Assembly (NCBI GenBank): GCA_001599915.1
Contig: BCIG01000004.1
Location: 558,001-622,000, forward strand
Reading direction: 5' to 3'
Length of the DNA: 64,000 bases
Source of the DNA: Symbiotaphrina buchneri
Taxonomy: Eukaryota > Ascomycota > Symbiotaphrinales > Symbiotaphrinaceae
Shown here: in pieces, positions 1 through 64,000 of the stretch
Numbering within the stretch: the first letter of the stretch is position 1
Layout of the letters: each line of letters opens with the position of its first letter
Notes under the pieces: model-generated
Told to the model about the DNA's origin: nothing
The model's database searches: none
The model's input: only the letters and a program-made list of their open reading frames with translations
Position numbers and translations under genes: made by a program

Positions 1-1878
1 ATTTTAGGATACATCTCTAGGGGAGAAATCGTCCCTGATGTTATGATGACGGAACTGAACCGATCGAAGACTGGCTTTATTGCAATGGCAGCATCCAAGC
101 ATGTGAAATGCAGGATTGGATTGGGTACGGTGGCAGTTTCTGATTCGTAAGGCTCCAGGATCAGCAGGAAACCGGTGTCGTACGTAGCCGCCAGTGTTGC
201 AAAAGTGGCAACCTCCTGTAAAGGCTGGTAATCTTCGATATTGGTCAATTCCAAAGTCCGCACAAGAGACGTCAGCCTCTCAGCACAAAACCTGGACGCT
301 TGTCAGCTCTCATCAAGCGTGGCTATAACAAGCCATCCCACCTTAGAGGTTTCTTCTCGATATAGGTCGTCTCCTTAAGATGTTGCAAGAAAGAGGGCGG
401 AGTCTCTGAGACGACGTGCAGGACTTTCATTCGCGTTTTCATATACTCGATAAATCTCTTGAGGAAAGATATGAAATGTTCCGCTCTTCGAATATTACCA
501 GGGACGGCTTCCTTTAGCAAGTCATCCGGTAGCGCTTGACTGCTTAGCTAGAGCACCACAACTGGAGAATGGGTGGTACCTGGATTCGCCATGAAGGCAT
601 CTTCATCCCTAGCTTGATCCGCATCGCGGAGGCCTTCCACTAACTTCGCATACTCGTTTTGCAACTTCTCTGCATCTGTACTCTTCATCTCGGCAATCTT
701 GCGCTCGAGGTTATTTGCACCCCTGCTGGCTTTGCGTAGCGAGTCTTCCGTAAGATCGATGCTAAGTGACTCTATACAAACGTTGTCGATGTTGTGCGCT
801 TCGTCAAAGACAACAATACAATCTTTTGACAGCTCTTTCGACACCCGTTCAGCAATCTTAGGATCTAAGAGGTAATGATAAGAATATATGATCACATTGC
901 AGAATGGCATCTAGTTGACGTTAGCAAGCGAAAGTGTTGCATAATGTGAGGACTAATACCATGCGGCGAGCCGTGAAGTATGGACATTGTTTATGCTGTT
1001 CCCCGTATCGTAACGTTGCGTCGAGCGTCCAGACACCCGGTGGTATGAGATTATGTGGCTCAAGAAGATCGAGATTCTGTACATTTAGCGTTCATCCTAG
1101 ACAAACACAGCGAAAAGCTTACATCATGGTAGATGCACAGCTCCACATCTTCACCCCTGTCCTTCTTCTCCTTAACAAAGGAAGCGGTAAGGCTTCGACA
1201 GCGGGCATCGACTACGGCACCGCTCTTTTCCCGTTTTACCGACGGATGCAGGCACAGATTCTTTCGGCTCGTCAAGCCTAATCCTCTGAATTCCTCTTCA
1301 TAGCCTAGTTGTTGAGATCGATATCTCATCAAGGATCTGAGTTCGGCCAGGGCCTTCTCAATTTCCGACATAGTACCTGACCTTGTCAGAACAGCTCCAA
1401 AACAGTTAGAGAGCATGCGGTGCTCACGTGAGCAGTAGATAAGTTTACGATGCTCTGGATAGTACTGCTGGTACGCCACAATAAGGGATAGCAGAGACAC
1501 CGTCTTGCCTGTGCCCGAAGGCATTTCAAGCACGCAATGACCTCCTGCATCCAGGGTTTCTGAGGTCATGTTAGTATCGTGCTGTGGAGACAGGCGGCGG
1601 TGATATACGCACTTTTCAGGTCGCACATATATCTAAATGGTGCAAATACAGATCAGCCCATTTCACAGAATCTAGGAGCCCTTGAAGAGTCTCAAGCTTA
1701 CGCATATTGCTCTATAGAAAGTCAATACACGGCGTTTCCAAGCATGGTAATGTGTCGATGGGGACTTACCTGGGTATATCCGAGGATAAGGGAAGAGGAT
1801 AGGTAGGTCGCTGCACACCGGTCAGAAATCACAACACAGAGATGAGAGGTCATATGCTTACTCTATGTTGAACTTCAT
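1..1878 (-). CDS. RAD3: TFIIH DNA helicase XPD/Rad3, N-terminal part (runs off window)
   Basis: 5'-3' ATP-dependent DNA helicase of TFIIH, acting in the nucleus in nucleotide excision repair and transcription initiation. Exons, in coding order: 1878-1862, 1810-1770, 1711-1702, 1632-1613, 1559-1428, 1376-1123, 1076-960, 910-580, 534-343 plus base 342, 291-1. They give about 468 residues, ending after a conserved TSGT motif of the second helicase lobe; the rest lies beyond base 1. Walker A MPSGTGKT puts its Lys at residue 48, as in yeast Rad3. The DEAH box is at 233-236. Four cysteines at 115, 133, 154 and 189 match the family's 4Fe-4S ligands. The start reads M-K-F-N-I-D-D-L-P as in homologues. 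The first four exons are only 17, 41, 10 and 20 nt. The 51-nt intron at 1377-1427 has no stop and keeps frame. LTN1 is transcribed away from the same intergenic stretch. Confidence 0.95.
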
Positions 1879-2221
1879 CTTGACAGACCTTCACCCCTTC
1901 AGGCGGCAAGTGCACAAAAGCCGGATCACTGTATCTCCTGTGAAGCCTGACCGGGGGAGTCTGTATGCTTGCTCTTTATGGTTGCTCTCCTGCCTATATC
2001 GCCTCAAGAGGCAAGGCGCGATCTGGAGAGCCGGAACTTGCCCCAAAGGGGGTTAGATTTTCCAAGCACCACTGCCAAAGTGCGTCACTGGCGAGACCTC
2101 CAAAAGCACACTTTAGCAGCTTTTGATATTTGAGAACCGGCGTGGGGCCACCTTGAATCCGAAGTCATATCACAACACCACCAGACCTGGCAACGGGGCC
2201 TCTGCATCAGACCACGATACC
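1879..2221. promoter_or_regulatory. Divergent intergenic region between XPD and LTN1
   Basis: A 343-base gap separates the start codons of two divergent genes and must carry both promoters and 5' leaders. I see no clear TATA box or recognisable operator. An in-frame ATG for LTN1 exists upstream at 2123, but the family-like N-terminus begins at 2222. Confidence 0.5.
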
Positions 2222-5200
2222 ATGAGTCGCCGCCATTTCAAGTCACAGGCGAGCAGCAACAGGGTCGGCTCTGGAGCATTTTTCCCTTCTGGTATTGCGC
2301 CCGCCCGCTTTGGATCACCCTTAGGCTTCGGGGCGAGGGCTTCGACGTTGTCGTACGTCGCGGAACCGCCGGATCTCAGCGGCGTCTCCGACCCCAATGT
2401 GATCATCACGTACAAAAATCTGTCCAAGAAGGACAGCACTACAAAGGCCAAAGCGCTCGAAGACCTGCAAACCTTCGTTCTCTCGTTGGATGACAAGGCG
2501 GACTTGGAGGATGCTGTCCTGGAGGCTTGGGTGGGTGTTCACGCTCTGTACATAAAACGGGATAGTGGTAATAGATGGTGCTCCTATAGATCAAGTCATA
2601 TCCTCGTACATCCATCGACAATTCTCGCCGCGTGCGACAGCTGGCCCATATCTTACAGGGTCAGATAGCAGCAAAATGCGGCAAGCGGATAGCGCGTCAA
2701 CTACCACTCGTCATTGGCGCGTGGCTAGGAGGCCTCTATGATACTGACAGGGTGGTGGCGCGGGCTGCTCAAGACTCATTCAGACAGGTTTTCCCGACTC
2801 CCGAGAAGATGCGCAATGTCTGGAAGGCATATGCGCGGCCGATCCTCGAATTTTCGAAGACTGCCGTCCTCGAGGAGTCGGTCCATACCTTGAGTGATGA
2901 ACGTACGGTGAACCCGGAAGATGCAGAAGCAAAATACGCCCGCGTGATTGCCTGCAGTATCTCTATCATGGACAAATTACTAGGTGAGTGCGCTTGCGTG
3001 AGGACAATAGATCTGAAGTTGACCAATACAGTCGAGCTGCAGATTGAAGAGATCGAGAAGCATGCAGATCTTCTGGATCCCATATTGAGCGACGGAGAAT
3101 TCTGGAAATTCGCTTGCCACGACGATGCCGCTGTCAGACGAGCTGTATACCGTCTGTTACGGACCGCTTTAACTAAGAGACCAGGTAGGCACTATTCCAT
3201 CTGTATTAAGTTTATAGGCTCATCCTTTTTACAGCTACGATTGAAGCCCATCCGAAGGTCATCAGTGGTCCTATGATAGCGAAGGGCCTGAAAATTTCAC
3301 AGCTTGGCTCTGCCTACGATTATTCTGAAGCTATTGCCAATCTGACGGAGCTCTTCCCTCAAGTATGGACCGATCATTATGTGGGAAAGAAACCACCCAT
3401 ACAACACTTGCGACAATTCCTTCGGAAAGGATCACAGGGCGCACCACAGGAGTTTTGGGCGTCTCTTTCGAGGTTGTTCCGGTTCCTCCCGGCGGTACTG
3501 TTCCCTCAAAGACCCGATGAAGCCGCGGATTTATTATCTGATGTCCGTTCGGGCATTACTCAGAAGGACGAGGCGAGGAGCAACATGTTTGCGGCGTGGT
3601 CTTGCTATATCGGCCTCGCAACGCACGTGGTGAAATTGCTCCCCAAGGAAGATGACCGGAAAAAGCTTCTATCTGAAGCTGTCTTTCCACTTCTGGACCA
3701 TTACATCAGGCCCGATGACAAAATCACTGGTTGGCCTACCTCGAATCAGAGTCTGAGAATATGTACAATGGTTGTCAGGCACATCAGCTCTTTAAGCCTA
3801 GAAGGCCTGCCATTTTTAATCAAAGAGCAATGGCAGAGACTTGTTGAACAAGTGGTGAATGACATGAAAACATCCTTACCAGAACAGTCGAAGGATTTTG
3901 AAAGCTCACAGGATGCGGTCGCAGAGGAGGCCAAGCGCTTTTTGTTACTGCAGACTGAGCTACTTAAAGAGGAGCTCCCATCCTTTGTAGGAGAAGTAAT
4001 CTCTACTTCCGTACTGGAGATGATACAGCCAGCAATTGACCTACTAAGAAGCAGACATGGTATTCCATCCTACACGATCCTATGTCGTCGCCTAGTCAGC
4101 TAACTGCGCCAAAGGTAAACCCTACAGTGCTGCTGCGTTAATTGATCAAGCTATTCGTTTGGTTCCGGAGGTATTATTTGACAATGAGCAGCTTACTCAG
4201 GTAGGTACGAATGCGTTCTGATGATATCTGATCCCAGCTCATGAGATGATCCCATAGATGATCGCGTCCTTTATCCGACAAGATGTCGCTAGTCTGATTC
4301 TGTCCCCATCTACACCCTACTTATTAAACATTATTGCTGCTTTTTCAAAGAAGGCCGACGTATCGGATGTTTGGAAAGACTCATTTAAGACTGTACTCGA
4401 AAGTCCAGAATCTCCGAAGAAGAGCAAGACCCTCCAAGCGATGTTCTCGGTATCGGAGAACGCCTTGAAAGGTTCTATCAGAGGTGATCCTGGGCTAGAA
4501 AGATTTGTGCTTGAGAAGCAGGGAGCTGCCCTGAACGGCGCCGAAGAGGGGTGGGTTGTCGTCAGCGAAGCTCTTGACAGCTCAGGTGAGAGGGTATCTG
4601 ACCTCTTGGATTGATGCAGCCGCTGACGACCATAAGTATTATCCGAACAAGCCGTTGATTCTATCTTGTCCAATCTGACCGAAGGACTCACCTTGGAAAA
4701 CTCAGTTAATGCGCTAAGGGGTGTTGATCACTTGCTCAGGCAGAACCCAGATATCTTAAAATCTTTCTTGCCGACTAAACAAGGGTCGGAGATGCTGTCC
4801 CATGTCATGGCGTTGACTGAATGCACAGATGACGAGTTAGCTCAGGAGGCTGAATCTTTGAGCGCTTTGATACAGGCTTCCATGTCCAAGCTTGGGGGAG
4901 GCGAGAATGTCAGTCAATCTGTGCTCCAGATTATTAAGACTGGAATAACCCAGGCAAATCCCAACTCCCTTTCGTACGTTTCCTATCACCCGATTTGGCC
5001 TCTGATACTGATTATATTAGCATTGACTCGCTTGTTGATGTTGCCCAAAAGCTCTTCGAACAAGCCGAGGAAGCAGACCGCTCGAGGTTGGCTGTACAAC
5101 TCTTGCCACAGGGGAGTGACTGGGCAGAGGCATCATCCTGGTTCCTGACTATACCACCAAATATTTCAATTGCAATAACCAGCCCTCTCAAAGGGGCCGT

Positions 5201-7635
5201 ATTCTTGGTGGATGAACCTCCGTCATCTTCCACTATAGGCGCAACAGCAAGGGATGCCATCGGCCTGTCCGCAGCTTTCCGTATGGGGTGGTACGCCGTG
5301 AAGCTTGCTGACACGACCGCGCTGTTTGATTACCTAGAGACCAACGACCGGTCCGAGCTCTTTTACTATCTTGTGTTGCTTGAGGGGCTGATGAACGAGA
5401 ACCTTGGGCTTTCAGGAGCTAATGATCTTTGGTCTTTATACACCCCCGAGCTTGAGGCCGAAATATTCGACATCCTCTCCAGTGTACGAAGACTGGCTGG
5501 AAAGTGGCTTGAGAGCTCTGATCCAGCTACCAACGCGTCCTTTCTGCACATTTCTCGTCAGAGATTAGTCGAAGCAAGTAAGGGTTCCAAGGCCACTGCC
5601 TACTACAACGCACTGGCTTTGACTTGGGTGAATTCACAACTACTGGATGTTTTTGGTTGGCAGCCAGTAGAAGGGGCCGAATGGCCAGAGGCGTTGAAAG
5701 CAATGCGCAGAAGTAGAGGTACCTTGTGTTTTCCCGCCCGAATCGTACGGCACACTGACCTTGGCAGATATAATATTCGCCACAGCAGAGCTGCAAGCAT
5801 TTAGCGTACCGATTGCGTCCAGGAAAAGCGCGAACAGGCTCTGTAATGAGCTGATAGCAGACTTGACAGGGTTAGATACGGAGAAAAGAATGGATGAAGG
5901 CTTGCGGCAACTTGTGCTTCTGAATACGATATTGGAGACTCAAGAGGCTGTTGCGGATGACGTACCACAGCAGAGATTGGTGTTCTTGGTGAAGCACCTT
6001 GTTACATGGCTGAAAACCCATGGACAACCCTCTTCGGTCTCGTCAGAGGTATTGAAAACCTTAACGAGCATATTGCCGTTGGTAAGAGGCGTATATGGCT
6101 CCCATTGGATCGATATCCTATCATATCTCGAGAGTCTCTGGGCAGACATAACTCCGAAACTGAAAGATGATAGCGTATTGCCGTCCGGACATAGTTCACT
6201 GAAGTTGTTCGGCGCTTTACGTTCCATTGTAGATGACTCGAATGACGACCTGGACGATGCATGGAAGGAACGTATTCCTTCACTGTCTCAGGGGTTGATT
6301 AGTCTGCTGAGGGCTTCGCAAAGCGGTGCGGATGATTCTCATCAGCCACTGCGGATTTTTAATGAACTTCTCGCACGTCAAGTTTCCAGGACCGCTTCCA
6401 CTTCCGCAGACATAGCTGACTTGTTTGCTCTGCTGTACGCCGAGTCACAAGCTGTCCAGCATGCCGCTTTCGTTATCCTGCACGGCCACATTCCTGCTGC
6501 ACAGGAGCAGATCTCATTCGATGTGGCTCTCTCGAACAAGGATGTTCATTTACCAGACGAACTGTTGTCTTTGGTCTTGGAGGTACCACAGACTGAGCTG
6601 CTTCCGGAAGCGAGCTTTGACCGTGCAATACCTATTTCTTTACGAGGTTATCTGTATAGCTGGCTGCTCATCTTTGATCACTTTGTAAACTCATCTTACA
6701 AGGTGAAGTCGGATTATATCTCCGATCTCAAAGAGGGTGGCTATGTTAGAGGGTTACTGGACTTCGCGTTCGATTTTCTTGGGCACGCTCGCGGCAAGCC
6801 GGTGGATCCCTCGAAATTTGATATAGCAAGTCACGAGCCGGGCGACAGCGACAGCCCCTTAAAAGAAGCTCAGTCATTGCTTGTTCACCTGTACTACCTT
6901 ACTCTGAAGCACGCTCCGTCACTGGCAAGGACGTGGTGGTTTGAGTGCAAGCACCGGACCAAAGTGCAGACAGTGGAAGCTTGGACGGAGAAATACATCT
7001 CACCATACGTAATAGGGGATGAGCTCACCACAGTGAGTCAATGGGTGGAGAGTCAGGACAACAGCGAGGAGAAGCTGCAGGTCAAGGTGAACAGCAAAGC
7101 GAAGGAAGTGTGGGCAGGATATGAAGTCGATGATCAAATGATGCAGATCATGATCCGGCTACCCGGCGCTTATCCACTGCACCAGGCCGTAGTCGATGGA
7201 GTTAATAGGGTGGGAGTGGACGAGAAGAAGTGGAAGAGCTGGTTGATCAACACTCAGGGAGTCATTACGTTCTCGGTATGTGCAATGCCGGAATTTGGGT
7301 GCAGCTCCTCTACCTTCTTGACGCTGACGACACTTGCAGAACGGAAACATCATCGATGGCCTCACGGCCTGGCGTCGGAACGTGACGGGGGCGCTCAAAG
7401 GGCAGAGCGAGTGCGCCATCTGCTATAGTATCATCAGTGCCGACAGGCAGCTTCCTAACAAGCGCTGCAGCACGTGCAAGAACCTCTTCCAGTACGTCCA
7501 GAAGGATTCCCCTCTGGCGAAAACTTTGCTAATGCAGTTGTGTTTTTCTCCAGTGGACAATGTCTCTACAAATGGTTCTCCTCAAGTAACTCGAGCAGCT
7601 GTCCGCTCTGCCGGAACTCGTTCAATTACGGATAA
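2222..7635 (+). CDS. LTN1: E3 ubiquitin-protein ligase listerin (Ltn1/Rkr1)
   Basis: RING-type E3 ligase of the ribosome quality-control complex, which ubiquitinates nascent chains on stalled 60S subunits in the cytosol. Eleven exons: 2222-2530, 2590-2983, 3032-3184, 3235-4059, 4115-4200, 4258-4585, 4637-4973, 5021-5718, 5768-7275, 7340-7491, 7554-7635. The joined length is 4872 nt, or 1623 residues, usual for listerin. The N-terminal region has the family-like stretch S-R-R-H-F-K-S and N-V-I-I-T-Y-K-N-L-S-K-K-D, followed by a long alpha-helical (HEAT-like) body. The last ~55 residues form the RING: ECAICYS, then RCSTCKNLFHGQCLYKWF and CPLCRNSF. The final intron (7492-7553) interrupts the RING between F and H. 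The start at 2222 is chosen over in-frame 2123 on homology. Confidence is high from the RING plus overall length and start. Confidence 0.94.
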
Positions 7636-8245
7636 AGGTGGTGGGAGACGGGACTGTGAACGGATTGATCAAGGCATCCATCCATAGGAGAGATCCAACA
7701 ACCGACCAGCCTATGGACAGACCGTGACATAGCAGCAGTTGACTTTTGTGAAAGAGTAGCAACGACAATTGAATGGTGATCGAAACCGAGGAGGCTGATC
7801 CAGCACATATTGGTATTATTTGATATTGACAAGGGGCTGGCTGCCACGGATGGTTGACAATCCCACGTGTGCCTTATTTGAGCACTCCTGCTACAGTGAC
7901 AACGAATCAAAACAAATATTTCCTGGGCGCCTCTCCGACCAACTTTAGTATGTACGAAATAGTAAGGGAGTAAAATATGATTTCTCAAGGCGACTGATGG
8001 CAGATGGCCTCGGGAGAGTCGAGTAAAGTGGAGTACGGAGACCTACCCGACCTCGCTACCGAAAGGGAAGACGGAAGTCACGGCTGTTTAGATCTGTGTG
8101 CTTGACCCCTGACTCCGAACCTCACGCTTGGCCAACACTGAACAGGGACAGACTTCCGAGTGCACTGTTTGCAATCACTGTCAAAACTCAGCCAGCCACG
8201 AGGTGATCAGACGGTGCAAAAACTTCATCGCAATAATCCACAACA
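7636..8245. other. Intergenic, no gene seen
   Basis: This is the 3' flank of LTN1. Short open frames occur on both strands, but none has coding-like composition, splice partners or a recognisable motif. It may contain the promoter of the questionable ORF that follows. Confidence 0.5.
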
Positions 8246-8481
8246 ATGACCGGACGAGCGCCACGAGGCGTTGTCTACTGCGAGGATGAGGAAGCGAGGT
8301 CCATCTTCCTTTGGAAGACTCTTGACGAACGCTGTTAGAAGACGTCGATGTTCAATCTTCCTGGGACCAAGTCAGAGCTCGCTTGAGATGACCGTGCCAC
8401 TTGAAGAAGCTGTATACCTTATCCATTTTTATTGTCTTCTCCATCTTTCTCTTTCTCCTCAAATTCTTCTTTCGCTTCTGA
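8246..8481 (+). pseudogene. Possible small tail-anchored protein ORF, interrupted
   Basis: From an ATG in good context (CAACAATGAC) the frame reads M-T-G-R-A-P-R-G-V-V-Y-C-E-D-E-E-A-R and reaches a stop at about residue 31. One base out of phase, the next stretch reads L-L-E-D-V-D-V-Q-S-S-W-D-Q-V-R-A-R-L-R, then an in-frame TGA, then a basic-flanked hydrophobic segment L-Y-T-L-S-I-F-I-V-F-S-I-F-L-F-L-L and a stop at 8481. The whole span is 236 nt, one short of a multiple of three. Together the pieces look like a protein of about 78 residues with an acidic N-terminal part and a C-terminal membrane anchor, with one frame break and one stop. The hydrophobic run coincides with a pyrimidine-rich tract and could be chance. 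I do not recognise the family. Confidence 0.28.
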
Positions 8482-9207
8482 TTCTTCTTCTTGGGGCTTT
8501 GACCCTTCTGATCAAATAAAGTTTGCAGATGGACTCTCAGCTGGCGGTCTGTTCCTGAGCCCAAGCTCTGAGCTTGACATACGGTGCTAGCCTCCTTGAG
8601 TCGCTTCCATCCCCGCTCGGGTAAGGGGCGCGCCGCGGGCATCGTCAAGACGGTCCGGGATATTCAGGGGCCGACGATGCGAAGTGATGCGCGTGCATCC
8701 GTGACGCAGCGCTATTTGCCTCGGCCATCTAATCTCTTCCGCATCTTTTCTGGACACTGTCTGTTCCACGCCTGATGCCTTCCTCGCGCTGCTGTCGTAC
8801 ACGCGTGCACTGTCATCTCACCACTACCGAACGGGATTTGCGAAGCGTCAACTGTAGGTCTAGATTGCACCATGGGTTCAATCGTCCTAACTCGGACTGC
8901 CACTTTTCAATCATGGAGAGTAGACTCGACGCCTCGCGCTGTGAAGCTGCTCGTTTGTCCCGAATCCCACGATTTGGCCCAATCAATATTGATCTCCGGC
9001 GAGGACAGAGCGCGAATTGACCATTATTGTGGCTCAAATGCTTTTCCGGATTTGCTCTTCCAGCATGGCCCCCATTATTGTTTATTCAATAATGGTTAAT
9101 TACGCTGTTCCACCATCTTTCCTTTTGTCGTCCCGAAATCATCTCAGACGCGTTTTTGCTGCCCTGGCTGAAGGCTTCATCTTGTCTCTCCTCCAGTCGT
9201 TACAGTC
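8482..9207. other. Intergenic; promoter side of the serine-rich gene
   Basis: A pyrimidine-rich tract (about 8430-8510) tails off at its start. Open frames here are short and overlap on both strands. I see no supported gene. The last few hundred bases before 9208 presumably hold the promoter and leader of the serine-rich protein gene. Confidence 0.45.
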
Positions 9208-11112
9208 ATGATGTCTCCAAACATCTTCCTCTCCTTACTCCTGTCCTTCTTGGCCGCAGGTACCATAACAGCGGCGGGCACGTCAGACATTGCCGTCCCA
9301 ACCGGCCAATGTGGTTCCGACGGTTCGGGATGTTTTGGATCCCTGGTACCAGCGCTCTGCGAGAAGTATCTTGCAGGGACTGGTGAAGTGGCTTCTCTGC
9401 TGGGTCAGATAGTCGCAAATGGGTCGAAGTCAGAGGGCAGCGTATCAAGCGCCTGCTCATGTGTCTTACATCGATCAAAGACGAGTTCGGCGGCCAAAAC
9501 CGCCAGCAGCGTGGCGTCGCCTTCCAGTCAGACCAGCATCCTGCTTTCGAGCAGTAGCTCCCCTGTCTCAAGCTCAAGCGGTCCATCCTCTTCCTCGTCG
9601 GCTAGTGTCTCGCAATCTAGCAAAGCCAGCTCCTCCTCTTCGAAGATCAGCAGCTCATCCAAGGTTTCATCGGCCTCCTCCTCGGGAACTTCTTCAGTCA
9701 AGAGTTCTGCCGCCAGCTCTGGCTCTAGCTCGGCATCTAGCAGCCCATCAACCAAAGCTTCTAGCAGTACAGCTTCCAGCAAGGCCTCCAGTAGCAGTTC
9801 CGGTTCATCTTCTGCATCTAGCAGTGCTTCAGTGAAGGTCTCAAGCAGCTCGTCGAAGTACAGCAGTAGCGCGTCAACCAAAGTCTCGAGTAGCAGCCCC
9901 GCTTCATCGCCTGCATCTAGCAGCCTTTCAGTGAAAAGCTCGAGCAGCACTGCGGCTTCTAGCTCCGGGTCCAGCAGCGCGTCCGTCAAGAGCTCAAGCA
10001 GCGCAGCGTCCACCAAGAGCTCCAGCAGTAGTGTGGCTTCCAGTTCCGCGTCCAGCAGCGCATTTATCAAGAGCTCGAGCAGCAGTGCGGCTTCGAGCAG
10101 GGTATCAAGCAGCGCGTCTGTCAAGAGCTCGAGCGGTAGTGTGGCTTCCACTTCCGCCTCCAGCAGCGCCTCTATCAAGACCTCGAGCAGCAGTGCATCC
10201 GTCAAGAGCTCAAGCAGCAGTGCCGCGTCCAGCTCTGTCTCCAGCAGCGCTTCTATCAAGACCTCAAGCAGCAGCGCATCTGCCAGCACCTCGTCCAGCA
10301 GTGCGTCTATCAAGAGCTCCAGCAGCAGCGTGGCTTCCAGCTCGGCTTTTAGCTCCGCGGCAAGCAGCGCTTCTATCAAGAGTTCGAGCAGCAGTGCGAC
10401 GTCCAGCTCAGCGTCCAGCTCAGCGTCCAGCTCGGCTTCTAGCTCCGTGTCTAGCAGCGCGTCCGTCAAGAGCTCCAGCAGCAGTGCCGCATCCAGCTCT
10501 GTATCCAGCAGTGCGGCCTCTAGCTCGCCGTCCAGCTCGGCGTCCAGCAGCGCCTCTATCAAGAGTTCAAGCAGCAGTGTCGCTTCTAGCTCCGCATCCA
10601 GCAGTTCCTCTGTCGTCAACTCAAGCAGTGCCGCATCCAGTTCTGTACTCAGCAGCTCACCCATCAGCTCTTCGACGAGCAGCAGCGTCCCAGCTTACAC
10701 GACCTCGCCCAGTTCGTCTTCCACGAGCAAGAGCAGTTCCAGCCCGGCATCGCCCAGCCCCAGCAGCAGCTCCATCAAGCCAACCTCGAGCTCCTCGTCA
10801 AAAGCGTCCTCAACTAAGCCCAGCAGCTCCAGCACGACTCCCACACCGACCGGGCCTTGCACCACCAGCGCCCCGCCGTCGAACGGCTACGTCACGACCA
10901 GAGGCGGCACCATCACACGCCAGTACTGTCCCACGGCGGCCTCGGACATCTCCAACTGCAAGTATCTGTGCTACGGCTGGTTTGCGGCATATGGCACGTG
11001 CGCTAGTGAGGACGAGTCCAATCTCTTCAACGACTGTACGCAGTGCTTGACCGTGTGCCCCACTGCGACGGCGACGACGACGACCAAGGGGAGGGGTGGT
11101 TTCCCATTCTAG
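9208..11112 (+). CDS. Secreted serine-rich (mucin-like) cell-surface protein
   Basis: Single exon of 634 residues. Residues 1-23 form a signal peptide (M-M-S-P-N-I-F-L-S-L-L-L-S-F-L-A-A-G). A short cysteine-bearing domain follows (about 24-90: C-G-S-D-G-S-G-C-F-G-S, A-L-C-E-K-Y, S-A-C-S-C-V). Residues ~90-550 are a degenerate repeat dominated by Ser and Ala with periodic S-V-K-S or S-I-K-S. The C-terminal ~90 residues carry eight cysteines and end in T-T-T-T-K-G-R-G-G-F-P-F. The Ser/Thr tract should be heavily O-mannosylated, giving a stiff rod at the wall or outside the cell (inference). There is no hydrophobic C-terminal tail, so I see no GPI signal. The cysteine pattern is not CFEM, and I do not recognise the terminal domain. 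The start could be the second Met, one codon later. Confidence 0.85.
   Translation: MMSPNIFLSLLLSFLAAGTITAAGTSDIAVPTGQCGSDGSGCFGSLVPALCEKYLAGTGEVASLLGQIVANGSKSEGSVSSACSCVLHRSKTSSAAKTASSVASPSSQTSILLSSSSSPVSSSSGPSSSSSASVSQSSKASSSSSKISSSSKVSSASSSGTSSVKSSAASSGSSSASSSPSTKASSSTASSKASSSSSGSSSASSSASVKVSSSSSKYSSSASTKVSSSSPASSPASSSLSVKSSSSTAASSSGSSSASVKSSSSAASTKSSSSSVASSSASSSAFIKSSSSSAASSRVSSSASVKSSSGSVASTSASSSASIKTSSSSASVKSSSSSAASSSVSSSASIKTSSSSASASTSSSSASIKSSSSSVASSSAFSSAASSASIKSSSSSATSSSASSSASSSASSSVSSSASVKSSSSSAASSSVSSSAASSSPSSSASSSASIKSSSSSVASSSASSSSSVVNSSSAASSSVLSSSPISSSTSSSVPAYTTSPSSSSTSKSSSSPASPSPSSSSIKPTSSSSSKASSTKPSSSSTTPTPTGPCTTSAPPSNGYVTTRGGTITRQYCPTAASDISNCKYLCYGWFAAYGTCASEDESNLFNDCTQCLTVCPTATATTTTKGRGGFPF
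9538..10850 (+). repeat. Degenerate Ser-codon repeat tract inside the mucin-like gene
   Basis: About 1.3 kb of imperfect tandem units of roughly 45-60 nt, encoding blocks such as S-S-S-A-S-V-K-S-S-S-S-S-A-A-S. AGC/AGT and TCN serine codons alternate. Because AGC reads as GCT on the other strand, the tract opens long frames in several registers, including about 1.1 kb antisense; these are by-products. The tract is likely to vary in length between strains. Confidence 0.85.
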
Positions 11113-11946
11113 CGAAAGAAAGAGAGGTTCATGGTCTTTTTAGTACGCGGGTTTGATTCTTAAAGCTGGAGAATGGACGTTTTGAATGCGGATCGGGCGT
11201 TGATGTCTAGTACTATGAGGTTCTGCGCGGTTGCCATAGTTATGTCGGTATATGATTGGCATGAGAGAATTAAATCAAAATCGTTATTAATCTGACCCTA
11301 TCTGAATACCGTGGGTTGGGAACAGGATGTAGGATAGAGAGATCGGTCCACCGTGGCCCAACTACTACAGCCAAGGGCCCGAGGTTTTTGCGGGCTTCAA
11401 TTCTCTAGTCCTAATAGAAAGCAAACACATCGGACCGATAGTGGAAGTTCGTCTTACAAGGCCATATCGTCTCCTTTCCTAGGCAGGGGCGGCCGAGAAT
11501 GGAGGACCTCCTCATGATTCCGCTTTTGACGTCTCTTGGACACTCTGGACATGACAATGGCTAGAGACGGGAGCTTATTCTACTGGATGTGACATCATAC
11601 ATCACCGCAGGATATATGGGTTCACAGGAACGAAGATAGGACAAGCATGGGAAACAAGATGAGATATTCGGCCTCGCTCTGCTATGCATCTAAAGAAAGA
11701 GCCCACTCAACGCCGGAAAGCACGAGTCATATACATATGACGCCTAACAAAGTACCGCACGTAAGACGCCATGCCTCCATGCTCCCGCTAGAGTAGGAAG
11801 AATAAAGAATATACTGGAAAGAACAAGAGACCGAGAGTCAAGGCATTCAAACCTTGCCAAACCATGCATCCTCCTAGCGAGCTGCTACCGGAGAGGAGCC
11901 GGTATGGTCAGAACCGGTGTTCCACGAACAAACCCTGCTACATGGC
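11113..11946. other. Intergenic between convergent 3' ends
   Basis: 3' flanks of the serine-rich gene (plus) and RAD6 (minus). I see no open frame with coding character, RNA gene or repeat. AT-richer stretches near 11260-11290 may hold 3'-end signals. Confidence 0.5.
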
Positions 11947-12728
11947 CTAGTCCTCCCAGCTCTTCTCAACGGTCTCCCGTACGCGCTTCGTGTATTCACG
12001 GCGGTTGTCCTTGTATAGGTTCGACGCCTCGACATTTGCAGGGGAGGAGGTGTTCGGGTCGTTGAGTAGACTATGCCAAGTATCAGCATTCGATATCCAT
12101 GCATTACATGAGTGCTCCCTGCAACTCCAAGTGAAGAGGCATCCGGTGCCGAGCTACTCACCTCTGAATGCTAGTTAAAATGGCGGCCACGTCATACGTC
12201 GGACTCCACCTATTCTGCAAGATGTCTAAACAGAGTTCTCCTGTTCCGTATACGTTGGGGTGGAACATCTGGCTGATGAACTTGACCCCCGGAGGTTTGT
12301 TGGGATATTGCTCTTCGAAGTGCATGACCAGGCGGAATGTACCATCCTCGAACGGTGTATCTGCCGGACCTATGATGACGGCGTTCCTGGAAGATGAAAG
12401 TCAGCTTTGTAACCGTGAGAAGTCGAGTGGGCACGGTGATCATACCAGGTCATGACGTTGTCGGCAATCGGTGATGCTGAGACACCAGCTGGAGGATCTG
12501 TTTGCATACGCTGAGGAGGGCGAAGGTCAGTTGCTATTCATCCAAGACGATCAACAAGTCTAAGAGAGGCTGGCACAAGGGCCCGATCTGGTGGCAGAAG
12601 CCAGAAGCATCCAGTGCATCTTTATCTCCAGCAGAGCAGGAACCCCATGTGCCCTGCCCCTCTCTCTTCCCCCTTATCAAACGCACCTTGAAATCACGCA
12701 TTAACCGACGGCGAGCAGAGGTGGACAT
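11947..12728 (-). CDS. RAD6: Ubiquitin-conjugating enzyme E2 Rad6/Ubc2
   Basis: E2 enzyme for histone H2B monoubiquitination (with Bre1-type E3), PCNA ubiquitination in post-replication repair (with Rad18) and N-end-rule degradation. Exons: 12728-12687, 12510-12446, 12386-12162, 12070-11947, joined 456 nt, 151 residues, the usual filamentous-fungal length without the yeast acidic tail. The N-terminus reads [14 protein letters not shown]. The UBC core includes [19 protein letters not shown], with the catalytic Cys at position 88 as in yeast Rad6. The C-terminus ends V-E-K-S-W-E-D. The first intron (12511-12686, 176 nt) is long for this window. The thiolase gene is divergent, 522 bases away. 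Confidence 0.97.
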
Positions 12729-13250
12729 GTTGGATGTTTGTGAGCGTGGATAATGCTTTGATGCGGGAGTGCAGGATGCTGCAGGTCTGCTAGTCAAAGA
12801 AAACAAACAATGACTTGATCAGCGAGGATAGGTGCTGGTTTGGTCGTGCGGTGTTTGGTGGTGGACTGACGGGAGAGGGACAATAATGATGGGATATGAT
12901 CCAAGCGGGGCCACCAAAGAAGGCAAAGTCCCGCGAATCTTCCGGACCCTTTTCGGATCACGTGCAGAATTACCAACGCCGTAATAGATTTGGTATCATA
13001 CCTCGTACGGTGTACGAGTACAGTAATGCCTCGGCTTTCAATCTCCGCATTTCGCTGGGCCTTCTCCGCACCAATAGCACTGGCCCATGGCTGCTGCCGT
13101 TCCGCTCATAGCCAGCCATAACCGTTGACGATTCTCCGAGCAATTATATCAGGTCTCTGCACATTCTCTCCGCCGGTTTCGCTTCCCTTCTCTTCTCCCA
13201 GTGGCCATCTCCTGCTTCACTCCCTTGCCTTCCTATATTCTTGGCCAGTT
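12729..13250. promoter_or_regulatory. Divergent intergenic region between RAD6 and thiolase
   Basis: 522 bases with both promoters. The thiolase side is pyrimidine-rich just before its start (about 13160-13245: repeated CTCC/TTCC/TCTT), a common fungal leader feature. I identify no specific factor site. Confidence 0.45.
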
Positions 13251-14684
<1,434 letters not shown>

Positions 14685-14742
14685 ATCAAGAAAAGAAAAA
14701 ATGAAAATAAAACAGAAACGAAAAGAGCCACGTTAGGCTAGA

Positions 14743-16083
14743 CTAAGAAATAATCACGGAGACGTGACTGTACGAACAGTATGCCAATTGTTCCAGGTGA
14801 TGTACTGGAATGGCCCGTGACCTACCGCCAGGTTTGCGCACGATGCCCCGTTCGTGCCATGACCGTTCCCATGGAGGGCTCATCGATGGGTAAGCATAGG
14901 CGTACCCCGTATGCCCTCGGGATTCGGAGCCTGCGGTGGCCCGCTGAGGTCCGACGGCGGGGATGATACTGGGTAAAGGCGGCGCATCCTCAACCGCTGC
15001 ATCCCAAGGTCTGAGCCGGACTGCTTCATGCGGAAGTGATTCAGAGAATATGTCTTCAGCATACCCGTCATCAGGTGTCTCCATATGAATGCTTGGAGGT
15101 CTGTAGAAATCTTGTCTGGGGACAGGGATGCTCCCGGTCATACGAGTACCTTCTATGCGCCGCCACTGAGCACCGCGAAGCCAGTCACCCTGACTGCGCC
15201 AATCTCGGTTCTCTTGCCGGGTCACGTAGGGAGTAACGTGCTGCCGTGGTTGCTCCGTAATGTGAGCTCGTGGAAAGAGATGAGTATGGGGTGCTTGGCG
15301 TGCTTCTCGTGGAGAAATGGGTCGCGGAACCGTCATCTGAACCCTTTCATGGCGATGAGCCAGATCGTAGGGAGCTTCTTGAGGAAATTCACCCATTTGA
15401 TCTCTCCAGTCTATCCATGGATCTGACGTGCTCAAAGAATCAGATGGGACAGCAATGAGCCGGTAAGGTCTAGACAGGTTATGCTCCCCTGTCAGTGGCA
15501 GTGGGTTGTATCTCTCGCTGCCAGCGATCTGATCTCTGCTTTGGCTCGCGCGGGACGCCCCTATGCCTGATGTGTCAGTATGCATGCTGGGAAACTCACT
15601 GCCTCGGAGATCTCTTCTGCTTGGCCGAGGGCGCCGTGGTACATAGACATATTGTGCTCCTAGCGGGCCACGAGCGGCCGGAATGTTCGCTGCGTCACCA
15701 TCATCATCTTCCTTTGACATCTGTGACAATGGCTGAGCGCGCTCATAGAGTATATTATCTATGACAGTAGCATGTCTGTGGGTATTAGAGCCGACTGCTG
15801 GTTTAATGTTCGATTTTGCGAAGTCACCGGGGGAATGATCTTCAACCTTAAGAGGCTTCGGTGACACGACCTTGTTCTCGCAGGTCTCTGAGGAGGCGCC
15901 TGACTCTGACAGAACGGATCCTTCTGTACGAGAGTCGGTATTCCCAGCACTGCGCAGATGGGGTCGTTGGTCGGGAGATGTCTCCCGGTCCATTTTCGAT
16001 GCTTCGGTTTCTGGTCCTCCGGTGTTGCTATTCTGGTGTGATGGTGAGCCATGGCTCTCACCGAGCAGATCCATCCTTGACAT
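14743..16083 (-). CDS. Hypothetical disordered protein
   Basis: Uninterrupted frame of 446 residues, convergent with the thiolase gene (58 bases between stops). The composition is low in hydrophobic residues, rich in Ser, Pro, Arg, Glu and His, with many R-P/P-R pairs and no membrane segment or cysteine motif. It is probably largely disordered. The N-terminal 100 residues are acidic/Ser-rich (phosphorylation-prone in appearance), followed by a basic patch Y-V-P-R-R-P-R-P-S-R-R-D-L-R. I do not recognise the family. The length of the open frame, with no competing coding frame, is the main support; an upstream exon or a downstream start cannot be excluded. Confidence 0.65.
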   Translation of the reverse strand: MSRMDLLGESHGSPSHQNSNTGGPETEASKMDRETSPDQRPHLRSAGNTDSRTEGSVLSESGASSETCENKVVSPKPLKVEDHSPGDFAKSNIKPAVGSNTHRHATVIDNILYERAQPLSQMSKEDDDGDAANIPAARGPLGAQYVYVPRRPRPSRRDLRGSEFPSMHTDTSGIGASRASQSRDQIAGSERYNPLPLTGEHNLSRPYRLIAVPSDSLSTSDPWIDWRDQMGEFPQEAPYDLAHRHERVQMTVPRPISPREARQAPHTHLFPRAHITEQPRQHVTPYVTRQENRDWRSQGDWLRGAQWRRIEGTRMTGSIPVPRQDFYRPPSIHMETPDDGYAEDIFSESLPHEAVRLRPWDAAVEDAPPLPSIIPAVGPQRATAGSESRGHTGYAYAYPSMSPPWERSWHERGIVRKPGGRSRAIPVHHLEQLAYCSYSHVSVIIS

Positions 16084-17222
16084 TTATGGAGCCGGAATAT
16101 CGGAAAAACTGTTGAAAGAAATCTGGTATGGAAGATTGGGTTCACCTTCCCGGGCATAAGTCGAGAAACATGAAACCAACTCTCTGATTCATAAGATATG
16201 CAGAGTAAAGAAATAATAGAGGAAGAAAGAGAAATATATATTAGGGCAGTATGAGCTTGCACGTCATGTCCACGTCCCTACTTCGACTCATACGTAATTT
16301 GCAAGATTGTATTCTGAGTGTGCTTAAAGCAAACCAAACCGTACGAGCATATGACTCTGCAACATACATAGAGATTTTATGACCGAACATGGGGAATCTC
16401 AGTGCAAGAGTTTCTTGCTAGTTGAACTGGTCGAAATTTGGTGAGATGTAGAAGAGGAGGCTCAACGGCGCAAACAAAACGATGGAGGGTGCAAGCATTA
16501 CCGGATGCGAGAGACATGCAAAGTAACGCGAAAGCAATGACTGAAATAAACTGTGAGCACAGTTCTGCATCGTGACATGAAGCCAGCATTACGTATGCAG
16601 ATGCATTGTGTCCTGTTGCAGGACTGATGACTATCGGCAGTCAAGCAGATGCATGACACAGGCCATAGTCGGAACATGTTCCCGACGCCCCGAGCTAGTG
16701 GTTGCAAGAAAGGAAGGGGAAGGGGAAACAGGAAATGGGAAACGGGGAAATGGGACAAAGCACGGTGCTGCGGAAGGAAAGATTTAGGAATATGCACGGT
16801 ATTATACCTTACGTATAGGGATGAGTTGGACAGCCGGCAGTGGTGAAGCTGCCCGGACTCCGCTACTCCGCGTTCTGCGAAGTGTAGGGGACCCGCTTGC
16901 CCGGACAGCGGTTTCACATGAGAGGGTCGAAAGCAGCGTCATCCAATGTTAACGAGTTGTTAGGGGGAAAAGTACTGATACTTATTGTCTGGTCACGACA
17001 TACGCGTAAAGTAGGTGCTTGGTACCTATAATAACCTCGGCCTGTCCTGTTAGCGCCTTTCTCCACAGAACCCCAGTGGGACCGAATTCGACACGAGCAT
17101 GTTACTCGTGCAGGGAAAGCGAGCGTGGATTTCTCACTCTTCTTCCTCCTCCCTACACACTTGGCCATGATCTTTCGGCGATTGCGGTGACAATTGCTCT
17201 GCTTATTTGAGCTTCCACCATC
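16084..17222. other. Divergent intergenic region upstream of the carnitine carrier
   Basis: 1139 bases between divergent starts. It contains a purine-rich stretch at about 16708-16790 (AAGGAAGGGG-type runs) and a pyrimidine-rich leader before 17223. Short open frames on both strands lack coding character. I see no RNA gene or mobile element. Confidence 0.45.
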
Positions 17223-18243
17223 ATGTCTTCCTCCGAGTCATCGCCTCCTTCCGTTCACGTCCCCTCTAAGGAGGAGCTGAAAGAGGACCTCGTGATAGCC
17301 ACCGAACAGACAGCGTCCAGCTTTCGCTCCCTGCTTGCGGGCGGCGTTGGTGGAGTATGCGCCGTCCTTGTCGGGCACCCATTCGATCTGGTCAAGGTGC
17401 GCATGCAGACGGCCGAGAAGGGCGTATATACCGGTGCGATCGATGTGGTCAGAAAGACTGTTGCGCGAGAAGGACTGTTCCGGGGTCTTTACAGGGGGGT
17501 TTCCGCGCCTTTAGTAGGCGTGACGCCTATGTTCGCTGTGAGCTTCTGGGGATATGACCTTGGAAAGACTCTTGTGCGCAGCTTCTCCACCGTGGAGGAC
17601 AACCAATTCACCGTCGCCCAAACGTCCGCCGCGGGCTTCTTCTCCGCCATTCCCATGACTCTCATCACCGCCCCATTCGAGCGCGTCAAAGTGCTCCTAC
17701 AGATCCAAGGCCAGAAAGAGCTCAAGCCGGGCGAGAAACCAAAATATTCCGGCGGGGTGGATGTTGTGCGGCAGCTATACAAGGAGGGTGGTATCCGCAG
17801 CGTGTTCCGAGGCAGTGCGATGACGCTGGCGCGAGACGGACCTGGTTCGGCTGCCTACTTCGCCGCATACGAGGTAATCAAGCGGCGACTGACGCCGAAG
17901 GATGAAAATGGGCTCCCAAGCGGGCAATTGAGCTTTACCGCGATTCTGACAGCGGGAGCTGGCGCGGGAGTGGCGATGTGGATACCTGTGTTCCCGGTAG
18001 ACACGATAAAGAGCAGACTTCAGAGCACAGAGGGTTCGACGATTGGTGGCACAATTAAGGAATTATACGGAAGAGGAGGCATCAAGGCCTTCTTCCCGGG
18101 CTTTGGGCCGGCAATGGCAAGAGCTGTACCAGCCAATGCAGCAACTTTGTGAGTATATAAGCCTTCCTTTCAAGAACGCTTGCTGACTTGCTGTCAGCCT
18201 CGGTGTTGAACTCGCCCATAAGGCGATGAACAAATTGTTTTAG
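17223..18243 (+). CDS. acuH: Mitochondrial carnitine/acylcarnitine carrier (AcuH/Crc1 type)
   Basis: SLC25-family inner-membrane carrier that exchanges acylcarnitine or acetylcarnitine for carnitine, needed in moulds for growth on acetate and fatty acids. Exons 17223-18148 and 18198-18243 (intron 49 nt); 972 nt, 323 residues. Three mitochondrial-carrier repeats carry the signature P-x-D/E-x-x-K/R: P-F-D-L-V-K-V-R-M-Q, P-F-E-R-V-K-V-L-L-Q and P-V-D-T-I-K-S-R-L-Q. The second repeat has the R-D-G-P-G-S-A-A-Y-F-A-A-Y-E stretch characteristic of carnitine carriers. The last 15 residues sit in the small second exon; reading through the intron would end the protein early. Subfamily assignment rests on overall likeness. 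It lies 2.5 kb from the thiolase gene, on the same strand, which is metabolically sensible but may be chance. Confidence 0.92.
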
Positions 18244-18431
18244 CATAAGAAAGAGACGATGCACGAATTCTCCAAGGCATCTCCACCCATATCGAATATT
18301 TACGGTTGGCGCAACTTTGAAGCATCAATCCTATAGATCGATTGTACATATGACGAAGACTCAATATTAGGTGCCTCTGAGTAGGCCTAACTTTACAGCC
18401 CTTGTGTCAGTCATGGTTGTTCTATGTTGCT

Positions 18432-20076
18432 TTACGTGATAAGCCCCAGCAGCTTTCCTGCAACCGGGTCCCATTCATCGTCCCATCTTCTTTGGCCCTC
18501 CTTAAGAGCGCCCTTCTTCAAGGTCATCAACTCCTGACCATCACCTCCCAAAAGATCCACCAATGCCTCAGTCAGTTGCTCAATGCTTCCAAAGCCCCTG
18601 CCGTTGATCCCCTCCTGCACCAGCTCCTTCCACGCCTCAAACCCACTCCAGCCTACGACCGGCAGGCCGGCCCCAAACATATCAACGACTTTCATGGGCA
18701 GATCAACCCCTGAAGAAGACGTGTGCAAGGACACGCCCAGATCGGCAGAGCCAAGCAGCGAAGCGTAATCCTCCGTGCTCAGCCATGCAGTCAAGGCGGT
18801 AGCATGTGAGAGTTTGCCTTGCTCTTTCAAAGAGGCAATGGAGGCCATATAGTATTCCTTTTGCGGGCCCTTGCCAGTGATAATAGCAAGGATGTGAGGC
18901 AGTCTGCTCTTTGGCTTGTTGGCGAGAGCGGAGTAGTCTACCAGTGCTGAAAGCAGCAGGGAGATGTCTTCATCAGGCGTCCAGGAGGTAGAGCTCACAA
19001 GCAGCTTGGTGGTCCCTTTGAGAATAGCCGATGCATATGGAGCTGTCTCTGGGAGCCTAGCAAGGAAAGCGGCGCGTGCGTCTAGTGACAAAGGCTGAAA
19101 ATGCTTTGGGGGACGATCGTGAAGAGTAAAAATAGGAGTGCTGACTTTCCAGGGAGGCCCCTTTAGCTTGCGGGCCATGGCATCGCTGACAGCAAAATTA
19201 GCGGTAGCTCGACGGCCGAGCATAGCTTCGTAATAAGCTGAGAGGACGACAAGCGGGTGCTTGAAGCCGAGCTTCAGGGCAAGGATAGAGTAGCCGAAAT
19301 TGTGCCAGTCAATAACCAGTGAGGTATTGCGGACAAAGCAGATGATGAGGGATAGGAGTAGTGTGGGAATAGATGGCGGATTCTAATGTGGGATGCATTC
19401 AGCATTGTCCAACGGCAGAGCGGCTTAAGGGCTTTGAGCACAATATGACCCAGAAATAAGGGTAGAATTATGGATATAGCTAATAATGAAGGCCAAAGCA
19501 TGCGACAGATGAAATCGGAGCTTACCTGCACCAGGAGCCATTTGGAGGCTCTGGTTCGATACCCCAGAATCAGCCATAGATTCCAGAACTGCAACAGCAC
19601 CTTCATAGGCCCACATATGAGGAATAACACTTTATTCTTTGTTTGGAGGAATCGAGGAGGTGGAGGGATAGGCGTGATGTGGATGGAAGGGGTAGATAGG
19701 ATCTCTGGATGCGGCTCTGACTCTGTGGATATGATGAGCATCAACTCCAACGCATTCAGGGAAACATGTCGGGTCTACCTTTGTATCCAATAAGTTCCAC
19801 TCGCCCTCCATTTTTTGCGATACTGAGAGCATGGTATTGCATCCGCGGACTCCGGCCTATGTCGCCCAGTACCAGGACCTGCACGGATATTGGGGCTTTT
19901 CTAGATTTCCCATCCGGTCCAATCTCTTTCTGATAAGGACTGTAATCTGTGGGCAGATTCAGAATAAGCATGATTGAGCAGACAGATAATGTGATTATGC
20001 CCGCGGCGATAGCTAGTGGGACGACAGGACCCATGCCGCCGCGGCTTGAACACTGGTCATTCTCCATATTATCCAT
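18432..20076 (-). CDS. ALG1: Chitobiosyldiphosphodolichol beta-mannosyltransferase Alg1
   Basis: GT33 enzyme that adds the first mannose (beta-1,4, from GDP-Man) to dolichol-PP-GlcNAc2 on the cytosolic face of the ER, an essential step of N-glycan assembly. Exons: 20076-19779, 19722-19526, 19382-18432; 1446 nt, 481 residues. The N-terminus has one membrane segment ([15 protein letters not shown]) ahead of the glycosyltransferase fold. Diagnostic stretches include [26 protein letters not shown] and [12 protein letters not shown]. Late motifs are [23 protein letters not shown]. It is convergent with the carnitine carrier gene (188 bases) and divergent from MSC2. Confidence 0.95.
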
Positions 20077-20726
20077 TCAATAACATGTCGCTAGTTCTCA
20101 TGGCGAATTCGCGGTCCTGCCTAGCTTCTCGAAGCCTGCCACGGGCTGTAAAAAAGCTCAGCGAGCCATGTACAACGACCGTATCATTCTTTGTCGAGAA
20201 AGCTGTGGTGAGCTGGAGTAACCTTTATTTTCTGCTTCACTGGTTCCAGTTAGCGAATGTCGTAATACGGTTAAAACACTGGCGAGAGAGGTGCCCTTGA
20301 CCTGCAGAAACGGCGCCGGGTTGGTCTCTGGCTAGGCCAGGTCTGATTGGTGTGGGCCGGCTTGAGACGATCTTCATCTTGAAATTTAGCGACCCGTTCC
20401 AAGGGAACCCCTGACTGCACGACGCTACTGAGAGGGCCGACCTTAAGGTAGCCATGAAACAACAAAGGAATGTGCCTCTTGCCCACCACATGCATCTGAC
20501 AGCTCCTGCCTTGACGTAGTGGTACACCGACCCGTCCGGACCAGAAAGGCAACAGACATCGACACCAACCAATTGAACTCGCGCATGGTGCACCGCATAA
20601 CACCAGGCAATGCCGTCAAGTGGAAAAGGACGGTAGAAAAAGAACACGCAGGCCGGAAACGGGCAGGACCTGTTAGGAAGGACGAAGGCACCAATTGGCC
20701 AAAGGCCATACAGGACCAGATGCGAT
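20077..20726. promoter_or_regulatory. Divergent intergenic region between ALG1 and MSC2
   Basis: 650 bases holding both promoters. CCAAT occurs near 20568 and 20690 on the MSC2 side and could bind the HAP/CBC complex (inference only). No gene is seen; the open frames here overlap and lack coding character. Confidence 0.4.
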
Positions 20727-23558
20727 ATGTCGTCAAGTTATGCTTTCCCGCTCGGTGGGAACACTCCTCATGACCATGATGGCCATAACCATCATCATGC
20801 ACATTCTCATGGCCATTCGCGATCACACGGTCGAATGCTCGCCCCGTCGCCGCTTCCTTTAGGAGCGAACATGGCTGCCATGCGCAGCCCGACCTTGAAT
20901 GGTAATCTTCAGGTGCAATCGAACCCAACAGGAGAGGCCGCTGAGAGAAATGGCTCGGCCAATGCGACCAACCTTCACCACTTTCATTCCAACTCCAACC
21001 TTCATGCGCACAGTTCTGCGAGTGGCAAGGCAGATACTGAAGGAACAGACATGGAGGGAATCCTGCCTACCAGCATCTCTTCCAGGAGCCCTGCAGCTGA
21101 AGGCTACGGCTTCAGTACAGTGGACCGTGGTAGTGGCTCGTCCCGTGCAGCTGGAGGCAGCCTCAGGTAAGTAGCTTACATGTCTTGTTCCGTAAAACAG
21201 TGCCGTCTAATCATCTAGCAGGTTCCCATTGTCTACGGAGATCATAACGTCCATCTTGATGAGCTTACCGTTCCTTCTGGCTTCATCCGCATATCCATAT
21301 TCTCTCTCCTATCGCGGCTTTACTATCTCTCCACTCGATTCGGCTGCGGACAAAATAACGACGGAGACGGCTTACTTTGTTGGTTCGCCTGGCATAATAC
21401 AAGCGTCATATCTCACATCAGCTGTCTTATTGCTCTCTGGACTTGCCTACCACCTGGACCAGTGGCTCACATCTACGGAAAGACCAACGAGTGTTGACGA
21501 TGACATGAAAATAAAAGCGCAAGGTCGAGGGACCGAGTTCTACTCGATGTTCAAGGCCGCGCTTAGCGTTGGACTACCACTTTATGCGTCCCTGAAGCTC
21601 GGCGGGCAGAGGGTGGGTATGCTGGTGCTGATTGCCCTGGCAGCCAACCCTTCTGGTTCGGAACGACCGTTGGGAGATTTGGCTAGTATCGGTGGGTTGA
21701 AACGACTGGTCTCACGACGGCTCTTGACCGTGGTCGTGATGCTGTTGAGTATAGTCGCCGACTTCATCAGCTGGCGAGGCAAAGCAGATCCTGTTGGTCT
21801 CACTTTCGGTTTTCTGGCCTTGACGGTTGCGCTGTCTGTTATACCTTCACCTTACTCTTGGCTCTCTGGCCAGAGCTCATCTGGCAATGCCGCTTCCAGA
21901 TCGCTCTTGATCTCGACTACTTGGTCCGCCCAAAACTGCATCCTGGCTGGGATATCGCTCGGCACGATTACCTACGTGGGCTCTTTCATGCTGCCGTCGA
22001 GATATGATCCTACAGCACCGTTCTGGGCTCCATTCTTGCTAGCAGTTGTGGCCATGAGTGCCACACTTTGGATATCGCGACCCGCGGCACTCCAGTCGAA
22101 GCCGAAGGCTGGCTTAGCGTCTGGATTACTCTGCATCTCCGCCTATGAGGTGATATTTTCCGCTACGTCGTGGTTATGGCATGCGATCAACCTCTGCCTC
22201 TGCACTTTCGCGTACATCGCAGTGCGGTATGATATTCATAATACAGCAAAATCATCTCATCATTCTCACCAGCATGCAAAATCCTCTGAGCCTTCAATTG
22301 TCACAAGGTTTCTTTTGAGTAGAGTACAGGGTTGGTCTTTAGCGCACAGTATCCTCTCAGACAGAGACTCTCGACGGATCCTTTACTTCACTTGGTGAGT
22401 GGAACGTCGAATCCCCTGAAGCGTCCACTGACAGATTGGCCTAGTCTCAACTTCGCCTTCATGATGGTGCAAACCTTCTATGGGTTTTCTACCGGCTCCC
22501 TAGGGCTTCTTAGTGACAGTATTCACATGTTCTTTGACTGTATAGCCTTAGTCGTGGGGCTGTGCGCGGCAGTAATGCGGAAATGGCCACCGACTCCGAA
22601 GTTTCCGTATGGATATGCCACAGTGGACACTCTGGCAGGATTCGCTAATGGTGTATTCCTGGTGTAAGTTGGATGCATGCTTGTTTCCCCTCATCCGAAT
22701 CCAAGTGCTAAAACCACAAACAGGCTCATAAGTGTTGAAATAGTGTGTGAGGCGGTTGCACGCCTATGGGAGGGTGCTGAAATGCGACGACTGGAGGAGC
22801 TGCTCACAGTCAGTTCGTTAGGACTGGTGGTCAATCTCATAGGTATCATGGCTTTTGACCATGCTCATCATCACCCCGGACATTCCCATAGTTCGCACGG
22901 CCATGGTCATTCACATGGACTAGGAGAACATGACCATCAGCATCATGATCATGAACATGACCATGAACACAGTCATTCACACCATCACAATCACAATCAC
23001 GGCAGCGACAATATGCACGGCATCTTTCTGCACGTTATGGCAGATACGCTGGGCTCCGTTGCGGTGGTCATCTCCACTGTCCTGATCCACTTCTTCAAGT
23101 GGCCCGGTTTCGACCCTTTAGCGTCTTGTATGATCGCTATCCTCATCGCTCTCTCCGCAACCCCTCTCTTGATGTCATCTGCCAGCAAGTTGCTTCTCAG
23201 TATACCAGGCGACGTCGAGTACAACTTACGTGAGACACTCGGGGGTATCTCTGGCTTAAGGGGCGTTACTGGCTACGCAGTACCTCGGTTCTGGGTTGTG
23301 GAGGGAGGCGGCAACGGCAGCGACGAAGACCAAGCGCGAACCTCAGCTCATGATCATGGTCAGGCCTGTGAAGGTCAAGGATCCGCAGAGAAGGTCCAAG
23401 GCGTCATCCACGTGATCGCTGCCAGGACGGCGGATATGGAAGATGTCCGCGCAAGGACCGCCGCGTACCTGCAGGAGCGGGGTCTTGATGTCGTGGTGCA
23501 TGTGGAGAAGGAGAATGATCGCTGTTGGTGCGGTGGAGGGACGAATAAGATTGGATGA
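20727..23558 (+). CDS. MSC2: ER/Golgi zinc transporter, cation diffusion facilitator (Msc2/ZnT5 type)
   Basis: Moves zinc into the ER and early secretory pathway. Exons: 20727-21166, 21222-22394, 22445-22663, 22724-23558; 2667 nt, 888 residues. The N-terminal ~145 residues are soluble and His-rich at the start (D-H-D-G-H-N-H-H-H-A-H-S-H-G-H). A long extra block of hydrophobic segments follows, the hallmark of the Msc2/ZnT5 branch compared with short CDF proteins. The CDF core is at the C-terminus: C-L-N-F-A-F-M-M-V-Q-T, then L-L-S-D-S-I-H-M-F-F-D-C with the metal-binding D/H residues, and M-A-D-T-L-G-S-V in the later helix. Between them lies a loop of about 60 residues packed with H-x-H-x-H. 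The cytosolic tail holds W-C-G-G-G near the end. In yeast Msc2 works with Zrg17. Confidence 0.93.
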
Positions 23559-24235
23559 AGGCCTTTATGAGCTGCATTGTTTTTATTGGATCCATGATGT
23601 TAGACGACTGGATCACCTCGTCTAGTAACGGGGTTGCTTTTGCATACATTGCATGCTGCCTCTCGGTAGCCGACGCATCGCCAGCGCGGAGTTAGGTTAG
23701 CATGGCGCGCATCTTCTGGACATTGTAAAAATAGGATTTCTGATGACGAATAAGTAACGTCTTTATATTGGCTCTTCATTGGGACAGATTAAATGATAAA
23801 TTGCAATACTGACCCGTGTTTGGCCTTGCCTATGATGCTATTTCAGGACGGGGGCCACAAATCGCCATGGCAGATATCTCTCGCTCTTTAAATACTTAGG
23901 TAAGCTTGGACCTTGAGAGACCACTCCTGCCCTGATTGGCCCTTATCCTGCCGAGATCCAAGCTGGACCCCTAAATTTAAGCTTAAAACGCGACAGAGCC
24001 GACGCACGACATGGACGCACGCGTAGTGGTACCTATCATGAGGTATCTAAAAGTGTTCCAGAACATGATACTCCAGCTCCAGCCTATCAGTGGATAATTT
24101 GCATCACTGTAGCTGCGAAGCACTCAGGAGTCCACGACACGTCCTGGGCAAAATTGATCTTTGCCGGTATCTATCCGCGCCTTCCCAGGGACCGGACGAT
24201 GCGTCCATGATATAGCATGTTCGACTTGCGCCGCA
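23559..24235. other. Intergenic, no gene seen
   Basis: 3' flank of MSC2 and promoter of the TFIIIC-like gene. A TTTAAATA stretch sits near 23887. Nothing coding-like or repetitive is seen. Confidence 0.45.
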
Positions 24236-27200
24236 ATGCTTCCTGATACTGCAACGCAAGGCTATCCTACCACCGATGACTGCTTGGACTGGTCTGCAGA
24301 TGGACTATTAGCATTTGCGGCAAGCGAGAATGTTGAGATCCTCGTAAGTGGTAATGCTAATGTCTCATATTGGCGAGTCATCTGATATGTGCCACAAAGA
24401 TACCCAAGCTGCCGAACACGAAAGGCCCGGGGGTCCCGTCCGGCAATGTTACCGCCGAGCATGGTGTACAGTGGGAGCATATCAAGATCAAAACGAATGC
24501 TTTCACAGACGCAGAAGTCCCGGAAGTGCTTGCCACGAGCTTCGACCTCATGTCTATTGGAGAAGAGCAGTCCGAAAACCATGTGATCGGACTCAAGTGG
24601 TCACCGCCAGGCCTAGCTTTCTATCGTCGTCCTGCCCTAGCGGTGTCAACTTCTAATCTCATTCTTTCGGTGTGGGAGTCGACTCGTACCCCTCTTGACC
24701 TGAATAGTTGGGCAAGGGGCTTGGTCATCAATCACGCCTTAAGAGAATTCTTCGAAGACAAACCGCAAGGTAGTGGCCTGACAGATTACGAGCCTGAAGA
24801 CTTGCTCCGACTCAGATGTAGGATCAGATCTTTTGCCTGGAGCCAACCTTGTCATCTGCCAGAAAGCAGATATAGAAGTAAATTCTCTACAGTATGGGGC
24901 GGCCAACTACTGGCTGTGGCGAACGATAACAATGAAGTGGTCTTCCTGTCGATTCGTTCAACATGTGATAGTCTGCTTCCGTCTAAGACAAGATGGTCTG
25001 CACAAGTCCTTGACTTTTTCCAAGTCACCCCAACTGGCACTTCGCAGTATGGCATTGAAGCAGGCTCGATCTTGGCTGCTTGCTTGCGTCCAGCACGGTT
25101 TGTCTCGAGCCTCTCCTGGAGTCCTTGGATCCAGAGGCTGGGAAATGATACTGAAGCTGCAATTGCGTATATCATGGACGGAGTCCTGTATGTCCGCAAT
25201 GTATGCCTTCGGCAGCCTTCAATAACACCGACAGAAACGCAAAGGATGGTTGAGCCGGTAATCAGATTTGGCGCTGTTCATCATGCTGCTGCAACATTTT
25301 CCGTCAAGGATTCGTACCAGGGACCGCTGTTATGGTCCAACCAGGTGAGCTTGTGCTGTGTCCTTCCCTTCAGCGACGGAAAGTTGATTTTGCAGCTTTC
25401 GGAAGGGAAGCTGTACTTGACAGCGACAACTCCGGGCCAAGTACATGTCTACGCGTATACAATACATGGTCGAGGAGATGGCCGGTCAAACCAGGAATCA
25501 ATCGCTTCTGCACAGAATTATCTCAGTGAGAATGTGGTCTTCGCGGCGTACGAGCACGGGCACTGGGACCAAATAACTGGTAATATGTAGCGTTCTCGAT
25601 ATCTCATGCCACTTATTGACGGAGCCAAAGGTATAACCTTGCAGGTTGCCCCTGCCGGGCATGATAAGACAGCATTGCTCCCGAAACTTCATGCAACCAC
25701 GATTTTGTCAGCCTTACCGGTTCTTAACCTCTCATTACCTGGCCCACGCGCAGAAATCCAGGACCAGGGGATTTCCGGCTGGTCCAAAGGGCTCGACAAA
25801 GCCAGTGCTCAATTCAGCAACCAGCATGATCTGGCTGGACATGTCGTCTGCAGAAAATGGGGTCTATGTCATTCACCACTGGGATCTCATATTGCGGTAG
25901 CCTGCTCCTTGCATCCGTCAGATATGCCGCAATATCTAATGGCTCACGAGGAGAGCTGTCTTGTGGTGTTCAGTGAGGAGATCAGCGACGCGCACGGGTT
26001 CTGCCAGATGATGAATCATTACTTGAATCAAGAACATGGTGATCTCGTCTGGTGCACTGCCTGTCGAATACCCGCTGACTGTTCCCAGGAGATACAAATA
26101 CGGGCAGCGAGGCATTACTACTTGAAATGACTGCTAGGAAGGAAACCGAAACGACTAACTCCATGTCCAATGTTGCGTCACGCTTTCAAGAGCTATTTGC
26201 CAAAAAAGCGGAGTCCAGCTCCAACTCTAAAATATCTGAGACCAGTATTTCCTCAAGTCGCTCGTGAGTACTTACCTCCATTGTGAAATGGAGTACGGAA
26301 CTGACTATGGCAGTAACGTGGAAAGTTTCGGCCATTGGGAAACGTACATATTCCTAGCAGAGACATTCCTTTATTCGGAGCCCTTGACAACCATACGCCG
26401 AACTTATTTGAGTGAGATGGCCATTGCGCCTCATTGGAACGCCCCGTTTGCCAGTAAAAGTAATGCTCCGCTCGATGGAACCACGTCTATGCTTCTTGGA
26501 GGCTTACCTGCTGAGCTTGCACTATTACGAAGAGTGACATCGAGCTTCTTGGAGATGCCAAAGCAATGGTTCGGTGAAGACTCTATGTCTCTGAGGATTT
26601 TGTACGCAGCCTGCGTGGTCAGTATGCTGGCACTACCAATGACACCTTATTTGCGCGAGACTTGCAACGGTGTCCTGACATGGTTGGCTGAAACGTTGAA
26701 TGTAAATCTTGATCTGGAGCTGGGAATATGTCAAAAAGGCTTTGATGAAGGTTCTAAAAGGATCACCAGCATCAAGGCTCGAACAAAGGAGGAACTCCAG
26801 GGCAACGGGACCAAAATTTTCGAATCATGCGACATCTGCGGCGAGGGTATTGGCTGGCACGATTTGCTTGAAGCGCGTTGTGCAATGGGTCATATCTTTG
26901 GTACGTCCTACTGTCATCAAAGGTGCAGATAACTGCTGACGCTTATTTCATCAGTGCGTTGCAGCCTGACATTCCTAGCAATACAGGAACCTGGCATATC
27001 CAAATTTTGTGGAATTTGTGGGAGGCAATACCTCAGAGAACCATCTATCGCCGAAATTGGTGGGAAGAATATGGATGCATTTGCTGAGAATGCTCCCTTG
27101 CTTGAGCACAGCACGCAAAATCCTGAAGCGGTTACTGAGCCGACAGTCGTACAGAATGGAAGTCCAGACAACAGGAGCAGTAAACCGACTTTTGCACGGC

Positions 27201-27256
27201 TACTTTTTGCAGCATGCGATCTTTGCTTGTATTGCGGGGGAAAATATTATGATTGA
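24236..27256 (+). CDS. RNA polymerase III factor TFIIIC 90-kDa-like subunit (Tfc/Sfc9 type)
   Basis: Subunit of TFIIIC, which binds the internal A and B boxes of tRNA genes and recruits TFIIIB. Exons: 24236-24343, 24400-25579, 25631-26038, 26089-26263, 26314-26900, 26955-27256; 2760 nt, 919 residues. The N-terminal half has WD/beta-propeller-like phrases (C-L-D-W-S-A-D-G-L-L-A-F-A-A, V-I-G-L-K-W-S-P-P-G-L, G-G-Q-L-L-A-V-A-N-D-N-N-E-V). The C-terminus is the TFIIIC zinc-finger: E-S-C-D-I-C-G-E-G-I, then C-A-M-G-H-I-F-V-R-C-S-L-T-F-L-A-I, F-C-G-I-C-G-R-Q-Y-L, and finally L-L-F-A-A-C-D-L-C-L-Y-C-G-G-K-Y-Y-D at the stop. The finger is split by the last intron (26901-26954). Assignment to the 90-kDa branch is from this finger plus the propeller. 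Confidence 0.9.
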
Positions 27257-27550
27257 TAAGCGACACTGGTGTAAGTATGCGCATTTCCATGCTGTCTATG
27301 ATTAGACTGCTTTACTACACTCAGGTTGGTCAATCTTCAAGGGCTTCTCTGCGTTTCTGCTTACCATTGCTGAAATGTCAAGCTGATCATCGTGCTTGGG
27401 AAAGGCTCTTTATCCAGAACTTGGTCTGACTTCGAGCACCGCAAGCGGATGTGGGCAAGAACAAAGACAAGACACAGGACAACGTCGACAAGAATGACTG
27501 TACTTGAGCCACTCCCAACAGATCCTATACTTTCAACTTGACACACAGTC

Positions 27551-29443
27551 ATGAGCTCACCGAAGGCGCAGAGGGTGACCCTGCGTCTTTCCACAACGTC
27601 CGAGGGGTCCCCCAGAATTGTCTTCCCGCAGAGCCCAGGTGTACAAAGTGCTTATCCAGAGTTTGACACTGTCGAAACTGAGAAGACAGCGCCGGGTATC
27701 ATGGAAAAGACTGTGTTGGAGCCTGCGCCAGAGCTTGGCATGAGTGTCCACTTACAGAACCTATATGATGCCCCCGACGGCTTGCATCAGAATCCTGTGA
27801 TGAACAACACCAACAAGTCTTCAAGCACGAGATGGAGTCTCCCAACTTACGATGGGGGTCGTTCGACAGTGGAAACTTCGTCTCCCCGAGTACCGCCCAA
27901 CAACGTACCAGAATTCGCCTTGCAAGCAGAGCAACACCCGATAAACACCATCAATAGCGGCGATCCCTTGCTCGCTTCTGTTGGACCTCGACGTCACAAG
28001 TCTGTTGGCGCTTCCCAAACAGTTTCAGGATTCCTTCCCTTGACCGCTGACGGGCAGCGACGTGAACTACACCGCGAAAGCATTGTTATCATGGAGCCTT
28101 ACCCTGGTACGGATCTTCCAGGCGAAGATGAGGAAGATGATGGTACCCCCATAATGGCCCAAGGAGGCCAGCTTCTTTCTCCAATACGCATTGATGTTAC
28201 CTCAGATCGGCCAATCGTCTTCAAGCCTTACCCAAATTCGAGAGCGAAACTGGTACGAAATTCTTCGCCAAAACCTTCGCCGAGAACATCCGCAGTGATC
28301 GAGAGTGGTAGTCCAGTGTCTTTGCAGCAAACCAAGGCCGAGAGGATCCTGGGCACGAACTTCGCAACAGTACCCGACTCTCAGACGTACTTGCGTACAG
28401 ATGATCCAGGCGCTTATCCTGACCATACAACGAGCGCGCCTCCTCTCGACGCACATATTCCAAGTTTCAATTCAGGAAGGAATGACAGTCTTCAGCCGAC
28501 GGTTGAGGAAGGCCAGGCTCTTCCTTCTGAACTGGACGTCGGACCGCCCTCACCTAGAAATAATCCGACTGGTTTTTCGAAGAAGGTAAGACTAGTACCT
28601 ACCTTCATTGATACGGCAACGGGCGCTCACACTTGGCCTGAGAATATCGAGCGTACGCCGTTTCCTCTGGCAGATAATGGCCGGCACGAGTCGTCCGCAT
28701 TCCCTACTGGGTTTCAAAGGGACTCAATACTGACATTATGCCTTTACGGGCACTCGAGAACGGCACCGAGGATCTGCAGACTCGTCGTACCTGGGCGTCA
28801 TGTCTTTCCAGTCCCTGACGCAGCTCTGGAATTAGACACAGGATTGAAGCCTCCCGCCTTCGATGATGAGAGACTCTTCATGTTGATGCGAGCCGAGTAT
28901 CACAAGCTGCGAGGTACGGTCCGCTGCTGGTTCAGTCTCCGTGGCCTCCGAGCGCTCGATATGGGATCTATGTCGCGCTTCTCCTTTGGCGGCAGTGTTT
29001 CCATAGGGTCATCTCCTCCACTTCTGCCCGAATTGCCCCTACAAGCTGGCAAATACTGTCCCGAGAGAATGTTCGACTTCTTCCAACGCCCAGAGCGAGG
29101 TCGTGGCAAGCACAAATGGATCGATTGGATTCACCGTCTACCAGCGAACCCGGGCGATGGCGCACTTTTCGGCGAAAAGCTTATGGTAGAGTTTGTGGAA
29201 GGATGGTGCCCTGGCAAGATTGCTGGCGGAGCTCTGGGAGTTTTGTTTGCTAGCGTGGCCGCCGGATTGTTGTGGATTTTCCTTGGACTCAGCGCAACTT
29301 CACGTGGTACACCGGACGACCATCTCGGGTTCAGGGATGCCGGCCGACGGGTAGAGACAGGGATTGTGCTCTCTGGATTCATTCTGCTCGTCGGCTGGAT
29401 GCTCCTCGGCCTATGGGCGTTACTGAGCTTGCTCATTGCATGA
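27551..29443 (+). CDS. Hypothetical protein with two C-terminal membrane segments
   Basis: Uninterrupted frame of 630 residues beginning 294 bases after the TFIIIC gene. Residues 1-~390 are polar and probably disordered, rich in Ser, Pro, Thr and acidic residues. About 395-550 looks folded, with L-T-L-C-L-Y-G-H-S-R-T-A-P-R, R-A-E-Y-H-K-L-R-G-T-V-R-C-W-F-S-L-R-G-L and W-I-D-W-I-H-R-L-P. Two hydrophobic helices close the protein (about 555-577, A-G-G-A-L-G-V-L-F-A-S-V-A-A-G-L-L; and about 603-630, G-I-V-L-S-G-F-I-L-L-V-G-W-M-L-L). That predicts a large cytosolic domain tethered by a C-terminal hairpin. The family is not one I can name; its folded region resembles uncharacterised proteins of filamentous fungi. 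Confidence 0.75.
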   Translation: MSSPKAQRVTLRLSTTSEGSPRIVFPQSPGVQSAYPEFDTVETEKTAPGIMEKTVLEPAPELGMSVHLQNLYDAPDGLHQNPVMNNTNKSSSTRWSLPTYDGGRSTVETSSPRVPPNNVPEFALQAEQHPINTINSGDPLLASVGPRRHKSVGASQTVSGFLPLTADGQRRELHRESIVIMEPYPGTDLPGEDEEDDGTPIMAQGGQLLSPIRIDVTSDRPIVFKPYPNSRAKLVRNSSPKPSPRTSAVIESGSPVSLQQTKAERILGTNFATVPDSQTYLRTDDPGAYPDHTTSAPPLDAHIPSFNSGRNDSLQPTVEEGQALPSELDVGPPSPRNNPTGFSKKVRLVPTFIDTATGAHTWPENIERTPFPLADNGRHESSAFPTGFQRDSILTLCLYGHSRTAPRICRLVVPGRHVFPVPDAALELDTGLKPPAFDDERLFMLMRAEYHKLRGTVRCWFSLRGLRALDMGSMSRFSFGGSVSIGSSPPLLPELPLQAGKYCPERMFDFFQRPERGRGKHKWIDWIHRLPANPGDGALFGEKLMVEFVEGWCPGKIAGGALGVLFASVAAGLLWIFLGLSATSRGTPDDHLGFRDAGRRVETGIVLSGFILLVGWMLLGLWALLSLLIA

Positions 29444-30508
29444 GAATTGCCCTCACATCGTACAATAGCGCACATAAACAGGGCTTGCTATGGAAGAATG
29501 ATTTCCGTGGAGGCTTCCTGACAATTGGAGCAGTCTAAATTTGTTGGAGCTTCTGTTGGCTCGGCATCTTGTTCCAGCATGTTTCGCGTGTGCCAAGGCC
29601 GTCAATGTACCAGCCGTTAGTTTGTATTTACGTCTTCCTACAAAAGGTTAAGCCTGGACAACCTAGCGTCACAGTTGATTGTTTTGGGTGAAACTGTCAA
29701 AAATAGTACGAGTACGCTGCGGTTCCACGACGACGGTCATGATGATGATCATGATGTACACGGAGTTCCCTCTTACATTCGCATGCAGGAAGTATACAGC
29801 ATTTGTAGCAAATCGCGATATCGCTACGGAATGGACGGTAGAATAGAATAATAGGACCCAGCAAGGGTAGGAACCTACTCCGTATGACGCCAGGATTTGA
29901 AGCAAGCATCCCCACCTCAGCCCCCGAATTAAGAGAATCTCGTGAGTTGGTGCAGTGCATGACGACGCTTGACGATGATTTAGGTTGTCCTCGGCGGGCA
30001 AGCGGACCAGAAGATGTGCCGTAGCGTCGCTGCTACTTAGTCTCGTGCATCTGACTGGTCCAGGGGAAGGAGGCCGGGGGTGGGTTGGTACAGCCCCTGG
30101 CCAACTAACAAAAAAGTGCTTGGTGTTTCCAGCCACCGCGAATCTGGTCCTTTTCCCGCGCAAAACGCATCAATCAGCAGGGAACACCAAATCACACACC
30201 CGCACCCGCACACCCCAAGCATACGTCAAACCCTCGACCTGCCATGCATCTTTCCTTCTCCAAAGCATCGCTCTTCACCTATCCTCCAGGCAATCTCTGC
30301 TCCGTCTCCATCTTCAGCGCACTTCTGAACATGTGATGCCTCGCCGAGTCGCTCATTCCGCATCAATAAATCCGTCGACACTTGTTGTTCCATCATCGCG
30401 CACTTCCTGTTTACGGTAGTTGCGGCTGCACGAACCCGACAAGAGCCGGTCCGCATATCGTGCATTCCAACCCAGGACTAACAACCTTCACATTCCTCAT
30501 ATCGCACA
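29444..30508. other. Intergenic, no gene seen
   Basis: 1065 bases between two plus-strand genes. The part before 30509 is pyrimidine-rich and contains short C/A-rich stretches (about 30190-30215). No supported ORF, RNA gene or repeat. Confidence 0.45.
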
Positions 30509-31183
30509 ATGGCGCCGATACCACAATTCCAGGCGGCCGAAAATGCAGTCAACGGTATCGTGAGCGGATTATCGACGCTATTCACACGCTCGTTAGACAT
30601 AAAGGCATCAGCATCCTCACCTCGCTCAGAAGCGGGCAAGCTCATCTCTAGAGCATCCGAATCGATACAAGCAATAGCGCGGCGGCAGAGTGTCGTCCTA
30701 ATACCTGCTACATACCCTAATCTAAACAGTGGGCCTGCTCCAGGTGCGGTCGCAGGCATTGTGCTTGGGTCTGTCGCAGGATTCCTGCTTCTATTCTGGT
30801 TGATCTACCAGACGTTCAATAAGAGCGGAACCGTCGTGGAAGAAGAGACCATCGTGCGCCGTCGGTCACGGTCGCCTTCCAGGTCACCACCTTCGAGACG
30901 CTCTTCGCGGCGAGAACGAGAAGAGTTTATCGAGGTTGACCGGTCGCCGCGACGGGAACCTCGCCCCGAGCGCATAATCGTGGAGGAACGGAGGGCACCC
31001 AGCAGGCCTCGAACAGTGGTTGAGGAAGATATTGTGGAAGTCATCGAAGAAGGCAGCCCACCGCCGCGAAGACCGAGGAGGGAAAGCGGCTACCGAAGGG
31101 TAGACCCAGATCGTTACGCCGGGGGTAATGCACAAATGGAAGAATTGTACAGGAAACCTTCAGGCCGAAGATCGAGACGGTGA
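30509..31183 (+). CDS. Hypothetical single-pass membrane protein with Arg/Ser-rich tail
   Basis: Single exon, 224 residues. An amphipathic N-terminal part (1-75) precedes one clear transmembrane helix (about 80-102: A-V-A-G-I-V-L-G-S-V-A-G-F-L-L-L-F-W-L-I-Y). The C-terminal 120 residues are highly charged: R-R-R-S-R-S-P-S-R-S-P-P-S-R-R-S-S-R-R runs, then alternating acidic and basic stretches (E-E-D-I-V-E-V-I-E-E). The tail resembles RS-type, phosphorylatable sequence. There is no N-terminal signal peptide, so the helix probably serves as an internal anchor. Family unknown to me; the A-P-G-A-V-A-G-I-V-L-G-S layout is common in small fungal single-pass proteins. Confidence 0.7.
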   Translation: MAPIPQFQAAENAVNGIVSGLSTLFTRSLDIKASASSPRSEAGKLISRASESIQAIARRQSVVLIPATYPNLNSGPAPGAVAGIVLGSVAGFLLLFWLIYQTFNKSGTVVEEETIVRRRSRSPSRSPPSRRSSRREREEFIEVDRSPRREPRPERIIVEERRAPSRPRTVVEEDIVEVIEEGSPPPRRPRRESGYRRVDPDRYAGGNAQMEELYRKPSGRRSRR

Positions 31184-32193
31184 TAAGGCAAGCTAAGCGC
31201 TGGAGGATATGGCAAGCATATGGGACGATGGCCCTCTGGACAGTCCTTGCATGGACCGGAGCGTGGGGTGGTATGGCTTCGTAGCCTTCACTGGAGAAGA
31301 TTTGTTGCGCACTCAATCGCGGGAGATCCTTCTGGATGCCGCCTTACTGGGGTATGTCGATATTTGCTTTCGGAATTTGATTCTGCAAGGCGTCGTGGGA
31401 TTGGTGAGCACTTCATGGCGTTGCGGGCATATCGCAGGAGGATGTATGGCGGGGTCTCTATACGCCTGGCATCCATGCATATAGTGGATGAGAAAATATC
31501 CCTGGGATTTGCGCTGAGTTGCAGGCATGTGTGAATTGAGTTTATCGAAAATCAGCAGGTCGCTGGATTTCTGTCTGGAGACATAGCGTAGCGTAGCAAT
31601 TGAGAATAAGCCAATCCTCCACCTCTGGACAATTTAGTGAACTGACCCAGATCACATTCTCGGCTTTGAAACCCCCTACTTCATGCCTCGTGATGCTGAA
31701 ATGTCAACAGTGCTGTGGTTGGCATCTTGTTGGAGGAAGGTGATCTTTGCACGTGTCGTATGATTGGCCGAGCCACGAGCCACTCGAGCCGGCGAACGCG
31801 CCAAGTTCATTCCTTCACATGTGAAAATCGCCCGAGCGCTCAACAGTTGGACCCTTAGCCAACTAGGGGTCTCTCACCTCCTCCGATAAAGGCCGCTCAC
31901 TCTCCCCGGCGCAGCTTTCCTTGCTTACATCTATCGGCTATGCTCTGCGTTGTCTTCTGCTTCTCTTCCTTATGGCTATCCATTCATAATGGCGGAGTCC
32001 ATGGTGTGAGCTTTTAGACCGTCTTCTTCATTATCTCTTCTGGTGTGGACCTGGGGTCGGACGCGGCTGGTACCCACTCTTTGCTATCTGTTCTTATCTG
32101 ATATCCATTATAACGGTCACCGGATCTGATCTTCGCTTTGCAAAGTTGCAAGGTCGTCTATATATCTTCTTTTCTCCGTCACAATCCTCATCG
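31184..32193. other. Intergenic, no gene seen
   Basis: 1010 bases. An ATG at 31989 opens a very short frame (M-A-E-S-M) ending near a GTGTGAG sequence and could be a small leader exon or upstream ORF of the next gene; I cannot decide. No repeats or RNA genes seen. Confidence 0.4.
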
Positions 32194-33319
32194 ATGGCCG
32201 AGGCGAACGCTCAGGTGAAGCAGCGGCCGAGGATGCACAGCCAATACCCAGCCCGACCGTTATCCGCTGAGTTCCTCGAGATTCCTCCGTCCTCTCGATT
32301 GTATGCTATGCTCCCATTCTCGGTTCAGAGCAAGATTCCGCGGCTCCCTTCGTTGCGACGCACTATGAGCATGTACAGCGGTGGATCGCGGAACGTTGTT
32401 GGCCACAGACCGATTGCCGGATCCCCTTCCAGTAGCGGTAGCACCTCTCGAGCGCAGACGCCTCCGCCTGCGTACATCTCCGCATTGCCCGGCAGCGATC
32501 CATCCTGCGCGATTACAACAGACGTGGATATGCTGGCATATTCCGCCAAAGGCGTGCTTCCTCTCTCAGATGACGACGATAGGCCGTCAACCTCAAGTTC
32601 TTCACCTGCGGCGCTTCCAATGGTCCCCGATTCGCGACGGATTGTCAACTGGAAGTTTGCTAGCCAAGGTCTGTGCTCTTATGGTAGTGGTCAGCATCAC
32701 ACTGATGTGATATAGGCGCCAGTCTTGTTACGGCCGCCGTAGAAGAATCGGCTGCTTTCCAGGAATGTAAGGAGATGCCGCCTTTGGGAGACAGCTGTAC
32801 ATACACGGTCTGACTTATCTTCTGCGCGGTCTACCGTCAGACCTCAGCGCCGAGGAGCAACTAAGTCTGCGCTCCGCCATTCCGCCGTCTATCACTCGTC
32901 CACCGCTTTCTCAACACATGTCAAGACATCCTGAAGACTTGGATCAGACTTCACCGCCGTCTATCTTGCATAGAATCCTCGCTGCTACGATCATCAACTT
33001 ATTCGTCCTTCTTCACTTCCTCCTTCCTCACGTCAAGGTCCTATTGCGCTGGGCGTATAATTACGAGCGACAGCATCGCATATCAGAGCGCTTGATTGCC
33101 TCCGGCATTGATACTGTGGATAACATTGGGAAGAGAAGTCTGGAAATAGGGGGCTTGGTGTCCAAGATGGGTGATGGCAAGGTTGGCCAGTTGATGAATG
33201 AAATAGCAGCTTGGTGGCTTGAAGGTGTGGCTGGAGGCGTGTATGAAGGCCTTGGAGAGGGCATGGTGATCATGGGCGCGCGAAGGCCGCCTAATTGGCA
33301 ATTTCGAAGCAGATATTAA
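32194..33319 (+). CDS. Hypothetical membrane-associated protein with an apparent frame break
   Basis: Exon 1 is 32194-32668, with an intron 32669-32715 (GTCTGT...ATATAG), then coding to 33319. The N-terminus (M-A-E-A-N-A-Q-V-K-Q-R-P-R-M-H-S-Q-Y) leads into a Ser/Pro-rich region, then F-A-S-Q-G-A-S-L-V-T-A-A-V-E-E-S. A second frame takes over with D-A-A-F-G-R-Q-L-Y-I-H-G-L-T-Y-L-L-R-G-L-P and carries one hydrophobic helix (I-L-H-R-I-L-A-A-T-I-I-N-L-F-V-L-L-H) to the stop. Between about 32765 and 32774 the frame shifts with no room for an intron; the total is one base short of a multiple of three. Both flanks look coding. The break could be a sequencing gap of one base or a real mutation. A long alternative intron to 32770 would skip the first conserved-looking stretch. 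Function unknown. Confidence 0.6.
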
Positions 33320-33937
33320 CGTTATGCCGTTGTTGGTGGGGACTTGCTTTATGTTTACGAGTCACGTCGTTACACTGATGATTTATACGTATTAGGAGCT
33401 CTTGGATTCATTGATGGAGTCTGGCTGTCTGGTTTTTGGATTGCCAATAATTGATCAATGGGGGATGTGGCTATGGACGCTAGAATAGAATATACGAAGA
33501 CTATTATCTGCGAGAGCTCTTACAATGCCAGCGAGCATCTACGAACGTATATCCGAGCAGAGCCCCATTCAACATCAACGACCATCCAGGGAGTTCCTGA
33601 TGGGACTTGTGTAGGTGGTATGTTATTCTTTCACTGCTTCAGGGAATTACCTGCTCGGTAGTGGAGCCGGCGAGCCGGAAGACTTGGCTGGAGCGCCGAC
33701 AAGCTAAAAGTAGCGGGCGCGATAAGGGGCTAGCGCGCAATTTAAGGTCTGATAAGTGGAGGCGAAAAGCTCGGGCGAGGAAAAAAAGTCCTTGTCCTTG
33801 CAATCCCAAGGGTTGTTTCTATCAACCTGTCCGTCTACCAGAAGAAATTCCCAACCGCTGAAGGGGACTCTGGTTTCCTTTGACGGCTACATAATCAGCA
33901 GCTGGAATTCTTGGGTTCCCACTGGACGGCTGTAATC
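33320..33937. other. Intergenic, no gene seen
   Basis: 618 bases before the DEAD-box helicase gene. Small open frames only; a G/A/C-rich patch at 33660-33800 has no obvious meaning. Confidence 0.45.
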
Positions 33938-36123
33938 ATGTCTGCGACCCTTCGAAGAGCTCCGGCGCTGATCGCCAGAGCTGCCCGTCTCACTTCCTCC
34001 CCTATCCGAGCTTCGACTACTCGATTGATCTTTGGCACGAGGCAGCAAAAAGTTCTCTCAAGCCCGATTGCTTTCAGAACTTACCATGATTCCAAGCAGC
34101 GACATCAACATGCTACCGCCGCCGTGGTGGAGGAACAGATCGAACGGGAGGTGGATGCCGAGCGTCCTCCTTCAGATGAAGAGATTGATACGGAGACGGC
34201 GATGGGCGACTTTCGTCGCTTCGAAGAGCTAGAGAAGAGCAATCTGGTGAACAAGAATGTGGTCCGCGCCATTACGCAGCGTATGGGGATATCGACCATG
34301 ACGCAGGTGCAGAGCCTGACGATCAGCGAGGCGCTGAAGGGTTCCGACATGTAAGCTGCAGTCAATGACATTATCACGAATTTCACTAATAAACCTATAG
34401 GCTGGCGCAGGCCAAAACTGGCACAGGCAAGACGCTTGCTTTCCTTGTGCCGGTGATCCAAAATATCATCACTAAGAACCCGGAACTAGCGAACCGTCGA
34501 TTGGGTCGACGGTCTGCTGACGCAAGCGACATTAAGGCATTGATTCTCTCGCCTACCCGCGAACTTGCTGAGCAGATTGCCGTGGAGGCAAGGAAGATTG
34601 TTATGGACACTGGGGTAGTGGTACAGACAGCTGTGGGTGGCAGTCACAAGGCCTCCATGCTGCAAAAGACGAAGCGTGAAGGATGCCACATCCTGGTTGG
34701 TACGCCTGGGCGGGTCAAGGATCTTTTAGAGGATGAGTACTCGGGCATCGCGGCGCCGGATCTCTCCGCTTTTGTGCTCGATGAGGCGGATAGGATGCTT
34801 GAGCAAGGATTCGAAAGAGAGCTGGTTGCTATTCAGGCTTGTCTTCCGGATCCTTCTCAGGTAGACCGACAGACTTTGCTTTTCTCTGCGACAATCCCTA
34901 ACGAGGTTCTCGACGTCGTCGAACGATTGGTCAAAGCCGACGCTAAGTTCATCCGGACTGTTAAAGAGGACGAGACACCAACCCACCAGTTGGTTCCTCA
35001 GAAAGAGGTCTTTTGTGCAGGGCTTGAGAACTTTCTGCCAGCCCTCCTTGAGCTTGTCAAGCGCGAGAAAGACGCCCGAGCTGGCAAGAATCTTCCTCCC
35101 TTCAAAGCCATTGTCTTCTTCAACAGCACCGCGGAAGTACAGCTCGCATACAAGACTTTTAAGAATCTTCGGAACCCTACTTCCAACTTCGTTACGAGGC
35201 ATGTCCTTCATCCGGTTGAGTTGCTTCAAATTCATTCCAGATTGACACAGATGGCACGGACTCGAGCTGCGGATGCTTTCCGTCTTGCTCGATCAGCCAT
35301 TCTGTTTTCCAGCGATGTCACTGCTCGTGGCATGGACTTCCCGAATGTAACACACGTTATTCAAATGGGTATCCCAGGTGGTCGTGAGACCTACATCCAC
35401 CGGCTTGGGCGCACTGCTCGTGCTGGCAAAGTTGGCGAAGGCTGGCTCTTCGTCAGTCCGCTTGATGCTAGAGAACGGGCATCACGCATTCACGGTGTCC
35501 CCCTGCAAAAGGATAGCTCCCTGCAGGTCGCTTCAGTTGACATGAGCGCACCGGCAGACTTGCCCCAAAGTGTGGTGGAAACGTTGAACCAGATCGGTGA
35601 GGCGACCAAGCTGGTTGACCACGAGGACAAGAGAGCTGCCTACATGTCTCAAATCGGTACTCTAAGCTGGGTCCCATCAAGGCAGAAAACGATCGACTCT
35701 ATAAACCGGCTAGCTATGCATGGTTGGGGAATGAAAGAGCCGCCGCCCGTGCCATCGGCTCTCGTCCAAAAGCTCGGTCTTTCGAGGATCCATGGTATCA
35801 ACGTTGGCCGAGGTGGGTCTGACCGAGGCGGCTTTGACAGAGGTGGATCCGACAGGGGTGGGTTTGGCAGAGGCGGATTTGACAGATCTGGTCGAGATTC
35901 GGCAGACAGGTTCCGCGGAGGCGATCGTGGAGAGCAAAGGGGTGGCAGATCGTCGTCGGCCTTCCGGGACCAATTCAACTCGTCACGGGACCAAGGCTCC
36001 GATAGGTCTTCGCGGGAACGATTTGATGGCCAGAGGCAAGAGCGCCCACGGTATAACAGCGCTTCGCGCGATAACGATAGAGGATTTTCTCGCGGTTCTC
36101 GGCCATCTCGGTTCTCCAATTGA
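33938..36123 (+). CDS. MSS116: Mitochondrial DEAD-box RNA helicase (Mss116 type)
   Basis: ATP-dependent RNA chaperone of mitochondria, in yeast required for group I/II intron splicing and translation. Exons 33938-34350 and 34401-36123 (intron 50 nt); 2136 nt, 711 residues. The N-terminus (M-S-A-T-L-R-R-A-P-A-L-I-A-R-A-A-R-L-T) is a strong mitochondrial presequence. Helicase motifs run in order: A-K-T-G-T-G-K-T (I), S-P-T-R-E-L-A (Ia), V-G-T-P-G-R (Ib), V-L-D-E-A-D-R-M (II), L-F-S-A-T (III), then S-S-D-V-T-A-R-G-M-D (V) and Y-I-H-R-L-G-R-T-A-R (VI). After residue ~600 comes a Gly/Arg/Asp/Ser-rich tail with repeated S-D-R-G-G-F and G-R-G-G-F, an RNA-binding basic tail as in Mss116. The start at 33938 is preferred over an in-frame ATG at 33911 because it begins the presequence cleanly. 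Confidence 0.93.
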
Positions 36124-37319
36124 GGGATCTCAGCACTCGAACCTGATTTTATGATGGTACCCTCTCAGCTCAACCTGGCGGCTCCTTGACCAGCCGACTA
36201 TTGTTGCATGGTGGCGTTGGTTGGTCCAGGGACGATTTTTCGGTCTTGAAGTTGCATAGGATTACGGCGCCATGCTCTTAGAGCTTGCTCTATCATCTGT
36301 ACTATAGCTCTCATTGTTTCTCCCGTTGTCTACATTTCTTATGCCTGGTTGAACTTGCTACAGGGTAATTTGAAAAGCATAGTCCGGATAGGCGGGCCGG
36401 GGAGTTGATCCTTCTAATGGGTAGGACTATTCAACTCCATTTCCTTGACACATTGTTAGCCTGGACCATAACGACCCGTGAGATACCATACGGTAGTAGA
36501 GGTCGTCTTTATGCTACTTAACCTCGGCCCGTTCAGGGAAGAGTGGCTCCCAAACCTTGCCAACCAACCGTCACGACTGCTTCCTTTCAGGCTAATTGCA
36601 CCCGCGAGCTTAACCCCACAACGCCCGTCTCCGCCATCTCTCCAGACACGATACATCCGCATCATCTGCCGACAACTGCAGCGGGTGTGAGGAGAGACAC
36701 ATACCGGTACCATGTCTTCGAGGACAAGCAGTGAACAATGCGTCTCCAAGCGATCCAAGGGGATATCAATTTACCCAGCCATTTAACCGCCCAGATCTGC
36801 CATGGGGGCATCTGCACCGGCATCACCATTGCATCCCGCTGCATCAACACCCTGCAAGGATCGTGAAGACTTACTGGACCTAGTTGATGCACGGGTCACT
36901 TGATTCAAGTAGTTGTTTACCCCACGCTGTCTTCCCTATACCCGCAGTGGTGGCGCTCTAACCCACCTTGAAGGCTGAACTCTATGCATATATCAAAGCT
37001 TGAATTTATCATGTTACCTTATACCATTCCTTTTTTGTTCTTGGACTTCAAACTTTTCTGCTTTTACCCCGTATAGCATCTCGTCAGTCTACATGTGGCC
37101 ATTTTATCCGGCCGGCAGATTTGCAAATTCTGTGATCTGCCGGAGTCTCTTCGCATCTCCATCTCAAGCCCGCCAATCTGAGATTTGCCAGGTTGCAGGG
37201 GTCAGTGCCTAGACCTTCTTCAGGTCCATTATGTTCCGCGGGGTCGTAGCCTGTTGTATGCTGAGGTCTTGAGGAATTAGGAGGTCATTGAGCACCTAAT
37301 TCTATAGTTGGAGATAAGG
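36124..37319. other. Intergenic, no gene seen
   Basis: About 1.2 kb between the helicase gene and the AT-rich block upstream of the xylanase. Open frames are short and overlapping, without coding character. Nothing repetitive was recognised. Confidence 0.45.
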
Positions 37320-37645
37320 CACTATGGAAAAAGATCAACATCACATGTTAATTGAAAATGAAATAAATAAAAATACGGTTAAAATCTCACGACATTAACT
37401 GAAGACAGCCGTGCAGCGCTTGTATTAACTTAATAATATTCAAATTGTGGTAAGGTTTTTCGCGGATCATCGAATTAAATAACATACTTCACTACTGGTT
37501 ACCGACACCTTGTCCATATCTATTAATATTACAAATATTATATTTATGGGGGTATTTCAAAACCAATGATGAGTAACACTCCAGTAGTGTTCAAATCACT
37601 TATTCCTTATAATTAGCAATTTAACCTTCATTCTTTTTTTTTCAC
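37320..37645. other. AT-rich block upstream of the xylanase gene
   Basis: Roughly 325 bases are clearly richer in A+T than the rest of the window (AAATAAATAAAAA, TTAATATTACAAATATTATATTTA). The edges are fairly sharp. It could be a repeat-induced-mutation remnant or simply a relaxed promoter segment. I found no inverted or direct repeat that would mark a mobile element. Confidence 0.6.
37377..37383 (+). promoter_or_regulatory. Candidate XlnR-like site (GGTTAAA)
   Basis: GGTTAAA fits the relaxed GGNTAAA pattern for the xylanolytic activator XlnR, and lies about 400 bases before the xylanase start. A CCCCAG at 37667-37672 fits the CreA pattern on the minus strand. Both motifs are short and expected by chance; they are mentioned only because of the gene downstream. 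Confidence 0.22.
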
Positions 37646-37778
37646 ATACAAAAGACAGCATCCTTCCCCCAGGATTTTGATATTTCATTCTCCACCACAA
37701 GCGTTTCCCCCATCTGTAGCGAGAAGCGTCACAACAAGTCCTTCTATATTCGAGGTTCCCTGTATCACTGTCTTCACT

Positions 37779-39119
37779 ATGCGTTGCTTCTCAACCGTCA
37801 CTGCAACAGCTCTGGCTGCTGCAGGAGTTGTAAACGCTCAATTGAACGATTTGAGCTATCTTCACCTCAAGAAGTACTTTGGCACGGCTACTGATAATGG
37901 GGAGTTGACCGACAAGCCATATGCCGCCATCTTGGATGACCACAACGAGTTTGGACAGCTGACACCAGCAAACAGCATGAAGGTACGTCCTCTATCTCCG
38001 CCGCGGTCTACAACCCATCCAGGTTTTGCTGCGGTATGAATCTGTCTATACTAACGTCCGAATGTAGTGGGATGCCATCGAGCCTGAGCAGAATGTCTTC
38101 GACTTCACCGGCGGAGACCAGATTGCGAATCTGGCGGCCAGTACTGGCAAATTGCTGAGGTGCCACAACTTGGTGTGGCACAACCAATTGCCCGCATGGG
38201 GTATGTGGCTCTGTTTGTTGGAGGATGAAACATTGTTGACCATTGTTGGGCAGTTTCGGAGGGCAACTTTGATAATGCCACGCTGATCAGCATCTTGAAG
38301 ACTCACATCCAAACTGAAGTATCCCACTACAGAGGACGATGCTATGCCTGGGATGTGGTAAACGAAGGTATTGCTCTTCCTTCCCGACACATCATGCACT
38401 TACTTATCCACTCATTAGCCCTCAATGACGATGGCACGTACCGCTCCGATGTGTTCTACAATACCATCGGGCCCTCGTACATTCCGATGGCCTTCAAGTT
38501 CGCTGCGGAAGCGGACCCATTGGTCAAACTTTACTACAACGATTACAACATTGAGACCCCTGGGGTCAAAACGACTTCTGTTCTGGATAACATTATCCCA
38601 AGCATCAAAGCATACGGCGCCAAAATCGACGGCATTGGGATGCAAAGCCATTTCATTGTCGGGGAGACTCCCAGTCAGGCAAGCCTGGTTGCAGCGCAGC
38701 AAAGCTTCTTGACGGCGCTTGGGAACGGAGGCGAGGTGGCCGTCACGGAGCTAGATATCAGGACCACTGTCAACTCCACAGGACAGGCCACCGAGGCCGA
38801 ACTCCAGCAGCAGAAGACGGACTACGATACCACAGTGAGTGCGTGCCTGCAGACCGGGATCCGGTGTGTGGGCATCACGCTCTGGGATTTTACAGATAAG
38901 TACTCGTGGGTGCCCGGCACCTTCGCCGGACAGGGTGCTGCTTGCCCCTGGGATGCGAACCTCCAGAAGAAGCCAGCATACTACGGAATCGTGGATGCGC
39001 TCCTTGGTCTCCCCTCGAGGACACTCCGTCGACGAACTGCTTATGCGGAGGAGACGAACTGCTTATGCGGAGGAGTAGGTCCCAATTCTAAGGGGATGAG
39101 CAATGAGCGAAGCTCATGA
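37779..39119 (+). CDS. Endo-1,4-beta-xylanase, GH10, with altered C-terminus
   Basis: Secreted enzyme that cleaves internal beta-1,4 xylosidic bonds of xylan. Exons: 37779-37982, 38068-38200, 38254-38367, 38419-39119; 1152 nt, 383 residues. Signal peptide at 1-20 ([20 protein letters not shown]). GH10 marks: [24 protein letters not shown], the acid/base in W-D-V-V-N-E (Glu150), Y-N-D-Y-N-I-E, and the nucleophile in V-T-E-L-D-I (Glu261), followed by [12 protein letters not shown]. There is no carbohydrate-binding module. The last 21 residues exist only because of a 22-bp tandem duplication (39031-39074) that shifts the frame past the likely older stop. Expression on plant polymers under XlnR/CreA control is typical of the family. 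Confidence 0.94.
39031..39074 (+). repeat. 22-bp perfect tandem duplication at the xylanase 3' end
   Basis: The unit starting GACGAACTGCTTATGCGG at 39031-39052 is repeated exactly at 39053-39074 and followed by GTAG. Read with a single unit, the coding frame would end A-Y-A-E-E-stop. With two, the 22-base length throws the frame and translation continues to 39119. Identity of the copies suggests a recent event. Confidence 0.95.
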
Positions 39120-39712
39120 TGTTGTTGTATATTCACTCACTTCTTGTACATACAAGCTATATCGTGTTCCGTACCTAGTGAATAACAGAAAGTTGGTTTT
39201 TCGCCCTCTTCGGCAATAATGTTTCGAGAAATTGCATCCAGAATATCGCGGAGCAGGAGTATTGCGTGACAGGAGTCGGTACAGAGTACCGGTAGGAGGA
39301 GCCATCGGCGGCCAAGACTCCGGTTGTTCCGATGCCTGTGGCAGTGCATCGTCCCATGCTTGGCGTCATCGAGCCTTACGAGGTTTACGAATCATTAAAT
39401 ATTTGCTCGGCAGTGGCCGAGCACAAATAGTCTTGAACATCTATCTCCACACGGAGTACGAAGGAGCTTTGCAACATTTCTCCTTCATTCATACCAATTC
39501 AGATCACATCTGTACGGCATATCCAACTGTCGCTGAATACCATTTTTACCTACCTCCATATCTGCCGTTACAGCAGGAACAACAACCGGATCTCTCGTAA
39601 TCCGCGACTGACTTCGTTCCGCTTCTGTTCCCGGCGACCCCTCCACGCCACTCGTTCGCATCTACCCTCAATCTTCATCTTCACGACATCTGTCGACACC
39701 ACATCTTCCAAC
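39120..39712. other. Intergenic, no gene seen
   Basis: 593 bases. A small hairpin (GCTCGG - CAGTGG - CCGAGC, 39405-39422) is present, too short to call a terminator. Otherwise no feature. Confidence 0.45.
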
Positions 39713-40207
39713 ATGGCTACTGAAGGAAACGCAAAATATGTACGTTCTCCCCTTGCTCTCTATTTATCCAACGCCACTGACGGTAATCTACAGGAACCTC
39801 CAGCGGGTCCTCCACCATCCTACACTCCCTCCGACAACGCCGCCCCGGGGCCCGCATCACCCGCTCCCGCACACCTCTACCCGGGCCCCAACAACGGCAA
39901 CATGCAATCTCCCGGCTCGCCGTCGCCGTACGGCGCTCCACAACAAGGCTTCTACGCGCCATCGCCGGGGCCGGGGCCACAGTACTACCCCCAGCCGCAG
40001 GGCGGATATCCACCACAGCAGGGCCCTTATGGGTATCCGCAACAGGGTCCCTACGGACCGTACCAGCAGGGCCCGTACCAGCAGGGCCCGTATGGCTACC
40101 CTCCTCAACAACAGTATGGAGAGGATCGCCTGGGCGTCGGAGGAGGGATCTGTGCGGCGATAATGGCGAGCTTAGCGTGCTGTTGCTGTTTGGATATCCT
40201 GATCTAA
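39713..40207 (+). CDS. Pro/Gln/Gly/Tyr-rich protein with cysteine-rich C-terminal segment (CYSTM-like)
   Basis: Exons 39713-39739 and 39794-40207; intron 39740-39793 (GTACGT...CTACAG). Joined 441 nt, 146 residues. The intron is 54 nt with no stop, so unspliced RNA would also be open (164 residues). After M-A-T-E-G-N-A-K-Y-E-P-P-A-G-P-P-P-S-Y, residues ~20-115 are low-complexity with repeated Y-P-Q-Q-G-P-Y and Y-Q-Q-G-P-Y. The C-terminus is a short hydrophobic segment with four adjacent cysteines (S-L-A-C-C-C-C-L-D-I-L-I), the layout of the CYSTM family of small stress-linked, tail-inserted membrane proteins. Splicing is preferred because it joins directly into the Pro-rich block. Confidence 0.78.
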   Translation: MATEGNAKYVRSPLALYLSNATDGNLQEPPAGPPPSYTPSDNAAPGPASPAPAHLYPGPNNGNMQSPGSPSPYGAPQQGFYAPSPGPGPQYYPQPQGGYPPQQGPYGYPQQGPYGPYQQGPYQQGPYGYPPQQQYGEDRLGVGGGICAAIMASLACCCCLDILI

Positions 40208-40488
40208 GGTGCTTGTCCGGGGAAATGACGAAAGCAGTGCTTCTCTTGGAGACTCTTTCCTGAGCGGGAGGTGTTATGGGTTTGCTTTCGGATCACGGCA
40301 CCATCGAAGGAATCGGCGGCGGAGTTTGTTGGCGTCCCAATGTATGAAGGTCATATTGGAAACTGGGTTCTAGCTACTAATTAAATAATACTCTTCCACT
40401 TCATGTAGAGAAATACATGGATTCTCCCTTTTGAGTCAAATAGAAAACCAACTCGAATCGCACGACGCCCAACAACCGATCCCACTAC

Positions 40489-41650
40489 CTACGCGTACGG
40501 TTTTGTCTGGGTTTCACACCACTCCCAGAATTTCCTCGCCAGGCCTGTGCCACCCTCCTTCTCGTCTCTTAGGCCCGGTACGATATCTTGTCGCACGGTG
40601 CCGAAGCGGCCCCACGGAATTATGTAACGGCCGGAGTCCTCAGGTTTGACGGCCGGCGACAGGCCGGCAAAGAGCTCTGTATAACCGCCATAGACAGGGT
40701 CATGCAGAAGTGTATGGTCCATTATTCTCCTGTAGAGGCCTGGAATGTGTCGTTGAAGCCCCGAGCGCAGATTCCCAGGATTCATAGTCTGGTGTTCAAG
40801 TAAGCAAACGAACGCTTGTATGCAGAGGAGCAGGACAGCATACCACATGGACGATCCCGGCTGACGCATCCCGGCGGGCCCACTCGGTGCCAATGAACAG
40901 ATTCCCAACCTTGCTTACCGCGTACTGCGTGTTTGTGTCCACGTCGACGTGGTAGTCAAGGTTATTGATGTCCAACCCTCCCTTAGGGGACCTCAACTGG
41001 ATCACCAGACTACCGGCCCAAACGACTCGGACGGAGCCCGGGGGCGAGGAGGCCGCCGTGCGCTCCAGCAAGGGGTGCAGGCATTGAGTGAAGAGGAAAT
41101 GGCCGAGGCAGTTGGTGCCCAGCTGCAGCTCGTAGCCCTGCTTGGTCTTGGATCCCTTGGGCGGGATCATGACGCCGGCGTTGTTCCACAGGACGTCGAG
41201 CCGCTGCTCTTTCCCCGCGAAGGCCTCGGTGCTCTTCTTGATCGTGCTCAGGTCGGCCAGGTCGAGCGACAGGAACTCCAGCCGGCCCGTCGACTGCGGG
41301 AACGCGGCGCGGATCTTATCGATGGCTTTGCGGCCGGCGTCTTCGCGCCGGCCCGCGATGTAGACAGCGCCATTCTTTTGGTAGAGCAGCCGTGCAAGCT
41401 CGTACCCGACGCCTGAGTAGCCACCGGTGACGATGAAGACCTGTGTAACCCGGCGGGCGCAACGGTTAATATACCAAGCTTCCACATCACGGATAAGGTT
41501 GTGTGGGGGCTGTGACTGAAGAAAGCTTGTCGCATTTAGCGCTTTGCTTACCTTGCCGGATAGGTCGCCCAGGTTTGCTTCCGTGAGTGTTGGCTTTGGC
41601 GGCCAAGATTCTGAGCAGAAGGTCTTGAACATGCTGATGAAGGATCCCAT
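40489..41650 (-). CDS. Short-chain dehydrogenase/reductase (retinol-dehydrogenase-like)
   Basis: NAD(P)-dependent oxidoreductase of unknown substrate. Exons: 41650-41552, 41440-40844, 40788-40489; 996 nt, 331 residues. Rossmann motif T-G-G-Y-S-G-V-G follows V-F-I-V, then L-D-L-A-D-L-S, N-N-A-G-V-M, and the catalytic Y-A-V-S-K. Past it come N-P-G-N-L-R-S and a variable C-terminal substrate region. The first intron (41441-41551, 111 nt) has no stop and keeps the frame. With it removed, L-S-G-K joins V-F-I-V-T-G-G as expected. The next gene upstream on this strand is the FAD monooxygenase, starting about 2 kb away; shared regulation or pathway is possible but unproven. Confidence 0.88.
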
Positions 41651-42503
41651 GGTTGTCTGTTGTTATTATCGGTATAAGTTTCTGAAGAAGATCAAGTTCC
41701 TTGAGGGATGATTCGTTTAAGAAAAACTTCCTTTCTTTGGCCAAAATATATTTATATTATTAGCCTGATTCTGCTACCTTTCCCGAACGAGCTTTTATCT
41801 GATGCTCCGGATGTTCCTGCATCCGGCAGAACCCTACGCCCGGAACATTCTAGCCCGTCTCACGGTTTCACCGTTTTATCTCCATGTTTTGATCCGCCGA
41901 ATGCTGTCCGCTACACTCCCACAGAGTATGGATCTTTTCTTTGTCGAAGACCCTTTCCCCGGATTATTGCATTTCTTTCCGCCGCTTATGCAGGTACTCA
42001 CACTCCTGCCTCTCCGGCGTTAAGGATGCTCTCTCGGCGCTATCACTTGTGGTCTCCAACTTAAGGTAGGCACAGAGCTGAAAGAATCTGGCCTGATCCA
42101 TACAGAGGCATCTTCATCCGACATCCCAGCCAGTGTACAGCTGCAATCCGTCAACTTTGCCTTCATTGGTGATACGCTAATTGATCCGGACCATCCCACT
42201 GCCGATGTGGGTTACTTTTAGCTCTCTTGAAATTCCAATGATGAGCTCAGCAGGGATGAATCCCTAAATACTAATTCATTCCCTAAATAAACAGAAGGGT
42301 GCCTAGACTATTTGTTCTCGTTTCTAACTAACTGTCCATACTAAACAAACACAAGAACGCAACATATTGGTTGAGGCATTCCAATAACTCCGACCTAGGG
42401 GATATCTCTCTTCCAATACCATCTTCATGATTAACCTTCCGAAACAGGATCACTCAATGCGAGAAGAAGTACACCACCATGACCTCATACGGATTGATCG
42501 ATC
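41651..42503. other. Intergenic; weak coding-like remnant at about 41800-42221
   Basis: Between the SDR start and the monooxygenase stop. Plus-strand open stretches in different frames have coding-like wording, notably 42024-42221 (G-T-E-L-K-E-S-G-L-I-H-T-E, V-N-F-A-F-I-G-D-T-L-I-D-P-D-H-P) with no start codon of its own. They may be a decayed gene; I cannot name a family. Confidence 0.3.
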
Positions 42504-43751
42504 TCACTGAGACACCGCGAGGCTCGGTACCTTAATTTGTTCTATTTGCTTTGCTCTCTCTTCCAGCTTCTGCAATCCTCGTTCAAGTCGTCTGACGCGG
42601 TCATCGATCCCCGTGGCACTGAAGTGGTTTTGGAGGCCGACCCATGTCTTCTCCATGTTCTCTTTGGCGCGTGCAAACATTGTTTCTTCATATTCCTCAA
42701 TTGCTTCATTTAGTGCGCCTTGCAGATCATTGTCGAAAGCATCCCTTCGTTTCGCCAGCGCTCTGGCCAGATCCAGGGCGTCAGCAAGAGCCACATTGAC
42801 TCCGACCCCGGCAAATGGAGTCATCAGGTGCGCAGCGTCTCCGAGAAGCGTCACGCCAGGACGAGACTGCCATTTGAAGCCAACTGGCAACATGTACAAT
42901 GCCCTGGGAATCAGGCCATCTGCGGCTTCAACGGCAATGACACGCTTCAGGTCTTCATGGCAATCGCCAAAGTACCGTTCTGTAAAGATCTTACGGGCTG
43001 TATCTGGCGTTTTCCAGTCGATACCACAGTCCGTGATCCAAGTCTCCGGCTGGCGAACTGCCGCATACACTCGAATCGTATCGTTGCCATTGTGCTGAGC
43101 AACCAAAAGGCGCCCTTCATCAAACATGAAACAGCTCCCCTGTCCAACGAAGTCCGAGAGCCATTGCTTCTCTGTACTGACATTCCTGGCTTTCAGTTCG
43201 AGGGTGCTGATACCCGAATAAACCGGCAACTGGTCCGTGAGTAACGGTCTCACTTTAGACCAGGCTCCGTCTGCGCCGATGATGAGATCAAATCCTCCTT
43301 CCACGCCATCTTCGAAGTGGAGATCATACTGCTGTCCATTTGCTTCCACTCGAAGAAGCTTCCTGCCCCATTGAATTATATCGGAGTCGATCGAGTCTAG
43401 AAGTATATCTCGCAGAACCCCTCGGTCAATTTCAGGCCTGTCTCTTGCGCGGCGAACTGGCAGATGCTTTGTGCGACTCTCATCCCAGCAGACCGTGCCG
43501 TCGCTTTTAATAAGCTTCATGGCATCCGCATCAGGAAGCGAATGCTTATGAAATTCTTCGAACAAACCGGCTTCACGCAGTGCTAGCTGGCCACTGTCTG
43601 CGTGAAGATCCACGATCCCTCCTTGTTCCCGTGATGTCCGGCTTGCATCGAGCTCGAAGACTGTGCATTGTAGCCCAATGTGTTGGAGAAGGCGGGCTAA
43701 TGTCAGGCCGCCAGGACCAGCTCCGATGATGGCAATGCGAGGTGGAGTCAT
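42504..43751 (-). CDS. FAD-dependent monooxygenase (TetX/PHBH-like)
   Basis: Flavoprotein hydroxylase, substrate unknown. Intronless, 415 residues. The start at 43751 (M-T-P-P-R-I-A-I-I-G-A-G-P-G-G-L) puts the FAD dinucleotide-binding motif at residues 9-14; an ATG 33 bases upstream in frame is less likely. Further marks: E-I-D-R-G-V-L-R-D-I-L-L, D-L-I-I-G-A-D-G-A-W-S-K-V-R (the DG motif) and V-T-L-L-G-D-A-A-H-L-M-T-P-F-A-G-V-G-V-N (second FAD motif). The ending is a charged coiled-coil-like helix (R-V-R-R-L-E-R-G-L-Q-K-L-E-E-R). The family includes bacterial tetracycline-inactivating enzymes and many fungal homologues. Lack of introns among intron-bearing neighbours fits, but does not prove, a bacterial origin. 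Confidence 0.9.
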   Translation of the reverse strand: MTPPRIAIIGAGPGGLTLARLLQHIGLQCTVFELDASRTSREQGGIVDLHADSGQLALREAGLFEEFHKHSLPDADAMKLIKSDGTVCWDESRTKHLPVRRARDRPEIDRGVLRDILLDSIDSDIIQWGRKLLRVEANGQQYDLHFEDGVEGGFDLIIGADGAWSKVRPLLTDQLPVYSGISTLELKARNVSTEKQWLSDFVGQGSCFMFDEGRLLVAQHNGNDTIRVYAAVRQPETWITDCGIDWKTPDTARKIFTERYFGDCHEDLKRVIAVEAADGLIPRALYMLPVGFKWQSRPGVTLLGDAAHLMTPFAGVGVNVALADALDLARALAKRRDAFDNDLQGALNEAIEEYEETMFARAKENMEKTWVGLQNHFSATGIDDRVRRLERGLQKLEERAKQIEQIKVPSLAVSQ

Positions 43752-45097
43752 GATGATTGACAACCTTTGATCGCACAATTTCAAAAGGCAAACGCTTTGT
43801 AGATGGAATGAAAGATACAGATCAAATCAGAGGATATTAGTTGAGTTACATCAAAGTCAGAGCTGCAGCGGGCCCCTTTTATAGAGCGAGAGGGATATCC
43901 GAAATACACAAAATCTATCAGGCAGACACCTCACTGTGCCCACACGGCATATTCAACCACCGACCACCGACCTGCTCTGCTGGTATTTATCCATGTCTTC
44001 TGGTTGCGGGAAAAGCAAAAATCCGCATCGTCATGGTAAGGGGAACGACTTAGGTGCTTGGTGCCGGCGGATCTTGCGGACATTGCGGATCTTGCGGCTT
44101 AGCGGGTGTAGCGGTAGGAAGCAAAGCGTATCTTGAAGTTAGGTCCGTTGCCGTACCGGCAAACTTACTTCCCTTCCGCTGGGCAGGCGTCAAACAAACA
44201 TCTCAAACATGCCTTTTGTCCAATGGTAGAACCGGACGCAAGCGATTCTAACCTTCCTATTGCGACTTCAAGACGTGGACCTGACCTTACAATGCGATGG
44301 CTTGCTTCCGCAGCCTCGTGCTTAGTGCTTCATTGATCCGCCACAACTAAATCACCAACGACTAAATCCCACTACTGTTGGCAGAAACCATCCTAAGGCA
44401 TGAGCTAGTCGGGGGTGCCAGGCAATGTCTGCATATCTCTTCGAAAGGCTGCATGAGCTGAACTTTGATGCATGGCATTTCAATTCCTAGCTCTGTTGGC
44501 TCTCACGGAGAGCAACGATCACCGCCATACGGGGGAGGACGGGAATTTTGCTAACAACTCTACGCCTTCGAGTCCGACTAATCAGATCCGCAGCTGTAAC
44601 GTATCACGGTGCCACGGACATGGATCCTATTTTCGAACATGCCCAGAGCGAAGATGCCTTGCGGAACGTCAGAGGGAACCAGACCGAGGCTCTCAGCGGG
44701 CCCCCAAGCACAGGCCAATCGCTCCAATTTCCCACCCACCTATTCAATGAGCATTCGATGTAAACTAATTGACTATCAACGAGGCTGAGAGTGGTTTTCC
44801 ACCTCGCAGATAAGGTAAGTTGTTGGAGAGGACACAATCTGTTGTGGTCGAAGAGGACTGCTTCCTCAGCCCCTATGTGGCCGACATCCTTGAATCCCAG
44901 CGCAACATCTGCTGAAAAAGTGATGTTGACTATCCTTTAGTCTCCCAAATCCCCCTCCTTCAAGTTTATTACTCAGATTACAAAAAGCTTCAAGAATTCA
45001 TCCAACCTTCAATTGCGACCAGAGTGCAAGAGGCGCATCCGCGCAGGATAAGCCATATTGACACCTGCGGCAAATTCGCAATTGACTATTATAGCCA
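43752..45097. other. Intergenic, no convincing gene
   Basis: 1346 bases between divergent genes. A 47-codon frame from the ATG at about 44619 (M-D-P-I-F-E-H-A-Q-S-E-D-A-L-R) to 44763 is coding-like in wording but isolated. I see no splice partner linking it to the gene at 45098. Confidence 0.4.
44067..44097 (+). repeat. Short direct repeat GCGGATCTTGCGG
   Basis: The 13-mer occurs at 44067-44079 and again at 44085-44097, 18 bases apart, about 320 bases upstream of the monooxygenase start. It could be a paired binding site; no known factor is suggested. Confidence 0.6.
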
Positions 45098-47988
45098 ATG
45101 GCTTCTGCCCAAGGAGATGGACCTGGTACAACACCTCTCACGGGGCCAATTGTAGAGTGGGACTTGTCGACTCTTTTGGGTCCTACTGGCGGCAACCGAT
45201 CTTCTCAGTCCTCTCTCCCATCCAGACTTAGGCACGGTACAAGCTACGAGAGAGTTGTCGCCGAGGATGTGTCTGAAGTTTCTAGAAGGGACTCGATTCA
45301 AGAAGATCGGGATATATCAGATACATCTCAGCGAGAGGCTGTCGACACTGATATACTCAGCAACACCTCCACAGGCAGAGCCAGAATTGTTTCGATTCCG
45401 CCGCGATCGCCGGCCTTGACGAAGAGCCCAGAGGTCCCTCATTCGGCTGATCCACTGCTTTCTCCTGGATTTCCCCGTCGAGATTCAGGCTACGAATATG
45501 CTGGAGCTGCGGCATCGTGGGAAGCACCTCATAGTCCACCACTCCGAAAGCTCGGTAATCATGGGCATCGGCCTCCATCACTTCAATCATTCCAGACCTC
45601 AACTGCAGACTCGCAAAGATTCGATCATCAGAACAAATTATCAAACTCCAGGGTACACTCTACTGTAGACGGTAAGTCACTTTCACCCGTTTGAACTAGG
45701 GATGATAGGTTCATGAATGTTGCCGTCTTAATCTGCTGGACCGTATCTGATAGGTCTTGATCATGGCACTGACTTCAACAGATTCAAGTCCGCCTGCCAA
45801 CTGCCCTTCCAGGAGTAACATATACAAAGGTCGCCGTAACTGGCTTTCCATAAAGATATTAATTCTGTCTATCTATTCTACCATTCTCTCCGGGATATAT
45901 CTCTTCGTTGCCATTATCAAGCCGCGTTTCGGCAGAGCCATACACTCTCAGGGATCTTTGACACCTTCCACCGCCTCGCTTTTAAGTGCTTTATTTGCTA
46001 AGACCATCGAATTATCATTTGTGACGGTCTTTGTCGCATTTCTCGGCCAGGTCCTCACCCGTAGGGCTATCAGGAAAGACTCGAGAGGCATCACCATTGC
46101 GGAGATGGTCATGCGAACTTGGATTATGCAGCCAGGTACATTGTTGACACATTGGCCTAGTGTGAAATATGCCGCCCTTAGTTTCCTGGGGATGGTCTCC
46201 TTGACGGCGACTCTTGTCGCTATGTTCTACACAACGGCTGCCAATGCATTGGGTGAGTCCTCGACACATGTACCATTCGCCAGTACTAACTGCTACCCTA
46301 GTTTCCCCGATACTAAAGATTGGTCCTTGGGAGGCGAAGTCTATGCAAGGACTTGTACAAACTGAATTCGCGAATACGGACTTTGTAGCGCAGAATTGCC
46401 AGACACCTATCACTATTAATACTCCGGGCGATCCGACCACTTTGCAAGATCTGGAAGATAACTGTCTTTCACTCGAACACGCCGGTCAAGCATTCCACAA
46501 CTTCCAGGCATACATGACGACTTGGGCTGACATTCACGGTATGGGAAACGGATCTACCGAGATGCAGAGTAGACCGAACGGGGCCGGACTGTTATATGAT
46601 AAAACTACAGTCCAAGCTGGCTGGGTCGAAATTGTCAACATCACTGCTCAATCTCTCAACCATACCAAACTCATCAATAATGTGACAATAGCTTTCCCTC
46701 ACCCTGGGGTCAGCACAGCGGCCAGGGATCCAAAGAACAACATATTACAGCCAGCAGACCTCGAGGGCTTGGGAGAATACAGACTGAACGCGTCTGTGAT
46801 TTCGTCAGCTTTGAACGTTATGTGCGTTGGCATGAACGCTACTGAACTGGCTCCATTGATATATCAGAGCTGGCATCCGGATAGACCGTCAACATGTCAG
46901 AATGGCCTGATATTGCCGCAACAATCGACTCCACGAACACCACCATCGTCGATAACATATTCGGATTCGGTTCGGCAAGACAGGCTCCCATCTTTCCGAT
47001 CCTTCCCAGCGCATACAACACAATCATGAACGTTACCATCCCGGACGCTTCCTCTGACTCAATTTATCTCCTCGGATCCGCCGGTGCTGCTTACGACTTT
47101 CCTCCTTACGTTCTTTGCGGCATGCGAGCACTTTTCTATCCCAATTGTTCGACGAGATATAGTGCCAGCTCTGTTGGCGCTACCCTTGAAGCTCATTGTG
47201 ATGATCCTGAAGACCGGTATTCCTACCATCGGAGCGTCCCGGAAATCCCTGCTCCAGATGATATGATCCAGCCTTATTGGAAAGACATTGGCAGCTTGTG
47301 GGGCACAAGCCTCTCTCTCAATGCGGGCGTGACCAGTGGGAATGCCAGCATCGCTCGAGCTCTTATGAATTTCGTACCACAGGAGAAAAACATTGGCACC
47401 AATATCTTTAAATTGAGTCCAATCCTACCTTCTATTGCGGAGGCTCTTGCAGTGTTGGCCGGCTGCACACTGCTGCTGAGCGCTCAAGGTTCCCCATTTG
47501 TCCACTACTGGGGGTGGAATACACCGTCGTTGGAACAAGGACAATATGTACGATTCAACGCTTCTCTTCAGAGCCAGGAATATGCGTCCGGTGGGGCATT
47601 TGCTTGGCAAGGGATCTTCTATGTCGTGCTGGCACTCACGTTTCTGACAAACGTACTGTGTCTAGCTAGTCTGATCCTTCGATCTGGCCAATTGACTGAT
47701 TTCACGGAGCCTCAAAATCTGTTCACCCTGTCAATCAACTCGCCGCCTAGCCAGCGCATCGCAGGCAGCTGTGGTGGCGGACCGGAGAAGGGTGAATTCC
47801 AGGTGGAGTGGTACATTGCCAAAGACGACGATGACCACATCTACATCAAGAATAGTGACAACCCACCGGGGGGGAGGACGTCAGCGCTGGAGCTTGAGCC
47901 GGAGCTGAGTTCTCTGTCTGTGGCCTACTCGAGACTGTCTTCACCTAAGACTCCAGGCAGCCGACGTTCCATTCTGGAGATGTTATAG
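45098..47988 (+). CDS. Large hypothetical polytopic membrane protein with an apparent frame break
   Basis: Exons 45098-45671, 45782-46252 and from 46302 to 47988. The N-terminal ~190 residues are disordered, Ser/Pro/Arg-rich. A membrane block follows (I-K-I-L-I-L-S-I-Y-S-T-I-L-S-G-I-Y-L; I-E-L-S-F-V-T-V-F-V-A-F-L-G-Q-V-L-T; A-A-L-S-F-L-G-M-V-S-L-T-A-T-L-V-A-M-F). A long outward region has many N-x-S/T sites and cysteines. Final helices follow (A-W-Q-G-I-F-Y-V-V-L-A-L-T-F-L-T-N-V), then a short polar tail. The layout matches uncharacterised fungal membrane proteins. Near 46874-46894 the reading moves to another frame (E-L-A-P-L-I-Y-Q-S-W into W-P-D-I-A-A-T-I-D-S-T-N); the total coding length is one base short of a multiple of three. 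An intron from TGC to the TAG at 46884 could also restore frame but would remove a conserved-looking stretch. Confidence 0.65.
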
Positions 47989-48862
47989 ACGATATCATGA
48001 CGATGCACTGAGCGTTTGCTTTTTCGGCGTATGGCTTGATGAGATGATGGGCGTCCATGGAGTTTTCACGGGCAATTATGCCGAATTTGATTCCATCCAA
48101 GCAAATGAGCTCAAGAAGTAGTGAATAACCTCGTTTCTTCCTCGCCCCTGAAGTTCAGATCTGAATCCAAATCTGTCACCATCGTGAACTGTTCGTGAAT
48201 ACTTGCTTTTTGCATCTGATCGGTACCTGACCCGGACGAGGGGTATAGTGCTAGATCTCGATAAAGTTGAAGAAGATAGACATTCACTGAAGTCGTAGAT
48301 CTGGTAGCATCGCCGCCCCTCGAGGCCAAAACTGTATAAGGCCTGCAATCTCGATGTCAAATATATATTACAATGATGTAGAATTTAGCACATGCGACCA
48401 CAGGTCAGGGAATACGACGCATCCCGTTCGCTCTGCTGAATCTAAGCCCTGAACCGACTCGTTAGTACTAAGGTCGGGGACGACTTGGGAATCCGGGTTG
48501 TTGCATGTTTTTTGTAAATTTTTTTTTTCCTTTTCGTGATTTTTCCCAGTTTTCGCAACGTGTGTTCTCTGCTTGTTTTCTATGAGTGCGAAGAAGAAAC
48601 AGTTTTGATGCCCGTATCTACAGCAGATCCTTTTTCGCTGACGTATGTGCCCCCTATACCCCTGGATGGTTGCCTAGTTGCCCATACTTCAAGTTCCCGG
48701 CACAGCCGTAACCGCACCGCCTCCGGCAACATTATAACTCATTCTGGACGGCGATGGCTGAGAACAACATAAAATTATTGCAGATAACTTCTTGACATTA
48801 GCTTCTAATTCTTCCTTCTACTAATACTTTAGAAACCAGGCCGCACCAATTGACCCTACGCG
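47989..48862. other. Intergenic, no gene seen
   Basis: 874 bases. A T-run (about 48518-48530) and an AT-rich stretch before the hydrolase start are the only features. Open frames are short. Confidence 0.45.
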
Positions 48863-50085
48863 ATGTCTGCCCTACACAATCTGCCACCCCTCCCCCTTCC
48901 CGAAGGCGTCACCTCTTCGTATATTCCCACCGATGACCTGACATACCACGTCCTCGAGGCCGGCGAGCCTCAAAAGCCCCTCCTCCTTCTCCTGCATGGC
49001 TTCCCCGAGCTTGCCTACTCATGGCGCCAAGTCATGGTCCCGCTGGCGTCGGCGGGATACTACGTCGTAGCCTTCGACCAGCGGGGCTACGGACGTACGA
49101 CTGGCTGGGACGACCGACCGTTTTCGGAGGTAGACATGGCTACATTCAGCCTCTCCGTCATTGTTGCAGATACTGTTAGACTGGTCAATGCGCTTGGGTA
49201 CAAAGAGGTGGAATGCGTGATCGGGCACGACTTCGGGGCTGTTTCTGCTACTATGTGCGCCCTGACCCGTGATGATATATTCAAAAGGTGACCATGCTCT
49301 TCCGGATCTATATCCATGATTGTCACTGATATGTCGTTTCCAGCGTCATAACAATGTCCCATACACTCTCCGGCATTCCGTCCTTCCCTTTCAACACGCG
49401 CTCCTCGCCGGCCGCTCCCAAATCCACACCTAAGGATATCCAAGCCGAACTCGCCGCCCTACCCAATCCACGCAAGCATTACAGATGGTATTACTCGACC
49501 GCTCCAGCCAACACGGACTTGAGCGAACCCAAGTCGGACCTCCACGCCTTCCTGCGCGGCTACTTCTACCTCAAAAGCAACGACTGGGAAGGGAACCACC
49601 CCGCGCCCCTGAAAGCATGGACAGCAGACGAACTAGCCAAGCTTCCATCTTACTACGTTATGCCACTCAACGCCTCCATGTGCAGCTCCGTCGCGGAAGA
49701 AATGGCCCACGAAAGCCCGGCGGACGTACAGGCCAAGTCCTCGCGCTGGCTGCCAGACTCGGACCTCGACATCTATGTGCAGGAGTTTGCGCGGACGTCG
49801 TTTCAGGGGGCCCTGAACTGGTATCGCGTGTCCACGGATCCACGCCTTCTGCGGGACGTGCAGCTCTACGCGGGGAGGAAGATCAAGGTCCCGGCGATGT
49901 TTGTTGCGGGTAAGAGTGATTGGGGCGCGTATCAGGTTCCCGGCGCGCTGGAGGCTCAGCGAGAGTGGTGTGAGCGGTTTAGAGGCTCGAAGTTTGTGGA
50001 TGGCGCGGGGCATTGGGTGCAGCAGGAGCAGCCGCGGGCGGTCGTGCTGCTTGTGTTGGATTTCTTGAAGGGTGAGACTCAATGA
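48863..50085 (+). CDS. Alpha/beta-hydrolase, epoxide-hydrolase-like
   Basis: Probable soluble epoxide hydrolase, adding water to an epoxide through an aspartyl-ester intermediate. Exons 48863-49287 and 49344-50085 (intron 56 nt); 1167 nt, 388 residues. The oxyanion loop reads L-L-H-G-F-P-E-L-A-Y-S-W, the signature HGFPE of epoxide hydrolases. F-D-Q-R-G-Y-G-R-T follows. The nucleophile elbow is I-G-H-D-F-G-A, with Asp123, which favours epoxide hydrolase over esterases using Ser. The cap region holds R-W-Y-Y and A-L-N-W-Y-R-V, where the epoxide-activating tyrosines of the family sit, and the catalytic His is in G-A-G-H-W-V-Q-Q-E-Q-P. The start has no signal peptide, so cytosolic. A MITE lies 120 bases past its stop. 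Confidence 0.88.
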
Positions 50086-50204
50086 GTCCGTATATGAGCA
50101 GTTACTGGCGGAAGGCCTACGTGGTGGGTAATGATCCGAGAAGCGCGCATACTGAGCGCAGAAGTGTGCATAATGTTTAATTAAATGTATGCGGTAAGAG
50201 AAAT

Positions 50205-50256
50205 GCTAATCGGTAATGGCACGCCCCTGTTTCTGGTTACCACACGCCCCTCTCAT
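50205..50256 (+). repeat. MITE left terminal inverted repeat
   Basis: Pairs with 50618-50669 on the other strand; begins GCTAATCGGTAATGG and ends CCCCTCTCAT. Five mismatches in 52 positions. Confidence 0.92.
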
Positions 50257-50617
50257 CTACAATCTACATCGTATCATATCTATCCGCATATCTCATTCAT
50301 CCGCATCGTCTAGTATCTATCTGTCCGTATATCAGCATCGTACCCAGTCCAAATCGTATCTCATCTATCCGGTTAATCTCCGTGACAGACAGATTGATCA
50401 ACCAATAACCTGATCCAGGGCGACATATGTCAGATCTATCTGTAAATCTACATCGGATCGTATCTTATCATATCGTATCTATGTGGTTTATCTCTGTGAT
50501 GGATGGACTGATTAATCGATCAATTAAGGTAGTCAAGGGCGCCTCTTATATATCATGTTCACAAATCTATCCGTATATCAAAGTGGGATTAGTCTGTACG
50601 GTCCACGCGTTTTTTGT

Positions 50618-50669
50618 ATGAGAGGGGCGTGCAGTTACCAAAAACAGGGGCGTGCCATTACCGATTACC
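50618..50669 (-). repeat. MITE right terminal inverted repeat
   Basis: Reverse complement begins GGTAATCGGTAATGG and ends CCCCTCTCAT, matching the left arm except at five positions. Confidence 0.92.
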
Positions 50670-50862
50670 AAGAGAAATATTGGAGAAATAATGCATATAG
50701 GTGGACCTCGCTAAGATGTTCTGATCAATTTCCATTAATTGAAGCTTTTGCATCCAAGACGCCGTTAATCTCTAAGATAGATAAAAGGACTATGACGCCT
50801 CAACAACCAAGGATCTTTTCCTGAAACAAAATGCATCATTAACTCACGGGGACCAGGCCGTC

Positions 50863-53356
50863 TCAATGCATGCTCCATCCGTGATTTCCCACATTCAATG
50901 GCGGCCAAGCTACTTGTTGGCCTGTCCCCGCGTCTCCAACGACCATGTCCTGCGCCCCTCCGTTTCTTTTGAACTCATCAATCAGGCATGTAAACGGCGG
51001 ATAATCGGTTCTCGTCCACTCCGGGCAGACAGGTGCCGCCACGGGAGACTCCTCGCTTTCCATCGTCAATGGCGCCAGGTCCGGCAGCAGGCTCCCATCT
51101 GCGAGTCCCGCAATGCCATTCTCCCTCTTGAAATCATCTAGCCAGGCTGGGTCATCGGCGGTCGTCTGGTTCCACGAGTCCCGGTCGCGGAACACTATCC
51201 AGCGGGCTTCGTCCTGCAGCTCCACATCGGTGGGAATGTGTCCTTGTGCCATAGCGCCGCGCACGTATTCGCCCAGCATACGTCCGAGCACTACTTTGCA
51301 GAAGACGTTCCCATTGCCATCGCTGGGTGTGGATAGCGCCCGGCGGCGTTGTCGGCGCGGCGCACTCTCCTTGATGTCAAGCGAGGCCAGGGCTTCAGGG
51401 GAAAGCTGGGGCACGGCCGAAGGATTGGCTTTTACTTGAGCCGGATTTGCGGAGGACTGTTGAGGTTTGTAGTTGTTGTGGAAGGCGATGTGCATCCTTG
51501 CCGTTGCTGGGTCGAGTTCAAGAAGCTCAAGGACATGAGGTTCCAAACCCCAATCGCCCTTCCAGTCAAACATAGTACAGCCGGACCTGAAATGTGCGGA
51601 CAAGTGATCGACACGCTGCTGCCATGTCGTGAAGATTTTCTCCTCCGTGCCACGGGCTGGGCCACAGAAGCCACAACGCGTCCTGATGTCCGTTATAGAT
51701 CTCTTCCAGCTTTCCATGCTGACATCAAACTTGCAGGAATGCATCAGACGGAGGTGTTGTCGAAGATGGTCCTTCCGGTAGAATGTCCGCTCGGTATGGG
51801 GCTTCTCTTGACAGGCACTGAAATTATGCGTTTCGAGATGGTCTTCATCAGGGTCAATGGCATTGCAGAAGGCGCATATATTGCCAGCTGGCATGCGAAT
51901 TGTCGCTCCGTGCGGCGCACATGTCCATTTTTCAAGTGACAGATGGAGTGACTTTTCATGGCGTTGCCAGTCGTGCTTCGTCTTGAAGGTCTCCGTGCAG
52001 AATGTACACTGGAAAGGGCGTGAGGAGTCATTATCTGCTGATCCGACGCTGTTCCGGGCAGAGATGCGGCGTCGGCGTCTCTTCTCCCGTGGGACAGAGC
52101 CGAATGATCGTCTCGAGGAATGATTGGAGAAGACGGACCCAAACGAGAGGTCGGAGTTCAAGGATCCACTTGAGAGGCGCGACTGTCCACTGCTCACTGA
52201 TGGGGCTCTGAACTGTGAGAAACTCGACTGCGAGCTGCTGTCTTGATGGTGTTCCGCCCAGCTACTGGAATGTGAGGAGCTGCCTTCCCCTCCAGGGTAG
52301 TATGACGTTGTGGCCAAAGCATTGGCAATGGCGGAGACCGAGGCCGGTTCGTGTTCAGGTGGAGAAGCCTTCCAACGATCCATAGGGCCCAACTCGGCAT
52401 ATGATGGCTTGTTGACAGGGAAGTCGATCGGCATCGTCTCATCCATCATAGAAGCGGCACGACGAGGAACTGGCACCTTGCCTCTCCGGCGAGCGTTAGC
52501 TAACCAATTGGCGATTTGGCTGGTCTTCAGACCCGTCTTTTTCTTCAGATCGTCTTTCTGCTCCTCAGTGGGGTAAGGATGCGTGGCGTTAGCTGCAAGC
52601 CAGTCTTTTAAGGTCTTGACAGCAGCACGAGAGAAGCGTGCTGCTCCTTTTCGTGACTGAGAGTCACGGGTAGCTTCTGCAAAAGTGGTCGGGAAGGGTT
52701 CGAGGGGCCCGAAGGCTCGTCCGCCTTCATCAGCGTCTTCAGTCGCGCCAATCTCAGAGACTTCCGAGATCTGCAGATTCATGGCATTCTGCTCAGGTGG
52801 TTGCCTGTCGAATGTCAATGGTCGTCGTCCGAGTGAGTGGACTTGGAAACAGAGCAAAGAGGGTTGAGGAAAAAGATTCGTTGATATCATGATTGAAAGG
52901 GAGAGGACTCTTGGCCCAGCCTACGATGACACAGTCATTTGGAAAGATGCATCAAGCTCAAAGAAAGATTTGCTGAGGAGGCTAAAGTAGACTGGACACT
53001 CACAGACTGCATGTCCTGAACAGGGAAATACAGGACGAGCATCGGGCACTCTGATAATCGACAATGAAGCATCGAAGCTGTCGCTCGCGACAATAATCAC
53101 AGGGCTTCTTAGCAAGTTGGTAGCCCCCCTGCATACGCACACTGTCATCTGCATAGGCGGTGATGCCTTGCTGCTCCATGGAAGCAGTATATGAATCGTG
53201 GAATTCATCGGCAACTTCAAGCAGTAGATCATCATCAATTGTGTTCATGTACGGTGTGACCGGACCGACAGAGCTCGGAAGAGACAGATCTTGATAGGTG
53301 TCTGTCTGCGGATGAGAATCGCCATGTGAGGCTTGATCGAAGTCAAAGAATTCCAT
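50863..53356 (-). CDS. Transcription factor with Zn2Cys6-like, homeodomain and C2H2 domains
   Basis: Nuclear DNA-binding regulator; targets unknown. Exon 1 runs 53356 to about 53004, starting M-E-F-F-D-F-D-Q-A-S-H-G-D. It ends in a C-x2-C-x6-C pair-like cluster: P-C-D-Y-C-R-E-R-Q-L-R-C and C-S-S-C-I-S-L-F-R-T-C, resembling Zn2Cys6. The large exon runs from about 52815 (or an earlier acceptor near 52910) to 50863. It carries a TALE-type homeodomain (F-S-R-A-A-V-K-T-L-K-D-W-L ... I-A-N-W-L-A-N-A-R-R-R) and a basic run (R-E-K-R-R-R-R-R). A C2H2 finger follows (F-Q-C-T-F-C-T-E-T-F-K-T-K-H-D-W-Q-R-H-E-K-S-L-H) with further His/Cys segments (H-L-R-Q-H-L-R-L-M-H-S-C). The exact intron border is uncertain: two donors and two acceptors fit. 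The rest is Ser-rich or acidic. Confidence 0.87.
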
Positions 53357-54156
53357 TGTAAAAGTCCAGTCACAAGGGACGGTTATGGACAGGCGGCTGC
53401 CCTTCACAGTGATTTGATCCACAAAAGGGCGCTTTTTAATATATTATATTACAACTGGAAGAGTGAGATATTAAGACAGAAGAGGAATGAGAGATGGAGA
53501 TGATATTCCTCCACCACTGCGGAGTATAGGTAATCAATCCATCAGCCAGTGCGCACCAGTCAGCCCCGGGGATGGACTGTGGTGTGGGATGACTCTCGCG
53601 CCCTTCAATTGACACGCCCTGGGCCCGAACGGGCTTAACGCCTTCTGGCAAGACAAGATGATGCCTGAGCGACACTCGCACAACCAATCAACAGCCGCGC
53701 CATGGCCGGTGGTCGGCATCAACCGAACGACGCCTGGGGAAAACGGGCAACTGCATCCCAATATTTGACAAACGAAAACGAGACGGTACAGGAGCACTGT
53801 CAGCTTCTCCAGATACTATGTTGTCGATAATCCCATCTCTGCGTTCCAAGATGCAATTGATTCCCAGAGTTTCACTTGGAGGAACCATTTCTGGTCCTTA
53901 ACACCTTGTCCCTTGGGGAGAGTTGACTTAATCTTACATCAGCAGAGTTTCAACAGTCATACTCAAAACGTTGAATAAATGGATAAATGCGAATGCCCCG
54001 ATGCAGAACACGTCAACATATAGGCAGGCGTATAGGCACTAGTTCATGCACGTTATACTTGCAAATAACGTTTTACTGGACTAGAATCGTACAATTCGTG
54101 AATATAGCTGGACCAGATACTTTCCTCCCCATATGCCGAACCCACATAAAACCCAT
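53357..54156. promoter_or_regulatory. Upstream region of the transcription factor gene; 3' flank of the aldolase gene
   Basis: 800 bases. No coding-like frame. The part nearest 53357 should hold the regulator's promoter. A short AT stretch (TTTTTAATATATTATATTACA, about 53431-53451) lies 75-95 bases upstream of its start and could act as a TATA-like element. Confidence 0.4.
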
Positions 54157-55144
54157 TTACAACAGGTAATCACCATTCGTCTCCTTATGAATGACATCAA
54201 AGGCAGGCTTTCCACCAAACCAGCCTGATCCAGGGCCGCCAATGGTCTTGAACGTCTTCACCGCTTCATCCTCCGGGATCTTCTTCGTCGCGCCGGCTGC
54301 ATCGGCCAGCAGCTGTGCCCTGCAGCTCTTCTCTAGGGCCAGGAACCAGAAGACGGCCGCCTCGACGGTCTGGCCAACTGTGAGGATGCCGTGGTTCTGC
54401 AGAAGCGCGGCCTTGGCGCCACCAAGCGTCTCCGCAATGTGGATGCCTTCCTCTTCCTCGAGCACCACACCGTGGAAGGAGTCGTACAAAACGTGATCCT
54501 TGGGGTGCATTAGTATCTAATGTTGACGTTTCAGAGAGGCCAAAGTCGCTTACATTGTGGAAGGCGCAGGAATCTTGAGTGATGGTGTCGAGCTTCTTGC
54601 CCAAAGTTGAGAAGGCACGCCCGTACATGGAGTGGCTGTGTGCCGCGCACATGACATCCGGACGAGCAACATGGACTGTCCTGTATTAGCTTCCACTCAG
54701 ACCAGGACCAGGGGTTCAAAGAAGATCTGTCTTACTAGCATGGTGAATCATGAAAGCCGCAACATTGAGCAATCTCGTTTCTCCACCCTCGATAACCGTC
54801 CCATTCTTGTCAACACGGATGAGGTCGCTCTTTTTCATCAACGAGAAAGCAATGCCAAAGGGGTTGACCCAGAAGGTCTCGGGCTCGACAGGATCCCGCA
54901 GGGTGATGTGGCCCGCAACACCCTCGTCGAAGCCTTCCTTGCCGAAGATGCGGAAGGCTGCAGCGAGCCGGCCTTTGAGATACTCCCGCTCCTCGTATTT
55001 GTCGTCAAACTTGGGCGGCGAGGGCATCACCTGGCGGACGGGTCCCTTTCGGCCAGCGAGAGAGCCCTGGCCGGCTTCGAGCCTGATGTTTGCGATTTGC
55101 GGGGTAACATCGGACTCGGTATATGTAGCGGTTGGAGGCGCCAT
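54157..55144 (-). CDS. Class II aldolase/adducin-domain protein
   Basis: Member of the zinc-dependent class II aldolase/adducin fold; a sugar-phosphate aldolase or epimerase activity is possible, substrate unknown. Exons: 55144-54736, 54675-54554, 54498-54157; 873 nt, 290 residues, the size of fungal single-domain members. Zinc-ligand patterns: G-H-I-T-L-R-D-P early, A-A-H-S-H-S-M-Y-G (H-x-H) in exon 2 and L-L-Q-N-H-G-I-L-T-V-G in exon 3. The line F-W-V-N-P-F-G is typical of the family. The end reads F-D-V-I-H-K-E-T-N-G-D-Y-L-L. The start at 55144 (M-A-P-P-T-A-T-Y) is chosen over an in-frame ATG 48 bases upstream. Many fungal members are annotated only by this domain, so I give no pathway. 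Confidence 0.88.
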
Positions 55145-56095
55145 TGTTATTGATGTAGTACGATAGATAGAAGCAATAACAAACGGTTTCAATTGAAATG
55201 AAGGATAGTTCTTTTCTTTTCAATCGACGCCAATGTAAAGAGATATCGGCAACCTCGCGGGAATTGGAAAAGCGAGGGGCGAAACTACCTTATATCCAGA
55301 TAGACGCCTACCCGATACGATAGATAAGAGGCAGGGACGGCATTGAGGGGTCCGCAGCTCGCCCGATACCGAATGGCGCGCATTTCCGTCCGTTCCCCTC
55401 ATTGCCCGCTTCCTAAGGGAGAACAAGCGGCCGATCCAACAACAATGCTAGCCGTCTCAAGCCTTAGGTCAACAAAGTGCCCGCCAATAAGAATGCCAGC
55501 GTCTCAAATTACCAGCGTTGACCACCCTCCATAACTGAATAATTGTGGCTGCACTGCAAACAGTTGCCCGACGACGGGCACCTGTATCTTGTGCAGCCGA
55601 GGCCAGGGCAATAATTGTACCGATCTACCGAGTGGGCAAATTGTTCGTCGACACCGTGTTGTATGAGGTAAGTAGCTACCTACCTTACCTGTGACTGATA
55701 AAATATAGTGATTACTTATTGATTATGTATCCTACTTCGTATAACGCCATGCGAGAGATGTTTGCGCGACAATGTGGGGTTGCATTCAGATCGATTTGCG
55801 GGGAAACAGGGTCGCGTCAGCCATGGCAGGCCTGAAGCGGAAGCTTTCCGTGGGTGCCTTATGATACGCAAGAATGTCTACAGAAATTGTGCTTCATGAA
55901 ATCAATTCAATAGAAGCTGCGGACACCGTTGCGCCTCGAGCCTAGGCTTCAGCGACATCACGAACCAAACACTTATGTTTGAAAGACCTGCCAGCAGATA
56001 TTAAGAAATTCGAGGAGAATCGACGATTATACACCCCGGGAGGCCATATGCCACAACATCTGATATTAAAGGGTCTCCACTGGGTTTGTTGCTGC
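55145..56095. other. Intergenic, no gene seen
   Basis: 951 bases, promoter side of the aldolase-like gene and 3' flank of the PLAC8 gene. Small open frames only. Short AT-rich patches near 55690-55740. Confidence 0.45.
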
Positions 56096-56785
56096 CTAGG
56101 ATGCCTCATTCGGCAACAAGAACTCCTTCTCTTGTTGCATGAGACCGCAGCAGTGACAACAATATGAAGTGAGGCAGTCGCTCGCACTGCCGCCCTCGAT
56201 ATTTCGGCTTCGTCGGATACTTTGACGATCCATCATCGGGAGGATCCAGGCAAGCCCGCAGTGCGCAAGGCCCCAGTAAGCCAAGCACTATGGAGGTTCA
56301 GCGGAGCTCTTCAACACCTGCAGCGACGGCAGTCTAAATGGACCATCCATGTAGACTTACAGAACCATTGAGCGGGCTATAACTCCGAAGCTCGGGATCC
56401 TCAAGCCGAGTATGTGTCTTGCCAAAGAGGAAGCATGGGCACCAATATGCCATGCAGCCTATATAGTATCAGCCATGGGATAGACGACCATGTCTGTTGA
56501 CACAGGATTGTCCAGATACGTACAGACGTCTGTTGGTTTACAACAGTCCCATAGCGAATAGCGCCACGGCCGCGGGCCGGCGTGGACATGCCCTTCCGCT
56601 GGATACGTTCCAATACTCTTCTCTGGTTGTGGTGTGTACATGAGTTGTTGTGTGGGGACATAGGCCTCTTGCATCGGTTCAGGGCTCTGATACGTCCCTT
56701 GAGTTGGTGAGGCAGCGTGATATGAGAGAGCCACAGGAGCGACTCCTTGATCCATTGGACCAGGAGTGTTGTTGTTTTCGGCCAT
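56096..56785 (-). CDS. PLAC8-family cysteine-rich protein
   Basis: Exons: 56785-56524, 56458-56361, 56287-56096; 552 nt, 183 residues. The N-terminal ~75 residues are Pro/Gln/Tyr-rich and disordered. From residue ~80 the PLAC8 domain runs W-R-Y-S-L-W-D-C-C-K-P-T-D-V-C-C-M-A-Y-W-C-P-C-F-L-F-G-K-T. It continues in exon 2 with H-T-R-L-E-D-P-E-L and in exon 3 with C-L-A-Y-W-G-L-A-H-C. The second Cys cluster is D-C-L-T-S-Y-C-C-H-C-C-G-L-M-Q-Q-E-K-E. Family members sit at the plasma membrane and include plant cadmium-resistance and fruit-weight proteins; fungal roles are poorly known. Each intron falls between cysteine groups, so no single frame shows the domain. Splice joins give an exact multiple of three. 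Confidence 0.85.
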
Positions 56786-57886
56786 TGCGTGCCACTTGAT
56801 CTGATGTAGACGTTTCACTGACGAAAGGTGTAATAAGATTTAGGAAAACCGCAAGACATACACAGCTTGCAGTGTGATAACAGCGTGAGAAAGGAAAAGG
56901 GTATATCCGTGAGGCTGGAAAAGCAGACGCGTGGAACAAGGAAAATGAAAATGAAAAGTAGTTCGATGAAGGAAGAAGTCCCATTTATGTGGAAATTGAT
57001 CGAGCGCGTCGAGAACCTCATCCGTCAACATCGTGCTTTGATATTGCTTGGGGGCGGCTTGAGTGGGCTGATAGACTAGCCTGTGCCGGTCAGGGGGGTC
57101 TCGTCTAAGGTTCGCACATAAGTTCCGCAACAGTCCAAGCATATGCGGGATCGGCGTGAGGAATCCCTGCTGTTGCTCTCTCCGTAAGGAAATCATCATG
57201 ATAGGGAGTCAATTTGGGACCAATAATAAGCGTGGAGTTGCACGACCACATGGAAGAGAGATGGTGAAGAAGCATGAAGCAAGTCTGCGGACGATTGGCG
57301 GCCGTCGGTTTTCGGCGCACTTCAAAATCCCGATTGGAAGGTAATCACGGAGACATGTGAAGACATGTTCCTGGAAATTGTCAATAGCCATGAATAACAA
57401 ATCAGATTTCGATTTCTGAAGATGTCATGGGTCGTTGCTGTGCCGCTCTGTCTATTAGAGGACAAGTAGTTGCACGTGTTGTAGTGCTTCCAGGGTGTGG
57501 GTTTCCCTATGGAGTAGACTTTTGAAAATTTTGATGAGATCCCAAGGCCAACCCGCATCATTGATCGCACATAGGAACGCGTTCAATGATGGCTCTTCCA
57601 TAGGGACCAGACTGTGGCTTGAACGAGAGGATAGGATTTTATGCGTTGGGCAAAGGAGGAATGCACAAGGCTGAACTCAGCGAGGCCCGAGGCGGAGCCT
57701 AGAATGAGCGGAGACGCTATGCCTTATCAACACTAGCTCATGCCAAGATGTATCAAGCTCCACTAGATCGTCACTGTGAAAATGCATTGACCGAATTTCG
57801 AGAAAAGCCGTCACAGCGCCAATCGTCGCAACATCATGCTCGCATCCAGGCTACCTTTCTCCACATAACTAACCGCCCTAGCAATC
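56786..57886. other. Divergent intergenic region between PLAC8 gene and TRM4
   Basis: 1101 bases with overlapping small frames on both strands and no coding-like one. It should contain both promoters. No repeat or RNA gene seen. Confidence 0.45.
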
Positions 57887-60879
57887 ATGGGCAGGCGAGG
57901 ACGAGGAGGTCGTGGTGGTCGCGGTGGCCGCGGTGGCCGCGGAGGTGGCCGGCGCGGCGAGCGCAGAGACTATGAAGAGGTGGTGAAGCAGAACGAAAAG
58001 TTCGAGCGATACTACAATGGATTGGGCGTCCTGGATGAAGCTGAAAAGGAGCAGTTTTGGGAGGCTATGAGGCGTGATCTTCCCAATAGCTTCCGATTTA
58101 CGGGGTCCAAAGGGTCAGTAGAGTCTAGCCCATGTGGTTGCGCCCATGCTAATCTGCAGCTCCAGACATGCACTGTCTGTACAGCAACGTCTAAAGGAAC
58201 ACTACATCCCCCAGATCACATCAATTGAGTTTGACGGCCAGCTAGTCGAGCCGCCGAGACAGATATCATGGTTTCCAGACCAACTGGCCTGGGATATGAC
58301 AACCCCGAAAGGCGTCATTCGCCGGTTTCCTCCATTCGCTTCGTTCCAGAAGTTCCTAGTCTCGGAGACAAGTGTTGGAAACATCAGCAGGCAAGAGATT
58401 GTCAGCATGATCCCGCCACTCCTGATGGACATCAGGTCCAACATGGCCGTATTGGACATGTGCGCTGCTCCTGGCAGCAAGTCCGCACAACTGATTGAGA
58501 TGGTACATGGAGGGGAGGAGGCGCGAGTCCGGACGTTCATGCGGAAGCTTGCAGCAGCTGAAGGCCGAGAAATGAGCCCTGACGGCAGAGAGATTGAACT
58601 CGAGCTAGATCAGGTGACTGAAGATGAGGATTACTCGGACGATGGCAGATCCACAGGATTGCTGATTGCGAATGACGCCGACGCGAAGCGGGCTCATTTA
58701 CTCGTGCATCAGATGAAACGGCTCAACTCGCCGAATCTTATCGTCATGAATCATGATGCAACAATGTTTCCGTCGATCAAACTACCTGGCGCTGGACAAC
58801 ACAACAAATACTTGAAATTTGATCGCATCCTGGCTGACGTTCCTTGTTCGGGGGACGGAACTGTTCGAAAGAATAGAAACGTCTGGAAGGAATGGAAGCC
58901 TGGCAACGCGCTCGGACTCTATACTGTGCAACACCGTATCCTCGTCCGTGCGCTCCAGATGCTGAAAGTGGGTGGCCGTGTTGTCTACTCCGCTTGCAGT
59001 ATGAATCCTGTTGAGGATGAGGCTGTCGTAGCAAGTGCTATTGATCGGTGTGGAGGAATGTCCAAAGTGGAGTTGAAAGACTGCAGCGAGGCGCTCCCTG
59101 GGCTTAAACGACGTGCAGGCTTGAATAGCTGGAAGGTCATGGATAAACAGGGCACAATCTGGGATTCATGGGAGGAGGCAAAGAAGAATAACCTTGAGCG
59201 CCTCGTGGAAGGAATGTTCCCTCCAAAGCAGGCAGAGGGGTCCGACCGGATACCCCTGGAACGATGCATGCGATTATACCCTCATCTGCAGGATACTGGA
59301 GGTTTCTTCATCGCGGTCCTGGAGAAGAAAGCCGAGATTAAAGCAAGACCTGAGTCGGAAAGCAAAAAATCCGCCCCCAAACCTGCACTTATTGCAGTGG
59401 TCGATGAACTAGAAAATAAACCGGTCAATGGCGACTCTACGGTAGCTGATAAGATCGAGGCGTTGGATGAGCTGGCACCTCCACAGGGCGAGGGATACGA
59501 GGATCCTTCCCCAGCAGCTCGGCAAAACCAGGAAAATAGCCCCAGTGTCGATATATCTGAGCGTAAACACACGCTTCACGACGCGGAAGAGGTCGAGGAA
59601 GTCGCTTCCAAACGTCTCAAGACTGATGTCGCTGAAGAGTCAGACACAGTGCTGGAGGCTGGCGAAAGATTAGTGCATTACCCACCGCCTCCAGCGGCGG
59701 AACCTGACCGTCCAACTGAGCTGTCGATACCAGCGCCCACGAAGAACAGGAATCAGCCGATGGAAGAACCGTTCAAATTTCTGTCGCCGGAACACGAGGA
59801 ACTGCTTACCATCTACAAATTTTACAACCTTGCGGAACGTTTTCCCAGAGATCGCTTCATGGTCCGTAATGCCGCTGGATATCCTTCAAAGACGATATAT
59901 TTCACATCCTCCCTCGCAAAGGATATTTTGACCGAGAACGAGGGTAAAGGCATGAAGTTCATCCACTGCGGTGTCAAGATGTTCATGAAGCAAGACGTAC
60001 AAAAGGCGGACACATGCCGATGGCGTATCCAGATGGAGGGTCTACCAATTGTGGAGGCTTATGTGGGAGAGGAGAGGGTTGTTCGGCTATACAAGCGGCC
60101 AACACTACAGAAGCTGCTGAAAGAGATGTTCCCGAAGGTGGCAGGTGATGGATGGAAAGAGCTTGGAGAGATTGGTGAAAGAGCCCTCAACCTTCAGCCT
60201 GGCTGCTGCGTATTGCGGGTCGAGACCAGCGATGCAGAAGACGGATTCAAGTGAGCCTTACATTGCTGGTTTTTGTTATCTTGTTCTCGTGGCTGACAGG
60301 TATTATAGGGAACGCATGGTGCTGCCACTGTGGCGTAGTCTAGCTTCGCTCAATCTGATGCTTCCGAAAGAGGAGCGGAGGTAGGTGACCTTGAAATCAT
60401 GTCTTAATGGCAGCCTTGCTAATAAATATCACAGAGCCATGCTGCTCCGTATCTACAACGACGACTCGCCTCTCGTAGACAACAGCCCCGGAGGAAACCG
60501 CAAAGCGGCGGCGGAAAAGCCGGCGGCCGATAACGACGTTCCTATGGTCGACGACGGCGTCGACGTACCAACAGAAGAGACGGGCGATATCGACCAGAAA
60601 GCGGAAGCGGACGCCGACTCCGATGGCGGAGCCCCACTCCCCGAAGAGCGCGTGGGCGCCGCGGGCGTACCGATATCAAACCCTCCGGCTACGGACGAGC
60701 AAGAGACCATAGCCGAAGCGATGGACTTGCTGGCTAAGGATGCGCCGTCGTCTCTCGAGCAGGCTGATATCCAGAGAGAAGATGAGGTGCGCGCGGAGCT
60801 GCAGCATGAGGCCGATACGACCAAGGAGATTGCGCCGGGGGTGACGGATGAGGAGGATGTGTTCAATACCACGGTATAG
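57887..60879 (+). CDS. NCL1: tRNA (cytosine-5) methyltransferase Trm4/Ncl1
   Basis: SAM-dependent enzyme that makes m5C at several positions of tRNA; nuclear. Exons: 57887-58113, 58166-60250, 60309-60380, 60435-60879; 2829 nt, 942 residues. The N-terminus is a Gly/Arg repeat (M-G-R-R-G-R-G-G-R-G-G-R) typical of RGG nucleic-acid binders. The NSUN core has V-L-D-M-C-A-A-P-G-S-K-S-A-Q-L (SAM site), L-A-D-V-P-C-S-G-D-G-T with Cys303 and Y-S-A-C-S-M-N-P-V-E-D-E with Cys353. The 50-residue spacing equals that of yeast Cys260 and Cys310. R-R-F-P-P-F-A-S-F matches the family entry to the core. An acidic, low-complexity C-terminal extension (last exon, A-E-A-D-A-D-S-D-G-G) is longer than in yeast. A conserved C-terminal domain (K-F-L-S-P-E-H-E-E-L) precedes it. 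Confidence 0.95.
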
Positions 60880-61244
60880 GGGAGCTCCTCTCCTCCCATC
60901 GCAAAGGGCTTGGGATTAGCGGCTTTGAAGGTATCACTTCAGTTTTAGGGGTATATAGAGGGAGAACGGAATGAAAAGTTGTGCTCTCTATTGATGGAGC
61001 ACTGGTAAAAGTACATGTTATCTATTTCTCTGACCTTGTATTGCCCGAGGTGTTTGCCCACTGTGACCGTCAAGTCTTTCATAGCCCCGCGCTTCTGGTT
61101 CCGAAGAGGCCTCTCTCGTTCCACGTCTCCCATACCGACTCTAGCTTCCCGTCAATGGCCGTTTCCAAGGGCCACCCTTCACTGCCCCACGTCGTCAAGA
61201 GGATTCTGAATAAGTTGTCTATTCTTGAAGAACTTCTACCCCGT
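60880..61244. other. Convergent 3' flanks of TRM4 and the nucleotidase gene
   Basis: 365 bases between two stop codons. I see no feature beyond the expected 3' ends. Confidence 0.5.
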
Positions 61245-63391
61245 TCATGTCTTATCGTCATCCTTTATCACAATCCTCCCCTCCAACTTCGGCGCAATAC
61301 CTCTCGTCCAATGCGGCAGAAACTCATCATCATGGTCGCCGACCAACTCGACATTCTCATGCCTGACCCCCGCGAGCCGCATCCACTTCCTCGTGACCTG
61401 CCTGGCGAGGACATTGCGTCTCTCCTGATCCTGTACTTCCGGATTCACCGGCTTGAGATGAGTATCGCTCTCGTCGTCCGAGTCCGAGTCCAGCGGGTGA
61501 CCGTCCACATGGATCTTATTCTTCTTCGCGCTGCCCGTCCGTGAGTGTTTTACTGCCGCGGGCGGTGGGCGGTTCATGTGATTCGGTTCCTTGACCCAAC
61601 CGTTCTCCGCGATCTGCGCGTGCACGTCTCCCAGGTGCTTCTGCAGGCTTTTGCTCAGGCGGCACCATCGGCCCAGCACCTTCAGCTCCATGAAATACTG
61701 CCGTAGTATCGTGCTGATCAGCACGCCGTTCTCCTCGGCCACGATCTCCTCGGCGGCGCCGCCTGCGCTCTTCACGAGCAGAGAATCGTAGCCGTCTTTG
61801 CCGCGACCCATGTAGCCGCGCGTCGCCAGCGTGTACATCTTTTCAGGATCTAGAGGAGCGCCGTCGATCTCCACCCAGAGGATGCGGGAGCCAGACGGCG
61901 CAGAGGGGGAGAAGGCGAAGCGGATGTTGGAGACTTGCGGAAAGCGCCCTTCCAGTGCCGGGAGCTTTGAGACTGCATTTTCGAGTGCTTCAAAGATGGC
62001 TTGGCCCGTCACACGAAGGACCACGACGGGGTCCTCGAAGGGGAAGCAGTTGAGTATGTCTTTGAGATACAGAATCCCTGGCGGATATACTTGATCGCCG
62101 CGGATGGTGCCACCGGCCATGATGGCGCAGTCAGCACCGTAGTAATAGCGCATCAGATCCGAGACGAAGTTGCCAAGATTAGACTCCCGTGTCCGAACAG
62201 TAGTGAAGCGGCCGTCGAGAGGGGACGCGGTGTAGCCGATCGGCTTTTCAAGTTTGGACTTCAAACTATTGGACAGGTCGTTCAATAAAGCCACCATTGA
62301 CGGTTCCTCTGGAATGGAAGATACTACGTCTCGTCTGATGATGTCAAAGTCCCAGCCAGAGCCTTGCTCTTTCCGCCGCGCCTCGATGTAACTTAGTTGC
62401 TTGAAATCAGTGCCAGACCTAAGGACATGCGTGCCATTGATCAGGCTATGGCTATAGTAGTGGTCATGGCCACCTAGTATAATATCGACCAGGCCTGGAG
62501 GGACATCTTCTGCTAGCTTGTTGTCGTTCGGTTCTCTCATATGAGTGAGAGCAACGATCATCTCCGCGCCATCTTTCTTCAGCTGCGGAACAAGATCTGC
62601 TGCCGCTTTCGCCGGAGGGATGGTAATAAGGTTTGGCGGAAGCGAATTGATTGTCTCGAGCCATTCTCGCTCTGCTAGTCCTATGATACCAACCTTGATC
62701 CCATTTGACACGGTTAGGATGATGGTCTTCTCGCAGTTTGCAAGAGCGACGCCTTCTCCCAGAGCAGGGTCTAACACATTGGCCAAGAGCCATGGAAAGT
62801 TGCACTTTGATCGTAAATGGCGAAACTGGGCAACGCCAAAGTCAAGATCATGGTTCTACTGTTCGGTCAGTCATGTGCTTCAAACAATCCGGTAGTCCAG
62901 GGATTGTGCGGAGTCAAGGTGGCTCGCGGCGACAGGATTTGATGGCGCTGTTGATATAAGAACAGAAACCCAGAGGGTAAAAAAAGGGCAAAGGAAACTT
63001 TTAAGAGAAGAGGCATGAATAAAGAATACCTGAAAATTAAGATATCGGGACATATAATGATTATAGGGGTAGCCGTACTCACACCGACACAAGCCACATC
63101 TGTACCCAGGTTATTCAGGACAGGAACCATATGCCTGCCTTTTGTCACGCTGGACTCTATGCTTGGATTGAAGGCATCACCAGAGAAGAAAGTCAGCAGC
63201 TTTGGCTGATCTGCATATTCGGGAGCGGAGCGATAGTGGTCGACCAAAGTCTTGAAGCGGGCAATGCCGCCAACGGGCTCAGCAGATTCAGCCTCGACAT
63301 GGTAGACATCGTTGTAGTGCAGCAGTCGCAAATCTAGCGGGCCAGTACGGCCGGATGCAAATGTGGTTGACTCGGACCGGATCTCTGCCAT
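61245..63391 (-). CDS. 5'-nucleotidase/metallophosphoesterase family protein
   Basis: Two-metal phosphoesterase of the UshA/5'-nucleotidase superfamily; likely substrate a nucleotide or similar phosphoester. Exons 63391-63083 and 62855-61245; the intron is 227 nt, the longest I assign. Joined 1920 nt, 639 residues. Metal-binding motifs in order: L-H-Y-N-D-V-Y-H, F-F-S-G-D-A-F-N-P-S, then G-N-H-D-L-D-F-G (split by the intron after Gly), A-L-T-H-M-R and L-G-G-H-D-H-Y-Y. The C-terminal nucleotide-binding domain has S-N-L-G-N-F-V-S-D-L-M-R and G-G-T-I-R-G-D. About 130 extra charged residues follow. No signal peptide or GPI tail is evident, suggesting an intracellular enzyme, unlike the secreted relatives. 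Confidence 0.92.
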
Positions 63392-64000
63392 GCTGAGCTA
63401 AGATCACTTTAAAGCGCGTTTCCTCTCTCCTGCGTGCAGATCATCCAGGTGAAACTAGGGCAGACGTTTCACGGATAACACGGTTCCCTCGCGCGCATCC
63501 TGTACGTATTCTGTACTGTACGCGTGTACCTGTATTCCGAAGATAAGTTGATAAAATATACTTAGCCAAAATGCAGCTTGCCAAGAAGACGACGAGTGGA
63601 TTAAGTTCTAGCACTTATCCCAGCACGAAGATGGAACTGCGGTGAAGGAGGTCCTGCTGCTTGATATCAATCCTGAAGAAGTACTCTGTACCTAGGTACC
63701 CTGCAAGCGGAATCCGGCGAGCCGGCAGTGGTTGAATCGAATTATGATGGCATCGATAAAATGACATGAGGTACCTCGCTTGGCGCTTCGTCAGTGCCTG
63801 TGCTTAGGTACCTTTAGCCGTTAATTTAGCCTTGCGTCTGACAAGCAAGCAAGGCTCGCACCTCAGGTTTTTGAGAGAGAATTTAGGGTAATATTCACAT
63901 GCGTCCGCTAAGGATTGCTTGTCTTCTTTTTTGAGTAAATTCAGGGCTCCTTGTCTGGGACCCACCCCACCCTTTTCTATACGCGGACCGACAACCTACT
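63392..64000. other. Promoter side of the nucleotidase gene; no gene seen
   Basis: 609 bases to the window edge. It holds three GGTACC palindromes, each inside AGGTACC (about 63694, 63769 and 63808). No coding-like frame. Confidence 0.45.

Follow-up and report, generated by a model that had tools for sequence, protein, structure and literature searches.

The 465-bp element at positions 50205..50669 (+ strand) of the window, by which we mean the whole 64-kb stretch of Symbiotaphrina buchneri DNA analyzed here, probably belongs to a MITE family of Mutator type (MULE-like) that was moved by a transposase encoded elsewhere and is now dormant. The element has no coding capacity, its longest stop-free frame being 70 codons, and its G+C content is 43.4%, compared with 51.8% for the window. 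It is bordered by two copies of the 9-mer AAGAGAAAT, one at 50196..50204 and the other at 50670..50678, and the 9-bp length of this target-site duplication was confirmed family-wide. The element, its exact duplication, and its lack of coding capacity had all been reported in a first-pass annotation of the window, and each was confirmed. Identical 9-mers at the element's exact spacing occur at one of 63,517 window positions, which is that of the element's own flanks, and the ends of the element are the sole inverted pair reported in the window (at least 24 nt, with a 12-nt seed, within 6 kb).

The left terminal inverted repeat, which we refer to as the "A end" of the family (inner unit GGTTACCACACGCCCC), spans 50205..50256 (+) and comprises an outer unit, GGTAATGGCACGCCCCTG... 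(50212..50234, +), which is a possible transposase-binding repeat, and an inner unit, GGTTACCACACGCCCCTCTCAT (50235..50256, +). The right repeat, or "B end" (inner unit GGTAACTGCACGCCCC), spans 50618..50669 (-), with its outer unit at 50640..50662 (-) and its inner unit at 50618..50639 (-). As the first-pass annotation had noted, both ends are thus built of two tandem related units that finish in ACGCCCCT; the units are ~23 bp each and hold the motif ACGCCCC. The 52-bp inverted ends that it described were also found, although calling them "near-perfect" was somewhat generous, given that they match at 47 of 52 positions (the mismatches being at 2, 29, 34, 37, and 38). The family terminal sequence is GGTAATCGGTAATGGCACGCCCC, and, judged by eye, most of the copies compared have GGTTACCACACG at the A end and GGTAACTGCACG at the B end (the exceptions are L019 and L025); mismatches 34, 37, and 38 are therefore probably not decay of the window copy itself. 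Between the two ends lies a non-coding interior (50257..50617, +) with related CATCGTATC and CTATCCGTATATC motifs, which belong to repeat families D1-D3. A 15-base end string occurs in none of the papers searched, and among the literature matches listed for ACGCCCCT together with transposon terms, one, a paper on wheat VRN1, contains the string.

A stop-free frame (49330-50085, +), which lies downstream of an alpha/beta-hydrolase frame and matched no Pfam family, ends 120 bp before the start of the element, and the element itself ends 194 bp ahead of a homeobox-KN frame (50863-52920, -). The element probably sits between two convergent genes, which are known here as unannotated frames. The homeobox-KN frame also gave a borderline match to a Tc5-transposase DNA-binding domain (22.1 bits, compared with a cut-off of 22.2).

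The genome searched comprises 23.4 Mb in 82 contigs, one of which starts with TAACCC repeats; these repeats, the genome size, and the types of genes present suggest a filamentous fungus. A DNA search with the element returned at least 128 matched pieces (40 of 65 candidates were scored, such that the counts are lower bounds). A 25-base end pattern, allowing up to three mismatches, matched 75 times genome-wide, compared with 0 for its reversed control, which argues against the ends being a chance hairpin, and a shorter end pattern matched 90 times, compared with six in the control. The additional copies anticipated in the first-pass annotation were thus found, in ~53 related places, which is again a lower bound: 44 loci (L010-L053), seven further loci (L054-L060), C21, and a short C7 fragment (L062 is a repeat of L060). 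Both ends could be placed in 38 of these 53 places, but not in the other 15. The 38 placed copies measure 164-1138 bp, the longest having been enlarged by a nested insertion; they include a 287-bp copy with an exact 9-bp duplication, which provides the partner of the end at C4:108505. Two more solo ends, which have no MITE interior, lie outside the 53 places. The window element and its family are accordingly short, non-coding, bounded by terminal inverted repeats, and present in many copies, as is typical of MITEs.

We compared the 9-bp flanks of the 38 placed copies, after shifting the end of L020 by one base owing to an indel there. The two flanks were identical in 17 copies, differed by one mismatch in nine, by two in three, and by three or more in nine. 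A duplication of constant length, 9 bp with at most one mismatch, is therefore present in 26 of the 38 copies, as is expected of independent MITE insertions and in support of the earlier proposal of a MITE with a Mutator-size duplication. When the left flank of one copy was re-paired with the right flank of another, none of 1406 pairs had one mismatch or fewer, and 11 of 1406 had two or fewer. There were no exact duplications of 6, 7, 8, 11, or 12 bp among the 38 copies; L031, one of the nine with three or more mismatches at 9 bp, has an exact 10-bp duplication. The first-pass annotation had named related copies lacking matching 9-bp flanks as the finding that would speak against it, and this did not occur, although the 12 of 38 copies with two or more differences do count against a clean 9-bp picture. 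Among the 26 good cases, A or T is found at duplication positions 1, 2, 8, and 9 in 22, 25, 26, and 22 copies, respectively, and the duplications are 70% A+T, compared with 48-52% in the flanks from 9 bp outward. For 14 copies with one placed end, we searched 100-900 bp inward for a 9-mer with no more than one mismatch to the known flank. None was present in 12 of the 14; L056 has an exact 9-mer 409 bp inward of its placed end, and L059 has one with a single mismatch 834 bp inward, which is probably a chance match.

For 26 copies, comprising all of the good cases except L020 together with L046 (two mismatches), the two flanks were joined as 50 + 50 bp with the duplication included once, and compared with the genome. 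This gave 52 matches, 26 to left and 26 to right flanks, all at the copies' own places, and no paralogous empty site was found in the genome with the 26 joined flanks. The flanks of these copies are single copy at that search sensitivity, and the copies are separate insertions; spread by segmental duplication is therefore ruled out for those 26. That the family as a whole arose by segmental duplication, or that the window element is a chance hairpin, is hardly conceivable, given that 26 of 26 tested flank sets match their own place only, that 26 of 38 copies possess a 9-bp duplication of their own, and that the reversed end pattern found nothing.

The first-pass annotation had also suggested that the family "may still be moving". 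This suggestion was not borne out. The smallest distance among 36 compared copies is 5.2% (gaps ignored), the best genome match of the window copy is 94% identical, and the nearest copies generally are ~5-6% apart; no near-identical copies, the mark of an active transposon family, were found among the 36. Since exact duplications survive in 16 other, diverged copies, an unspoiled duplication is no proof of recent movement, and its presence in one copy is poor evidence for present activity.

Base changes were counted in an alignment of 20 copies, selected from the 38 for being of full-length type, so that shorter and rearranged copies were left out; the right-end columns of L011, L022, and L030 were excluded from the change counts because of deletions. 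Private changes occur at similar rates in the ends (48/1939) and the interior (199/6652; P = 0.25). In contrast, shared changes (those found in at least two copies) occur in the ends (54/1939) at about one-third of their frequency in the interior (524/6652; P = 1e-17, a value that is too small because shared changes are non-independent). Since shared changes are largely older than the insertions, this fits ends that were preserved during the mobilization of the family and that later decayed like the interior. Among six single pairs of copies, significantly fewer changes in the ends were found in one only, L010-L014 (P = 0.02), and two of the six, L010-L019 and L022-L038, show the reverse, with more divergence in the ends than in the interior, though not significantly. 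In a tree of the interior only, the subclade of the window (L010, L014, L019, and L021; node supports of 0.72-0.92) combines internal branches of only 0.4-1.1% with terminal ones of 2.4-3.9%, a pattern consistent with a burst in the past.

There is no pooled signature of RIP in the 20 copies: C-to-T plus G-to-A changes in CpA/TpG context number 110 of 342, compared with 36 of 114 consensus C's that precede A. RIP-type changes vary by copy (8/16 in L021 and 8/14 in L048), and RIP has not visibly destroyed these copies. This would suit a family that is still active, served by a functional transposase that is encoded in other strains or in a part of the genome missing from the assembly, and with the window copy as a recent insertion, as would the exact duplications in 17 of 38 copies and the right end of the window copy, which is a full match to the 20-copy consensus; we nevertheless regard continued activity as quite unlikely, because no pair among the 36 compared copies is closer than 5.2%, the window copy carries seven private changes in the alignment, and the sole MULE catalytic domain found in the genome is broken and has other ends (see below). 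We infer instead that this genome no longer supplies a working transposase and that the family is dormant.

Several copies have natural variants of the right end, which hint at the needs of the missing transposase. The inner unit of the right end is absent from four copies other than that of the window (L013, L022, L028, and L030), all of which have a 9-bp duplication with no more than one mismatch, and the breakpoint differs in L028. L041 has a single-unit right end with a poor duplication, L055 has a one-unit end for which no duplication was found, and L029 retains only approximately the outer 13 bases of its right end, with one mismatch in its duplication. Either an element with a one-unit right end could still transpose, or recombination between the repeats easily removes the inner unit once the element has inserted. 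L022 and L030 form a trio with the two-unit copy L038 (support of 0.934), and the order inside this trio has a support of 0.055; the one-unit right end common to L022 and L030 may be inherited, or may reflect independent loss. A broader reading, which we hold to be improbable, is that a transposase lineage since lost from the genome, and able to work with a right end of one unit, spread an orphan MITE family with two-unit ends, and that the origin could lie in an undescribed group of transposases producing 9-bp duplications at WW-N5-WW sites.

The first-pass annotation had proposed looking for a larger element with the same ends and a MULE transposase. No such element, and no MULE DDE transposase between MITE-type ends, was found in the assembly by end-pattern, DNA, and domain searches and by reading of neighborhoods; the assembly may lack repeats. 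Six partnerless ends (C9:614450, C20:322743, C25:54725, C2:170570, C5:686132, and C9:585475) were read inward for ~7-7.6 kb as possible ends of longer elements, and all were rejected, as the MITE interior adjoins each; they were taken to be partial, worn, or rearranged MITEs. The C20 end has a second end, the outer tip of which is lost, and the C25 end has an exact copy of its 9-mer 409 bp inward beside a worn end; both lie outside the 38. The ends at C15:2818 and C18:480741 have no partner end, and no MULE frame could be recognized by eye next to them, so that both were classed as solo remnants. The former adjoins a frame that by eye is transporter-like, near telomere-like repeats. The latter adjoins an AT-rich block (L078, 3500-8680; 24-42% GC per 500 bp) with long direct repeats and frames that look Copia-like by eye. 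The 1138-bp copy was likewise rejected as a parent, since its size is due to an 817-bp element nested within a MITE. This nested element (L036, 509-1325, on C13) has CCTTAGGGGARATACC ends and TA on both sides, which suggests a Tc1/mariner type; its end pattern occurs genome-wide at its own two ends and, with three mismatches, at four other sites, compared with one in the reversed control.

A profile search of the genome with PF10551, at E up to 10, found one MULE catalytic domain, which lies on C18 in a broken copy whose matching region is interrupted by three stops. The element that carries it (L061, 3175-6097; C18:405802 region) is AT-rich, and three separate stop-free pieces of it matched no Pfam family at E 0.001. 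It had no sequence match to the MITE and is a family distinct from it. PF03108 identified one intact frame of 379 aa (L063, 589-1728, -; match at C20:123731-123886), whose only Pfam match is this MuDR DNA-binding domain, with no catalytic domain; this frame may be a domesticated MULE gene. On C41, an open frame of 803 aa (L067, 4429-6840, -) resembles in its front part one of the stop-free pieces of the broken MULE (46% identity over ~146 residues) and carries DUF1989 (Pfam) in its rear part. It has the appearance of a fusion between the DNA-binding region of a transposase and a host enzyme-like domain, and no MITE ends were found in the surrounding 9.9 kb. PF00872 had no genome match at E up to 1.

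The membership of the family in the Mutator group thus rests on duplication length and long ends rather than on a transposase; the family is Mutator-type by its marks, and not a proven derivative. Merlin is another superfamily able to give 8-9-bp duplications, and a mobilizing enzyme from such a superfamily, or from an undescribed one, would be compatible with the lack of a MULE transposase with MITE ends in the genome. We consider this unlikely, however, as the search also covered PF12762 (DDE_Tnp_IS1595), presumably the Merlin-type domain, which had no genome match at E up to 1, and inverted ends together with a 9-bp duplication are the pattern described for two MULEs of fungi, Hop with ends of 99 bp and Mutyl with ends of 22 bp (PMC5014426).

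Taking the Mutator-type reading as the preferred one, a transposase supplied from elsewhere, presumably a MULE transposase, would have recognized the ends of ~52 bp, with the repeated ACGCCCC units as its probable binding sites. The enzyme would have cut the element out, in a cut-and-paste reaction, and joined it to 9-bp staggered cuts, which would yield the 9-bp duplications; the sites used have A/T at both edges. The working transposase would later have gone missing from the genome, leaving a dormant family.

Although otherwise an ordinary kind of mobile DNA, these elements add a well-bounded, multi-copy Mutator-type MITE family, the clean copies of which define its ends and its 9-bp target preference. 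The 9-bp duplications fall within the 8-11 bp given for MULEs, and the 52-bp ends are long, if at the short side for elements whose ends are commonly up to hundreds of bp; the Ascomycota sub-groups described in the same source have ends of 22, 51, and 85-99 bp (PMC6446971). Compared by description, Hop of Fusarium oxysporum is likewise a fungal element with inverted ends and a 9-bp duplication, but it is autonomous, with perfect 99-bp ends and an 836-aa transposase, whereas the MITE is non-coding with imperfect, two-unit ends of 52 bp (PMC5014426). By the same kind of comparison, Mutyl of Yarrowia lipolytica shares the imperfect inverted ends and 9-bp duplications, yet is unlike the MITE in being 7.4 kb long and protein-coding, with 22-bp ends (PMC5014426). 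The broken MULE on C18 resembles the MITE in having a short target duplication, and differs in the apparent length of that duplication (8 bp by eye, CTTGTATG) and in its 31-bp ends, GRGTGCCAGTATTCTG (GRGTGCCAG). Because no transposase with the MITE ends was found, and the sole MULE domain is broken and has other ends, the family looks orphaned in this genome, as do the mimp MITEs of F. oxysporum, which are described as a fungal family with no intact transposase source in the sequenced strain, Fol4287 (PMC3599309). The mimp elements are of a different type (Tc1/mariner, Impala), with ends of ~27 bp and lengths of 200-220 bp; no two copies in Fol4287 are reported to be identical, and the authors judge them not to be presently active (PMC3599309).
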